A DNA stretch of 64,000 nucleotides from positions 124,001-188,000 of the forward strand of contig JAJZBM010000003.1 in the NCBI GenBank assembly GCA_021798915.1, read 5' to 3'. The notes below the pieces were generated by a model. That model ran no database searches. It had not been told where the DNA came from and worked only from the letters and a program-made list of their open reading frames with translations. Positions 1 through 64,000 of the stretch are shown here, in pieces (within the stretch, counting starts at the first letter, position 1; every line of letters begins with the position of its first letter). Both the position numbers and the translations under genes were made by a program. The DNA is from Pseudomonadota bacterium. Lineage in GTDB: Bacteria > Pseudomonadota > Alphaproteobacteria > Acetobacterales > Acetobacteraceae.

Positions 1-1
1 G

Positions 2-538
2 CGGCGCTTCCTGCCGCTCGGGCTCGAGATCGTCGGCGTCACCCTCGCCGACGAGGCCGCGCACATCACCGCCGATGGCCGCCGCCTCCTCGTGCTGCAT
101 GGCGATCAGTTCGATTCGGTGGTGTGCTACGCGCGCTTCCTCGCCTTGCTCGGCGATGGCGCCTATGGCCTCGCACTCCGGCTCAACCGCTATTTCAACC
201 TGATCCGCGCCCGGCTCGGCTATCCTTACTGGTCGCTGTCGGCCTATCTCAAGCGCCAGGTCAAGGAAGCGGTGAAGGCGATCGACCGCTTCGAGTCAGC
301 CCTCGCCGCCGATGCCGCGCGGCGTGGCTTCGATGGCGTGGTTTGCGGCCATATCCATCACGCCGAAATGCGCGAAGTCGGCGGCAAGCTCTATCTCAAC
401 GCCGGGGACTGGGTGGAAAGCTGCACCGCCCTGGTCGAACATCACGACGGGCGGCTGGAACTGCTCGACTGGGCGGCGATCAACGGTCTCTCCTTCCTCA
501 CCCCGCGACACGCGGCCCTGCATGTCGCGACCGCCTGA
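2..538 (+). CDS. UDP-2,3-diacylglucosamine diphosphatase-like metallophosphatase (5' truncated by window edge)
   Basis: Frame open from position 2; motifs LLVLHGDQFD, GHIHHAEM, YLNAGDWVESCTAL typical of LpxH/YkuE-like calcineurin phosphatases. Confidence 0.85.
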   Translation, partial: RRFLPLGLEIVGVTLADEAAHITADGRRLLVLHGDQFDSVVCYARFLALLGDGAYGLALRLNRYFNLIRARLGYPYWSLSAYLKRQVKEAVKAIDRFESALAADAARRGFDGVVCGHIHHAEMREVGGKLYLNAGDWVESCTALVEHHDGRLELLDWAAINGLSFLTPRHAALHVATA

Positions 539-1598
539 GGCCGACGCCGCGCCACGCCGGATCGCGATCGTGAGCGACGCCTGGCATCCGCAGATCAACG
601 GCGTGGTGCGGACGCTGGCCATGGTCGCGGCCGAGCTGCGCCGCGCCGGGCATAGCGTGCTGGTGATCGGGCCGGACCGGTTTCGGACCCTCCCCTGCCC
701 GGTCTATCCCGAAATCCGCCTCGCCCTCTGGCCGCGCCGCCGGCTCGCCGCCCAGCTCGCCGCTTTCGCGCCCGATTCGCTCCATATCGCGACCGAGGGG
801 CCGCTCGGCCACGCCGCTTGCGCCATCGCCGGCCGCGCCGGCTGGTCCTTCACCACCGCCTATCACACCAGCTTTCCCGATTATCTCGCCGCCCGCTTCG
901 CGCTGCCGCGCCGGCTCACCTATCGCTGGCTGCGCGGCTTTCATGGGCGCGGGGCGGGCCTGATGGTCGCAACCCCGGCGCTCGCCACCGAACTCGCCGG
1001 GCGCGGGTTCGCCAACCTGAACATCTGGTCGCGCGGCGTCGATCTCGCGGCGTTTCATCCCCAGAACGCCGTCGCACTTCCGTATCCGCGGCCGATTTTT
1101 CTCTCGGTCGGGCGGCTGGCCGTGGAGAAGAATCTGCCCGCTTTTCTCGCCCTCGATTTGCCCGGCAGCAAACTCGTCGTCGGGGACGGGCCGGCGCGGG
1201 CGGCCTTGATGCGCGATTTTCCCGAGGCGCATTTCCTCGGCGCGCGACAGGGGCCGGCGCTCGCCCGGCTTTATGCCAGCGCCGATGCCTTCGTCTTCCC
1301 GAGCCGGACCGACACGTTCGGCCTCGTCCTCCTCGAAGCGCTGGCCTCCGGTCTGCCGGTCGCGGCGTTTCCGACCGCCGCCCCGCGCGCGGTGCTGGGT
1401 CGCGCATATTCCCTGGTCGGCGCGCTCGATGGCGATCTCGGCCGCGCGGCGCGCGCCGCGCTCACCCGCGATCGCAACGCCTGCCGGCGCTTCGCGGAGG
1501 GGTTTTCCTGGGCGCACTCGGCGCGGCAGTTCCTTGCCAATCTGGTCCCGCTCCATGCGAGCGCGCGCCAAGCCATCGCCCCACCCATCGCCGCTTGA
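522..1598 (+). CDS. Glycosyltransferase family 4 (alpha-mannosyltransferase-like)
   Basis: MSRPPEADAAPRRIAIVSDAWHPQINGVVRTL N-terminus and FPSRTDTFGLVLLEALASGLPVAAF GT4 motif; start at 522 chosen inside the longer ORF. Confidence 0.88.
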   Translation: MSRPPEADAAPRRIAIVSDAWHPQINGVVRTLAMVAAELRRAGHSVLVIGPDRFRTLPCPVYPEIRLALWPRRRLAAQLAAFAPDSLHIATEGPLGHAACAIAGRAGWSFTTAYHTSFPDYLAARFALPRRLTYRWLRGFHGRGAGLMVATPALATELAGRGFANLNIWSRGVDLAAFHPQNAVALPYPRPIFLSVGRLAVEKNLPAFLALDLPGSKLVVGDGPARAALMRDFPEAHFLGARQGPALARLYASADAFVFPSRTDTFGLVLLEALASGLPVAAFPTAAPRAVLGRAYSLVGALDGDLGRAARAALTRDRNACRRFAEGFSWAHSARQFLANLVPLHASARQAIAPPIAA

Positions 1599-1624
1599 GC
1601 CGTCGCGACAAGGAGAGTCCTTCC

Positions 1625-2392
1625 ATGCTGATCAGCTTCGTCGTGCCGGCCTATAACGAGGAAGCCCTGCTGGCCGAAACCCTCGCCGCGATCCGCGCCG
1701 AAATCGCCCGCGCGGGGCTCACGCTCGGGCGGGAGGCGGAAATCATCGTCGTCGATAACGCCAGCACCGATCGGACCGGCGACATCGCCCGCGCAAGCGA
1801 GGGGGTGCGGTTGGTGGCGGAGCCGCGCAAAGGGTTGGTGCAGGCGCGCTTCGCCGGATTCGTCGCGAGTTCCGGCGCGCTGGTCGCCAATATCGACGCC
1901 GACACCATCCTGCCGCCCGGCTGGCTCGCCCGCGTGCGCGCCGAATTTGCCAGGGACGCGCGGCTGGTCGCGCTGAGCGGCCCCTATCTCTATCGCGATC
2001 TCTCGCCCGGCGTGCAGCGGGTGATCGGGTTTTATTACCGCCTCGCCTACGCCGTCTATCTCGTCAATCACTACGCGCTCAGGGTCGGCGCCATGCTGCA
2101 GGGCGGCAATTTCGTCGTCCGGCGTAACGCCATGGCGCGGCTCGGCGCCGCCAATGACCGGTTCCGCTTCTATGGCGAGGACACCGATCTCGCCCGGCGC
2201 CTCGGGCGGATCGGGCGGGTGAAATTCACCTTCGCGCTCCCCGCCCATTCCTCCGGCCGCCGCCTCAAGGGCGAGGGGGTGGTGACCATCGGGCTCCGCT
2301 ATTCGCTCAATTTCTTCTGGGCGACGTTCCTGAAACGGCCGTTCACCGAGGAATGGCGCGACATCCGCGAGCCGCGCGAGGAAAACGCCTGA
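1625..2392 (+). CDS. Glycosyltransferase family 2
   Basis: MLISFVVPAYNEEALLAETL, IIVVDNASTDRTGDIA, NIDADTILPPGW. Confidence 0.9.
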   Translation: MLISFVVPAYNEEALLAETLAAIRAEIARAGLTLGREAEIIVVDNASTDRTGDIARASEGVRLVAEPRKGLVQARFAGFVASSGALVANIDADTILPPGWLARVRAEFARDARLVALSGPYLYRDLSPGVQRVIGFYYRLAYAVYLVNHYALRVGAMLQGGNFVVRRNAMARLGAANDRFRFYGEDTDLARRLGRIGRVKFTFALPAHSSGRRLKGEGVVTIGLRYSLNFFWATFLKRPFTEEWRDIREPREENA

Positions 2393-2394
2393 GG

Positions 2395-2427
2395 CACCGG
2401 CGCCGGCGGTCCTGGCCGGCGCCGGTG
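2395..2427. terminator. GC-rich inverted repeat between convergent genes (bidirectional terminator candidate)
   Basis: ACCGGCGCCGGC (2396-2407) / GCCGGCGCCGGT (2415-2426), perfect 12 bp arms plus one outer C-G pair, 7-nt loop, between the convergent stops at 2392 and 2433. Confidence 0.6.
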
Positions 2428-2432
2428 GCGCC

Positions 2433-3989
2433 TCAGCCGGGCGATTTGCCGCCCTTCGCCGGCGCGCTGAGCGGCAGCGGCACCCAGCGCAAACCGTCCT
2501 GGCCCTGGATCAGGAGCAGCACCATCTTGCGGTTCTGCTTGCGCGCCCGGCTGACCCGCGCCTCGACATCGGCGGGGTTGTTCACGTCCTCCTGCTGCAC
2601 CTGCATGATGACGTCGCCGGGGCGAAGGCCGCGCTCGGCGGCGGCGCTGTCGGGCCCGACATCGGTGATGACGACGCCCTTCTGGTCGGCATTGAGCTGG
2701 AATTTCTCCCGCGTCTCGGGCCCGATCGGCGCGACCTTGAGGCCGAGCCCGGAAATCGCGACCGGGGCTGCGGCCGGTGGCGCGGCGGGCGTCGCGAGCG
2801 CGGCCGGTTTGCTGTCATCCTCGGGCATCTCGGCGATCCGCGCCGAGACCGTCTCCTCCTTGCCATCACGCCAGAGCATGATCGGCACCTCGGTCCCGAT
2901 CGCCGTCTCCGCCACCATGCGCGGCAGGTTATGCAGCTCCTTGACGTCCTGATTATTGAATTTGAGGATGATGTCGCCGTTCTTGATCTGCGCCTTGTCG
3001 GCCGGGCCACCTTCGGTGACACCGGCGACCATCACCCCGCGCGGCTCCTTCAAGCCCAGGCTCTCGGCGATATCCGGCGTCACCTGCTGGATGCGCACGC
3101 CCAGCCATCCGCGCCGCGGCTTGCCGTATTTCAGCAATTGCGCGACCACCGTTTTCGCCATGTTGGAGGGAATGGAGAAGCCGATGCCGATCGAGCCGCC
3201 GGAGGGCGAATAGATCGCGGTGTTGATGCCGATCACCTCGCCGTTCATGTTGAACAGCGGCCCGCCGGAATTGCCGCGATTGATCGGCGCGTCGGTCTGG
3301 ATGAAATCGTCATACGGGCCCTGGCGGATATCGCGCCCGCGCGCCGATATGATCCCCGCCGTCACCGTGCCGCCGAGGCCGAACGGGTTGCCGATCGCGA
3401 GCACCCAATCCCCGACCCGCATCGCCGACGAATCGCCGAAGGAAAGCGCGTGCAGCGGCTTGTCCGGCTTGACTTGGAGGACGGCGATGTCGGTGCGGTC
3501 GTCACGCCCGACCAGTTTCGCCTTCATCGAGGTGCCGTCCTGGAGGGTGACGGTGATTTCGTCCGCCCCGTCGATCACGTGATTATTGGTGACGATGATC
3601 CCGGAACTATCAACGACGAAGCCCGAGCCCAGGCTCTGCATCTTGCGGACCGGCCCCTTGTCCGGCCCCTGGCCATCATCCGGGCCGCCTTGCCCGCCCC
3701 CTTGGCCGCCCCCGGGACGATTTCTTTCCATGAAATCATGAAAAAACTGCTCGAACGGCGAGCCCGGCGGGAATACCGGCATCTCCGGCAGATTGCCGGC
3801 GCGGGCCTGCACGCTCTGGCTGCTCGCGACATTGACGACGCCGGGCAGGAGATCGGCGGCGAGATCGGCGAAGCTCGCCGGCGCCTCGCGCGCCGCTGCC
3901 GGGGAAATGGCCGCCGGCATGGCGGCGAAAGCGGCGAGCACGGTTGCGAAAGCGATGGCGCGCAGCCGGCGGAAGGGGGCGTTGGTCAT
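2433..3989 (-). CDS. DegP/HtrA (Do) family periplasmic serine endoprotease
   Basis: Trypsin-like triad context (TNNHVIDGA, DDRTDIAVL, GNSGGPLFN) plus two PDZ domains; start MTNAPFRR. Confidence 0.93.
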   Translation of the reverse strand: MTNAPFRRLRAIAFATVLAAFAAMPAAISPAAAREAPASFADLAADLLPGVVNVASSQSVQARAGNLPEMPVFPPGSPFEQFFHDFMERNRPGGGQGGGQGGPDDGQGPDKGPVRKMQSLGSGFVVDSSGIIVTNNHVIDGADEITVTLQDGTSMKAKLVGRDDRTDIAVLQVKPDKPLHALSFGDSSAMRVGDWVLAIGNPFGLGGTVTAGIISARGRDIRQGPYDDFIQTDAPINRGNSGGPLFNMNGEVIGINTAIYSPSGGSIGIGFSIPSNMAKTVVAQLLKYGKPRRGWLGVRIQQVTPDIAESLGLKEPRGVMVAGVTEGGPADKAQIKNGDIILKFNNQDVKELHNLPRMVAETAIGTEVPIMLWRDGKEETVSARIAEMPEDDSKPAALATPAAPPAAAPVAISGLGLKVAPIGPETREKFQLNADQKGVVITDVGPDSAAAERGLRPGDVIMQVQQEDVNNPADVEARVSRARKQNRKMVLLLIQGQDGLRWVPLPLSAPAKGGKSPG

Positions 3990-4058
3990 GAAAATCCTGT
4001 CCTCTTGAGGCTCTCGGCAAAATTGGCCCCGAACCGGCATTCGCGCAAGCACCACCGC

Positions 4059-4931
4059 TCAGGGCGCGCCCGGCGCCCCGCGCAGATAGCGGAAAAAATC
4101 CGCCTCCGGGCTCAGAATCAGCCGGTTTTGCCCGGCGGCAAGCCCGGCCCGATAGGCCGCGAGCGTCCGCCAGATAGCAAAAAATTGCGGATCCTGCTGA
4201 TAGGCGTCGGCATAGAGGGCGATGGTCTTCTGCTCGCCGGCGCCGCGCAACCGCTCGGCCTCGCCGCGCGCATCGGCGAGCAGAACCGTCCGCTCGCGCT
4301 CGGCATCCGCGCGGATCCGCGCCGCCGCCTCCGCCCCCTCGGCGCGGGCCTGCTTTGCCACCCGCTCGCGCTCGGACTGCATGCGCGAGAGAATCGCCTG
4401 GGTGTTCTCGGCCGGCAGATCGGCGCGGCGGATGCGCACATCCTCGATGCTGATGCCGAACCCGGCCATCTCGGTGTTCGCCTGGCGGCGGATTTCCCGC
4501 ATGATCCGGTCACGATCGGCGGAGAGCACGCCGAGCAGGGTCTCCCCGCCGAGCACCCGGCGGAGACTGCCCGAGACCACAGCGTCGAGCCGCGCGTGGA
4601 TCGCCTCCTCGCTCGGCCCCACGGCCTGGAAATAGCGCAGCGGATCGGTGATCCGGTAGCGTGTGAAACTGTCGACGATGAGGCGGCGCTGATCGCCGAG
4701 GATGACCTCTTCGCCGGCCATTTCGTCGTCGAGTAGGCGGCGGTCGAACAGAATCACCGTCTGCACCAGCGGCAGCCGCGCATGGAGGCCGGGCGTGGTG
4801 ATCAGTGTGCGCGGCTCGCCGAGCTGCACGAGCAGCGCCTGCGCGGTCTGCGGCACGGTGAAGAAGGTCGCATCGGCGCCGATCGCGAGCAGGATCAGAA
4901 CCACGATGAGGGCAAGGAAACCGCGTCTCAT
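4059..4931 (-). CDS. hflC: Protease modulator HflC
   Basis: SPFH/Band-7 protein next to hflK and degP-like gene; DVRIRRADLP, RAEGAEAAARIRADAERERTVLLADARGEAERLRG. Confidence 0.93.
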   Translation of the reverse strand: MRRGFLALIVVLILLAIGADATFFTVPQTAQALLVQLGEPRTLITTPGLHARLPLVQTVILFDRRLLDDEMAGEEVILGDQRRLIVDSFTRYRITDPLRYFQAVGPSEEAIHARLDAVVSGSLRRVLGGETLLGVLSADRDRIMREIRRQANTEMAGFGISIEDVRIRRADLPAENTQAILSRMQSERERVAKQARAEGAEAAARIRADAERERTVLLADARGEAERLRGAGEQKTIALYADAYQQDPQFFAIWRTLAAYRAGLAAGQNRLILSPEADFFRYLRGAPGAP

Positions 4932-6076
4932 GGCACGCTCCCCTTCGCCGCCGGCGCCATCGCCGCCCCCGATCCACCGAGCGAAAGTAGCGGCAGGACG
5001 CCCTTGACCGCGGGATCGATCACCACCACCCCGCCCTTTTCCATCACCGCCTCCATGGTTTCGATATAGAGCCGGGTGAGCGTGATGTCTTTTGCGGCAC
5101 GATAGGCGGCGAGCACGCTTCCGAAACGCTGCGCGGCGCCGGTGGCTTCGGCGATCGCCGCCTGGCGGGCGCCGTCGGCCTCGGCGACGATGCGCGCCGC
5201 CTCGCCCCGGGCGCGCGGGACGATGTCGTTGCGATAGGCTTCGGCTTCGTTGCGCATCCGCTCGGCGTCGGTATTGGCGCGCTGGACGTCACGGAAACTG
5301 TCGATCACCGCCGGTGGCGGATCGACTTTTTGTAACTGCACCTGAGTGATCTCGATGCCGGAACGATATTCGTCCAAAATCGCCTGCGCGCCCTTCTGCA
5401 CCGCCTCCTCGATGGCGCCGCGCGCGCCGGTCAGGGCCGGCTGGATCGGCGTGCGTCCGATCACTTCCCGCATCACGCTTTCCGAGACCGATTTCACCGT
5501 GCCGGCCGGATGGCGGATGTTGAAAAGATAGTCCGGCGCGCTGCGGACGCGCCAGAAAACGGTGAAATCGATGTCGATGATGTTCTCGTCACCGGTCAGC
5601 ATCAGGCTCTCCTCGGTGACGTCGCGGCCTTCGTTCTCGACGGCGAGATGGCTGCGATAGCCGATCTCGATGCGGTTGATGCGCGTCACCGCCGGGCGCA
5701 GCACGCTCTCCATCGGCCATGGGAGATGATAGCTGAGGCCGGGCGGGACGAGACGGGCGAAGGCGCCGAAACGCAGCACCACCCCTTCCTCGTCGGGCTG
5801 GACCCGGAATAGACCGCTCGCGAGCCAGAGCAGCACGACCACCACCGCCGCCGCGAGCCAGAGCCGCCCTCCCCACCAGGCCTCGCCGCCGCCTCTCGCG
5901 CCGCCACGCCCGCCGCCGCCGTTACCACCGTCCGCCATGCCCCCGAGCAGACGCCGCAGGCGCGCGATCAGCGCCGCGAGATCCGGCGGCAAGCCTCCGC
6001 CCCATGGCGGTTCCGGCCGCTTGCCGCCCGGGCGGGACGGTCCCCACGGCCCCTGTCCGCCATTGTTCCAGGACAT
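4928..6076 (-). CDS. hflK: FtsH protease activity modulator HflK
   Basis: Gly-rich N-terminus, VQPDEEGVVLRFGAF, LTGDENIIDIDFTVFWRV; 4-bp overlap with hflC. Confidence 0.94.
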   Translation of the reverse strand: MSWNNGGQGPWGPSRPGGKRPEPPWGGGLPPDLAALIARLRRLLGGMADGGNGGGGRGGARGGGEAWWGGRLWLAAAVVVVLLWLASGLFRVQPDEEGVVLRFGAFARLVPPGLSYHLPWPMESVLRPAVTRINRIEIGYRSHLAVENEGRDVTEESLMLTGDENIIDIDFTVFWRVRSAPDYLFNIRHPAGTVKSVSESVMREVIGRTPIQPALTGARGAIEEAVQKGAQAILDEYRSGIEITQVQLQKVDPPPAVIDSFRDVQRANTDAERMRNEAEAYRNDIVPRARGEAARIVAEADGARQAAIAEATGAAQRFGSVLAAYRAAKDITLTRLYIETMEAVMEKGGVVVIDPAVKGVLPLLSLGGSGAAMAPAAKGSVP

Positions 6077-6229
6077 GCCAGAAATGCTCCTTCAGATGCC
6101 GCGGCCAGGGCCATCCACGCGCGTCGATCATTGGCGTTCGGGCCGGTGTCGCTGATAAGCTAGGCGAGACTGCCCGGCGGCCGCGAGGCCGCGGCGCATA
6201 ATGACCGGACGGAAAAGGTTTGCAAGCCG

Positions 6230-7309
6230 ATGCCCCAAGCCACGCCAGAACAGCTTCGCGCCGCCCTCGCCACCCTCACCGATCCCGCTTCGGGGCGCGA
6301 TCTCGTCAGCGCCGGGCGGATCGACAGTCTCCAGGTCAAGGACGGGCTGGTGCAAATGGCGCTCCGCGTCCGCCGCGAGGAAGCGGGTAGCATGGAGACG
6401 CTGCGCCGCACCGCCGAGGCCCTGCTCGCCCGCCAGCCCGGCATCCGCAACGCGACCGTCATCCTCACCGCCCATCGCGACGCCCCCGCGCCGCCCCCCG
6501 CGCATGGCCATGGACACGGACACGGCGATCCTCGCCAGCAGCCGAAATTACTGGCCGATATCGGCGCGGTGATCGCCATCGCCTCGGGCAAGGGCGGGGT
6601 TGGAAAATCGACGGTTGCCACCAATCTCGCGGTCGCGCTCGCCGGGCGCGGCCTTTCGGTCGGGCTGCTGGATGCCGATATCTACGGCCCGAGTCTGCCG
6701 CAAATGCTCGGCGTCACCCGCCGGCCGGAAGTGCGGGACGAAAAAATGCTGCCGATCGCAGTCTGGGGTCTGCAGGCGATGTCGATCGGCTTCATCATCG
6801 ACCCCGATACCGCGATGATCTGGCGCGGGCCGATGGTGATGGGCGCCTTGCAGCAATTGATGGAACAGGTCGCCTGGGACAAATGCGACGTCATGGTGAT
6901 CGACCTGCCGCCCGGCACCGGCGACGCCCAGCTCACCCTCGCCCAGCGCGTCGATCTCGCCGGCGCCGTGATCGTGTCCACGCCGCAGGACGTGGCGCTG
7001 GCCGATGCGCGGCGCGGCGTTCGGATGTTCGAGAAGGTCGGGGTGAAGATCCTCGGTCTCGTCGAGAATATGAGCTATTTCTGCTGCCCGGCCTGCGGCC
7101 ATCGCGCCGAAATCTTCGGCCATGGCGGCGCGCGGGCGGAGGCGGCGCGGCTCGGCGTGCGTTTCCTCGGTGAAATCCCGCTGCTCGCGGGTGTGCGCGA
7201 AAGCGGCGATGCCGGCACGCCGATCGTCATCAGCGCCCCGGATAGCCCGGCCGCGCAAGCGTTCCAGACCCTCGCCGACGAAGTACACACCTCCCTCGCG
7301 CAGCGTTGA
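6230..7309 (+). CDS. Mrp/ApbC-family Fe-S cluster carrier ATPase
   Basis: IASGKGGVGKSTVATNLAVAL deviant Walker A, GLVENMSYFCCPACGHRAEIFG. Confidence 0.94.
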   Translation: MPQATPEQLRAALATLTDPASGRDLVSAGRIDSLQVKDGLVQMALRVRREEAGSMETLRRTAEALLARQPGIRNATVILTAHRDAPAPPPAHGHGHGHGDPRQQPKLLADIGAVIAIASGKGGVGKSTVATNLAVALAGRGLSVGLLDADIYGPSLPQMLGVTRRPEVRDEKMLPIAVWGLQAMSIGFIIDPDTAMIWRGPMVMGALQQLMEQVAWDKCDVMVIDLPPGTGDAQLTLAQRVDLAGAVIVSTPQDVALADARRGVRMFEKVGVKILGLVENMSYFCCPACGHRAEIFGHGGARAEAARLGVRFLGEIPLLAGVRESGDAGTPIVISAPDSPAAQAFQTLADEVHTSLAQR

Positions 7310-7322
7310 GATGGGAAAGAAT

Positions 7323-7359
7323 CTTCTTTTTCTGAAGAAAAAGAAGCAAAAAGACTTTT
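7323..7359 (+). repeat. AT-rich hairpin repeat, solo copy
   Basis: CTTCTTTTTCTGAAGAAAAAGAAGCAAAAAGACTTTT, identical over 37 bp to 24157-24193; 10-bp stem, TGAA loop; 13 bp after mrp stop. Confidence 0.85.
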
Positions 7360-7397
7360 ATCTCGATGCCCCGGGGTGGCTGGCACGCCGCGCCGCG

Positions 7398-8801
7398 ATG
7401 ACCTCGTCGCTCCCCGAGATCGCCCGCACCGCCGCCTTCCGCCTCACCCTCGGCTTCGTCGTCGCCTTCGCCGCCTCGACCCTGCTGCTCTTTCTCTTCA
7501 TCTACTGGCAGACCGCCGTCGCCGAGACGCGGCGGATCGACCGGTTCCTGCTCCATGACGCCGCCGCCGCCGCCGCCGTGCCGCCGGCCCAGCTCGAGCT
7601 CATGCTCGGGCCGCGGCTGTCGCATGATTTTCACCGCCTGACCTTCGCCGCCCTGTTCGATGCCGCGGGTCACCCTCTCGCCGGCAATCTCGCCTGGATA
7701 CCGGCCGATCTGCCGCGCGACGGGCGGCCACACCGCACCCGAATCCATATCGATAACGGCAGCGGCGGACAGGAGGAAGCGGTGCGCGCCGTGGTCCGCA
7801 AGCTTGCCACCGGCGAGACCTTCGTCATCGCGCGGAGCGTTGGCGACCTCCAGCAATTGCGCCGCACCGTGCTCCGCGCCCTCGGGCTCAGCATCCTTCC
7901 GGCGACGCTGCTCGCCCTCGCCGCCGGGATTTTCCTCAGCCTGCGCGCCCTCCGCCGGGTCAAGGACGTGCACGAAACCATGGCCCGCATCCTCTCCGGC
8001 GATCTCCACGAACGCCTGCCGATCCGCGGCACTGGCGATGATTTCGACCGCCTGAGCAGCGGCGTCAACCGCATGCTGGACGAGATCGGCCGGCTGCTCG
8101 ATCAGCTCAAGGGCATCGGCAACGATATCGCCCATGATTTGCGCACCCCGCTGACCCGGGTGCGCGCCCGCCTGGAGCGGGCTCGCGATGCCCATTCCAC
8201 CCCGGACGCGACCGCAAGCGGCGCCGGATGCGAGGCGCTGCAGGACGCGATCGACCGCGCGGTCGTCGGCCTCGATCAGACGCTCGGCATTATCACCGCG
8301 CTGCTCAGGATCGGCGAGATCGAGGCGCGGCGGCGGCGGAGCGGCTTCGCCGAGGTCGATCTCGCCGGCATCGTACGCGAAATCGCGGAGCTTTACGCCC
8401 CGATCGCCGAGGAACAGGGAATCCGGCTCGAACTCGCCCTCACCGCCGTCGCGCCGGTTTTCGCCGATCGCGATCTGCTGTTGGAGGCGATCGCCAATCT
8501 CGCCGGCAACGCCATCAAATTCACCCCCGCCGGCGGCACGGTGCGTCTCACGCTTCTCGCAGACCCGCGGGGGCCTGTGGTCCGGGTCAGCGATACCGGC
8601 CCCGGCATCGCGCCGGCCGAACGCGGCGAAGTACTGAAGCGCTTCTATCGCTCCGACAAGAGCCGCCATATCGAAGGGAGCGGCCTCGGGCTCAGCCTGG
8701 TCGCCGCGATCGTCGAGCTGCACGGCTTCACCCTCACGATCGGCGATGCCCATCCCGGCGCCGTCTTCGAACTCCTCTGCCAGCCGCCGGCGCCGCCCTG
8801 A
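7398..8801 (+). CDS. Two-component sensor histidine kinase (HAMP, HisKA, HATPase)
   Basis: TM segments, HAMP region, DIAHDLRTPLTRVRARLERA H-box, NAIKFTPAGG N-box, DTGPGI; start 7398 preferred over 7311, which would translate the hairpin repeat. Confidence 0.9.
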   Translation: MTSSLPEIARTAAFRLTLGFVVAFAASTLLLFLFIYWQTAVAETRRIDRFLLHDAAAAAAVPPAQLELMLGPRLSHDFHRLTFAALFDAAGHPLAGNLAWIPADLPRDGRPHRTRIHIDNGSGGQEEAVRAVVRKLATGETFVIARSVGDLQQLRRTVLRALGLSILPATLLALAAGIFLSLRALRRVKDVHETMARILSGDLHERLPIRGTGDDFDRLSSGVNRMLDEIGRLLDQLKGIGNDIAHDLRTPLTRVRARLERARDAHSTPDATASGAGCEALQDAIDRAVVGLDQTLGIITALLRIGEIEARRRRSGFAEVDLAGIVREIAELYAPIAEEQGIRLELALTAVAPVFADRDLLLEAIANLAGNAIKFTPAGGTVRLTLLADPRGPVVRVSDTGPGIAPAERGEVLKRFYRSDKSRHIEGSGLGLSLVAAIVELHGFTLTIGDAHPGAVFELLCQPPAPP

Positions 8802-8826
8802 GCGCCGCCCCGCGTCAGCGTCGCGT

Positions 8827-10614
8827 TCAGCCCGCCGCGAGCACGGCCAGCAACGCCGCGCCATAGCGCTGCAGCTTGGCGGCGCCGACGCCGCGGATCT
8901 GGGCGAGGTCGGCGAGACTGTCCGGCCGCAGCGCGGCGATATCGCGCAGCGTCGCGTCATGAAAAATGAGATAAGGCGGCAGATTTTGGGCATCCGCGAT
9001 TTGCTTGCGCCAGGCCCGAAGTTGCTCGAACAGCGCATCACCGCCGCCCGGCATGCGGGCCGGCGCCGCGGCCCGCCCCGGCGCCGCCAGCGCCGGCGGG
9101 GCATGGATGCGGACCGGCCGCTCGCCGCGGAGATAAGGCCGCGCCGCCCCGGCATCGAGCGCGAGCGTCGCATACCCCTCCCCGATCACCAGAGCGCCCT
9201 CGACGATCATCGCCCGCCCGACACTGTGCCAGAACTCCACCGATCGCTCCCGACCGATCGCAAACAACGCCAATTGGTCATGACCGTGCCGGCGCACCGC
9301 CTCGCTGCTCTCGCCGCGCAACACCGCGACCACGTGGCGCAGGCCGAAGCGCTGGCCGGTGCGATAGACCGCCGAAAGCAATTGCTGCGCCGCGACCGTC
9401 GCATCCAGCGCCGGGCGTGGCGCGCGGCAATTATCGCAATGGCCGCACGGGCCATCGAGGCGCTCGTCGAAACAGGCGAGCAGCGCTTGCGTCCGGCAGC
9501 CGCCGGTCTCGGCGAGGCCGATCATGGTCTCGAGCCGCGTCCGCAGCGCCGGGATCTGGCTCGCCGACGCCTGCGAGCGGGCGAGGAAATGGCGCGCCCG
9601 CGCGATATCCTCGATGCCGTAGAGCAGCAGCGCCTCGGCGTCCTCACCATCGCGGCCGGCGCGGCCGATCTGCTGGTAATAGGCCTCGGGGCTGTCGGGC
9701 ATGTCGAGATGGGCGACGAAGCGCACATCCGGCCGGTCGATCCCCATCCCGAAGGCGATCGTCGCCACCACCACCACCGCCTCACCGGAGCGGAAGCGGC
9801 GTAGCGCCTCGCGCTTTTCGGCGCGCGCGAGGCCGGCGTGAAACACCACCGCCGAGACGCCGTCGGCGCCGAGCCGGGCGGCGACCTGCTCGGTGCGGGC
9901 CCGCGAGCCGCAATAGACGATCCCGCTGGCGCCCCGATGACGCGCAAGCAGCGCCGCCAGTTGCGCGCGCGGGCGCTGCTTCGGGCTGGCCGCGAGAAAC
10001 AGATTGGGGCGGTGGAAGCTCGCGACGAAGGCGCGCGCGTTTGGCATCGCGAGACTGGCCAGAATATCGGCGCGGGTGCGCCGGTCGGCGGTCGCGGTGA
10101 GCGCGATCCGGGGAACACCGGGAAAACGGGTCGCGAGACAGGCGAGGGCCCGGTATTCGGGGCGGAAATCATGCCCCCATTGCGAGACGCAATGCGCCTC
10201 GTCGATGGCGAGGAGCGCGATCGCGGCCAGGTCGAGACGGTCGATCAGGCCGCCGAGCAGCCGCTCGGGCGAGACATAGAGGAGATCGAGCCGGCCCGCC
10301 GCCAAAGCCGCCAGGGTGTTGCGCGCATCGGCGGGGTCGCATTCGGAATGCAGTGCCCCGGCCTCGACGCCGAGCTGACGCAGCGCCGCCACCTGGTCAT
10401 CCATCAGCGCGATCAGCGGCGAGACGACAATCGCGGTGCCGCGGCGGCAGAGCGCCGGCACCTGATAGCAGAGGCTTTTGCCGCCCCCGGTCGGCATCAG
10501 AACCAGGGCGTCACCACCACCCACGACATGGCGCACGGCCTCCTCCTGAAGACCGCGAAAGCTCGAAAATCCGAAAATGCTGCGGAGAATGGTGATCGGC
10601 GAATCGGAGGACAT
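8827..10614 (-). CDS. recQ: ATP-dependent DNA helicase RecQ
   Basis: MPTGGGKSLCYQVPAL, DEAHCVSQWGHDFRPEY, GRAGRDG, RQC and HRDC regions. Confidence 0.94.
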   Translation of the reverse strand: MSSDSPITILRSIFGFSSFRGLQEEAVRHVVGGGDALVLMPTGGGKSLCYQVPALCRRGTAIVVSPLIALMDDQVAALRQLGVEAGALHSECDPADARNTLAALAAGRLDLLYVSPERLLGGLIDRLDLAAIALLAIDEAHCVSQWGHDFRPEYRALACLATRFPGVPRIALTATADRRTRADILASLAMPNARAFVASFHRPNLFLAASPKQRPRAQLAALLARHRGASGIVYCGSRARTEQVAARLGADGVSAVVFHAGLARAEKREALRRFRSGEAVVVVATIAFGMGIDRPDVRFVAHLDMPDSPEAYYQQIGRAGRDGEDAEALLLYGIEDIARARHFLARSQASASQIPALRTRLETMIGLAETGGCRTQALLACFDERLDGPCGHCDNCRAPRPALDATVAAQQLLSAVYRTGQRFGLRHVVAVLRGESSEAVRRHGHDQLALFAIGRERSVEFWHSVGRAMIVEGALVIGEGYATLALDAGAARPYLRGERPVRIHAPPALAAPGRAAAPARMPGGGDALFEQLRAWRKQIADAQNLPPYLIFHDATLRDIAALRPDSLADLAQIRGVGAAKLQRYGAALLAVLAAG

Positions 10615-10829
10615 CGGCGGGATTTCGCCAGGATGCGGTGCAAACGGCAAGCCCGCGATGGACACCGCCCTGTGTTTGATCTCACCACCTCGTCAAACAG
10701 TGAGCGTCATCGAGCCGATTTATCCACTACGTTTTCCGATTCGATGAAGGAGCGGCCGCGAAGCCGCGCGCACGGATGGAAACGTAATCCAAAAACCCGC
10801 ATAGCGCCCGTTGCGTCATGTCCGATTTG

Positions 10830-11345
10830 TCACGACACGAACCACATTACGGCGAGATGTCCCGGTGCAAGCACAACCGCCGCCCATAGCGCGGCGGACA
10901 GGATATTTGACATCTGAAACGGAATGAACGGCATCGCGCATATTCCCGCGATCAGCGGAATAATACAGCGCAATGGCCCAAAGAACCGGCCCAAAAAAAC
11001 GCTCGCGATGCCCCATCGTTCGAAAAAGACCCGCCCACGGATAAGCAGATCGGGACGTCGCGACAAAGGCCACGCGCCGGCGATCGCCGGGCCGAATCTG
11101 AACCCAAGCACGTACGAGACCCAGTCGCCGGCCGCCGCGCCCGCCGTGGCTACGAGCCAGAGCGTCCAGAAATTCATCCCGGCGGCGCTGCTGATACCGG
11201 CGCCACCGGCCAGCAGCGCGGTGGCCGGCAGAAATACGGACACGACAGCGAGCGACTCGCCGAACGCCAGGGCGAAGACGACCAGTGGGATCACCGTTTC
11301 GTGCGCTCGCACGGCTTCCATCAGGGCGTCGGCCGGGGATTGCAT
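10830..11345 (-). CDS. DedA family membrane protein
   Basis: FGESLAVVSVFLPATALLAGGAG, GDWVSYVLGFRFG, FLGRFFGPLRCIIPLIAGI. Confidence 0.88.
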   Translation of the reverse strand: MQSPADALMEAVRAHETVIPLVVFALAFGESLAVVSVFLPATALLAGGAGISSAAGMNFWTLWLVATAGAAAGDWVSYVLGFRFGPAIAGAWPLSRRPDLLIRGRVFFERWGIASVFLGRFFGPLRCIIPLIAGICAMPFIPFQMSNILSAALWAAVVLAPGHLAVMWFVS

Positions 11346-11361
11346 GGCGACAAACCTGGCG

Positions 11362-13929
11362 TCAGGCGACGAGCCGCGCGCGCCAGAGGCGTTTTTGCAG
11401 CTCCAGAACGGCCACGACGCCAAGGACCACGGCCGCGACCATGGCCAGGTCGTCGATGTGCAAAACGCCGAACCGAAACAAGCTCCGGGTCAACGGGATG
11501 GCGAGAACAGCCGCCAGGATCGAAACGGTGATCGATAAGATCCATGCGAGAGCGGCGTTGCGGCGTCCGAGCAAATCGCGCGCCGAAGTGCCGAAGTTGC
11601 GGTTTACCAGGACCAGGCCGAGGTTGACCAATACCAACGAAACGAACGTGAGTGCCCTGACATCATTCTCCGGCAACCCCTCGCGCAGGGCGATCGTATA
11701 GAGCGCGGCGAGGGCGGCGAAGGCGATCATGCCTTGCACCAAACTCCACGCAACGAGCGCGCGCGAGAACAATCGGCTGTCGGCCGCGCGCGGCGGTCGC
11801 CGCATGATGTCGGCTTCCTCGGTTTCGGCCTCGAACACCAAGGAGCAAACCGGATCGATGATCATTTCCAGGAATGCGATATGGATCGGGCCGAAAATCA
11901 ACGGCATGCCCGTCACTAGCGGAAGCAGCGAGAGACCGGCGATCGGGACGTGGATCGCGACGATATACGCCATCGCCTTGCGCAGATTGTCGTAGATGCG
12001 CCGCCCCAATCGAATCGTGCGAACGATCGACCCGAAATCGTCGTCGAGCAGAACCAGCGAGGCCGCCTCGCGCGCGACATCGGTGCCTCGTCCGCCCATC
12101 GCAATGCCGATATCCGCCGCTTTCAGTGACGGCGCGTCGTTCACTCCGTCCCCCGTCATCGCCACCAGATGCCCATTCGCCTGCAACGCACGCACGATGC
12201 GCAGCTTCTGCGCGGCCGCGATGCGCGCAAACACGTCGACCGTCCGAACGGCCTCCGCCAACCGGGCGTCATCCATCCGCGCGATCGCCACGCCATCCAG
12301 GATCACCCCCGTGTCGAGCCCCGCCTCACGGGCGATGGCACGGGCCGTGACCGGGTAGTCGCCGGTGATCATCGCGACGTGGATACCGGCCATGCGGCAT
12401 TCGGCGATGGCGGTAGGGACCGCCGCGCGCAGAGGATCGGCGAAGCCCACGAGGCCAAGCAATCGAAAGGGGAAAGCCGAGGGGTCGTCGGGTAAGGTTC
12501 CGCTCCAATTGGCTTCCGCGACGGCGAGGACGCGCATCCCAGCATCGCCGAGCCGGTCCGCGGCGCGTATCATTCGATCGCTGTCCGTCGGATCCAGGCG
12601 GCAAAGCCGGACGATCGCCTCCGGCGCGCCCTTGCTGGCGATCGTCGCCTCGTTCGTGCCAGATCGCGGCCACGCCTGGGTCACGGCGAGCAGATCGGGC
12701 CGCAGTCCGTAGATGCGTTCGGGGGCAAGGCCAAGCGCGGCTTCGTTCAACGAACGGGCGAGCGCGTGCAATGCCCGATCCATGGGATCGTACGCGACCT
12801 GCGCGCTGGCCAGGGCAGCGTTCGTCACCAGCGGCAGGAATCGCGGGGGGATCGCGGTTCCCGCGCTCACGGCCAATGTCTCGTCCTCAACGTGGAGCGC
12901 CGCGACCACCATGCGGTTCTCGGTGAGCGTCCCGGTCTTGTCGGTGCATAGCGCCGTCGCTTCGCCGAGAGCCTCGATCGCCGAGGCCCGGCGGGTCAGC
13001 ACGCGTGCCTGCGACATCCGCCATGCGCCCATGACCATGAATACCGTCAGCACAAGCGGAAATTCCTCGGGCAGCATCGACATGCCGAGGGCGATCCCAG
13101 CCAACACGGCGTTGAGCCAGGAGCCGCGAAACAGACCGAACAGCAAGACCACCGCGAGACAGCAGATCAACCCGCCGACTGCCGCGATCCGCACGATACG
13201 CGCAGTCTGACGGGCCAAATTGGCCGGAGCGGGCTCAATGGTCTGGAGCGCCTCACCGATGCGCCCGATTTCGCTGCGAGCGCCGGTCGCGCGAACTTCG
13301 GCGATGCCCTGACCGCGAACCACCAGGGTGCCCGACCAGACACATGGCGAACAGTCACCACCAGGTCTCATGTCCGTAGCGGAACCGACCGTCAGAGGAT
13401 GCTTGCGCACCGGCACCGATTCGCCGGTCAGCAAGGATTCATCGATCTGAAGCTCGGACGCCTCGAGCAGAACCGCGTCCGCCGGAACGCGATCGCCTTC
13501 CGATAAAAGAACGGTGTCGCCGCGCACAACGTCGCTCCCTGCGATCCGCACCTGCAGGCCGTCGCGCACGACCAAGGCACGCGGGCTTGTCAGGTCGCGC
13601 AGAGCCTCCAGGATCCGCTCGCTGCGCGCTTCCTGGATAACGGCTATTGCCACGGACAGAGAGGCGAATACCAGAAGCAACAGCGCTTCCAGCCGATCTC
13701 CCAGAATGAGATAGATGCTCCCGGCTCCGAGCAGCAGTGCGAACATCGGCTCGGACAACACGTCCCGCACAATGGCCGGAAATCGGCGCGTGCCCGCGTG
13801 CGGCAGCACGTTGGGACCTTCCCGTCGCAGCCGTTCTGCGGCTTCTGCCTCAGTCAATCCCGAGTGCAACGCCGCTTCACGTGGGGCGGTGCCGGGCAGC
13901 GCGGAGTGAGTCCGCTCGGTCTGAGGCAT
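11362..13929 (-). CDS. Cation-translocating P-type ATPase (P2/Ca2+-ATPase-like)
   Basis: ALCTDKTGTLTENRM phosphorylation motif, TGESVPV, AMTGDGVNDAPSLKAADIGIAMGGRGTDVAREAA. Confidence 0.93.
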   Translation of the reverse strand: MPQTERTHSALPGTAPREAALHSGLTEAEAAERLRREGPNVLPHAGTRRFPAIVRDVLSEPMFALLLGAGSIYLILGDRLEALLLLVFASLSVAIAVIQEARSERILEALRDLTSPRALVVRDGLQVRIAGSDVVRGDTVLLSEGDRVPADAVLLEASELQIDESLLTGESVPVRKHPLTVGSATDMRPGGDCSPCVWSGTLVVRGQGIAEVRATGARSEIGRIGEALQTIEPAPANLARQTARIVRIAAVGGLICCLAVVLLFGLFRGSWLNAVLAGIALGMSMLPEEFPLVLTVFMVMGAWRMSQARVLTRRASAIEALGEATALCTDKTGTLTENRMVVAALHVEDETLAVSAGTAIPPRFLPLVTNAALASAQVAYDPMDRALHALARSLNEAALGLAPERIYGLRPDLLAVTQAWPRSGTNEATIASKGAPEAIVRLCRLDPTDSDRMIRAADRLGDAGMRVLAVAEANWSGTLPDDPSAFPFRLLGLVGFADPLRAAVPTAIAECRMAGIHVAMITGDYPVTARAIAREAGLDTGVILDGVAIARMDDARLAEAVRTVDVFARIAAAQKLRIVRALQANGHLVAMTGDGVNDAPSLKAADIGIAMGGRGTDVAREAASLVLLDDDFGSIVRTIRLGRRIYDNLRKAMAYIVAIHVPIAGLSLLPLVTGMPLIFGPIHIAFLEMIIDPVCSLVFEAETEEADIMRRPPRAADSRLFSRALVAWSLVQGMIAFAALAALYTIALREGLPENDVRALTFVSLVLVNLGLVLVNRNFGTSARDLLGRRNAALAWILSITVSILAAVLAIPLTRSLFRFGVLHIDDLAMVAAVVLGVVAVLELQKRLWRARLVA

Positions 13930-13971
13930 TTGATTTCTCGCCCTATTTTCATCATCACCTTGCACCACGCG

Positions 13972-14958
13972 CTACGCGGCACTCGGCAAATCATCGAGAT
14001 GGCACGCGAAACGATGGCTCGCATCGCCACGCAATTCCGGCCTTTCGACCCGGCAGCGATCGAAGGCATAAGGACAGCGGGTGTGAAACCGGCAGCCGGT
14101 GGGCGGGTCACGCGGGCTCGGCATATCGCCGGCCAATACGATGCGCCGCCGCGGTGCGGTCGGGTCGGGCTTTGGCACCGCTGACAGCAGGGCCTCGGTA
14201 TAGGGGTGGCGGGGGCGCGAAAATACCGCGTCACGCGGGCCGATTTCGACGATCCCGCCGAGATACATGACAGCGACACGATGCGTCAGATGCTCGACGA
14301 TCGCGAGATCGTGGCTGATGAACAGCAAGGCGAGGCCGAGTTCCTTCTGCAAATCCATCAGAAGATTGACGATCTGGGCCTTGACCGAAACGTCGAGGGC
14401 CGAGACCGCCTCATCGCAGATGATCAGATCGGGGCGGGGAGCCAGGGCGCGCGCGATCGCGATGCGCTGGCGCTGGCCGCCGGAGAATTCATGTGGCAGG
14501 CGATCCGCCGCCGCGCGCGGCAACTGCACCTGATCGAGCAGTTCGAAGATACGTGCCTCCCGCGCGGCAGACCCACGCGCGAGGCCGAAATTCGTCAATG
14601 GCTCGGAAAGACACGCGCGCACCGAAAGCCTTGGGTTGAGGCTGCTGAACGGATCCTGGAAAACGATTTGCATGCGGTGTCGTAGATTGCGCATCCGCGC
14701 CCGTGAGAGCTGATCGATCCGGGTGCCATCGAGCCAGATTTCCCCGCCGCTGAGCGGGGTGAGGCCGAGAACGGCGCGCCCGACGGTCGATTTTCCCGAG
14801 CCCGATTCGCCAACCAGCGCCAATGTCTCGCCCCGCGCGATGGTGAAGCTCAGATCATCGACGGCGCGCACCCGCCCGGTAATTCCGCCGAGCAGGCCGC
14901 CACGAATGAGAAAATGCTTGACCATACCATTGACTTCGAGAAGCGGCGGCGGGTTCAT
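13972..14958 (-). CDS. Oligopeptide/dipeptide ABC transporter ATP-binding protein (DppF-like)
   Basis: [37 protein letters not shown]-terminal oligo_[17 protein letters not shown]. Confidence 0.92.
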
Positions 14959-15932
14959 ACGTCGGTCTCCGCAGGCGCGTAATGGCAGGCGACGAAGTGA
15001 CCGGGGGCGATCTCGCGCATGGCCGGAGCGATCGCGCGGCACGGATCGCCGGCAAGGGAGCACCGCTCCGCAAACGCGCAACCCGTGATCGGCTGCAAAA
15101 GACTTGGCACCTGGCCGGGGATTTCCGCAAGGCGCACGCGCGCGCCAGCGTCGAGACGCGGCACGGCGGCAAGTAAGCCCCGCGTGTAGGGATGCGCCGG
15201 TCGGGCAAAAAGCCGCGCGACCGGCGCCTCCTCGACCTTGCGCCCGGCATACATCACGATGACCCGCTCGGCAACCTCGGCAACCACCCCGAGATCATGG
15301 GTGATCAACAAAATCGCCGCCCCGACACGGCGCTGCAAGCCGCGCATCAGATCGAGAATCTGCGCCTGGATGGTGACATCGAGCGCGGTCGTCGGTTCAT
15401 CGGCGATCAGCAGTTTCGGGTTGCAGGCCAGCGCCATCGCGATCATCACCCGCTGGCGCATGCCACCCGAAATCTGATGCGGATATTCGGAAACCCGGCG
15501 CTCGGGATCGCTGACGCCAACCAGCGTCAGCATCTCGATCGCCCGCGACCAGGCATCGCGTTTCGAAAGTCCCTGATGCAAACGCAATGTCTCGCCAATC
15601 TGCCAGCCGATCGTCAGAACCGGGTTGAGCGAGGTCATCGGCTCCTGAAAGATCATGCTCACATCATTGCCACGGAGAGCACGCATCTCCGGCTCCGGCA
15701 AGGTCAGGAGGTCGCGGCCATCGAAACGGATTTCTCCGGCGAAATAGGCCGGGGGTGACGGCAGCAGCCGCAAAATCGACATCGAGGTCACCGATTTTCC
15801 GCACCCCGATTCGCCGACCAGGGCGACGGTCTCGCCGGCATCGATACTGAATGAAACGCCGTCCACCGCGCGTGCGGCGCCGTTCGGGGTCGCGAAATGC
15901 GTCTGAAGAGAGACAACTTCGAGCAAGGCCAT
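14955..15932 (-). CDS. Oligopeptide/dipeptide ABC transporter ATP-binding protein (DppD-like)
   Basis: [52 protein letters not shown]; 4-bp overlap with downstream ATPase. Confidence 0.92.
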
Positions 15933-15935
15933 CGC

Positions 15936-16832
15936 CTAGAGCCTCAGCGTGCGGCGCGGATCGAGCGCATCGCGGAGACCATCGCCGAGCAGATTGACGC
16001 CAAGCACGGTCAGCAGCAGAAAAATCGCCGGGAAAAACACGATCGACGGCTTGATCTGCCAGAGCGCCCGCCCCTCGGCCATGATATTGCCCCAGGACGG
16101 TACGGTGGGCGGCGTGCCGGCGCCGATGAAGGAGAGAATGGCCTCGGTGATCATCGCCGACGCGCAGATATAGGTCGCCTGAACCGAAAGCGGCGCGAGC
16201 GTATTGGGCAGGATATGGCGCAGGATGAGGCGCGGCGCGCGGGTGCCGCAGGCGATCGCCGCTTCGATATAGGGTTCCTCACGCAAGGAGAGCACGACGC
16301 CACGGATCAAGCGCGCAACGCGCGGGATCTCCGAAATCGTAATGGCGATCACCACGTTTCGCACCGAGCCACGCGTCAATGCCATCAGCGCGATGGCAAG
16401 CAGAATGGACGGGATCGACATCAGACCATCCATGACGCGCATGATGATCGCATCCGACCAGCGCACGAAACCGGCGACGAGACCGATCGCCAACCCCACG
16501 CCAGAGGCGAGCAGCGCGACCGCGAAGCCGACGGTGAGGGAAACGCGCGTGCCGTAAAGAACCCGCGAATAGATATCGCGCCCGAGCATATCGGTGCCAA
16601 ACCAATAGGCCGCAGATGGCGGGCGAAGCCTGCGCACCGGCGCGAGCGCGGTCGGATCGACGGTGCCGAGGAAGGGCGCGAAGATCGCGATCAACGCCAT
16701 CATCCCGATCAGCACGAGGCCGGCGAAGATGGTCGGGTGCTGAAGAATGAAGCGGACGAATTTTCCATGCCGACGCCGTTGCGGCACGATCTCGGGAAGC
16801 GGCGATGCGGCGATGAACTGAGATGCGGTCAA
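15936..16832 (-). CDS. ABC transporter permease (DppC-like)
   Basis: YWFGTDMLGRDIYSRVLYGTRVSLTVG, EPYIEAAIACGTRAPRLILRHILPN. Confidence 0.92.
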   Translation of the reverse strand: MTASQFIAASPLPEIVPQRRRHGKFVRFILQHPTIFAGLVLIGMMALIAIFAPFLGTVDPTALAPVRRLRPPSAAYWFGTDMLGRDIYSRVLYGTRVSLTVGFAVALLASGVGLAIGLVAGFVRWSDAIIMRVMDGLMSIPSILLAIALMALTRGSVRNVVIAITISEIPRVARLIRGVVLSLREEPYIEAAIACGTRAPRLILRHILPNTLAPLSVQATYICASAMITEAILSFIGAGTPPTVPSWGNIMAEGRALWQIKPSIVFFPAIFLLLTVLGVNLLGDGLRDALDPRRTLRL

Positions 16833-17770
16833 TAGCGAATCCTCGGGTCGAACACGGTGTAAAGAAGGTCGATGGCCAGATTGACCAGAACGTAGACGAA
16901 GCTGAACAGCAAGACGACGCCCTGGATCACCGGGTAGTCACGGCGCAGAATGGCATCGACGGTCAAGCGGCCGAGCCCCGGAATGGCGAAGACGCTTTCG
17001 GTCACCACTGCGCCGCCGATCAGAAGCGCGACGCCAAGCCCGACCACCGTCACGATCGGCACCGCCGCGTTCTTGAGCGCATGCAGGAACAAAACCGGGC
17101 GCTCGCCGAGCCCCTTGGCGCGCGCGGTGCGTATGTAATCCTGCGAGAGCACATCCAGCATGCTGGCGCGCGTGATGCGCGCGATCAGCGCGATATAGAT
17201 GCCGCCAAGGGTAAAGGCCGGCAGAATGAGGGTGCGCAGAAATGGCCAGAACCCTTGCTCGATGGGAACGAACCCCTGCACCGGCAGCAGGCGCCATTCG
17301 AGCGCGAAGACGAAGGCGAGAACGTAGCCGATGACGAAAACCGGGGTCGAGAAGCCGAGCACCGCGAACACCATGATCAGCCGGTCCTGCCATTTTCCCT
17401 GCGTCCAGGCGGCGATGACCCCCATCGGGATCGCGATCACCAGCGATAAAACCAGTGTCAGGATCATGAGGCTCAATGTCGGCTCGATGCGTTGGGCGAT
17501 CATGTGCGAGACTGGCAGATTGGTGAAAATCGAGGTGCCGAGATCACCATGCGCGATTTGCCAGAGCCAGTCGCCAAAGCGCACGATGAACGGGCGGTCG
17601 AGACCGAGGGAGGCGCGAATATGCGCGATCTGCTCGGGCGAGGCCTGATCCCCCGCGATCACCGCGGCCGGATCGCCGGGTGCGATGTAGAGCAGCGAAA
17701 ACACGAACAAGGCAACCACCGCCATCACCGGAATGGTCGCCAGAACCCGGCGAAGAAAATAAATCCCCAT
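16829..17770 (-). CDS. ABC transporter permease (DppB-like)
   Basis: Multi-TM; ITRASMLDVLSQDYIRTARAKGL EAA-type loop. Confidence 0.92.
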   Translation of the reverse strand: MGIYFLRRVLATIPVMAVVALFVFSLLYIAPGDPAAVIAGDQASPEQIAHIRASLGLDRPFIVRFGDWLWQIAHGDLGTSIFTNLPVSHMIAQRIEPTLSLMILTLVLSLVIAIPMGVIAAWTQGKWQDRLIMVFAVLGFSTPVFVIGYVLAFVFALEWRLLPVQGFVPIEQGFWPFLRTLILPAFTLGGIYIALIARITRASMLDVLSQDYIRTARAKGLGERPVLFLHALKNAAVPIVTVVGLGVALLIGGAVVTESVFAIPGLGRLTVDAILRRDYPVIQGVVLLFSFVYVLVNLAIDLLYTVFDPRIRY

Positions 17771-19356
17771 CAGGCTTTTTTCACATCCCAGAACACCGGG
17801 AACGGCGCCTTGACGATGCCGCTCACCTCACGCCGCCACGCCTGATAGCCATAGAAGAAGCCGGTCGGGATGAAGGTGACGAACTCCATCGAAGCGCGGT
17901 TGACTTTCTCGATCTGCTGTTTTTCAGACGCCAAATCGGGGGCGGCGTACCAGTCGCCGATCATCGCCTCGATCGCCGGATTGTCCGGCCAGCCGAACCA
18001 GGCTTTCGGGCCGGTGGTATGGATCGCGATATTGGGCGCGGGATTGATGCAATCGACGCCGGCGAGCCAGGTGTGGAAGATGTTCCACCCGCCCTGGCTC
18101 GGTGGATCCTTTTTCGCCCGCCGCGCCCCGACCGTGCCCCAGTCGGTTGCGACATAATCGACATTGAACCCGGCCTTGGTCATCACGTCGGCCGAAACAT
18201 CGCCCTGGCCCTTGGTGATGATGAGATCGGTCGCAACCAGCATCACCACTTTTTCACCGCCATAGCCGGCCTCGGCGAGAAGTTTCTTGGCCGCAGCAAA
18301 ATCGCGTGGTCCGCTCAACGCCTCGCCGCCAGCCTCGGTATAGAGGGGCGTGCCGGGGGTAATGAAGCTCGGCATCGGCTTCCAAAGCGCATCGTCATTG
18401 CCGACGATCGCGCGCATATAATCGGGCTGGTTCGCGACCATCTGCAACGCGCGGCGGAGCCGCACATCATTGAACGGCGGATAGAGATGGTTCATCCGCA
18501 GAATGCCGACATTGCCGAGCGGATCGGCGATGTCGACGCGGATATCCTCGCTCTGGCGCAAAAGTGGCACGAGATCGGGCAGCGGCGTCTCCCACCAATC
18601 GATCTCGCCGCTTTGCAGCGCCGCCGCCGCCGTCGCGGCATCGGGGATGATCTGCCACTCGACGCGATCGAAATGGATACGCTTGCCGCCGGCCATCCAA
18701 TTTCCCGGCTCGTCACGCGAGGCATACCCGTCGAAACGCGCAAAGACCGCGCGCGAACCCGGCACCCACTCGTCTTTTTGAAATTTCATCGGGCCCGAGC
18801 CGATGAATTCGCCGATCTGCTTGAAGGGATCGGTTTGCGCGATGCGCTCGGGCATGATCGCCGGCAGATTGGGATTGCCCTTGGCGAGCGCGAAGATCAG
18901 CTTCGGGAAAGGCTGTTTGAGACGAATTTCGAACGAACGATCATCGCTCGCGGTCATCGCATCGAGCCGGGCGCGGATCAGTTGCCCCATGGTGTCGCGC
19001 GCCATCCAGCGCCCGAGGCTCGCGACGGCGTCGCGCGCCAGAACCTGCGTACCATCGTGGAATTTGAGGCCGGAGCGCAAGCGGAAACGCCAAATCAGGC
19101 CGTCGGGCGTGGTCTCGAAGCCCTCGCACATCTGCGGGCGTGGCGTCAGCGTCGCATCCAAGCCGAAGAGCGTATCGAAGACCAGGAGGCTCGCATTGCG
19201 CACCACGTATTGCGTGCCCCAGATGGGATCGAGATTGGGGAGATTGGCTTGCGGCACGAAACGCAGCACCCGCGCCTCCGCCCCGCGCGCGATCGCGGGG
19301 GCGGCGAGCGAAGTCGCGGCGGCGAGTGACGTGGCCATGAAATCGCGGCGGCGCAT
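17770..19356 (-). CDS. ABC transporter substrate-binding protein, family 5 (copy 1)
   Basis: Tat-like MRRRDFMATSLAAATSLAAPAIARG; SBP_bac_5 features. Confidence 0.92.
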   Translation of the reverse strand: MRRRDFMATSLAAATSLAAPAIARGAEARVLRFVPQANLPNLDPIWGTQYVVRNASLLVFDTLFGLDATLTPRPQMCEGFETTPDGLIWRFRLRSGLKFHDGTQVLARDAVASLGRWMARDTMGQLIRARLDAMTASDDRSFEIRLKQPFPKLIFALAKGNPNLPAIMPERIAQTDPFKQIGEFIGSGPMKFQKDEWVPGSRAVFARFDGYASRDEPGNWMAGGKRIHFDRVEWQIIPDAATAAAALQSGEIDWWETPLPDLVPLLRQSEDIRVDIADPLGNVGILRMNHLYPPFNDVRLRRALQMVANQPDYMRAIVGNDDALWKPMPSFITPGTPLYTEAGGEALSGPRDFAAAKKLLAEAGYGGEKVVMLVATDLIITKGQGDVSADVMTKAGFNVDYVATDWGTVGARRAKKDPPSQGGWNIFHTWLAGVDCINPAPNIAIHTTGPKAWFGWPDNPAIEAMIGDWYAAPDLASEKQQIEKVNRASMEFVTFIPTGFFYGYQAWRREVSGIVKAPFPVFWDVKKA

Positions 19357-19367
19357 TGGAATTTTCC

Positions 19368-20957
19368 TTATGTTTTCTTGACGTTCCAGAACAACGGCAG
19401 GCCTTTGAGAAGATCCGTCATATTGCTGCGATGCGCGGTCGGCTGATAATAAAGCCCGAGCGGCAGAAACGGGACATCGATGAAGGCCTGGCGTTGGATC
19501 GCCTCGCAGATCGTTTTCTGCGCCGCCAAATCAGGTGCTGCGAACCATTGATCGCGCAAACTTTCCAGTTTCGGCGCCGTCGGCCAGCCGAACCAGGCTT
19601 TGTCGCCATTGCCGCGGAGCGCGACATAGCCCGCCGGGGTGAACTGATCGAGACCCGAAAACGAGGTGAAAAACACGCTCCAGCCGCCTTTTTCCGGCGA
19701 ATCCCGTTTCGCCCGCCGCTGCACGACGGTACCCCAGTCGGTCGCCTGTACATCGACATTGAGGCCGGCGCGCTTCAACATATCGGCGCCGACCACGCCC
19801 ATCGCGTTCAACACCGGAAAATCGGTCGAGATCATGGCGACCACGCGTTCGCCCTTATAACCCGCAGCAGCGAGATCGCGCTTGACCTTGTCGTAATCAC
19901 GCGGCCCGCGCAGCACGTCCATCCCCGCCGCGCTCGCCATCGGCGAAGCAGGTGGGAAATAGCCGAGATCGCCACGCCATAATGACGGATCGGTGCCGGC
20001 GACCGCCGTCATCTCGTCGCTTTCGCTGACCGCGCCGAGAAGCGCCTGGCGGATCGCAGGATTGTCGAATGGCGGCCAGAGATGGTTGAACCGCGCCATC
20101 GAGGGGAATCCGGTCGGGTCGATCTGCTGGACGACCACATTCGCATCCCCTTTCAACAGCCCGAGAAGATCGAAAGTCGGCTGTTCCCACCAATCGATTT
20201 CGCCGCTTTGCAAGGCGCCGGCGGCGGTCGCCGAATCGGGGACGATATGCCATTCGATGCGATCGAAATGGGCGATTTTCGGCCCCGAGATCCATTCCGG
20301 CGTGCCGCTCTCACGCGGATGATAATCGGCGAAACGCTCATAGACGGCGAGCGAGCCGGGCACCCGCTCGCTCGCCTTGAAGCGATAGGGGCCGCTTCCG
20401 ACCATTTCGGTGACGGCGGTGAAGGGGTCGGTTTTCGCCAGCCGCTCCGGCATCATCGCCGGCATGTTGCTCGCCGCCTTGCCGAGCGCGTCGGGAAGCA
20501 GGGGGAAGGGGTTTTTGAGGCGAAAGACAATGGTACGGTCGTCGGCCGCAGCGATTTCGTCGCTCGCGGCCAGCAACGCCGAGCCGAACGCATCGCGCTT
20601 GCCCCAGCGCTGGATGGAGGCGACGCAATCGCGCGCCAGAACCGGCTCGCCGTCGTGGAATTTCAAGCCCTCGCGGAGCCGCAACCGCCAGAGCTTGCCG
20701 TCCGCCTCGGCGCCGGCGCTCTCCAGCATCTGAAGTTGCGGGCGGAACTGGGCATCGATGCCGAATAACGTATCGAACACCAGAAACCCGTGGTTGCGGG
20801 TGACGTAGGCGGTGGTCCAGACCGGATCGAGAATGGCGAGATCGGCCTGGGGAATGAATTTCAACAGCCGCGTCTCGGCCGCGTGGCCGATGCGTGGCGC
20901 GCTGAGCGGCAACAGCGCGGCACCCGTCGCCGCTTGCAGAAATGCCCGCCGTTTCAT
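19368..20957 (-). CDS. ABC transporter substrate-binding protein, family 5 (copy 2, tandem paralog)
   Basis: MKRRAFLQAATGAALLPLSAPRIGHAAETRLLKFIPQADLAILDP; colinear with copy 1 (shared blocks ...ALQSGEIDWWE..., ...WGTVxxRRAKxDxPxxGGW...). Confidence 0.91.
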   Translation of the reverse strand: MKRRAFLQAATGAALLPLSAPRIGHAAETRLLKFIPQADLAILDPVWTTAYVTRNHGFLVFDTLFGIDAQFRPQLQMLESAGAEADGKLWRLRLREGLKFHDGEPVLARDCVASIQRWGKRDAFGSALLAASDEIAAADDRTIVFRLKNPFPLLPDALGKAASNMPAMMPERLAKTDPFTAVTEMVGSGPYRFKASERVPGSLAVYERFADYHPRESGTPEWISGPKIAHFDRIEWHIVPDSATAAGALQSGEIDWWEQPTFDLLGLLKGDANVVVQQIDPTGFPSMARFNHLWPPFDNPAIRQALLGAVSESDEMTAVAGTDPSLWRGDLGYFPPASPMASAAGMDVLRGPRDYDKVKRDLAAAGYKGERVVAMISTDFPVLNAMGVVGADMLKRAGLNVDVQATDWGTVVQRRAKRDSPEKGGWSVFFTSFSGLDQFTPAGYVALRGNGDKAWFGWPTAPKLESLRDQWFAAPDLAAQKTICEAIQRQAFIDVPFLPLGLYYQPTAHRSNMTDLLKGLPLFWNVKKT

Positions 20958-21113
20958 CGCTTTGCTCCCTGTTTGCCTCCGCCGAGCGCATAGTCCGCGG
21001 CCAGCGGCGTTTTCTTGGCCGACACGATGGCAGCCAAGACCGCGCGCGGCAAGAGCTTGCAAGACGCGGACCAGAGTTGCCGAGCCGAGCACAAGGCGGC
21101 TATGCGAGGCGGC

Positions 21114-21530
21114 ATGGAAACCCGGTTCGCGCCCGCCACCCGCCCTCACGCCGCGTTCGGCGAATTTTTCCGCTTCGGCGCCGTCGGCGCGTTGGGGTTT
21201 GTGGTCGATACCGCGACGGTCTACGCCCTCGCCGGCGCACTCGGCCTCTATGGCGCCGGCGCCATCGCCTATCTGGTCGCGGCGAGCACGAATTGGGCGT
21301 TGAACCGCATCTGGACCTTTCGCCACCGCCGCGCGGACGGCCTCTTGCGGCAATGGGCCCGGTTTTTGGTGACCAACACCGCCGGTTTCGTGGTCAATCG
21401 CGGCGTGTATGCGGCATTGATCGCGTTTTCGCCGCTCGTTCACGCCCATCCGGTGCTGGCGGTGGCGGCGGGGGCGATCGCCGGGATGGGGCTCAATTTT
21501 TTTGCCGCCCGACGCTTTGTGTTCCGCTGA
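21114..21530 (+). CDS. GtrA-like family membrane protein
   Basis: FFRFGAVGALGFVVDTATVYAL, STNWALNRIWTFR, GMGLNFFAARRFVFR. Confidence 0.85.
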   Translation: METRFAPATRPHAAFGEFFRFGAVGALGFVVDTATVYALAGALGLYGAGAIAYLVAASTNWALNRIWTFRHRRADGLLRQWARFLVTNTAGFVVNRGVYAALIAFSPLVHAHPVLAVAAGAIAGMGLNFFAARRFVFR

Positions 21531-21572
21531 TCCCTTCCCGGCCCGCCGCCTCATGCGCCATAGTCCGGGCGC

Positions 21573-22187
21573 ATGATCGATCACGGGCTCCTCCTCTATG
21601 CCGGGTTATGGCTGAGCTTCGCGCTCGGCCATAGCGTCCTCGCCTCGGTGGGGGGGCGGCTCTTTCTCGCGCGGCTCGCCGGCCGCGGCGACCGGCTGCT
21701 CTATAATATCATCGCCCTCCTCCATCTGGCGCTGGTGCTTGGGCTCGGCGAGATGTGGCTCGGCGGGCGGGCGGCGTTCGCCTTCCCCTGGCCGCTCGAT
21801 ATTCTGCGCGGCGCCGCCATCCTCGCCGGCATCGCGATTTTGCTGATCGCCGGGCGTTCTTATGATCCGGCGCGGTTTTTCGGGCTGGCGCAGCTCCGCG
21901 CCGGAGCGCCGGAGCGGGCTTTGCCGGCCGAGGCGCTGGTCACCAGCGGGCTCAACCGCCGCGTCCGCCACCCGCTCTATCTCGGGCTCCTGCTCCTGGT
22001 CTGGGGCGATGTGCATGCGCCGTTCACACTCGCCACCGCGTTTTTTGCGACGCTCTATGTCCTGATCGGCATCCATTTCGAGGAAAGGAAGCTGCGGCGT
22101 CTCTACGGCGCCAGTTATGAGGCCTATCGCGCCGCGGTGCCGATGCTCATCCCGCGCCTCGTCGGGTGGCGGCAAGCCGGGAAATGA
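21573..22187 (+). CDS. NnrU/isoprenylcysteine methyltransferase-like membrane protein
   Basis: VRHPLYLGLLLLVWG ... HFEERKLRRLYGASYEAYRAAVPMLIPR C-terminal motif of PEMT/ICMT-like proteins. Confidence 0.75.
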   Translation: MIDHGLLLYAGLWLSFALGHSVLASVGGRLFLARLAGRGDRLLYNIIALLHLALVLGLGEMWLGGRAAFAFPWPLDILRGAAILAGIAILLIAGRSYDPARFFGLAQLRAGAPERALPAEALVTSGLNRRVRHPLYLGLLLLVWGDVHAPFTLATAFFATLYVLIGIHFEERKLRRLYGASYEAYRAAVPMLIPRLVGWRQAGK

Positions 22188-22197
22188 GCGCAGCAGA

Positions 22198-23649
22198 TCA
22201 GGCGCCGCCACCCCCCTGAATACGGGCGATGGTTTGCGTCGTCGAATGGCCGGGCAAAGTCTCGCAGATCACTACCCGCCCGCCCGCCGCCAGCACCATA
22301 TCGGCACCGACCACCGTCTCGATGCGATAATCCCCGCCCTTGAACAGGATATCGGGCAGTATCCGGCCGATCAGGGCCAATGGCGTATCCTCGGTGAAGG
22401 CGACCACGGCATCGACCGGGCGCAGCGCCGCGATCACCGCCGCCCGCGCCGGGAGCGGATTGACCGGCCGCGACGGTCCCTTGAGCCGGCCGATGCTGGC
22501 ATCGTCATTCAGCGCGACGATCAAACGGTCGCATTGCGCGCGCGCGGCGGTGAGGAGTGCGACATGGCCGGCATGTAGAATATCGAAGCAGCCATTGGTG
22601 AAGCCGACGCTGAGCCCCTGGCGCTTCCAGCGCGCGACCAGCGCCAGCCCCTCGGCGAGGGGGCGAAGCGCCACCGGCGCCGGCGCGGTGCCATCGGCCT
22701 CGGCGGCGGCGATCTCGCGGCGCAGCTCCTCGATCGAGACCGTCGCCGTGCCGACCTTGCTCACCACCACCGCCGCCGCCGCGTTGGCGATCCGCATCGC
22801 CTGTGGCAACGCCTGGCCCGCCGCCTCGGCGAGCGCCAGCGTCGCGATCACGGTGTCACCGGCGCCCGAGACATCGAATACCTCGCGGGCATGCGCGGGG
22901 ACGCTGTGGACGGCGCCTTCCGGCTCGACCAGCACCATCCCTTTTTCCGAACGGGTGACGAGGATCGCCGCCCCCCCGGCCGCTTCCATGACATGCCGCG
23001 CCGCCGCGACCACCGCCGCCTCATCGCCCACCGGCATACGCGCGGCGGCGGCGAGTTCCTTGAGGTTGGGGGTGATGCAGGTCGCGCCCCGGTAGCGGGC
23101 ATATTCCTCGCTCTTGGGATCGACGAACACCGAAACGCCGCCCGCCCGCGCGCCTTCCATGGCGGCGGCGATGACCGCCGGGCTCAATACCCCCTTGCCG
23201 TAGTCAGAGACCACCACCGCCCGCGCCCCCGCCATCGCGCCGATGATCGCCGCGATCAGCGCCGCCTCCTCCTCGGGCTGGAGGGCGAGACTGCTTTCCT
23301 CGTCGGTGCGGACGATCTGCTGGCGAGAAGCGACGAAGCGGGTCTTGGTGATGGTGGGTCGCGAGCGGCTCGCGACCAGCGCCGGGACGATGCCGGGATG
23401 GGTGGCGATCTCGGCGGAAAGCGCGCGCCCCGCCTCATCCTCGCCGATCACCCCGACCAGCACCGCACGGCCGCCGAGTGCCGCGATATTGGCGGCGACA
23501 TTGCCGGCGCCGCCGAGCGTCACCCGGCTGCGCCGCACCCGAATGACCGGCACCGGCGCCTCGGGCGAAATTCGCTCGACCTCACCCTCGATGAAACGGT
23601 CGAGCATGACATCGCCGACACAAAGCACCGTGACCCCGGAAAAATCCAT
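22198..23649 (-). CDS. hldE: Bifunctional heptose 7-phosphate kinase/heptose 1-phosphate adenylyltransferase
   Basis: PfkB-type kinase domain plus C-terminal FTNGCFDILHAGHVALL nucleotidyltransferase. Confidence 0.93.
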   Translation of the reverse strand: MDFSGVTVLCVGDVMLDRFIEGEVERISPEAPVPVIRVRRSRVTLGGAGNVAANIAALGGRAVLVGVIGEDEAGRALSAEIATHPGIVPALVASRSRPTITKTRFVASRQQIVRTDEESSLALQPEEEAALIAAIIGAMAGARAVVVSDYGKGVLSPAVIAAAMEGARAGGVSVFVDPKSEEYARYRGATCITPNLKELAAAARMPVGDEAAVVAAARHVMEAAGGAAILVTRSEKGMVLVEPEGAVHSVPAHAREVFDVSGAGDTVIATLALAEAAGQALPQAMRIANAAAAVVVSKVGTATVSIEELRREIAAAEADGTAPAPVALRPLAEGLALVARWKRQGLSVGFTNGCFDILHAGHVALLTAARAQCDRLIVALNDDASIGRLKGPSRPVNPLPARAAVIAALRPVDAVVAFTEDTPLALIGRILPDILFKGGDYRIETVVGADMVLAAGGRVVICETLPGHSTTQTIARIQGGGGA

Positions 23650-23750
23650 CTCTTCCCCGCGTTCGATTTCGGTCCGCCATCTACCCGGCGAGGGTCGCCT
23701 TTGTCCATCAACGCTTGACCATCCGCCCGACTTGCCGCCAAGAGACGGGG

Positions 23751-24152
23751 ATGGACGATCTTCGCGGCTTCGCCTCTCATCTCAGCGACCTCCTCGGGTT
23801 CACCCTGCTCGAATGGCGGGAGGGTTTCGCGCGCGTGCATTGCGCGATCCACGCCCATCATCTCAATCGCGGCGGCATCGTCCATGGTGGCGTCTTGATG
23901 ACGCTGCTCGATGAGGCCGGCGCCGCCGCCGGTGTTTTTGCCGCCGAACGCGCCCAACGGCGGCACTCCGTCACCGTCTCGCTCAACTGCCAGTTCACCG
24001 GCCGCGCCGAAACCGGCGTGATGATCGCGACCGGCGAGGTGGTGCGCTCAGGTCGCAACCTCTATTTCAGCCGCTCGGAAGTGCGGAGCGAATCTGGCGA
24101 ACTGCTCGCCTTCGGCGCCAGCACCCATCGCTGGCGGCGCTCATCTCAGTAA
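23751..24152 (+). CDS. PaaI family (hotdog) thioesterase
   Basis: HHLNRGGIVHGGVLMTLLDEAGAAAG hotdog motif. Confidence 0.85.
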   Translation: MDDLRGFASHLSDLLGFTLLEWREGFARVHCAIHAHHLNRGGIVHGGVLMTLLDEAGAAAGVFAAERAQRRHSVTVSLNCQFTGRAETGVMIATGEVVRSGRNLYFSRSEVRSESGELLAFGASTHRWRRSSQ

Positions 24153-24280
24153 AAAACTTCTTTTTCTGAAGAAAAAGAAGCAAAAAGACTTTTTTCTTTT
24201 GAGCAGTGCCTGCGGCACTGCTCAGCGCTTAAATGGATAAAAGTTTTTTGGTTCTTTTTTACAAAAAAGAACCGCTTTCT
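24151..24280. repeat. Composite repeat element: two inverted copies of an AT-rich hairpin flanking a central hairpin
   Basis: Left arm 24157-24193 (37 bp identical to 7323-7359); central GAGCAGTGCC-TGC-GGCACTGCTC 24201-24223; right arm AAAAGTTTTTTGGTTCTTTTTTACAAAAAAGAACC from 24239 to 24273 resembles the reverse complement of the left arm; sits between convergent genes. Confidence 0.8.
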
Positions 24281-24286
24281 TGATTC

Positions 24287-25255
24287 TTACTCTACCAGAT
24301 TACGCGGCTTCTGGCCTTTGAGGATAGAAGCGATGCCCTCGAGCGCGAGTGCACCCATGCCGTCGCGGGTTTCCACCGTCGCGCTGCCGAGATGGGGCAG
24401 AAGGACGATGTTTTCGAGCGTGAGATAGCCGGGATCGAGCTTCGGCTCGTTATTATAGACGTCGAGCCCGGCGAAGGCGACGTGGCCGCTTTTGAGCGCC
24501 GCGATGAGGGCAGCATCGTCGATCAGCGTCCCGCGCGCGGCGTTCACCACCACAGCGCCCTTGGGCAGTTGCGCGATGCGGGCCGCGTTCAGCCAGTGGC
24601 GCGTGCCCTCACCACCTGGCGCATTGAGCGACAGCACCTGGCATTGGGCGAGGAACGCTGCGTCATTGTCATGAAAAATCGCGCCTTTTTCCAGATCCGG
24701 CGGCAGGCGGGTCTGGTCGCGGTAATGGATTTCCATCCCGAAAGCAGTGGCCATGCGGGCGACCTCGCGGCCGATGCGGCCCATGCCGAAAATCCCCAGC
24801 CGGCGGCCCGAGACCTGGGTGCCGAGGAGCTGGGTCGGCGCCCAGCCATGCCATTTCCCGGCCCGCACCAACCGCTCGCCCTCGCCGGCGCGGCGGGCGG
24901 CGGCGAGGATCAGCAGCATGGCAATCTCGGCGGTGGCGACCGAAAGCACGTCCGGCGTGTTGCAGACCGCGATCCCGCGGGCCCGCGCGGCGGCGACGTC
25001 GATATGATCGAAGCCGACGCTGAACGTGCCGATGGCTTTGACGCATGCCGGCAAGGTGGCGATGGTCGCGGCATCCAGCCGGTCGCCGGGGGCGGTGAGG
25101 ATGGCGTCGGCGCCCTCGGCGCGCTGGGCGAGTTCGGCGGCGGTGTAGATCCGATCCTCGGGGTTGAGCCGCGCCTCAAACAGGCGCGCGGCGCGTTCCT
25201 CCACGGCGGCGGGCAGGCGGCGGGTGACGAGGAGGGTGGGTTTGCTCATGCTCAA
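24287..25255 (-). CDS. D-isomer-specific 2-hydroxyacid dehydrogenase (glyoxylate reductase-like)
   Basis: GRRLGIFGMGRIGREVARMATAFGM, VVVNAARGTLIDDAAL, LPHLGSATVETRDGM. Confidence 0.92.
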   Translation of the reverse strand: MSMSKPTLLVTRRLPAAVEERAARLFEARLNPEDRIYTAAELAQRAEGADAILTAPGDRLDAATIATLPACVKAIGTFSVGFDHIDVAAARARGIAVCNTPDVLSVATAEIAMLLILAAARRAGEGERLVRAGKWHGWAPTQLLGTQVSGRRLGIFGMGRIGREVARMATAFGMEIHYRDQTRLPPDLEKGAIFHDNDAAFLAQCQVLSLNAPGGEGTRHWLNAARIAQLPKGAVVVNAARGTLIDDAALIAALKSGHVAFAGLDVYNNEPKLDPGYLTLENIVLLPHLGSATVETRDGMGALALEGIASILKGQKPRNLVE

Positions 25256-25437
25256 CTCCAGTAAACTGCCAGGAAATCAGGTCGCACGGGCGTGAACCGG
25301 ACGAAACTGCGGGATCGGGCGCGGGCCCGACGAGAGACCCTACCCGGCCTGCGCCGGGTGCGCCATCATGGCCGACCGGCGCGGCCTGGGGAAGGCCCGG
25401 CGGGGAAAATTCCCGCCTCTCGCCTTTCCCTTGCCCC

Positions 25438-25463
25438 CGGTCACTTCTTACGATCACTTCTTA
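25438..25463. repeat. Tandem 13-mer pair
   Basis: CGGTCACTTCTTA followed immediately by CGATCACTTCTTA (one mismatch) in the divergent intergenic region. Confidence 0.7.
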
Positions 25464-25559
25464 GCGTGCGCTTTGGCCGATCCTTGGCGTGCCCCTTAAA
25501 ACAAAATATAATTCTCCCCATGGAGCGGCCGCGCTAGAACTCCTGCCACTGGTCCGGGT

Positions 25560-25581
25560 AAACCTCCGGAGGCGGAGGTTT
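25560..25581. repeat. Inverted repeat upstream of RND gene
   Basis: AAACCTCC-GGAGGC-GGAGGTTT, 8-bp perfect stem. Confidence 0.55.
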
Positions 25582-25656
25582 CGGCGTGGCCAAATTGGTT
25601 GCGCGCCTCCTCAGGCAACGCAGTCTCGAATAGGCAAATAAAGGCGAGCACGGTCG

Positions 25657-28600
25657 ATGTGGATTGTTCAAGTCGCGCTGCGGCGACCCTATACCTTCGT
25701 TGTCCTCGCGATTTTGATTCTGCTGTTCGGCACGCTGTCCGCGATTCGCACGCCGAAGGACGTGTTCCCCTCGATCGACATTCCGGTGGTCGCGGTGGTG
25801 TTCCAATACAACGGGATGCTGCCGAACGATATTTCCGGCCGGTTCGTCTACTTTTTCGAACGCACCGTCATGGCGACCACGGTCGATATCGAGCACATCG
25901 AATCGAATTCGATGATCGATTACGGGATCATCAAGATTTTCTTCGACAATCACGTCAATATCGCCGCCGCGCTCTCCGAGGTGACGGCGACGGCGCAGGT
26001 GGTGTTGAAATTCTTCCCGCGCGGCTCGGTGCCGCCCTTCGTGTTGTTCTACAATGCCGCTTCGATTCCGGTCATTTCCATGACCGCCTCCAGCACGACG
26101 GTGCCGGAGACGATTCTTTTCGACTATTCCAATAACGTCATCCGCCCGGCGCTCTCCTCGGTGCAGGGCACCGCGATTCTGACCCCCTATGGCGGCAAAT
26201 ACCGCATGGTCATCGCCGACCTCAACCCGCAGGCGATGCAGGCCAACGCGCTTTCGCCGCAGGACGTTACCAGCCAGCTCAACGAGCAGAATCTCATCCT
26301 GCCGGCGGGGACGCAAAAGATCGGCAAATATGAGTGGGACATGATGCTGACCGACCAGCCGCGCAGCATCGCCGAGATGAACCGTTTCCCGATCAAGAAG
26401 GCCAACGGCACCGTCATCTACATGAAGGACATCGCCTTCGTGCATGACGGCGCCATCCCGCAGACCAACATGGTGCGGGTGAACGGCGAACGGGCGATTC
26501 TGATGCCGGTGGTCAAGGCCGGCGCGGTCTCCACCCTCGATATCGTCCAGGGCGTCAAGGACCGCATGCCACTGATCGAGGAAACCGTGCCCAAGGGCAT
26601 GGAACTCCATCTCGTCGGCGATCAGTCGGTGTTCGTGAAAGCAGCGATCGAGGGCGTGGTGCGCGAGGCGATCATCGCCGCGGTGCTGACGGCGCTGATG
26701 ATCCTTTTGTTCCTCGGCTCGGTGCGCTCGACGATCATCATCGCGGTCTCGATCCCGCTCTCGGTCCTGTCCTCGATCGTTGTGCTCTCGGCGATTGGCC
26801 AGACCATCAACACGCTGACCCTCGGCGGGCTCGCGCTCGCCGTCGGCATGCTGGTCGATGAAGCGACGGTGACGATCGAGAATTTCAACTATCACATGGA
26901 GATGGGGAAAGACATCGAGACCGCGATTCTCGATGGCGCGCAGCAGATCGTCGTCCCCGCTTTGCTTTCGCTGCTCTCGATCAGCATCGTGTTCGCGCCG
27001 ATGTGGCTTTTGACCGGCGTCTCCTATTATCTCTTCACGCCGCTCGCGGAAGCGGTGATTTTCGCCATGATCGCCTCCTTCATCCTCTCGCGCACCCTGG
27101 TGCCGACGATGGCGGTGTTCATGCTGCGCGGGGTCGCCGAGCATCACCAGCAGGAATTGAAAAGAAAGCAACAGGGTGACGAACACGCGCTCGAACACCC
27201 GAAATCGCGCAACCCGTTCGTGCGCTTCCAGCAGGGATTCGAGCGTGGCTTTGCCCGTATGCGTGATAGCTACCATAACATGCTCGCGGGCATTCTCGCC
27301 ATCCGCTATGTTTTCGTCGGTGTCTTTCTGGCCTTCACCGTCGGCTCGGTGGTGGCGCTCGGCCCCTGGCTCGGGCAGATCTTCTTCCCCGGCGTCGATG
27401 CCGGCGTGATGTATCTGCACATCCGCGCCCAGACCGGAACCCGCATCGAGGAAACCGCACGGCTCTCGCAAGAGGTCGAGGATTACATCCGCACCGTGAT
27501 CCCGAAGGACGAATTGCAAACCTTCGTCGACAATATCGATCTCCCCGTCGCCGGTATCCCGCTCGCTTATCTCAGCACCGGCTCCTTCGGCCCTGAGGAC
27601 GCCGATGTCCTGATCACCCTCGATCGTGATCATCACGGCCCGACCGCCGATTACGTCGCCTTCCTGCGCCGCCAATTGCCGCTGCATTTCCCGGGCACGA
27701 CGTTCTATTTCATGCCCGCCGACATGAACACGCAGATCCTCAATTTCGGCCGCCCGTCACCGATCGACATCCAGGTGACCGGCCCCGATCTCGACAACAA
27801 CTATGCGTTTGCGATGCGGCTCTATCGCGAAATTCTCCGCGTGCCGGGTCTCGTCGATACCCATCTCGCGCAGCCGTTCAACTATCCGACCTTCCAGGTC
27901 GATATCGATCGCAGCTACGCGATGATGGTTGGCCTGACCGAATCCGATGTCACCAACTCGATGCTCACTTCGCTCTATTCCAATCTGCAGGTCAGCCCGA
28001 ATTTCTATCTCGACTACAAGACCGGCATCACCTACTTCCTGGTCGGCCAGACGCCGCAATATCGGATCGACACGATGAACGATCTGATCAACATGCCGAT
28101 CTCGAACCCGGGCGATTTCAAACTCTCTGGCAAGACCACACAGGTTCTGGGGGCGCTCGCCACCGTCAAGGCGGTCGGCCGTCCGGGCATGGTCTCGCAT
28201 TACAACGTGCAGCCGATGGAGGAGATTTTCGCCGCCGTGCAAGGGCGTGATCTCGGCGGCGTGTCGACCGATATCAACCGGGTGATCGCCGCCAACCTGA
28301 AATACCGCCCGCCCGGCGTCGCGGTCGCGGTGCGTGGCCAGGTGGACACCATGAACACCGCCTATGCCCAGCTCTTCGCCGGCCTGGTCGGGTCGATCGT
28401 GCTGATCTATCTCCTGCTCGTCGTGAATTTCCAATCCTGGCTCGATCCCTTCATCATCATCACCGCGCTACCGGCGGCGATCGCCGGCATCGTCTGGATG
28501 CTGTTCGTGACACACACGCCGCTTTCGGTGCCGGCGCTGACCGGGGCGATCATGTGCATGGGGGTCGCGACCGCGAACTCCATCCTGGTCGTCGCCTTCG

Positions 28601-28911
28601 CGCGCGAGCAATTGGCGGAAGGCATGAATTCGACGAAGGCGGCGCTCGAAGCTGGGTTCGTGCGTCTGCGCCCGGTCTTGATGACGGCGTCGGCGATGAT
28701 CATCGGCATGATCCCGATGTCGCTCGGCCTCGGCGATGGCGGCGAGCAGAACGCCCCGCTCGGCCGCGCCGTGGTCGGCGGCCTCTTGTTCGCAACCGTC
28801 TCGACGTTGGTCTTCGTCCCCACCGTCTTTGCCATCCTCCATCGCAAGGACAATGCCGACGCACCGACGTCCGACGGACCGCAAGGGGCGGCCGCGCATC
28901 CGCAGCACTGA
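25657..28911 (+). CDS. RND family efflux transporter permease (AcrB-like)
   Basis: 1084 aa, duplicated RND topology, GGLALAVGMLVDEATVTIEN, FVPTVFAILH C-terminus. Confidence 0.92.
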   Translation: MWIVQVALRRPYTFVVLAILILLFGTLSAIRTPKDVFPSIDIPVVAVVFQYNGMLPNDISGRFVYFFERTVMATTVDIEHIESNSMIDYGIIKIFFDNHVNIAAALSEVTATAQVVLKFFPRGSVPPFVLFYNAASIPVISMTASSTTVPETILFDYSNNVIRPALSSVQGTAILTPYGGKYRMVIADLNPQAMQANALSPQDVTSQLNEQNLILPAGTQKIGKYEWDMMLTDQPRSIAEMNRFPIKKANGTVIYMKDIAFVHDGAIPQTNMVRVNGERAILMPVVKAGAVSTLDIVQGVKDRMPLIEETVPKGMELHLVGDQSVFVKAAIEGVVREAIIAAVLTALMILLFLGSVRSTIIIAVSIPLSVLSSIVVLSAIGQTINTLTLGGLALAVGMLVDEATVTIENFNYHMEMGKDIETAILDGAQQIVVPALLSLLSISIVFAPMWLLTGVSYYLFTPLAEAVIFAMIASFILSRTLVPTMAVFMLRGVAEHHQQELKRKQQGDEHALEHPKSRNPFVRFQQGFERGFARMRDSYHNMLAGILAIRYVFVGVFLAFTVGSVVALGPWLGQIFFPGVDAGVMYLHIRAQTGTRIEETARLSQEVEDYIRTVIPKDELQTFVDNIDLPVAGIPLAYLSTGSFGPEDADVLITLDRDHHGPTADYVAFLRRQLPLHFPGTTFYFMPADMNTQILNFGRPSPIDIQVTGPDLDNNYAFAMRLYREILRVPGLVDTHLAQPFNYPTFQVDIDRSYAMMVGLTESDVTNSMLTSLYSNLQVSPNFYLDYKTGITYFLVGQTPQYRIDTMNDLINMPISNPGDFKLSGKTTQVLGALATVKAVGRPGMVSHYNVQPMEEIFAAVQGRDLGGVSTDINRVIAANLKYRPPGVAVAVRGQVDTMNTAYAQLFAGLVGSIVLIYLLLVVNFQSWLDPFIIITALPAAIAGIVWMLFVTHTPLSVPALTGAIMCMGVATANSILVVAFAREQLAEGMNSTKAALEAGFVRLRPVLMTASAMIIGMIPMSLGLGDGGEQNAPLGRAVVGGLLFATVSTLVFVPTVFAILHRKDNADAPTSDGPQGAAAHPQH

Positions 28912-29023
28912 CCCGGTCATGCCCGGCCCGGCCCGATCCCTGGCCGGGCCGAGCGAATTTCCCATCGGGAATTGGCACCTCGGCGTCGGCGGCATACTCT
29001 CTCCCATCCGATGGAGGGATCGC

Positions 29024-31072
29024 ATGCGCCGCGTCTTCACCCAAGCCAGGCCGCTCACAGCACTCGCCGCCGCGCTTTTGCTTGCCGGCCTCGCCCCACG
29101 CCCGGGCGCGGCGCGCGTGCTCAGCCTCGATCTGCAAGCGGTGGAAGCGCCGGCCTTCGGCGGCATGGCGTTTGGCGCGAGCGGACAATATGAGCGCATC
29201 ACCGGCGTCGCGCATGGCGAAATCGACCCCGCCGATCCCGCCAATGCCGGCATCCAGGATCTCGCCCTCGCCCCGCGCGCGCCAGACGGCAAGATCGCCT
29301 ATGCGACACCGTTCGTGATCCTGATGCCGATCGCGGCCGATCGTGGCAATCATGTCCTGCTCTATGACGTCGTCAATCGTGGCCGGCCCTTGGCGCCGGG
29401 GATCTATAATCGGGGTGGCAGTGCGTCCGAGATCGGTGACGGCTTCCTCGAACGCCAGGGATTTTCGCTGGTCTGGAGCGGCTGGCAGGGTGATCTTCCG
29501 CCCAAGAACCCGTTCGCCTTCCCCGCCCCGATCGCCCACGCGCCAGACGGCGGCACGATCACCGGCCCGGTGCGCAAGGATTTCGCGCTTTTCACCCCGA
29601 AACCCTCGCTCAATCTCGGCGCGACCGATCTCGGCCACGGCATCGCCTATCCCGCCGCCGATCTCAGCGCCCCCGGCGCGGTGCTGACCGAGCGCGTGCA
29701 TCAAGCCGATCCGCCGCATCTCGTCCCGCGCGAAGATTGGGCGCTCGCCGATTGCGCGCAAACCCCCTTCCCCGGCACGCCGAGCCCGACCCATCTCTGC
29801 CGCCGTGGCGGCTTCGACACTAACCATATCTACGAATTCACCTATACCGCGCGTGACCCGCGTGTGCTCGGCCTCGGCTTTGCCGCGACCCGTGATCTCG
29901 TCGCCTTTCTTCGTAACGAAACGGCGGATGCGAACGGCATCGTCAACCCGCTCGCCGGGCGAGTCCGCATCACCATCGCCCATGGCACGTCGCAAAGCGG
30001 GCGGTTCCTGCGCAGCTTCCTCGATCTCGGCTTCAACGCCGCCCCGGGTGGCGGGCGCGTCTTCGATGGCATGGTGGTTCATATCGCCGCCGTCCGCCTC
30101 GCCCTCAATCAGCGTTTCGCGCAACCGAGCGCCGCCGCGATGCAGCATGAGGAGCATCTCGCCCCGACCCAGGATTTTCCCTTCACCTGGCAGACATCCC
30201 GCGATCCCTTGAGCCGCGTTCGCGCCGGCATTCTCGATTCTTGTCAAAAAACCCGCACCTGCCCGGAGATTTTCCAGGAATTGAGTTCGATCGAATACTG
30301 GAACAGCCGCGCCGCGCTCGATACCACCGATGGCGCCGGGCATGATCTGCCGCTACCCGCCAACGTCCATCTCTATCATTTCGCCGGAACGCAACACGTG
30401 CTCGGGCTCAATGCCGGGCCGTGCCAATACGCGCAAAATCCCAATTCCTATCTGGAGGCGATGCGCGCCCTGCTCCTGCGCCTGACCGCGCGCCTAGAGA
30501 CGGGCGTGGCGCCGCCGGCCAGCCGATTCCCGCGGGTGGCCGATAACAGCCTGATCGAGCCCGCCGAGGCGGCGCGGATTTTCCCGCATATCCCGGGCGT
30601 TGCCGGCAATGCTCTGGTCAACGACCTGCCGGTGATGGCGCGCGGCCCCGGTTTCGATCCGGTTCGCGAATCCGGCATCCTCGCCGAGCCGCCGGTCGCC
30701 AAAAGCCCGGCGCGCTATGACGTGCGGGTGCCGGCCGTCGATGGCGACGGCAACGAGACCGATGGCGTGCGCTCGCTCGCCCTGCAAGTCCCGATCGGCA
30801 CCTATACCGGCTGGAACCGGCGCAAGGCGGGCTTCGCCGAGGGCGATCTCTGCTATCTCGTCGGGAGTTTCTTCCCCTTTGCCCGCACCCGCGCCGAGCG
30901 CGCGGCGAGCGGCGACCCGCGCCCCTCGCTCGAGGAACGCTATGGCGATCACGCCGGCTACGTCGCCGCCGTCAATGCCGCCAGCGCCCGGCTGAGCGCG
31001 AACGGCTTTCTCACTCCCGAGGACGCCGCCCGCCTCCGCGCCGAAGCGGAAGCGAGCGATGTGCTGCGTTGA
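29024..31072 (+). CDS. Secreted alpha/beta-hydrolase-domain protein (Abhydrolase_10-like)
   Basis: Signal peptide, LLYDVVNRGRPLAPGIYNRGG, GTSQSGRFLRSFLDLGFN, LVGSFFPFARTRAER...DPRPSLEERYGDHAGYV. Confidence 0.75.
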   Translation: MRRVFTQARPLTALAAALLLAGLAPRPGAARVLSLDLQAVEAPAFGGMAFGASGQYERITGVAHGEIDPADPANAGIQDLALAPRAPDGKIAYATPFVILMPIAADRGNHVLLYDVVNRGRPLAPGIYNRGGSASEIGDGFLERQGFSLVWSGWQGDLPPKNPFAFPAPIAHAPDGGTITGPVRKDFALFTPKPSLNLGATDLGHGIAYPAADLSAPGAVLTERVHQADPPHLVPREDWALADCAQTPFPGTPSPTHLCRRGGFDTNHIYEFTYTARDPRVLGLGFAATRDLVAFLRNETADANGIVNPLAGRVRITIAHGTSQSGRFLRSFLDLGFNAAPGGGRVFDGMVVHIAAVRLALNQRFAQPSAAAMQHEEHLAPTQDFPFTWQTSRDPLSRVRAGILDSCQKTRTCPEIFQELSSIEYWNSRAALDTTDGAGHDLPLPANVHLYHFAGTQHVLGLNAGPCQYAQNPNSYLEAMRALLLRLTARLETGVAPPASRFPRVADNSLIEPAEAARIFPHIPGVAGNALVNDLPVMARGPGFDPVRESGILAEPPVAKSPARYDVRVPAVDGDGNETDGVRSLALQVPIGTYTGWNRRKAGFAEGDLCYLVGSFFPFARTRAERAASGDPRPSLEERYGDHAGYVAAVNAASARLSANGFLTPEDAARLRAEAEASDVLR

Positions 31073-31112
31073 GGAGAGACCGGCCAGGACAATCGGAGGG
31101 GGAAGGAAGCAA

Positions 31113-31161
31113 GGCCAGGGGCGCTGCCCCTGGACCCCGCTAAGGGCACGCCCTTAGAACC
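31113..31161 (+). repeat. GC-rich double-hairpin repeat
   Basis: CCAGGGGC-GCT-GCCCCTGG (31115-31133) then CTAAGGGC-AC-GCCCTTAG (31140-31157). Confidence 0.8.
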
Positions 31162-31264
31162 CCATATGGGTTTGGGCAGGCAAGGAGGGGCTGCGCGCCG
31201 CTTGACCGCGCGGCGATGGCGGATGAAACACCCCTGACGGGCAACAGGTGAGCGAGACGCGGGG

Positions 31265-32167
31265 ATGAGCGAGACTTCCGACCGGATCGGTGCGGCGCAG
31301 GAACAGGCGCGGATTCTCGCCCACGCGCTTCCCTTCCTCCGCCGCTACGCCGGGGCGACGATCGTCGTCAAATATGGCGGCCACGCCATGGGCGAGGACG
31401 CGCTGGCGCAGCAATTCGGCGGTGATATCGCGCTCCTCAAACAGGTTGGGGTCAACCCGGTGGTGGTCCATGGCGGCGGGCCGCAGATCAACGCCATGCT
31501 CAAGCGCCTTGCCATCCAATCGACCTTCGTCCACGGCCTCCGGGTCACCGACGCGGCGATGGTCGAAGTGGTGGAAATGGTGCTGGCCGGGACGGTGAAC
31601 AAACAGGTCGCGAGCCTGATCAACGCCGCCGGCGCGCTCGCGGTCGGCATTTCCGGGAAGGATGGCGGCCTGATCCGGGCGCGGAAGCTCACCCGCACCG
31701 AGCGCGACCCGGAAAGCCATATCGAGCGCGCCCTCGATCTCGGCTTCGTCGGCGAGCCGGAGCGGATCGATGTTCGCGTCATCCACGCCCTGACCGGCGC
31801 CGGGCTGATTCCGGTGATCGCGCCGGTCGGGATCGGCGGCGATGGCGCGACCTACAACATCAACGCCGATACCGCCGCCGGCGCCATCGCCGCCGCCCTC
31901 GGCGCGACCCGTCTTCTGATGCTGACCGACGTCCCCGGCGTGCTCGACGCCGAGCGCCGGACGATCCCGGAACTGACCGTCGCCCAAGTTGCGGATGCGG
32001 TCGCGGCAGGACGCATCACCGGCGGCATGATCCCGAAAGTCGAAACCTGCGCCAGCGCTGTCACTGGCGGGGTTCAGGCGGCGGTGATCCTCGACGGCCG
32101 CGTCCCCCACGCCGCCCTCCTCGAACTATTCACCGAGGGCGGCATCGGCACCCTGATCAAGCCTTGA
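31265..32167 (+). CDS. argB: Acetylglutamate kinase
   Basis: [36 protein letters not shown]. Confidence 0.95.
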
Positions 32168-32188
32168 GCGCAGCGTCAAGCGCCTTCG

Positions 32189-32929
32189 TCAGCGGGCGAA
32201 GCCGCCGCGATATTCCTTGAGAATGAGCCGATCCGGGATTGGCTCTTCTCGGCGGCTGCCGAAAAAGAACACGCCGCCAGCAGCGTCGATATGCGCCGGG
32301 CCGCTGAGCCAGCGATCGAGTTTTCGTAAACCGGGCGTGAAGAGCAAGCCCAAGGCGCGCCCCAGATTGCGCCCGTAACGCCCGGTAGGAATGGATTCCA
32401 GAAACGAGCAGAGAATCCAGGCGGCGACGGTTCCAACACCGAGGGCAGGCCCTGCCTCAATCGCATCGAAACGGCGAAACAGCCGGCGATGCCCCAAAGG
32501 AGTGAAGCGCGTGAAATCATAGGCGCCCATATGCACCGGCTGCAGAAATGGCGTTATTGCATAGACATAACCGTTTGGCTGGAGCACGCGCCAGAACTCC
32601 TCGACGCAACGTGGCGGAGAAGCGACGTGCTCAAGCACCGCGATGGCGATGACCAGATCAAACGCGCCGTCAGGGAAAGGCAGGTCATGCGCATCTGCAA
32701 TGATTTCGACACCAGGCCCGAACGCAACATCCATTGCCGTGATTTGATCTTCCGCTCCTCCATGTCCGCGCCCGCCGGAACCAACCACCAGGATGCGCGG
32801 ATGCGGGCATTCCTTACGGACAATTTCGATCGCCTCCATGTCGCCGAGATGCCGAAGGCTTGAAGATGCCTCGGCGAAATTTTTGAAAATTTTTCGAGCT
32901 AACCGTCGCCCCCCCCCACCCTGTCCCAA
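32189..32929 (-). CDS. Class I SAM-dependent methyltransferase (3' part of a gene split by a frameshift)
   Basis: PRILVVGSGGRGHGG, FDLVIAIAVLEHVASPPRCVEEFWRVLQPNG; apparent in-frame ATG at 32929 lies inside the upstream ORF. Confidence 0.82.
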   Translation of the reverse strand: MGQGGGGRRLARKIFKNFAEASSSLRHLGDMEAIEIVRKECPHPRILVVGSGGRGHGGAEDQITAMDVAFGPGVEIIADAHDLPFPDGAFDLVIAIAVLEHVASPPRCVEEFWRVLQPNGYVYAITPFLQPVHMGAYDFTRFTPLGHRRLFRRFDAIEAGPALGVGTVAAWILCSFLESIPTGRYGRNLGRALGLLFTPGLRKLDRWLSGPAHIDAAGGVFFFGSRREEPIPDRLILKEYRGGFAR

Positions 32930-33159
32930 TCACGTGCATAACTCGCGCCTTCATAGCCAAGCGTCTCGACATAATCGGCGACGGCGAAAACGGAATTATC
33001 GTCATTGATCAGGATCGGAACACCGCGCACGAGCGGAAAAACGCCACCGCAGCTTCCGCATTCCAAGGAATCTTCCCGTTTAAAAAGCACGCCGCGATCT
33101 TTCGGACAGACGAGTGTCGCGGAGAAGCCATTACCGTAGTCAGTGGCGTTTTGTGTCAT
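32899..33159 (-). CDS. Trm112-like zinc-binding N-terminal domain (5' part of the split methyltransferase gene)
   Basis: LVCPKDRGVLFKREDSLECGSCGGVFPLVRGVPILINDDNSVF; terminates just after the G9 tract. Confidence 0.82.
   Translation of the reverse strand: MTQNATDYGNGFSATLVCPKDRGVLFKREDSLECGSCGGVFPLVRGVPILINDDNSVFAVADYVETLGYEGASYARDWDRVGGGDG
32909..32917 (-). other. 9-nt homopolymer (G9 on coding strand) at the frameshift between the two ORFs
   Basis: GTCGCCCCCCCCCACC on + strand; 10 G (or 7 G) would join the 33159 and 32189 ORFs in frame. Confidence 0.85.
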
Positions 33160-33217
33160 ATCTATCTCAGGTGCATGGTTTGTCGGGGAGATACGTTATT
33201 CCAGACGAACGAGACAC

Positions 33218-34366
33218 TCATCCGGCCCGCGGGACGATGGCGGCACGCAGCGTCGCCGCGACGCGGGCGACGTCGTCATCGCTGAGATCGGGATGGATGG
33301 GCAAAGCGAGGATGCGCCGCGCGACATCTTCGGCGACCGGCAGCGCTGCGCCGTCGTGATGGGCGCGATAGGCGGGCTGATGATGGAGCGGCTTCGGGTA
33401 ATAGATCGCGCTCGCGATCCCGGCCGCGCGTAGCGCCGCTTGCGCCGCCTCCCGCCGCGCGCCGTCGGCGAACAGGACGGCATAGACCGCCCAGACGCTG
33501 TCGCTCGCCGGAACCCGCGCCGGTGTCTCGACGATCCCGGCGAGGGCCCGATCATAGAGGTCGGCGAGCCGCGCGCGGGCGGCGATCTCGGCCGGAAAAT
33601 GGTCGAGCTTGGTGAGCAGCACGGCGGCCTGGAGCGTGTCGAGACGACCGTTCATGCCGGTGCGCAACACCTCATAGCGGGTCGTGCCCTCACCATGGCT
33701 GCGGAGGCTGCGATAAAGTTCGGCGCGTTCGGCGCTCTCGGTGAACAACGCGCCGCCATCGCCATAGCCGCCGAGGGGTTTGGAGGGAAAGAAGCTGATC
33801 GCGGTCGCCATCGCGGCGCGGCCGAGCCGGGTGCCAGCGAGGCGGGCGCCGAAGCTCTGCGCGCAATCATCGAGGGTGAAGAGATCGTGGCGCGCGGCGA
33901 TGGCGGCCAGACGCGGCCAATCCGCCGGCTGGCCGAAGAGATCGACGCCGATCAGGGCCCGCGGCCGGAGCTTTCCCGCCGCCTGGACGGTTTTGATGCG
34001 GGCCTCGAACGCCGCCGGATCGATCTGGAAGCTGCGCGCGTCGATATCGACGAAAACCGGGGTCGCGCCGAGCACCAACACCACCTCGGCGGTCGCGGTA
34101 TAGGTGAAGGCGGGGAGAAACACCGCATCCCCCGGCCCGATTCCTTCCGCCATCAGGGCGATCTGTAAGGCATCGGTGCCGGAACTGACCGCGACGCACT
34201 GGGCTGCGCCGCAGAATTGCGCGAGCCGCGTCTCCAGCTCGCCAACCTCGGGGCCGAGAATGAACTGGCAATGCGCCAGCACCGCCTCGATGCGGGCCCG
34301 CAAGCCGGGGCCGAGGCGCTTCTGCTGCGCCTTGAGGTCGAGAAAGGCGATCGGATGATCGGTCAT
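33218..34366 (-). CDS. DegT/DnrJ/EryC1/StrS aminotransferase (WbpE-like sugar-nucleotide aminotransferase)
   Basis: FLDLKAQQ, FILGPEVGELE, SSGTDALQIALMA, DDCAQSFGA, SFFPSKPLGGYGDGGALFT. Confidence 0.92.
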   Translation of the reverse strand: MTDHPIAFLDLKAQQKRLGPGLRARIEAVLAHCQFILGPEVGELETRLAQFCGAAQCVAVSSGTDALQIALMAEGIGPGDAVFLPAFTYTATAEVVLVLGATPVFVDIDARSFQIDPAAFEARIKTVQAAGKLRPRALIGVDLFGQPADWPRLAAIAARHDLFTLDDCAQSFGARLAGTRLGRAAMATAISFFPSKPLGGYGDGGALFTESAERAELYRSLRSHGEGTTRYEVLRTGMNGRLDTLQAAVLLTKLDHFPAEIAARARLADLYDRALAGIVETPARVPASDSVWAVYAVLFADGARREAAQAALRAAGIASAIYYPKPLHHQPAYRAHHDGAALPVAEDVARRILALPIHPDLSDDDVARVAATLRAAIVPRAG

Positions 34367-34380
34367 GAGCCCTCGCGAAA

Positions 34381-36315
34381 TCAGGCGCTCGCGGCGCCGG
34401 CGGCGTTATGGGTGAATTCCGGCACCAGGCGCGAAAGCAGCGCCAGCGCCTGCCCCTCCTGGCCGCGCAGACACGCCCCGGCCAGCTCGTCGAGGGCGCG
34501 GCTGATGATGGCGAGATCGGCGGTGCGCGGGGCGGCCATCAAGAGGCCGGGATAGCGGGTCGGCGTGGGCGGCTCCTGGCCGTGGAATAATTCCTCGAAC
34601 AATTTTTCGCCCGGGCGCAGGCCGGTGAAGCGGATCGCGATATCGGCCTCGGGGCGCAGCCCGGCGAGGCGGATCATCTGGCGCGCGAGATCGACGATCT
34701 TCACCGGCTCGCCCATGTCGAGCACGAAAATACCGCCCGCCGCCGCTTGCGAGACATCCGGCGCGGTGGTGCCGACGACGGCGGCCTGCAACACCAGCCC
34801 GACCGCCTCGCGCACGGTCATGAAATAGCGCCGCATATCGGGATGGGTCACGGTGAGCGGGCCGCCGGCGGCGAGCTGGCGCTGAAACAGCGGCACCACC
34901 GAGCCGGTGCTGCCGAGCACATTACCGAAACGCACGGTGATGCAGCGGAGGCCGCCCGCTTTCTCGCGCCCCGCCTTCTCGCGCCCGGCGAGATCGAGCG
35001 CCTGGCAATACATCTCCGCGAGCCGCTTCGCGGCGCCCATGACACTGGTCGGGTTGACCGCCTTGTCGGTCGAGATCTGCACCATCACCTCGGCGCCAGC
35101 GGCGCGCGCGGCATCGGCGACGTTACGGGTGCCAATGGCGTTGGTGAGCAGCCCTTCGAGCGGATTGGCCTCCACCATCGGCACATGCTTGAGGGCGGCG
35201 GCGTGGCAGACGAGATCGGGGCGGAAACGCTCGCACACGGCGCGGAGCCGCGCGGCGTCGCGGATATCGGCGATCAGGGCGCGGCGCGCCAGCGTCGGAT
35301 GAACCTCCGCGAGTTCGAGATCGATCTGCCAGAGCGCGTATTCGCCGTTATCGAGGAGGCCGATCTCCGCCGGGCCGAACCCGGCCACCTGGCGCGCGAG
35401 TTCGGCGCCGATACTGCCGCCGGCGCCAGTGATGAGCACGCGCCGCCCGGCGATCAGCCGCGCCATGCCGTCGCGATCGAGCGGCACCTGCTTTCTGTTG
35501 AGAATATCCTCGATGGCGATGGGGCGGAGATCGAGCCCGGCCCCGCCCAGGGAGGCAGTGGCGGAGGCGGTGGCGAGGCGCGTTGGGTCTGGGGCGCGGC
35601 GGACGGCGATGCCGGCGCGGTCGGCGCATTCGAGGATCTGGCCGAGGGTCGCGCCGGGCAGATCGGCGGTGACGATCAGAAAGCGCGGCGGGGTCTCCGC
35701 CGCCGCGAGTTTTTCCAAAACACCCGCCGTCTCGGCGATGGTGCCGAGGATCGGCCGTCCCTGAATCCGCCGCCCGGTCTGGCGGGCCGAGGGCGCGAGC
35801 AGGCCGAGCACCCGATAGGAGGCGCCGCGCCCGCGCCCGAGCGCGCGCAGGAACAGATCGGCCCCCTCGCCATCGCCGACCAGAAGCACCGGCACCGCGT
35901 CCCCCATCTCCGCGGCATGGCCATCGCGGCGGTCGCGCCAGAGGCGATAGGCGAGGCGGGGGGATGCGAGCAGAGTGACGAGGACGAGGGCGTGAATGGC
36001 CGGGAAGCTCGCGCTCGGCAGCGCAAGACCGGCGGCGAGGAAGAGCAGCGCATAAAGCCCGGCTCCCACGAGCGCGCTGCCGGCAAGGGCGCGCATGTCA
36101 CCGAGGCCGGCGAAGCGCCAATATTGTGTCGCAAGGCCAAACGGCACCCCGCCGGCGATCAGGGCGACGGCGCCGGCGGCGGCGGCGAAGCCCGAGGCCA
36201 GGGGCTGATCCGGGCGGGCGAGCCAGAAGGCGAGCGGCACGGCGAGCGCGCCGAGCGCGCCGTCGAGCACGACATTGATCAGAAGCCGGGTCAGCGAAGG
36301 ATTACGCGCGGACAT
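34381..36315 (-). CDS. Membrane-anchored nucleoside-diphosphate-sugar 4,6-dehydratase (CapD/WbpM/FlaA1-type)
   Basis: N-terminal TM segments, VLITGAGGSIGAELARQVAGFGPAEIGLLDNGEYALW, CHAAALKHVPMVEANP, VRFGNVLGSTGSVVP. Confidence 0.92.
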   Translation of the reverse strand: MSARNPSLTRLLINVVLDGALGALAVPLAFWLARPDQPLASGFAAAAGAVALIAGGVPFGLATQYWRFAGLGDMRALAGSALVGAGLYALLFLAAGLALPSASFPAIHALVLVTLLASPRLAYRLWRDRRDGHAAEMGDAVPVLLVGDGEGADLFLRALGRGRGASYRVLGLLAPSARQTGRRIQGRPILGTIAETAGVLEKLAAAETPPRFLIVTADLPGATLGQILECADRAGIAVRRAPDPTRLATASATASLGGAGLDLRPIAIEDILNRKQVPLDRDGMARLIAGRRVLITGAGGSIGAELARQVAGFGPAEIGLLDNGEYALWQIDLELAEVHPTLARRALIADIRDAARLRAVCERFRPDLVCHAAALKHVPMVEANPLEGLLTNAIGTRNVADAARAAGAEVMVQISTDKAVNPTSVMGAAKRLAEMYCQALDLAGREKAGREKAGGLRCITVRFGNVLGSTGSVVPLFQRQLAAGGPLTVTHPDMRRYFMTVREAVGLVLQAAVVGTTAPDVSQAAAGGIFVLDMGEPVKIVDLARQMIRLAGLRPEADIAIRFTGLRPGEKLFEELFHGQEPPTPTRYPGLLMAAPRTADLAIISRALDELAGACLRGQEGQALALLSRLVPEFTHNAAGAASA

Positions 36316-36425
36316 ATCCCGCCCTTAGAGCATTCTCCGGCCAAACGGAACCGCTCAAGCGGCGCCCGCGCCGACGCGAAACCACCCCGCGCGGGCGCGC
36401 CGGATCGGTCGGGGCGCGAGAGGGG

Positions 36426-36511
36426 TGGTGGAGGGGGTTGGATTCGAACCAACGTAGGCGTGCGCCAGCGGATTTACAGTCCGCCCCCTTTAGCCACTCG
36501 GGCACCCCTCC
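36426..36511 (-). tRNA. tRNA-Tyr (GTA), CCA encoded
   Basis: Reverse complement GGAGGGGTGCCCGAGTGGCTAAAGGGGGCGGACTGTAAATCCGC...GGTTCGAATCCAACCCCCTCCACCA; anticodon GTA in CTGTAAA loop. Confidence 0.95.
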
Positions 36512-36604
36512 GTCATCGGCGGCGACGTTCGAGTAGGGCCAAACCGCCGGTCTTGTCAATCGAACCGGCCGCGACGGCGCCGCCATCGGCCTGCGCGCGC
36601 GGGC

Positions 36605-36618
36605 TTGATACAGATCAA
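36605..36618. promoter_or_regulatory. FNR/Anr/FixK-type binding site
   Basis: TTGATACAGATCAA, perfect match to TTGAT-N4-ATCAA, ~100 bp upstream of the ppsA start. Confidence 0.75.
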
Positions 36619-36715
36619 CGATCTCCCTGTAAAAATTGGCTATTCGTGAAAATAGAGGGGGCCGCAGGAGCGCCCCGTGAAGGAACCGGACAAACCCGGC
36701 CGGAGCGAGGAAATC

Positions 36716-39127
36716 ATGCCCGAAAATGCGCCGCTGGTCCGCTGGTTCGCCGAATTGCGCGCGAGCGCCGTCGGCGAGGTCGGGGGTAAGAACGCCTCGC
36801 TCGGGGAGATGTATAGCCGTCTCGGCGCGGCCGGGGTGCGGGTGCCGAATGGCTTCGCCCTCACCGCCCATGCCTATCGCGACGCCCTCGCGAGCGCCGG
36901 CGCGGTTGCGAAGCTGCACGCGCTGCTCGATACCCTGACCGTCACCGATATCGCCGCCCTCGCGCGGGCCGCGGCCGCGGCGCGCCGGATCGTCTATGAG
37001 GCGACCGGCACTGCCGCCCTCCGCGCCGCCATCGCCAGCGCCTATGCCGAGCTCGAGCAGGAATACGGCGCGGAGGTCGCGGTCGCCGTCCGCAGTTCCG
37101 CGACCGCCGAGGATCTGCCCGAGGCGAGCTTCGCCGGCCAGCACGACAGCTATCTGAACATCGTCGGCGTCGACGACCTCTTCGAGGCCTGCCGCCGCTG
37201 CTTCGCCTCCCTGTTCACCGAGCGCGCCATCGTCTACCGGGTCAATAACGGCTTCGACCATTTCAAGGTCGCGCTTTCGGTCGGAGTCATGAAAATGATC
37301 CGCGCCGATGCCGCCGCGAGTGGGGTGATCTTCACGCTCGACACCGAATCCGGCTTTCGCGACGTGGTGTTCGTCACCGGGGCCTACGGACTTGGCGAAA
37401 ACGTCGTGCAGGGCGCCGTCGACCCCGACGAGTTCTATGTCCACAAACCGAGCTTTCAGGCCGGGCATCGCGCCGTGCTGCGCCGGACGCTGGGTGGCAA
37501 GCAAATGACCATGCGGCTCGCCTCCGGTCATTTCGGCGCGACCACCAAGAACCTCCCGACCGAGGCCGCGAAACGCCTGCGCTTTTGCGTCACGGATGAG
37601 GAAGTGCTCGAACTCGCCGCCGCCGCACTCGCCATCGAGGCGCATTATTCCGATCAGGCCGGCCATCCTCAGCCAATGGACATCGAATGGGCGAAGGATG
37701 GAGAAAACGGCGCGCTCTTCATCCTCCAGGCTCGCCCCGAGACCGTCGCCGCGCGCAAAAAACCCGGGATGCTCGATACCTACACGCTGCAAACGCGGGG
37801 CATGGCGGTGGTGACCGGGCGGGCGGTCGGGGAGAAGATCGCGACTGGCGTCGTGCGCGTGGTCAGCGCCGCCAAGGATCTGGAAAATTTCCGGCCCGGC
37901 GAGATTCTCGTCGCCGCGGCGACCAACCCAGACTGGGAGCTGGTCATGAAAACCGCCGGCGCCATCGTCACCGATCATGGCGGGCGCACCTGCCACGCCG
38001 CGATCGTCGCGCGCGAACTCGGCGTGCCCGCCGTGGTCGGCGCCGGGGATGCAACCGCAACGCTGCACACCGGCGATGTCGTCACCGTCTCCTGCGCCGG
38101 CGGCGAGGTCGGCACGGTCTATGCCGGCGCGCTCGCCTTCACCGTCACCCATGTCGATGCCGCGACGCTGACGCTCCCGAAAACGCCGATCATGGTCAAT
38201 CTCGGCAATCCCGATCTCGCGTTCACCACGGCGATGATGCCGAGCGCCGGGGTTGGGCTCGCGCGCATGGAATTCATCATCAACGAGCATATCGGCGTTC
38301 ACCCGATGGCGCTCGTGCATCCGGAGAAGATCCGCGACGCCGAACGCCAACGCATCCGCGAACTCAGCCGCAACGATCCCTCGCCGCAGGCCTTCTTCAT
38401 CCGAGAACTCGCCGAAGGCATCGGCACCATCGCCGCGGCGTTTTTTCCGCGCCCGGTGATCGTCCGGCTTTCCGATTTCAAGAGCAATGAATACGCAGCC
38501 CTGCTCGGCGGCGGTGCCTTCGAACCCAAGGAGGCCAATCCGATGCTCGGCTTCCGTGGCGCGGCGCGCTATGCGCATCCGGCCTATGCCGAAGGCTTCG
38601 CCCTCGAATGCGCGGCGCTGTTGCGCGTGCGCAGCGTTATGGGTCTCACCAATCTTCTCGTCATGGTGCCGTTCTGCCGCCGCGTCGAGGAGGCGAAAAC
38701 CGTGCTCGCCGAGATGGCCCGCCATGGCTTGCGACGCGGCGAGGACGGGCTCGAAATCTACGTCATGTGCGAGATCCCAAACAACGTCATCCAGATCGAC
38801 GCATTTTCGGAAATCTTCGATGGTTTCTCGATCGGTTCGAACGATCTGACCCAGCTCACGCTCGGCGTCGATCGCGATTCCGACATCGTCGCCTTCGATT
38901 TCGACGAACGCGACCCCGGGATGCTGGCGATGCTGCGCCTTGCCGTCACCGGCGCTCAGCGCAATCACCGCAAGGTCGGCATCTGCGGCGAGGCGCCGGC
39001 GAATTATCCCGAAATCGCCGCCTTCCTCGCCGGTCTCGGCATCGGCTCGATCAGCGTCAATCCGGCCAGCCTGCTCCGCACCCTCGCCATCGTCCGCGCC
39101 GCGGAAGAAAACGCTTCCCCGGCGTGA
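36716..39127 (+). CDS. ppsA: Phosphoenolpyruvate synthase
   Basis: GGKNASLGEMYSRL, DHGGRTCHAAIVARELGVPAVVG swivelling His, C-terminal PEP-utilizers TIM barrel (SIGSNDLTQLTLGVDRDS). Confidence 0.95.
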   Translation: MPENAPLVRWFAELRASAVGEVGGKNASLGEMYSRLGAAGVRVPNGFALTAHAYRDALASAGAVAKLHALLDTLTVTDIAALARAAAAARRIVYEATGTAALRAAIASAYAELEQEYGAEVAVAVRSSATAEDLPEASFAGQHDSYLNIVGVDDLFEACRRCFASLFTERAIVYRVNNGFDHFKVALSVGVMKMIRADAAASGVIFTLDTESGFRDVVFVTGAYGLGENVVQGAVDPDEFYVHKPSFQAGHRAVLRRTLGGKQMTMRLASGHFGATTKNLPTEAAKRLRFCVTDEEVLELAAAALAIEAHYSDQAGHPQPMDIEWAKDGENGALFILQARPETVAARKKPGMLDTYTLQTRGMAVVTGRAVGEKIATGVVRVVSAAKDLENFRPGEILVAAATNPDWELVMKTAGAIVTDHGGRTCHAAIVARELGVPAVVGAGDATATLHTGDVVTVSCAGGEVGTVYAGALAFTVTHVDAATLTLPKTPIMVNLGNPDLAFTTAMMPSAGVGLARMEFIINEHIGVHPMALVHPEKIRDAERQRIRELSRNDPSPQAFFIRELAEGIGTIAAAFFPRPVIVRLSDFKSNEYAALLGGGAFEPKEANPMLGFRGAARYAHPAYAEGFALECAALLRVRSVMGLTNLLVMVPFCRRVEEAKTVLAEMARHGLRRGEDGLEIYVMCEIPNNVIQIDAFSEIFDGFSIGSNDLTQLTLGVDRDSDIVAFDFDERDPGMLAMLRLAVTGAQRNHRKVGICGEAPANYPEIAAFLAGLGIGSISVNPASLLRTLAIVRAAEENASPA

Positions 39128-39144
39128 TTTCGGAGATCCCGCTC

Positions 39145-39807
39145 ATGCCCGATCACCTCGATGACCTCAGCCTCGACCGTCTCGTCCGCGAGGAACTGGA
39201 ATGGGCGCCGCATGTCGATGCGGCGAACATCACCGTCCATGTCCGGGGCGGCATCGTCACCCTCGGCGGTTTCGTTGCGAGCTATGCCGAGAAAAAAGCC
39301 GCCGAGCGCGCGGTCTGGCACGTGCGCGGCGTCCTTGGCCTGGCGCAGGAGATCGCGGTCCGCCTCGCCCCCGGGACATCCCCTTCCGATGAGGAAATCG
39401 CCCACCGCGTCGCAAGCATCCTGCGCTGGGACGCGCGGATCCCGGAGGGACGGATTCAGGTCAAGGTCGAGGCCGGGATCGTGACCCTGATCGGCGCGGT
39501 CGACTGGCAATACCAGAAAGAGGACGTGGAGGCCCGGGTGCAGCCGCTCGCCGGCGTAGTCGCGATCGAGAACCGGATTCTCGTCCGCCCGCGCCCCGGC
39601 GCGCCCGATATCGGCGATAACGTGCGCCGCGCGCTCGCCCGCCATACCGAGATCGACGCCGGGCGTATCACCGTCACCACCCATGGCGCCGAGGTCACGC
39701 TCACCGGCGAGGTGCGGAGCCTCGCCGCCCGCCGCATCGCCGAAAACGCCGCCTGGTCCGCCGCCGGGGTCGCGGAGGTTGCAGACCGGCTGCGGGTCGT
39801 CCCCTAA
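39145..39807 (+). CDS. BON-domain protein (three BON repeats, OsmY-like)
   Basis: Repeated ...ITVHVRGGIVTLGGFV..., ...IQVKVEAGIVTLIGAVDWQYQK..., ...ITVTTHGAEVTLTGEVRSL... Confidence 0.88.
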   Translation: MPDHLDDLSLDRLVREELEWAPHVDAANITVHVRGGIVTLGGFVASYAEKKAAERAVWHVRGVLGLAQEIAVRLAPGTSPSDEEIAHRVASILRWDARIPEGRIQVKVEAGIVTLIGAVDWQYQKEDVEARVQPLAGVVAIENRILVRPRPGAPDIGDNVRRALARHTEIDAGRITVTTHGAEVTLTGEVRSLAARRIAENAAWSAAGVAEVADRLRVVP

Positions 39808-39817
39808 AGCCACCGCC

Positions 39818-40777
39818 ATGGCAACCACGCCGCCGCGCATCGTTACCCTGACGCTCAACCCGGCGGTCGATTTCGTTTCCACCGCCGCGGCACTCCGCGC
39901 GACCCATAAAATCCGCACCCATGACGAGCATGTCGATCCCGGCGGCGGCGGCGTCAATGTCGCGCGCGTCGTGCATGCGCTCGGCGGCGAGACGCTGGCC
40001 GTCCTCGCCGGCGGCGACGTCACGGGGCGGTTTTTGTGCGAATTGCTCGCCGCGGCCGGGGTTCCCCATCATTGCGTGCCGATCGCCGGGCGGACGCGGG
40101 TGTCCTTCACCGTCCGCGAAAGCACGACCGGGCTGGAATACCGTTTCGTGCCGGAGGGCCCGGCCCTCTCCGAGCCCGAATGGCGCCGCGCCCTCGCCGC
40201 TCTCCCCGCCGTGCCGGGCGATTACGTGGTCGCGAGCGGCAGCCTGCCGCGCGACGTTCCGGTCGGGATCTATGCCGAGGCGGCGCGGATGGCGGCCTCG
40301 CGCGGTCAGGCTTTCGTGCTCGACACCTCCGGCCCGGCCCTCGCCGCCGCACTCGGGCATGGCATCACACTCTTGAAGCCGAGCCTGCGCGAACTCGAAA
40401 CCCTGGTCGGTCACGCCCTTCCGGACGCAGCGGCAGCGGAGAGGGAAGCGCTCGCCCTGGTGCGCGCCGGGGCGGCGCGGATAGTGGTGGTGACGCTCGG
40501 CGCGGCGGGCGCGATCCTGGCCAGCGAGACAGGGGTTCTCCGCCGCCCGGCGCCGGCCACCGAGGTCCATAGCGCGGTCGGCGCCGGCGATGCCTTTCTC
40601 GCCGCCATGGTGCTCGCCCTGGCGCGCGGCGCGGCGCCCGAGGAGGCGCTCGATTGGGGGCTTGCCGCTGGCGCCGCGGCGATCGCCGGAATCGGCACTG
40701 CGCGCATCACGCGGAGCGCCGTCGAACACGGCTACGACGCCTTGCGCGCCAGCCGCGCCGCAAGACCGGCACCATAA
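39818..40777 (+). CDS. PfkB-family sugar-phosphate kinase (1-/6-phosphofructokinase-like)
   Basis: IVTLTLNPAVDF, PGGGGVNVARVVHALGG, HSAVGAGDAFLAAMVLAL. Confidence 0.9.
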   Translation: MATTPPRIVTLTLNPAVDFVSTAAALRATHKIRTHDEHVDPGGGGVNVARVVHALGGETLAVLAGGDVTGRFLCELLAAAGVPHHCVPIAGRTRVSFTVRESTTGLEYRFVPEGPALSEPEWRRALAALPAVPGDYVVASGSLPRDVPVGIYAEAARMAASRGQAFVLDTSGPALAAALGHGITLLKPSLRELETLVGHALPDAAAAEREALALVRAGAARIVVVTLGAAGAILASETGVLRRPAPATEVHSAVGAGDAFLAAMVLALARGAAPEEALDWGLAAGAAAIAGIGTARITRSAVEHGYDALRASRAARPAP

Positions 40778-40905
40778 TGAGCCGTAATGGCGAAGGTTTC
40801 GTTGATTAACGATATATCACAAATAAATCGTTATTATAAAATTCTACCTTGTATGATCGTGAAAAAGCCCTTAAATCCCGGCTCCCCTTTCGGCGAGCCG
40901 CTTTC

Positions 40906-41616
40906 ATGCCCTCATCCGTCCGGTCCCTGTCCCACCCGCCGCCGCTCGACGGCATCGCGCTGCTTCGCCATGCGCTCACCGTCGCCTTCCCCGGCCGTAT
41001 CGCCGTGGTCTCGTCATTCGGCACCGAATCGGCGGTGCTGCTCGCCCTCGTCGCCGAAATCGCTCCGGCGACACCGGTTCTGTTCCTCGAAACCGGTCAG
41101 CATTTCCCTGAAACCCTCGCCTATCGCCAGCAACTCGCGGCCCGGCTCGGGCTCAGTGACGTCCGCGACATCACCCCCGATCCGGCGGTTCTGGCGCAGG
41201 ACGATCCGGCCGGGCAGCTCTGGCATTTCGATCCCGATGCCTGCTGCGCCCGGCGCAAGGTCGCGCCGCTCGCCGCCGCGCTGGCGCCCTTCGATGCCTG
41301 GGTCAACGGCCGCAAGCGCTTCCAGGCGGCCACCCGCGCCAGCCTGCCCTTGCTCGAAATGGCATCCGGCAAGGTCAAGCTCAATCCGCTCGCCGCGTGG
41401 GACGCGGCCCGCATCGCCGCCGAATTCGCCGCCCGGGCGCTGCCCGCGCATCCGCTCGCGGCGCGCGGCTATCGCTCCATCGGCTGCGCCCCCTGCACCC
41501 GCGCGACCGCCCCCGGCGAGGACGCCCGCGCCGGACGCTGGTCAGGACAAATTAAGACCGAATGCGGTATACATCTCCCGAGCCGGGCGCCGTGGCCGCC
41601 GATGAGCCCTTCTTGA
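40906..41616 (+). CDS. cysH: Phosphoadenylyl/adenylyl-sulfate reductase
   Basis: SSFGTESAVLLALVAEI, FDPDACCARRKV and GCAPCTRA (two Cys pairs), IKTECGIH. Confidence 0.93.
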   Translation: MPSSVRSLSHPPPLDGIALLRHALTVAFPGRIAVVSSFGTESAVLLALVAEIAPATPVLFLETGQHFPETLAYRQQLAARLGLSDVRDITPDPAVLAQDDPAGQLWHFDPDACCARRKVAPLAAALAPFDAWVNGRKRFQAATRASLPLLEMASGKVKLNPLAAWDAARIAAEFAARALPAHPLAARGYRSIGCAPCTRATAPGEDARAGRWSGQIKTECGIHLPSRAPWPPMSPS

Positions 41617-41644
41617 GCCTTTCCAGTGAGAGACACCCACCCGA

Positions 41645-42451
41645 ATGACCCCGGATATGACCGATCTCGACCACCTCGAAAGCCAGAGCATCTTCATCCT
41701 GCGCGAGGCCTATCACCGGCTGAAACCGCTGGCGATGCTGTGGTCGCTCGGCAAGGATTCCAATGTCTGCGTCTGGCTGGCGCGCAAAGCCTTTCTCGGC
41801 CAGGTGCCGTTTCCGGTGGTGCATGTCGATACCGGCAAGAAATTCCCCGAGATGTACGCCTTTCGCGAGCGCTATGCCAAGGAATGGGGTCTCGATCTGA
41901 TCGTCGGCACCTGCCCGCCGGTCGAGGAGATCGACCCCAGCCTGCCGCCGGCGGCGCGTTCGGCGGCGCGTAAGACCGCCGGCCTTGCCGCTCTCATCGA
42001 GCGTCACCGCTTCGCCGGGGTCATCGCCGGCATCCGCCGTGACGAGCAGGCGACCCGCGCCAAGGAGCGGGTTTTCAGCCCGCGTGGCGCGAGCCATCGC
42101 TGGGATGTCCGCAACCAGCCGCCGGAATTCTGGGACCAGTTCGTAGCCCCGATCGAGGATGGCGCCCATGTCCGCGTCCATCCCCTGCTCGCCTGGCGCG
42201 AGGTCGATATCTGGCGCTATATCGCGCGCGAGAAGATCCCGGTGGTCGATCTCTATTTTTCGCGCGACGGCCAGCGCTATCGCTCGCTCGGCGACCAGGA
42301 CATCACCTTCCCGGTGGCAAGCGCCGCCGGCACTGTCGAGGAAATCATCGCCGAGCTCTATGCGAGCCGCGAGCCCGAGCGCGCCGGCCGTGCCATGGAC
42401 CATGAATCCGAGGACGCCTTCGAACGGCTGCGTGTCGCGGGGTATCTATGA
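41645..42451 (+). CDS. cysD: Sulfate adenylyltransferase subunit 2
   Basis: [48 protein letters not shown]. Confidence 0.95.
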
Positions 42452-44391
42452 GCGCGCGCGGCAAGGAGCCCATCATGAACGCCCCCTTCGATCCCCTTCC
42501 CGCCGCGCCCCTCCCGGCCGCCGAAATGCCGACGCCGATCGTCATCGTCGGCCATGTCGATCACGGCAAATCGACGCTGATCGGCCGGTTATTGCACGAT
42601 ACCGACAGTCTCCTCGCCGGCAAGCTCGAGGCCGCGCGGCTATCGTCCGAAAAACGCGGGCTCGGCATCGAGTGGTCGTTCCTGCTCGATTCGCTCCAGG
42701 CCGAGCGCGATCAGGGCGTCACCATCGATGCGACGCGGATTCCCTTCACTCTGGGCGGGCGCGGCTTCGTCATCGTCGATGCCCCCGGCCATCGCCAGTT
42801 CCTGCGCAACATGATCACCGGCGCCGCCGGCGCCAGCGCCGCCGTGCTCGTCATCGACGTGGCCGAGGGGGTGCGCGACCAGACGCGGCGCCACGCCATG
42901 CTGCTCCGCCTGGTCGGCGTCGCGGAGGTGATCGTGGTCCTGAACAAGGCCGACCTGCTCGCTTTCGACCGTGCCCGGATCGACGCCGTCTCCACCCAGA
43001 TCACCGCCCTCCTCGCCTCGCTCGACATCGCGCCGCACGCCATCATCCCGGTCTCGGCGCGCCACGGGGACAGCATCGCCACGCGCTCCTCCCATCTCGC
43101 CTGGTATGACGGGCCGACGCTGACCGAGGCGCTGGCCGCCCTGCCCCGGCCGCTGCCCGCGGTCTCCGGCCCGCTCCGTCTTGCGGTGCAGGATGTCTAT
43201 CGCCAGGGGGAGCGGCGCTTCGTCGTCGGGCGCATCGAAAGCGGCCGCCTCGCCGCCGGCGATAGCGTCGCGATCGGCGCCGCCGGTCATCGCGCGACCA
43301 TCACCGCGCTGGCCGGCTGGCCGACGCCACCGGCGCAAACCGCCGGCGCCGGCCAATCGGTCGCGCTGGAGCTGGCGCCGGAGGTGGTGGTTACGCGGGG
43401 TGATCTGCTCTATCACCCGAGCGCCGCCCCGCTCCGCGCCCGGCGCCTCGCGACCCGGATTTTCTGGTTGCGCCAGGAGCCTTTGCGTCTCGGCGAAAGC
43501 TTCCAGCTCCGCCTCGCGACCGCCGAATACAAGGTCCGCGTCAGCGCCATCGAGCGGGTGGTGCGGATCGACGATCTTTCCGCCGAGGCCGGCACCGAAG
43601 TGCCGCCGGAGGGGTTCGCCGACATCACCCTGACCGCGGCCGAGGAGGTTTTGTTCGATCCTTTCCGCCCCGAGGGCGGCGGGCGTGGCGTTCTGGTCGA
43701 TGGGCACCAGCATATCGTCGGCGGCGCGCCGATCCTCGGCATCGCCGCCGGGCGCGAGCACGTATTCCCGCTCGACGCCGCGGTCTCGCACACCCAGCGC
43801 GCGGCGGCGAAGGGCTATCGCGGCGCCGTGTTCTGGCTCACCGGCCTGCCCGGCGCCGGCAAATCGACCCTGGCCCGCCAGGCCGAGCAGCGGCTTTTCG
43901 CCGACGGGATCGATGCCGTGGTGCTCGATGGCGACACGCTGCGCACCGGCCTCAACGCCGATCTCGGGTTCTCGCCGCGCGAGCGGGAGGAGAATGTGCG
44001 CCGCACCGCCGAGGTCGCGCGGCTGATGGCGGAGGCCGGGCTGGTCGTCATCGTCGCGCTGATCTCGCCGCAAGCCGCGATGCGCGCCGAAGCGCGGCGG
44101 ATCGGCGGCGATCTGTTCCATGAAATCCACATCGCCGCGGATGTCGCGACCTGTGAGGCGCGCGACCCGAAAGGTCTCTACGCCAAGGCCCGCGCCGGGG
44201 CGCTTCCCGGCTTCACCGGCATCGACGGGAGTTATGAGGCCCCCGCCGCCCCCGATCTCAGGCTCGATACCGGTCGGCTGTCGGTGGCCGCGGCGGCGGA
44301 GGCGCTGATCACCTTCATCGCCGAGGCGATCGCCCCCAAAGGCGCGGTAGCCGAAGGCGAAGAAGCGGCGCCGGCATTGGCGCGCCTATAG
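42448..44391 (+). CDS. cysNC: Bifunctional sulfate adenylyltransferase subunit 1/adenylylsulfate kinase
   Basis: [19 protein letters not shown]-Tu-like GTPase, C-terminal [25 protein letters not shown] kinase. Confidence 0.95.
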
Positions 44392-45182
44392 ACGCCGTGG
44401 CCGCCGGGCGCGGCGACGAGGCGCTCGGTGAGGCCGAGAATGGTCTCGGCGCCGCCGAGGTAAAGCACGCCATCCGGCGCCAGCCGCTCGGCGATCGCCT
44501 CCAACACCCGGGTCTTGGTCGGCTGGTCGAAATAGATCAGCACGTTGCGGCAGAAAATCGTGTCGAACTGGCCGAGCGGGCGGAGATCGGCGAGCAGATT
44601 CCATTCCCGGAAGCTGGCCATGGCGCGGAGCGGCTCGGCGATCCGCCAGCCCTCCGGCTCCTTGCGGAAATGCTTGACCAGCGCGGTCATCGGCACCCCG
44701 CGCTGGACCTCGAACTGGGTGTATAGCCCGGCGCGGGCGCGCGCCAGGGGTTCGCGGGCGATATCGGTGCCGACGATCTCGACCCGCCGCCCGCCGAGCA
44801 GCGCCTGGCTTTCGGCGACGATCATCGCCAGCGAATAGGCCTCCTGCCCGGTCGACGCCGCCGCCGACCAGAAACGCAACCCCGCGCCGGCCGGCCGGGA
44901 TGCCGCGAGCTGCGGCAGAACCTGGCCGCGAAAATGCGCGAACGGCTTGTCATCGCGGAAAAAAAACGTCTCGTTGGTGGTCATCGCCTCGACCACCGCG
45001 GCGGCGAGTGTCGCATTGCCGCCGCGCAGCGCGAGCGCCAGCGCTTCCAGATCGACGAGATTATGGGCGCGAAGCAGCGCCGCAAGACGGGTTTCCAGGA
45101 GATAGAGCTTGTCCGGCCCGATCACGAGACCGGAGCGGGATTTGAGCAGGGTCGCGAAGACCTCGAACGCCGCGGGTGTCAT
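44232..45182 (-). CDS. cheR: CheR-type chemoreceptor glutamate methyltransferase
   Basis: [52 protein letters not shown]-terminal tail antisense to cysNC. Confidence 0.92.
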
Positions 45183-46288
45183 CGTCCGATCATCTCCAGA
45201 ACTTTCGGCGCGATGCGCGCAAGCGGCAGAACGGCATGGCAGAGCCTGGCCTGGGCGATGGCGCCGGGCATGCCCCAGACGACGCTCGACGCCTCGTCCT
45301 GGGCGATCGCGGCGCCACCGGCGGCGATGACGGCGCTGGTGCCGTCGCGCCCGTCATGGCCCATGCCGGTCAGCATCACGACGAGCACCCGCCCCTCGCA
45401 GGCGCTGGCCGCGCTCAGGAGCATGGGATCGACGGCGGGGCGACAGAAATTGACCGGCGGATCGGTGCTGAGCCGGGCGCGCAGGCTCGCGCCGTCACGC
45501 TGGATCAGCAAATGGCGGTCGCCGGGCGCGAGATGGATATGCCCCGGCCGCAGCACTTCACCATCCTGCGCCTCGGCACAGGGCATGCCGCCGAGGCGGC
45601 CGAGATGCTCGGCGAGGATCGGGGTGAAGGTCGCCGGCATGTGCTGGGTCAGGACCACCGGCACCGAAAGCGCCTTGCCGAGCGCCGGGACGAGGGTGAA
45701 CAGCGCCTGCGGCCCGCCGGTGGAACTGCCGATCGCGAGCAGGCGCGGCGGCCGCGCCGGGCCGGGGCGGAGGGCGACCGGCGCCGCCGGTGCCGCCGGC
45801 GCCGCTTTCGTCCCGGCCCGGCGGAGACGGACGAGGCCGCGGATCTTGGCGATCAGTTCGCGGCGAAAGGAATCATCGGCGATCATCGCCGTGGACGGTT
45901 TCGGCACGTAATCGGCGGCACCGAGCCGCAGCGCGCGGAGCGCGATCTCCGCCCCGCGGGTGGTCAGGGTCGAGGCCATGATGACCCGCAATCCGGGATC
46001 GGCTTCGAGCAGTTGCGGCAGCGCCGCCATGCCGTCCAGCACCGGCATCTCGATATCGAGGATCAGGACGTCGACCGGCGTGGTCGCGGCGAGGCGCCGG
46101 ATCGTCGCCACCGCCTGCGCGCCGTCGGCGACGCGGGCGGCGATGGTGAAATCCGGCTCCGCCTCCAGCATCCGCGCCAAGGCGCCACGGATGACCAGGG
46201 AATCGTCGCAAATGGCGACGCGGATTTTGGCCTCGCCGCCGGTCGTCGCGGGCCGAAGCGCGGTCGCCGTCGCACCGGTGGTGATCAA
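45179..46288 (-). CDS. cheB: Chemotaxis response regulator protein-glutamate methylesterase
   Basis: REC domain (DVLILDIEMPVLDGM) plus CheB catalytic domain (AIGSSTGGPQAL, VVLTQHMPATFTP, LTGMGHDGRDG). Confidence 0.94.
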   Translation of the reverse strand: MITTGATATALRPATTGGEAKIRVAICDDSLVIRGALARMLEAEPDFTIAARVADGAQAVATIRRLAATTPVDVLILDIEMPVLDGMAALPQLLEADPGLRVIMASTLTTRGAEIALRALRLGAADYVPKPSTAMIADDSFRRELIAKIRGLVRLRRAGTKAAPAAPAAPVALRPGPARPPRLLAIGSSTGGPQALFTLVPALGKALSVPVVLTQHMPATFTPILAEHLGRLGGMPCAEAQDGEVLRPGHIHLAPGDRHLLIQRDGASLRARLSTDPPVNFCRPAVDPMLLSAASACEGRVLVVMLTGMGHDGRDGTSAVIAAGGAAIAQDEASSVVWGMPGAIAQARLCHAVLPLARIAPKVLEMIGR

Positions 46289-46662
46289 AGCAGACCCACC
46301 TGGGCGAATTTTCCGAGCAGAATCCCCTCATCGAACGGTTTCATGATGAATTCCTGGGCCCCGCTCTCGATCGCCTGCTCGATGAAGCTCATTTCGGTTT
46401 CGGTGGTGCAGAACACCACCGTCGGCCGGTCGGGGCCGAATTCCTGACGCAGGGCGCGCAGGAACTCGATGCCGTTCATCACCGGCATGTTCCAGTCGAG
46501 CAGGATGACGCCCGGCAATTGCCGGCGGCAGGCGTCGAGCGCCTTCTGGCCATCCTCGGCCTCCTCGACGGCAAAGCCTTGGGTCTCCAGAATGCGTCGC
46601 GCGACCTTGCGCACGACGCGGCTGTCATCGACGACGAGACAGAGGCAGCCTTCGGCGGTCAT
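46285..46662 (-). CDS. Single-domain response regulator (CheY-like)
   Basis: VVDDSRVVRKVARRIL, ILLDWNMPVMNGIEFL, KPFDEGIL. Confidence 0.92.
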   Translation of the reverse strand: MTAEGCLCLVVDDSRVVRKVARRILETQGFAVEEAEDGQKALDACRRQLPGVILLDWNMPVMNGIEFLRALRQEFGPDRPTVVFCTTETEMSFIEQAIESGAQEFIMKPFDEGILLGKFAQVGLL

Positions 46663-46684
46663 CGGCGTTCCCCTTGCGCGCGAA

Positions 46685-47179
46685 TTATTGAACCGGGGCC
46701 AAAGCGAGGATGCGCGCGACGTCGAGCACCACCATCAGCCGGCCGGAAAGCCGATAGATGCCGCGGCTGTGATTGGCCCAGACCGGCGGCAAAGTGGGCG
46801 GGTTGCGTTCGAAATCCCGCCCCGGGAGGCTCAGAACCTCGCTCACCTGATCGACGAGAAAGGCATAAAGTTCGCCGCTCTGCTCGGTGACCACCGCCAT
46901 CCGCGCCGCCTCGCCCTCGGCCTGCGGCAGGCCGAGGCGGCGGCGGAGATCGATCGCGGTGACGATGCGGCCGCGGAGATTGAGGCTGCCGGCGATCTCC
47001 GTCGGCGCCAGCGGAATCCGGGTGATGTTCTGCGCCGACAACACATCGCGCACCATCAATACCGGAATGCCGCAGAGCTGGTCGGCGAGCATCAGAGTGA
47101 CGAAAACCTGCTCGCCGCTCGCATCGGTGTCACGCGTGGTCTCGCCCTCGCGCGGCTTTTCCATCAGGGTTGCGCTCAT
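46685..47179 (-). CDS. cheW: Chemotaxis coupling protein CheW
   Basis: FVTLMLADQLCGIPVLMVRDVL, GSLNLRGRIVTAIDLRRRLGL. Confidence 0.92.
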   Translation of the reverse strand: MSATLMEKPREGETTRDTDASGEQVFVTLMLADQLCGIPVLMVRDVLSAQNITRIPLAPTEIAGSLNLRGRIVTAIDLRRRLGLPQAEGEAARMAVVTEQSGELYAFLVDQVSEVLSLPGRDFERNPPTLPPVWANHSRGIYRLSGRLMVVLDVARILALAPVQ

Positions 47180-47192
47180 CGGTTTTTCTTCC

Positions 47193-49856
<2,664 letters not shown>

Positions 49857-49955
49857 CAGCCTCTCCCCACCGGGCTTTCGCCGCGCAACAGCTCACGATG
49901 CGGGGAATTGTGCCGTGCGGGTCCAAAGAAAGAGTAAAGGAACCGGCCCCCTCGG

Positions 49956-51266
49956 ATGATTCGCTTGCGAAAATGCCGCCCGCCGCTCCCGCCGCTCCTC
50001 GCCCTGCTTTTGGCCGTTGCCGGCTGCGCCCAATTGCCGGCGGTGGACGCCGACATCGCCGCCGCGGCGCGTGCGGACAACGACCCGAGCCGCACCCTCG
50101 ACCTCATGCGCCGCCAGGAGGAGCGGATCACCCACACCCATTTCGTCCCCGGCAACGCCGTCACCCTGCTCACCGACGGCCAGCAGACCTACGCCGCGCT
50201 CACCGCCGCGATCGACGGCGCGAAGCAGCGGATCGACATGGAGAGCTATGAATTCGACCCCGTGGAAGGGGCGCGCTTCAGCGATCTTCTGCTCGCCAAA
50301 CGCGCCCAGGGGGTCGAGGTCAACCTGATCTTCGACAGTTTCGGCTCGCTCGATACCCCGGCATCGCTGATCGCGCGGCTCCGCGAGGGCGGCGTGCAGG
50401 TGCTCGAATACCACCCGATCGGGTTTTTCACCGGGCTTCCCCTCGATCTCAACCGGCGCGACCACCGCAAGCTCCTGGTCGTCGATGACGCCGTCGCGAT
50501 CACCGGCGGCGTCAATATCAACCAGGTCTATGACATCCGCCGCCAGACCCGCCGCGGCCAGCCAGTGGATCCGGCGAAACTGGCCTGGCGCGATACCGAT
50601 GTCCGGATCGAGGGGCCGGCGGCCGGGCAGTTCGAGCGGATTTTCGAGCAGACCTGGAAAGACCAGCACGGCCCGCCCCTCCCGCCACCCCCGCCGCCGC
50701 CGGCGGTCCGGCGCGGCGATGCCCTGGTGCAGGCGATCGATGGCACGCCGGCGCGGCACCGGACGCTGATCTACCGCACGCTTCTGGTGATGATCTCACT
50801 GGCGCGGACCTCGATCCATCTCACCACCGGATTCTTTGCCCCGACGCCTGATCTCGACCACGCCCTGGAAGCGGCGGCGCGGCGCGGCGTCGATGTCGAG
50901 ATCGTGGTGCCGGCGCATAGCTCGAGCGCAACCGTGATCGCCGCCGGACGCGCGCATTACCAGGATCTCCTGGAAGCCGGGGTGAAGATCTTCGAGCGCC
51001 GCGGCGTCTTCCTGCACGCCAAGACGGCGGTGATCGATCAGGCCTGGGCGACCGTGGGTTCGGCCAATCTCGATTGGCGAAGCGTGATTTATAACAATGA
51101 GATCAATGCCGTGATCCTCGACCGTGCCTTCGCCCAGCGGATGGAGGCGCTGTTTGCCGACGATGTCGCCGCCTCGCGTCCGATCGATCCGCAAACCTGG
51201 GCGCGCCGGCCATTGTTGGAGCGGATCGAGGAGGAGAGCGCGCGGGCCTTCGAGTTCCTGTTGTGA
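49956..51266 (+). CDS. Phospholipase D/cardiolipin synthase-like lipoprotein
   Basis: Lipobox LLLAVAGCAQ; two PLD (HKD) motifs RRDHRKLLVVDD and HAKTAVIDQAWATVGSANLD. Confidence 0.9.
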   Translation: MIRLRKCRPPLPPLLALLLAVAGCAQLPAVDADIAAAARADNDPSRTLDLMRRQEERITHTHFVPGNAVTLLTDGQQTYAALTAAIDGAKQRIDMESYEFDPVEGARFSDLLLAKRAQGVEVNLIFDSFGSLDTPASLIARLREGGVQVLEYHPIGFFTGLPLDLNRRDHRKLLVVDDAVAITGGVNINQVYDIRRQTRRGQPVDPAKLAWRDTDVRIEGPAAGQFERIFEQTWKDQHGPPLPPPPPPPAVRRGDALVQAIDGTPARHRTLIYRTLLVMISLARTSIHLTTGFFAPTPDLDHALEAAARRGVDVEIVVPAHSSSATVIAAGRAHYQDLLEAGVKIFERRGVFLHAKTAVIDQAWATVGSANLDWRSVIYNNEINAVILDRAFAQRMEALFADDVAASRPIDPQTWARRPLLERIEEESARAFEFLL

Positions 51267-51288
51267 GGCCGATCTCGCGTCAGCCCGC

Positions 51289-52446
51289 TCAGGTGAGATG
51301 GGCGAGTGCCAGATAGGCGCGGCTCTGCATCTCGATCAGCCGCGAGGCGGTCCGTTCGAACGCCCGCGCCCCCTCACCGTCGCGATAGAGGCCGTCCGGC
51401 GGCGCCGCGGCGGAGGCGAACAGCTTGACGCGATGATCGTAAAGCGTATCGATCAAGGTGATGAAGCGCCGCGCCTCGTCGAAATTATCGGGCGAAAGCC
51501 GCGGCACGGCATCGAGCACCAGCGCCTGATAATGCGTCGCCAAGGCGAGATAATCCCCGGCGCCGAGCGCCGTCCCGCAGAGCGCGGCGAAATCGAAGCG
51601 TGCGACCGGGCCGGCGGCAAGCGGGATCAGAAAACGCCGCCCCATCACGTTGAGGCGGGCCGGCGCCGGCGGCGCCCCTTCGGCAAGCGTCGTGAAGATC
51701 TCATCGAGCGCCACCTCCGCGCGCGCGTCCGCCGGCACCAGCCACGCGGCCATGCCCTCCAACCGCCGCCGCCGCCAGTCCCGCCCCCCCTCCATCACCA
51801 GGACGTCGAGATGGCTCTTGATCAGGGCGATGAAGGGCAGAAACGCATCGCGCCCGGGCTGGCCGCGGAAAAGATCATCGGGCGGGGTGTTGGAAGTCGC
51901 GACCACCACCACGCCGCGCGCGAACAGCGCCTCGAACAGACGTCCGAGAATCATCGCATCGGCGATATCGTTGATCTGGAACTCGTCGAAACAGAGGAGG
52001 GAGGCGCCCTCGGCGATCGCGTCGGCGAGCGGCGGGATCGGGTCGGCGCCGTCGGGATGGGTCTGCTCCCAGCGATGCACGCTGGCATGCGCGTCCTGCA
52101 TGAATTGGTGAAAATGGATGCGGCGTTTGCGCGCCAGCGGCGCGCTCTCGAAAAACATGTCCATCAGCATCGATTTGCCGCGCCCGACCTCCCCGACGAG
52201 ATAAAGCCCATGCGGCCGTTCATCGGGGGCGCCCTCGGTCGGCTTGTGGCGGAGGAAGCGCGCGATGAGCCCAGGGCTTGCCGGCGATGGCCGCGGGTCA
52301 TCATCGCGCAGCCGTGCCCACAGTTCCTGCAACCGCTCGGCGGCGAGCGCCTGGGCGGGGTCGGTCGCGAGATCGCCGGCGGCGAGGCGGGCACGATAGG
52401 CGGCGAGCGGGCCTTCATCGACCCGCGCTCGGGTCTGGTCATCCAT
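51289..52446 (-). CDS. zapE: Cell division protein ZapE / AFG1-family ATPase
   Basis: GLYLVGEVGRGKSMLMDMFFE, RKRRIHFHQFMQDAHASVHRW, LLCFDEFQINDIADAMILGRLF, TSNTPPDDLF. Confidence 0.92.
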   Translation of the reverse strand: MDDQTRARVDEGPLAAYRARLAAGDLATDPAQALAAERLQELWARLRDDDPRPSPASPGLIARFLRHKPTEGAPDERPHGLYLVGEVGRGKSMLMDMFFESAPLARKRRIHFHQFMQDAHASVHRWEQTHPDGADPIPPLADAIAEGASLLCFDEFQINDIADAMILGRLFEALFARGVVVVATSNTPPDDLFRGQPGRDAFLPFIALIKSHLDVLVMEGGRDWRRRRLEGMAAWLVPADARAEVALDEIFTTLAEGAPPAPARLNVMGRRFLIPLAAGPVARFDFAALCGTALGAGDYLALATHYQALVLDAVPRLSPDNFDEARRFITLIDTLYDHRVKLFASAAAPPDGLYRDGEGARAFERTASRLIEMQSRAYLALAHLT

Positions 52447-52551
52447 GCTGCCCCGCCCATAACGCCTGCCGCGGCGGCGGGCAATCGGGCGGGATGAAGC
52501 GGCGGGAAAACATGCTATATGACGGGGAGTTCAACCCTGAGCGAGTGCGCG

Positions 52552-53181
52552 ATGTTCACCCTCGATTATGACCGCCTGCAGGCGACCGCGGTCGCGACCG
52601 ACCCCTTCCCCCATATCGTCGTGCCGCATTTCGTGCCGGAGACGACGCTGCCCGCGGTGTTCCGGGATCTGCCGCCGATCGCCAAGCGCGGCTCGTTCCC
52701 GATCGCATCCCTCCCGCTCGGCCCCCATGCCGCGGCGCTGATCGGCGAACTCGAGGGGCCACGCTTTCGCGCCGCCATCGCCACGCGCTTCGGCCTCGAT
52801 CTCGATGACGCGCCAACCATGGTGACGCTGCGCGGCCAATCGACCGAACGCGACGGACACATCCATTGCGATTCGACCGCCAAACGCGTCACCGTCCTTC
52901 TCTATCTCAATCCCGATACCGCCGCCTGGAACCAGCATGAGGGATGTCTCCGCCTGCTCCGCAGCCGCGATCTCGACGATGCCGCCGTCGAGGTGCCGCC
53001 AGTGAACGGCACCCTTCTCGTCTTCCCAAACAGCGCCGAAGCCTGGCACGGCCATAAACCCTTCATCGGCCAGCGCTACGTGGTGCAACTCAACTACATG
53101 ACCAACGATTCCGCCGCCCGCTCCGAACTCCGCCGCCACCGCCTCTCCGCCTTCGTCAAACGCCTCACCGCGGCGGCGTGA
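52552..53181 (+). CDS. 2OG-Fe(II) oxygenase-like protein
   Basis: DGHIHCDSTAKRVTVLLYLN (HxD), GTLLVFPNSAEAWHGHKPFIGQRYVVQLNY. Confidence 0.82.
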   Translation: MFTLDYDRLQATAVATDPFPHIVVPHFVPETTLPAVFRDLPPIAKRGSFPIASLPLGPHAAALIGELEGPRFRAAIATRFGLDLDDAPTMVTLRGQSTERDGHIHCDSTAKRVTVLLYLNPDTAAWNQHEGCLRLLRSRDLDDAAVEVPPVNGTLLVFPNSAEAWHGHKPFIGQRYVVQLNYMTNDSAARSELRRHRLSAFVKRLTAAA

Positions 53182-53190
53182 CGGGAGGAA

Positions 53191-53290
53191 GACCAGGGAC
53201 ACTGTCCCTGGACCCCTTACGTTGAGACTTGTCCGAGGATGCGGGTCTGGGGGCGCTGCCCCCAGCGGGTAAGGGCGGAGCCCTGGCCTT
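53191..53290. repeat. GC-rich hairpin repeats, two copies in opposite orientation between convergent genes
   Basis: CCAGGGAC-ACT-GTCCCTGG (53193-53211, + orientation); CTGGGGGC-GCT-GCCCCCAG (53247-53265) plus AGGGC-GGA-GCCCT (53272-53284), matching the 31113 element on the - strand. Confidence 0.78.
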
Positions 53291-53293
53291 TCC

Positions 53294-55078
53294 CTACTCC
53301 CGCGCCACCACCAGAGCGAGGTCGTGGAACAGGCGTGCCGGCAGGCTGCCGCCGGTGACGCCTTTGGTTGGGCTTGCGTCGTCATTGCCGAGCCAGACGC
53401 CGATCAGGGTGCCGCGAATGGCGCCGATGAACCAGGCGTCGCGATAGGCCTGGGAGGTTCCGGTTTTCCCGGCGATGGTCTCGCCGGGGATGGCGGCGGC
53501 GCGGCCGGTGCCTTCGCTGACCACGGCGGCGAGCATGGTTTTCATCATCGCCGCCTCGGCGGGGGAAATGACCGGCGTGGCCATGCGCGCGCCGGTCGCG
53601 AGATAGCGTGGCTGGACGCGATTGCCGCCGTTGAAAAACGGTGCGTAGCTCGCCGTCAATTCGAGCAGTCCGACGGACGCGGTGCCGAGCGCGAGAGAGG
53701 CATCGTCGGGCAGTTTGGCGCTGATCCCGAGGCGGCGGGCGAGCGCGATCACCGCGCCCGGGCCGCCGCTTCGAAGCAGGAGGCGGACGGCGGCGGTGTT
53801 GGAGGATTGCGCCAGCGCCGTGGTCAGGGTGATGGCGCCCTGATAACGGTGCTCGATGTCATGCGGCGCCCAGGTGCCGATTTTGATCGGCGCATCCTCG
53901 ACCAGGCTCGCCGGCGTCTCGCCGCGCGCGAGGGCGGCGAGCCAGACGAAGGGCTTGAACGCCGAGCCCGGCTGGCGCCGCGCGGCGACGGCGCGGTTGA
54001 AGCCGCCGCCCTCCTCCGCCCGCCCGCCGACCATGGCGCGAATGGCGCCGGTCGTGACATCGAGCGCGACCACCGCGCCCTCGCTCACCCCGGCTCTGGC
54101 GCCGGGGCCATCGAGCAGCGTCTTGAGGCCGCGCGACGCCGCCGCCTGCAAGCGCGAATCGAGCGTCGTGCGCAGCGTCGCGTCTTCGCCTTGGGGCAGG
54201 CCGGGCTCGGCCTGCTCGGCCGCCCAATCGGCGAACCAGCCGCCCCCCGCGAGCGGCGGCAGGGCGATCGCGGCGATGGCCGCGGTTTCGGTCGCTTCGG
54301 TGATCACGCCGGCGACGCGCATCGCCGCCAGCACCTGGCGGGTGCGGGCGATGGCGGCGGCGGGGTCGGCGCGGGGATTGAAACGCGCCGGCGCCCGCGG
54401 CAGCCCGGCGATCATCGCCGCCTGCCATAGCGCAAGGCGGCGCGCCGGCAGGCCGAAATAGACCCGCGCCGCGGCGTCCACCCCGAACGCCCCGGCCCCG
54501 AGATAGACGCGGTTGAGCCAGATCTCGAGAATCTGCTCCCTGGAAAAATGACTGTAAAGCCAATAGGTTAAAACGACTTCCTGAATCTTCCGGCGGAATG
54601 TCCGCCGATTGCTCAAAAACAGCGTCTTGGCGACCTGCTGGCTCAGCGTCGAGCCACCCTGGACGATCCGCCCGGCGGTGAGATCGACGAACGCGGCCCG
54701 CGCCATCCCCCACCCGTCGAGGGCGCCGTGGTGGAAAAACCGCCGATCCTCGACCGCGACCACCGCCGCCGGGAGATAGGGCGGCAGATCGGCGAGATGC
54801 ACCGTCGTGCCGACGATGTCGCCATAACGCGCGATCACGTGGCCGGCGCTGTCCTCGAGCGTGAGGGTCGGCCGGCGCGCGGTGATCGCGTCTTGTGGCC
54901 GCGGCAGATCATGGATCAGCCAGAGAAACGCGAGCCCGAGAGCAAGCCCGCCCCAGACCAGCGCGATGACGGCGCGGACGAGCCAGCGCGTGATGCGCCG
55001 GCGCGGCGGCTTGCCGGCGCCCGATGCTTTGCCCAGACTGGCGGCATCCAGACGGCGATCAACCGGGAGAGGCGTCAT
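53294..55078 (-). CDS. Penicillin-binding protein 1A-type transglycosylase/transpeptidase
   Basis: VEDRRFFHHGALDGWGMARA, GGSTLSQQVAKTLFL, SAFKPFVWLAAL, AQSSNTAAV, GKTGTSQAYRDAWFIG. Confidence 0.93.
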   Translation of the reverse strand: MTPLPVDRRLDAASLGKASGAGKPPRRRITRWLVRAVIALVWGGLALGLAFLWLIHDLPRPQDAITARRPTLTLEDSAGHVIARYGDIVGTTVHLADLPPYLPAAVVAVEDRRFFHHGALDGWGMARAAFVDLTAGRIVQGGSTLSQQVAKTLFLSNRRTFRRKIQEVVLTYWLYSHFSREQILEIWLNRVYLGAGAFGVDAAARVYFGLPARRLALWQAAMIAGLPRAPARFNPRADPAAAIARTRQVLAAMRVAGVITEATETAAIAAIALPPLAGGGWFADWAAEQAEPGLPQGEDATLRTTLDSRLQAAASRGLKTLLDGPGARAGVSEGAVVALDVTTGAIRAMVGGRAEEGGGFNRAVAARRQPGSAFKPFVWLAALARGETPASLVEDAPIKIGTWAPHDIEHRYQGAITLTTALAQSSNTAAVRLLLRSGGPGAVIALARRLGISAKLPDDASLALGTASVGLLELTASYAPFFNGGNRVQPRYLATGARMATPVISPAEAAMMKTMLAAVVSEGTGRAAAIPGETIAGKTGTSQAYRDAWFIGAIRGTLIGVWLGNDDASPTKGVTGGSLPARLFHDLALVVARE

Positions 55079-55988
55079 GCGCGGTCTTTTTCTCGATGCG
55101 GACGACACCATGGCGGCGATTTTCGCACGCCTGCACGGCGCCGGCGACCCGCCGGTGACCGTCAACCGCGCCGCCCGCATCGCGCCCGACGATCTGCCGC
55201 GGTTGCTGGCCGGGTATGATTTCGTGCTCGACGATCATTCCGCGCTGCCAACCGCAGTAATCAGCGCCTGCCCCGCGCTTCGCCATGTCATTTTTCTCGG
55301 CACCGGGGCGCGGAGCTATATGAACCCCGAGGAACTCGAAGCTCTCGGCATCACCGTTCACACCATCAAGGGCTATGGCGATACCGCGGTCGCCGAGCAC
55401 AGCATCGCGCTGATGTGGACGGCGGCGCGCGGGATCGCGGCAATGGATCGCGGCGTCCGCGCCGACGGTTGGCCGCGCGTCGCAGGCGTGCAGCTCACCG
55501 GCAAGACGCTCGGCCTGATCGGCTTCGGCGGAATCGCCGCCGAGGTGGCGCGGATCGCGGTGGGCAGCGGGATGCGGGTGCTGGCCTGGAACCGGAGCCC
55601 GAAGACCGCGCCCGGCGTCAGCTTCGTTCCCCTCGATACACTGCTCGCCGAGAGCCATGTCGTCTCGCTCCACCTCCTGCTCAATGATGAGACGCGGGGA
55701 TTTCTCGATGCCGGGCGCCTCGCGCGGCTCCGCCCCGGGGCGATCCTGGTCAATACCGCGCGCGGCGCCCTGGTTGACGAGGCGGCGCTGATCGCGGCTC
55801 TCGAACGCGGGCAGATCGCCCATGCCGCGCTCGACGTCTTCGCAACCGAGCCGCTGCCGGCCGGGCATCCGCTCACGCGCCTCGCCAATGTCACGCTTTC
55901 CGCCCATAGCGGGTTTCTGACGCCCGAGGCGAATGAAACGCTGCTCCGGCGCGCGCTTGAAATCGCCCGCGGGCTCTGCGAGGGATAA
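55077..55988 (+). CDS. NAD-dependent D-2-hydroxyacid dehydrogenase family protein
   Basis: GKTLGLIGFGGIAAEVARIAVGSGMRVLAW, GAILVNTARGALVDEAALIAAL. Confidence 0.9.
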   Translation: MRGLFLDADDTMAAIFARLHGAGDPPVTVNRAARIAPDDLPRLLAGYDFVLDDHSALPTAVISACPALRHVIFLGTGARSYMNPEELEALGITVHTIKGYGDTAVAEHSIALMWTAARGIAAMDRGVRADGWPRVAGVQLTGKTLGLIGFGGIAAEVARIAVGSGMRVLAWNRSPKTAPGVSFVPLDTLLAESHVVSLHLLLNDETRGFLDAGRLARLRPGAILVNTARGALVDEAALIAALERGQIAHAALDVFATEPLPAGHPLTRLANVTLSAHSGFLTPEANETLLRRALEIARGLCEG

Positions 55989-56000
55989 GGGTCTCGTCAT

Positions 56001-56085
56001 GCGGACGTGGCGGAACAGGTAGACGCAGCAGACTTAAAATCTGCTTTCCGTATCGGAAGTGCGGGTTCGATCCCCGCCGTCCGCA
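56001..56085 (+). tRNA. tRNA-Leu (TAA), CCA not encoded
   Basis: GCGGACGTGGCGGAACAGGTAGACGCAGCAGACTTAAAATCTGC...GGGTTCGATCCCCGCCGTCCGCA; long variable arm; anticodon TAA. Confidence 0.95.
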
Positions 56086-56208
56086 GATCCCGGTGACCGC
56101 AGACCATGGTGAGAGGCAAAAATCCGTTCGACATCAAAGCAAAACCCCGTTATCGTGATGCCATCGCGACAATCCGCGCGGCCAAGCCGCGCCAATAGGA
56201 GAGCCACC

Positions 56209-56616
56209 ATGCAACAAAGCGTCGATCTCATCGGGCGCATTCTGATCGCCGTCCTGTTCATTCTCGCCGGCATCGGCAAGATCGAGAATCCGGCCGGGAC
56301 TATGCAATATATCGCCTCCGGTGGTCTGCCGCTGCCGATGGCGGCCTATATCGTCGCCGTGCTGATCGAGGTCGGCGGCAGCATCCTCCTGGTGCTGGGC
56401 TGGCAGACGCGGGTCATCGCCGCGATCATGGCGCTGTTTTCGGTGGTCACCGCCCTCGCCTTCCACAATAATTTCGCCGACCACGGCCAGCAGATCAATT
56501 TTCTGAAAAACCTCGCCATCGCCGGCGGGCTGTTGCACATCGTCGCTTTCGGCGCCGGCGCCTACAGCCTCGATCACCGCCTCGCCCAGCGCGGCACGAG
56601 CCACGCGACCGCCTGA
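56209..56616 (+). CDS. DoxX family membrane protein
   Basis: IGRILIAVLFILAGIGKIENPAGTMQYIASGGLPLP and four predicted TM helices. Confidence 0.88.
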   Translation: MQQSVDLIGRILIAVLFILAGIGKIENPAGTMQYIASGGLPLPMAAYIVAVLIEVGGSILLVLGWQTRVIAAIMALFSVVTALAFHNNFADHGQQINFLKNLAIAGGLLHIVAFGAGAYSLDHRLAQRGTSHATA

Positions 56617-56627
56617 CGCCATCGCCA

Positions 56628-56667
56628 GCGGCGCTTCCCGCGTTTCACCCGAGACGGGAAGCGCCGC
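56628..56667. terminator. Strong hairpin after doxX-like gene (terminator-like, no T tract)
   Basis: GCGGCGCTTCCCG / CGGGAAGCGCCGC, 13-bp perfect stem, 14-nt loop, 12 bp after the stop codon. Confidence 0.6.
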
Positions 56668-56782
56668 CGCCTCTCATGAGCGTTCGCAATGGGGCGATGA
56701 ATAATGCTTGCCAATCGCCCTTCGCTCTCGACAAATCGGCGCCAGCGATCAACCATGATCCCGAATGGATGATGGGAATTGC

Positions 56783-58960
56783 ATGATGAACACTCATGAC
56801 AGGAACTTGATCGCAGCGGGCGGGCTCCACGTCGATCGCGATCTCCACCGCTTCATCACCGACGAGGCGCTGCCCGGCAGCGGTGTCGCCGCGGCGGCGT
56901 TCTGGGACGGGTTCGGCGCAATGGTGCGCGACCTCGCACCGCGCAACCGCGCTCTGCTCGACCGCCGCGACGCCCTGCAACGCGAAATCGATGCCTGGCA
57001 TAAGGCGCGTGCCGGCAAAAGCTTCGATGCCGACGCCTATCAGGCCTTTCTCCGTGAGATCGGCTATCTGGTGCCCGAACCGGCGCCGTTCGCCATCACC
57101 ACGGCCAATGTCGATCCCGAAATCGCCCATATCGCCGGGCCGCAGCTCGTCGTGCCGGTGACCAACGGGCGCTATGCGCTGAACGCCGCCAATGCCCGCT
57201 GGGGCAGCCTCTATGACGCGCTTTACGGCACCGATGCGCTCCCCGAGGCGCCGGCGGCGAAGGTCAAGGGCTATGACCCGGCGCGCGGTGCGGTGGTGAT
57301 CGCCTGGGCGCGGCGCTTCCTCGATGACACTTTCCCGCTCGACGGCGCGACCCATGCCGAGGCCACCGGCTATGCCGTCCGCGACGGCCATCTCGTCGTG
57401 AGCCACGCCAAGGGCAGCGCGCGGCTGCGCGATGGCGCCCAGTTCGTGGGCTTCCAGGGCGAGGCAGCGGCACCAAAGGCGGTGCTGCTCCGCCATCATG
57501 GCCTCCATGTCGAACTGAATTTCGACCGCGCCCATCCGATCGGCGGGACGGATGCCGCCGGCATCAGTGATGTGGTCATCGAATCGGCGATCAGCACGAT
57601 CATGGATTGCGAGGACAGCGTCGCGACCGTCGATGCCGCCGACAAGATCGAGGCTTATCGCAACTGGCTCGGGCTGATGCGCGCGACCTTGGTCGCCAAA
57701 TTCGAGAAGGGCGGGCGCACGCTGGAGCGCAAACTCAATCCCGATCGCGTCTTCACCACGCCCGCCGGCGGCACGCTGACCCTGCATGGGCGCAGCCTGA
57801 TGCTGGTGCGCAATGTCGGCCATCACATGTACACCGATGCGGTGCGTGACGGCGAGGGCCGGGAGATTCCGGAAACCTTCCTCGATGCCGCGGTCACCGC
57901 GCTGATCGCCTGCCATGATCTCCGTGGCAGCCAGGCGCTGAAGAACAGCCGCGCCGGTTCGATCTACATCGTCAAGCCGAAGCTGCACGGGCCGGAGGAA
58001 GTGGCGCTCGCCGATACGCTGTTCGCCCGTGTCGAGGACATGCTCGGCCTCGCCCGCAACACCTTGAAAATGGGCATCATGGACGAGGAGCGGCGGACCA
58101 GCGCCAACCTCGCCGCCGCAATCCATGCCGCCCGCGCCCGCGTCGCGTTCATCAATACCGGCTTCCTCGACCGCACCGGCGATGAAATCCACACCGCCAT
58201 GGAAGCCGGCGCGATGATCCGCAAGAACGAGATAAAGAACACCCCCTGGATCCGCGCCTATGAGGATCGCAACGTCACCATCGGCCTTGCCGCCGGGCTC
58301 GCCGGGCGGGCGCAGATCGGCAAGGGGATGTGGGCGGCGCCGGACCGTATGGCGGAGATGCTGGCGCAGAAGATCGGCCATCCCGAGGCCGGCGCCAATA
58401 CCGCCTGGGTGCCCTCGCCCACCGCGGCGACGCTGCATGCCCTCCATTATCACAAAGTGGACGTCGCGGCGCGGCAAAAGGCGCTCGCCACCAAACCGAC
58501 GCCGCCGCTCGCCGATCTTCTCACCCTGCCGCTCGCCGCCGGCATCAACTGGTCGCCGGCCGATCTGCAGCAGGAATTGGACAATAACGCCCAGGGCATT
58601 CTCGGCTATGTCGTGCGCTGGATCGACCAAGGCGTCGGCTGCTCGAAGGTCCCCGATATCCACGATGTCGGGCTGATGGAGGATCGCGCGACGCTTCGCA
58701 TCTCGAGCCAGCACATCGCCAACTGGCTGCATCACGGCGTCGTCGGCGAGGCGCAGGTGATGGCGACGATGAAGCGCATGGCGGCAGTGGTCGATCGCCA
58801 GAACGCCGGCGATCCCGCCTATCGCCCGATGGCGCCGGGCTTCGACGGCGTCGCCTTCAAGGCCGCCTGCGACCTGGTCTTCAAAGGCCGCGCGCAGCCC
58901 AACGGCTATACCGAATTCGTGCTCCACCATTGGCGGCGCGAGGCGAAAAAAGCCGGCTGA
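56783..58960 (+). CDS. glcB: Malate synthase G
   Basis: [71 protein letters not shown]-like C-terminus. Confidence 0.95.
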
Positions 58961-58993
58961 ACCTGGGAAAACCGATCTCACCAAAGAAAATAC

Positions 58994-59839
58994 ATGCAAC
59001 CACAAACTATATCTGAAAAACTTTTCTTCAACACAGTGCGCATTGACACTGTGACAATGGGTAGGATGGGCTCAGGCACCGGATTTTTCTTCGATTATAA
59101 ATTTGGCGATCTGGTCTATCCATTCATTGTTACGAACAAACACGTCATTGATGGGGCGCAGAAATGGAAATTTACTTTCATAAAGAAAAAAAATGGGAAG
59201 CCAGAGCTTGGTGATATATTCGAGATTACAATCACATCTGAACAATCGCCGAATGCCTGGTTTGGCCACCCTGATCCAGACATTGACATCGCTATTATCC
59301 CGAGGTGTCAACTTATTAATTTTGAAAAGGAAAAATATAATACGGAACTATTTACCATAGCCATACAAACAAATAACATTCCCAATGCAGAACAGATCGA
59401 AGAACTGGACGCGATTGAGGAAATTACTTTCATCGGCTACCCGAACGGCGTGTGGGACACGAAGAATTTTCTTCCTGTCGCGCGGCGCGGCACCACGGCC
59501 AGCCCTATCGCGGTAGATTTTGAGAACAAACCTCGCTTTCTTATTGACGCATCGGTTTTTGGCGGGTCAAGCGGAAGCCCAGTATTCATTTGCAACCTGG
59601 GTGGCACGTATGCCAAGAAGACCGGCGTAACGGTTTCGGGTTTACGATTTTACTTCGTCGGCGTCGTTGCTGGGGTCTTCTTCCGCACCCACCTCAATGA
59701 GATAATCCCTGTGCCGATTCCGACTCAGGTACGGCCAATGGCAGAGCAGCAGGAAATGATCGATCTTGGAATCGTGTTCAAGGCTCGCACTGTTGTCGAA
59801 ACCATCGAAGCCTTCCTGCATACCCAACGGCACCCCTGA
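58994..59839 (+). CDS. Trypsin-like serine protease (stand-alone, AT-rich)
   Basis: TNKHVID (His), PDPDIDIAIIP (Asp), FGGSSGSPVFIC (Ser); Lys/Asn/Ile-rich, markedly lower GC than neighbours. Confidence 0.82.
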   Translation: MQPQTISEKLFFNTVRIDTVTMGRMGSGTGFFFDYKFGDLVYPFIVTNKHVIDGAQKWKFTFIKKKNGKPELGDIFEITITSEQSPNAWFGHPDPDIDIAIIPRCQLINFEKEKYNTELFTIAIQTNNIPNAEQIEELDAIEEITFIGYPNGVWDTKNFLPVARRGTTASPIAVDFENKPRFLIDASVFGGSSGSPVFICNLGGTYAKKTGVTVSGLRFYFVGVVAGVFFRTHLNEIIPVPIPTQVRPMAEQQEMIDLGIVFKARTVVETIEAFLHTQRHP

Positions 59840-59858
59840 TCCCTTCCTTCAGCCTATC

Positions 59859-60890
59859 TCAGAACCGAAACGAGGCGACCAGCGAGCCCCATTGGTGCAG
59901 CCCGCCATGCTCGCCGTAAAATGTCTGGGTCTGGAATACCTGGGTGTAGGACACCCGCACGCCATCGACGATGACGGCAACCCCGGCCTCCAATTCGCCG
60001 ACGAAGGTTCTCTCGCCGACGCTCGGCGTGGCATTGAACGGCTCGCCGGCCAGGGTCGCGTTGTAAAGCCAGGCCTGGCCGTCGGCGCCGGCGAAGACAT
60101 ACCAGTCGAACGGCTTGACCGGGGTATAGGCGGCGCCACCCGACATGCCGGGGTCGAGGCGGGCGACCCCGTAATCGGAATTCAGCCCCTGGCCGATCCG
60201 CACCACGCCGCCGGCGAGCCCATAGATCCAGAGATTGCCGACCCCGACCGTGGCATTGGGCAGAATATCGGTCTCCAGCGCGCCGATATGCCCGGTCGAG
60301 ATGCGCCAGATGCGTGAACTCTCGAATTGCAGCACCGGCTCGTCCGGCATCTGATAGCCCCAGCCGAGATCATGCGGCTGGCCGATGAGGTTGTGGAACC
60401 AGTTCTGCGTCTGCTCGGCGAGCGCCGCCTCGCCGATCGTCCCAACATCGACGCCGAGGATGCTGCGCCAGTCATTGGTGTCCTGGATCAGCGAGAAATT
60501 GCCCATCAACGTGCCGGCATAGGGTTCGTCACCGGCCGGCGGCGGCCGCACATCGGTCGCGGCGGGGCTGAACATCTGCTGCTGGATGTCGATCGAGACG
60601 CGCTGCTGGCCATTGCCCCAGAGTGCGCGGCCGATCTCGCTCGCGAAACCGGGCACGTCCCCGGTCGGCGAGACATAGCCGAGATAGAGCCCGTTGAGAT
60701 AATAGCGATCGGGCGGCGGGTTGCTGGTGATCGACGCGTTTTCCCACTGGAAGGTGAGGATCGCGTCGGGATCGGCGGGCGGGAGATCGGACCCGTCGGT
60801 GGGCGTGAGCGACGAGCCAGCCATCGCCGCTTGCGCAACCGCCAACCATGCGAAGACGGAGAGCGAGACGAGGGGGAGAAATCGTTTCAT
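59859..60890 (-). CDS. Lipid A deacylase LpxR-like outer-membrane protein
   Basis: Signal peptide, ILTFQWENASITSNPPPDRYYLNGLYLGYVSP, EPYAGTLMGNFSL, NWFHNLIGQPHDLGWGYQMPDEPVLQFE; start may instead be 60905. Confidence 0.8.
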   Translation of the reverse strand: MKRFLPLVSLSVFAWLAVAQAAMAGSSLTPTDGSDLPPADPDAILTFQWENASITSNPPPDRYYLNGLYLGYVSPTGDVPGFASEIGRALWGNGQQRVSIDIQQQMFSPAATDVRPPPAGDEPYAGTLMGNFSLIQDTNDWRSILGVDVGTIGEAALAEQTQNWFHNLIGQPHDLGWGYQMPDEPVLQFESSRIWRISTGHIGALETDILPNATVGVGNLWIYGLAGGVVRIGQGLNSDYGVARLDPGMSGGAAYTPVKPFDWYVFAGADGQAWLYNATLAGEPFNATPSVGERTFVGELEAGVAVIVDGVRVSYTQVFQTQTFYGEHGGLHQWGSLVASFRF

Positions 60891-60966
60891 CGGCGACGGC
60901 TTCATGAGAACAAACGGGGGTGGGGAAACGCAAGCCAAAACGGCACGCCAAAGGCGGCGGCTGGGA

Positions 60967-61980
60967 TCAGCGCGCGATCTCCTCGGCGCGGCGCAGAAGG
61001 CGTAGGAAATTGCCGCCCCAAAGCGCCGCGATCTCCGCCCGGCCATAGCCGCGCGCGACCAGTTCGGCGGTGATCGCCGGGCTCTCGGCGGCGTTGGCCC
61101 AGCCAGAAATCCCGCCACCGCCGTCGAAATCAGAGGAAATGCCAACGTGAGCGACGCCGATGCGCCGCGCCGCATAGTCGACATGATCGACGAAATCGGC
61201 AACCGTCACGTTTTCCGGGCTGCCCTTGACGCGCAGGAACGAGGGCATGGCGGTGATCTGGATCAGCCCGCCGCTCGCGCGGAGCGCATCGAGTTGCTCG
61301 TCATCGAGGTTGCGCGGGTGATCGCAGAGGGCGCGGACCGAGGAATGGCTGGCCAGCACCGGTGTGCGGGACGCGGCAACCGCTTGCAGCATCGCCGTCT
61401 TGGCGGTGTGCGAAACATCGACGAGCATGCCGAGCCGGTTCATCTCGGCGATCGCCGTCCGCCCGAGGCGCGAAAGCCCCCCATGCTCGGCCGGCGGATC
61501 ATCGAGATCGCGGCGCGGAATGGCGGCATCGGCGAGATCGTTATGGCCATTATGGGTGAGCGTCATATAGCGCGCGCCGAGCGCCCGGAGTGCCCCGAGA
61601 TTGCCAGGATCGCCGCCGATCGCCTGGCCGTTCTCGACCACCGGGATGACGCTGATCACCCCCTCGCGCCACGCCGCCTCGACCTCGGCGGCGGTTTCGG
61701 TGACGCGGGCGCGAATGCCCTCATGGGTGCGGCCCATGGACCTGATCGCCTGCAACATGGTCTGGGCGCGGAGGAACGCGGCTTGCTGGCGGTCCGCGTC
61801 GCGCTTGGTCTGCGGCACATAGGCCGCGAAGCAGCCGGCGGTGAGCCCGCCGCGGCGCATTTTCGGCAGATCGACGCGGCGATCGCTCTCGCTGAACGGG
61901 TCGGGACCGTCGGGCCAGGGGATATCGATATGGCTGTCGAGGGTGAGGATGTCGCGGTGCAGGGCAAGGGGGTCGGTCAT
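60967..61980 (-). CDS. Membrane dipeptidase (peptidase M19, renal dipeptidase family)
   Basis: LTLDSHIDIPWP, YMTLTHNGHNDLAD, LVDVSHTAKTAMLQA, VLASHSSVRALCDHPRNL, ISSDFDGGGGISG. Confidence 0.93.
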   Translation of the reverse strand: MTDPLALHRDILTLDSHIDIPWPDGPDPFSESDRRVDLPKMRRGGLTAGCFAAYVPQTKRDADRQQAAFLRAQTMLQAIRSMGRTHEGIRARVTETAAEVEAAWREGVISVIPVVENGQAIGGDPGNLGALRALGARYMTLTHNGHNDLADAAIPRRDLDDPPAEHGGLSRLGRTAIAEMNRLGMLVDVSHTAKTAMLQAVAASRTPVLASHSSVRALCDHPRNLDDEQLDALRASGGLIQITAMPSFLRVKGSPENVTVADFVDHVDYAARRIGVAHVGISSDFDGGGGISGWANAAESPAITAELVARGYGRAEIAALWGGNFLRLLRRAEEIAR

Positions 61981-62051
61981 TTCCGCACGCTCTCCGAGCT
62001 TCGTTCCGCCGTCAAGCGCCAGACTCGAAATTGTCATGCGCCGAGCGCCGA

Positions 62052-62465
62052 TCAGAGCAGAGCGAGCGCGCGCAGCGCCTCGGCGAGGTCGGGCGGCAGA
62101 TCGTCATCCTCGGCGCCGGCGGCGAGATCGGGCGGCGCCTGCGCCGGGGCGAGATAGCGCCAGCCCTGAAACGCCTTGACCGGCCGCGCAGCGACGCGAA
62201 CCAGCGCCGGATCGAGCGCGAGCGCGCAAGCGGCGCTGCCGTCCTCGCGCTGCGCCGGGGTGATCGCGAGCACGCGCTGGCGCAGGCTCATCGTGCCGGC
62301 GATCACCCAATAGATCGAGCCGCCGGCGAGAATCTCTGCCGCGCGCTTGGGGATATGGCGGGTGATGTGGCGAAGCGGCGGGTGGGCCTCGGCGCGCGCC
62401 GCCTGCACGGCGGCGAGATGGGCGCGGTCGCGTATGCCGACGGCGAGTTTTTGCAAATGGAGCAT
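62052..62465 (-). CDS. DUF1489 family protein
   Basis: LQKLAVGIRD, LRHITRHIPKRAAEILAGGSIYWVIAGTMSLRQRVLAI, KAFQGWRYL. Confidence 0.82.
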   Translation of the reverse strand: MLHLQKLAVGIRDRAHLAAVQAARAEAHPPLRHITRHIPKRAAEILAGGSIYWVIAGTMSLRQRVLAITPAQREDGSAACALALDPALVRVAARPVKAFQGWRYLAPAQAPPDLAAGAEDDDLPPDLAEALRALALL

Positions 62466-62507
62466 ACGCCCTCATGTGATCCCGCCCAAGCCGCCGACAA
62501 GGGCGGT

Positions 62508-63512
62508 TCAGGCGGGTTCGATCTCGATGGTGAGATGCGAGAGCCCGGCGACCGCGCCGAGGCGGCGGCGGTATTCGTCGAGGCTCTCCGGCGCGGCACC
62601 GCCGATCGAGACCACGGCGCAGAGATGCCCCGGCCCGACCCGCCAGACATGGAGATCGCTCACCCGTGCCCCGTCCCGCTCCAGCACCGCGCGAATCTCG
62701 GTCGTGGCCTCGGGGTCGGGCGTCATGTCGAGCAACACGGCGCCGCTGGCGCGAAGCAGCGTCACCGACCAGCTCACGATGACCACGGCACCGATCAGGG
62801 CCATGACCGGATCGAGCCATGCCCAGCCAAGCAAGCGCGCCCCGCCGAGGCCGATCAAAACCAAAATCGAGACCGCGGCATCGGCGAGCACATGCGCGCG
62901 CGCGGCGCGCATGTTGTTGTCCACGGACACCGCGCCGTGATCATGCCCGTGATCATGCCCGTGGCCGTGCCCATGGTTATGCCCATGGTCATGCCCATGG
63001 TCATGCCCATGGCCGTGATCATGGCCCTCATGGCCGAGCAGCAGCGCGCTCGCGACATTGACGACGAGGCCAAGCACGGCGATCGGAAGGGCCGCGGCAA
63101 AATCGATCGGCACCGGCCGCGCGAGGCGAGACAGCGCCTCCCAGGCGATGAGTGCCGCGATCATGGCGAGCGCGACGGCGCTCGCGAAACTGGCGAGATC
63201 GCCGAATTTGCCGGTGCCGAAAGCGAAACGCGGATCGGCGAGATGGCGGCGGGCGACGCGATAGGCGAGGGCCGCCAGCAGCAGCGCGCCGACATGGGTC
63301 GCCATGTGCAGCCCATCGGCGATCAGCGCGATCGAGCCGAACAGCGCCCCGCCGGCGATCTCGGCGATCATCACCGCGAGGCACAGCCCGACCACGGCCC
63401 AGCTCCGCCGCTCATGCTCGTCATGATGCCGGCCGAGGAAAACATGGTTGTGCGGGTTGTTCATCACCATTCCACCCATGATCGACCCTCCAGACCAGCC
63501 GCCAGGCGCCAC
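62508..63512 (-). CDS. Cation diffusion facilitator (DmeF/CzcD-like) with His-rich loop
   Basis: ALIADGLHMATHVGALLLA, (HDHGHGHDHGHDHGHNHGHGHGHDHGHDHG) loop, ARAHVLADAAVS; true start uncertain (one of several Met within the first ~17 residues). Confidence 0.9.
   Translation of the reverse strand: MAPGGWSGGSIMGGMVMNNPHNHVFLGRHHDEHERRSWAVVGLCLAVMIAEIAGGALFGSIALIADGLHMATHVGALLLAALAYRVARRHLADPRFAFGTGKFGDLASFASAVALAMIAALIAWEALSRLARPVPIDFAAALPIAVLGLVVNVASALLLGHEGHDHGHGHDHGHDHGHNHGHGHGHDHGHDHGAVSVDNNMRAARAHVLADAAVSILVLIGLGGARLLGWAWLDPVMALIGAVVIVSWSVTLLRASGAVLLDMTPDPEATTEIRAVLERDGARVSDLHVWRVGPGHLCAVVSIGGAAPESLDEYRRRLGAVAGLSHLTIEIEPA
62935..63030. repeat. Short tandem repeats encoding the His-rich loop
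   Basis: Imperfect repeats of (G)ATCATGCCC / GTCATGCCCATG within the CDF gene. Confidence 0.8.
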
Positions 63513-63536
63513 GGCGGCGGGACGAAACGTAGTCGT

Positions 63537-64000
63537 TCAGCCGATCAGAAGCCAGAGCCGCAGCAGCAGGGTCTCAAGCCGCGTCCGGCGCGCAAGGCCG
63601 GGCCAGAAAAGCAGCCGCAGCCGCCCGCGAAGGCCGCCGTCGAGCGCGCGCGCCAGCGCCGCAACCTCGTCCGCGACCGGCGCCGGCAGCAGCGCCGCAT
63701 TGGCCGCGAGCCCGGCGAGATGGGCGCGAAACCGGGCCATGAACGGGCCGGGGCCGCGCCTCAGCGCGGCGAGCGCCCGGCGCAGCCGCGAGCCCGGCGC
63801 GCCAACCGCATTATCCCCGTGCTGGCGATAGAGCAGCACCGCCTCGGCATCGGTGAACACGAAGCCGCCGACGGCGCTGACCAGCAGATAGCTCCACCAA
63901 TCATGCAGCGTCTCGGGCGGCTTGCGGCTCTCAACGATCAACTCGGCAGCAGCGCGATTGAGCACCATGGTGCAGCCGACGGCGATATTCTCGATTAAGG
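63537..64000 (-). CDS. Glycosyltransferase family 2, C-terminal part (continues beyond window)
   Basis: Frame stays open to the window end (LIENIAVGCTMVLNRAAAELI...HDWWSYLLVSAVGGFVFTDAEAVLLYRQHGDNAVG). Confidence 0.8.
   Translation of the reverse strand, partial: LIENIAVGCTMVLNRAAAELIVESRKPPETLHDWWSYLLVSAVGGFVFTDAEAVLLYRQHGDNAVGAPGSRLRRALAALRRGPGPFMARFRAHLAGLAANAALLPAPVADEVAALARALDGGLRGRLRLLFWPGLARRTRLETLLLRLWLLIG

Follow-up and report, generated by a model that had tools for sequence, protein, structure and literature searches.

A Trm112-like/class I methyltransferase gene with a frame break at a run of nine Gs in an Acetobacteraceae genome

A methyltransferase gene in a genome of the alphaproteobacterial family Acetobacteraceae is split between two reading frames at a run of nine Gs. 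It lies on the minus strand of the stretch of DNA that was analysed (the window, 64,000 nucleotides). The frame break is real in the sequence as assembled, and its size is one missing nucleotide. The reading that we favour, tentatively, is an ordinary indel at a mutable site, which very recently inactivated a dispensable accessory gene, rather than an evolved switch. The evidence comes from a single genome of this species, as assembly sequence.

The two halves of the gene and their homologs

The N-terminal half of the gene is an ORF of 86 aa (32899..33159, minus strand) that starts with ATG and codes for a Trm112-like zinc-ribbon domain. Read from 33159 to 32899, it ends in GTG GGG GGG GGC GAC GGT TAG, with the stop codon just past the run of nine Gs (32909..32917, minus strand). 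Around the break the minus strand reads GACAGGGT-GGGGGGGGG-CGACGGTTAGCTCG and, in a second rendering across the tract, GACAGGGT-GGGGGGGGG-CGACGGTTAG. The C-terminal half (32189..32917, minus strand) is a class I SAM methyltransferase frame of 242 codons plus a stop, open from the tract to the stop at 32189 with zero internal stops. The sequence and the two open frames thus bear out the initial annotation, in which the ORF was described as split at the nine-G tract. Compared with Pfam, the C-terminal half matched Methyltransf_11 (E = 9.8e-15). The N-terminal half by itself was recognised by neither Pfam nor NCBIfam; a profile of the family, searched against the PDB, matched the UPF0434/SCO3027 zinc domains (2kpi, 2js4).

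A scan of GTDB genomes for the family returned 35 loci. In Humitalea rosea a single protein of 334 aa spans both halves, with an identity of 46% to the N-terminal half and of 56-57% to the C-terminal half. The closest homologs have 51-60% identity across the methyltransferase half, and one further close homolog is found at a viral-contig locus (L067). In 24/24 aligned homologs one ORF spans the junction and links the zinc domain to the methyltransferase. The spacing between two conserved codons that flank the junction is exactly 15 nt (five residues) in every one of these 24 and 14 nt in the window, leaving the G run one nt short. Counted in residues, the interval from an aligned D/E to a conserved R, both included, is seven in all 24 aligned homologs; the exception at the D/E position is the distant row L053, which has R instead. 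This spacing agrees with the claim, made at the outset, that one added G would fuse the halves. Every full-length family match among 398 family genomes is a continuous ORF through the junction. Strong matches were found in 23 of the 398, and only in this genome does the best match lack the first 68 model positions, with the zinc domain, in frame. Homologs encoded as two separate genes, proposed as a check, were not found; every full-length homolog is fused. Both ends of the window gene match single fused proteins, which upholds the view that the halves are one gene, and a Trm112-like domain joined to a class I methyltransferase, described as a known organisation, proved to be the norm of the family. 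The window has homologous versions of both domains, but in two frames, and this copy is a broken member of the Trm112-like/class I methyltransferase fusion family, which is marked by an N-terminal CP..-C..C zinc domain and a C-terminal SAM methyltransferase within one ORF.

The Pararoseomonas homolog was modelled with AlphaFold (mean pLDDT 86.7, pTM 0.87); in the model, the residues at the tract site follow the zinc domain and precede the first helix of the methyltransferase. The state of the rest of the gene was scored at conserved columns, defined as columns kept in at least 90% of homologs, with the halves fused at the amino acid level solely for this scoring. Counting both halves, the window copy violated none of 78 conserved columns, which equals the best intact homolog, and so it retains the conserved residues of the family. 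This result sets an upper limit of about 1.7% on the neutral divergence accumulated after the break. It suggests that the lesion arose very recently, that it is an artefact, or that the gene is still in use; an intact remainder is equally expected of an error or of a switchable gene.

A homolog in the Acetobacteraceae MAG JOPF016 (L048:2788-3756) departs from the family alignment in its C-terminal third, as after a frameshift. A second homolog fragment in this MAG lies on another contig (L057).

Genomic context and origin

Upstream of the methyltransferase gene, 58 bp before its ATG, is a gene for a DegT/DnrJ/EryC1 sugar aminotransferase (33218..34366, minus strand). Beyond it lies a gene for a CapD-type nucleotide-sugar dehydratase (Polysacc_synt_2; 34381..36315, minus strand), which adjoins DegT in congeners too. 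The other side is bordered by a convergent argB-like gene (31265..32167, plus strand), named by eye from its sequence. The aminotransferase gene was present in 5/5 congeners (81-92% identity), as was argB (87-97%), and the methyltransferase gene in 0/5. In the closest congener, G005, the aminotransferase gene directly adjoins argB; similarity to the window ends at 33244 and restarts at 32167, and the segment absent from G005 is placed, with approximate edges, at 32168..33217. In the congener G001 similarity persists to about 33194, and the true left edge of the insertion may therefore be there. The methyltransferase gene has a GC content of 58% and a GC3 of 0.58-0.62, compared to 66-72% and 0.82-0.86 for its neighbours. 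Absence from the congeners at a conserved locus, together with atypical composition, suggests that the gene is most likely a recent insertion, probably acquired horizontally. Loss of the methyltransferase in all five congeners would be less economical and leaves the composition unexplained.

The CapD-DegT pair is conserved in the genus, with downstream neighbours that vary among the congeners (by eye, an ABC-F ATPase, a CoA-transferase or argB). In other Acetobacteraceae, the neighbours of family members are of the kind found in exopolysaccharide-type clusters, namely GT4 glycosyltransferases, flippases, AsnB and exosortase. Neither CapD nor DegT was found near 25 homologs (flanks of up to 3 kb), nor in the Humitalea region. 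An ancestral CapD-DegT-methyltransferase operon was rejected, since none of these flanks has CapD or DegT and the congener pairs occur without the methyltransferase. The initial annotation had suggested an operon with CapD and the aminotransferase. The genes are indeed same-strand neighbours, but the methyltransferase gene would be a recent insertion next to a pair that exists without it. A glycan or polysaccharide substrate of the methyltransferase is plausible from the gene context of the homologs. The same context makes likely the polysaccharide role contained in the earlier proposal of glycan modification, whereas phase variation of that role is unsupported. A promoter scan found no promoter. 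At another site the genus has the related glycosyltransferase locus, which lacks the methyltransferase. An exopolysaccharide glycosyltransferase in this genome that seemed broken by an internal TGA was rejected as such, since the stop is upstream of the real start.

Explanations for the frame break

Tracts of eight or more Gs are unremarkable per se, with 4 octamer matches in the window compared to 4.6 expected from shuffles. Tracts of at least nine Gs constitute ~0.004% of the genome, and it follows that the coincidence of tract and break is not due to chance. Slippage, in the cell or during sequencing, is the likely cause of the break. Under the recent indel that we favour, an accessory Trm112-like/class I methyltransferase gene of the exopolysaccharide-cluster kind would have been gained recently between the CapD-DegT pair and argB, and slippage in the private G run of its interdomain linker would have deleted one nt. 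Translation would then halt after the zinc domain and the normal two-domain enzyme would not be made. We infer that the deletion is real rather than artefactual and that there was no selection for switching. A sequencing error and a fixed pseudogene had been said to look the same as a switch here, and an artefact and a fixed lesion are still the leading readings.

The main rival, a distinct possibility though not our first choice, is that the tract was undercounted by one and that the gene is intact in the organism. This is consistent with the lack of decay in the remainder of the gene and with the draft state of the assembly (61 contigs). The genome, of 3.09 Mb, contains 14 distinct runs of at least nine. 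Under the GeneTack survey's criteria, the window frameshift counts as a singleton with BLASTP-type validation; the survey authors ascribe such singletons to sequencing errors or recent indels, and the survey expects BLASTP-validated singletons to be mostly sequencing errors (PMC3711429). Also in keeping with an error is an odd strand bias: of the 14 runs of at least nine, 13 read as C on the plus strand of the contig (two-sided p about 0.002, post hoc), with exact 8-mers at about 30:25. This bias could reflect chance or an assembly effect.

What speaks against an undercount is the behaviour of the genome's other 8-10-base G or C tracts, which were surveyed with coding signal required on both sides. 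In the same assembly, all 29 scorable in-gene tracts kept their frame, which is evidence against miscounting of G tracts in general and places the 95% upper bound on the error rate at about 10% per tract. Four apparent frame changes at tracts (L087, L092, L190 and L196) were rejected as gene boundaries upon inspection. Nine-G tracts in frame were found in ligA and the gene for class I lysyl-tRNA synthetase (the L089/L086 set), as well as in those for a FUSC transporter and a DUF374 protein; the tracts at L089 and L086 serve as internal controls for tract stability. The window's own tract fell into the 'noncoding' class of the tract coding test, probably owing to the atypical codon usage of the methyltransferase gene, which fits a foreign origin.

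The initial annotation had put forward the G tract as a slipped-strand switch, which would turn the methyltransferase, and thus glycan methylation, on and off. We regard this as unlikely, and it is just as doubtful that, after horizontal gain, a polysaccharide methyltransferase in this Acetobacteraceae bacterium acquired a poly-G contingency switch de novo. The nine Gs do lie within the coding region at the break, where a change of one nt decides between full length and truncation. The remainder of the gene is intact, and the gene is likely to be glycan-related, like the contingency genes of Campylobacter and Helicobacter. However, the tract is private to this copy. Runs of at least six at the junction were absent in the 24 aligned homologs and runs of at least seven in further family loci, and none of the homologs examined has a G run there. 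Nor was any homolog frameshifted at the junction, and a GeneTack call of phase variation is based on a cluster of five or more shifted homologs with repeats (PMC3711429). Long tracts were also not restricted to surface or glycan genes; housekeeping genes, ligA among them, carry tracts of equal length and stay in frame, which suggests that tract mutability in this genome is not extreme. A mutS gene is present in the genome, and the methyltransferase gene, a newcomer, shows no sign of having been retained from species to species within the genus. The literature that was found contained neither phase variation in Acetobacteraceae nor Trm112-like exopolysaccharide methyltransferases specifically. 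Apart from the presence of the tract and the intactness of the rest of the gene, the data give phase variation no support; the idea is not absurd, given the precedent of a poly-G tract (7 G) in glpK of the high-GC bacterium M. tuberculosis (PMC11898584).

Recoding, in which a -1 shift by the ribosome or slippage during transcription of the run would yield some fused protein, is very improbable. The zero-frame run G GGG GGG could let tRNAs re-pair one base back, and the shift needed is -1, but the folding of the RNA at the site is no more stable than that of shuffled sequences (z = +1.28), on which ground RNA structure was rejected as a recoding signal, and the run is conserved in no homolog. 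Least credible of all is a pair of cooperating separate proteins with the C-terminal half made from an internal start: the earliest start codon in its frame is a TTG upstream of the break (32929), with an ATG in frame farther downstream, but every full-length homolog is fused and the split is unique to this copy.

As it stands, the frameshift affects one copy of an accessory gene gained recently, and events of this kind are common. If tract lengths were mixed in reads, the locus would represent homopolymer phase variation in a group without a literature precedent that we could find, and a true switch would suggest that a glycan gene can turn into a switchable one soon after its acquisition. 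The sister locus, which lacks the methyltransferase gene, provides a clean baseline.

Comparison with known systems

RlmA, the 23S rRNA m1G745 methyltransferase, also has its zinc domain ahead of a class I methyltransferase domain. Its structure (PDB 1p91) was the top Foldseek match by E-value for the homolog model. The likeness is at the level of the generic fold only (TM-scores 0.34-0.51, identity 17-20%) and does not imply an rRNA substrate.

With the slipped-strand glycan genes of Campylobacter, such as Cj1295 (PMC3068675), the window gene shares a G homopolymer in a probably glycan-related coding region. Compared to genes of this type, the window tract is not common to relatives, and equal tracts stand in frame in housekeeping genes. 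The shared features with the 7-G tract of M. tuberculosis glpK are a poly-G frameshift and a high-GC genome; glpK variation is documented across isolates (PMC11898584), whereas the present case is one genome, with mutS.

The closest counterparts are the members of the fusion family, which occurs in Acetobacteraceae and some other Proteobacteria. In H. rosea, a nine-C/G run (L115:3357) lies in the glycosyltransferase gene adjoining the methyltransferase gene, with the ORF open. The homologs of Pararoseomonas indoligenes (L032) and H. rosea (L033) have the same domain order, zinc-domain cysteines, methyltransferase motifs and linker as the window gene. The window copy differs from the family in being one nt short in the linker and, unlike the family, it lies next to CapD/DegT and argB and not in an exopolysaccharide cluster.
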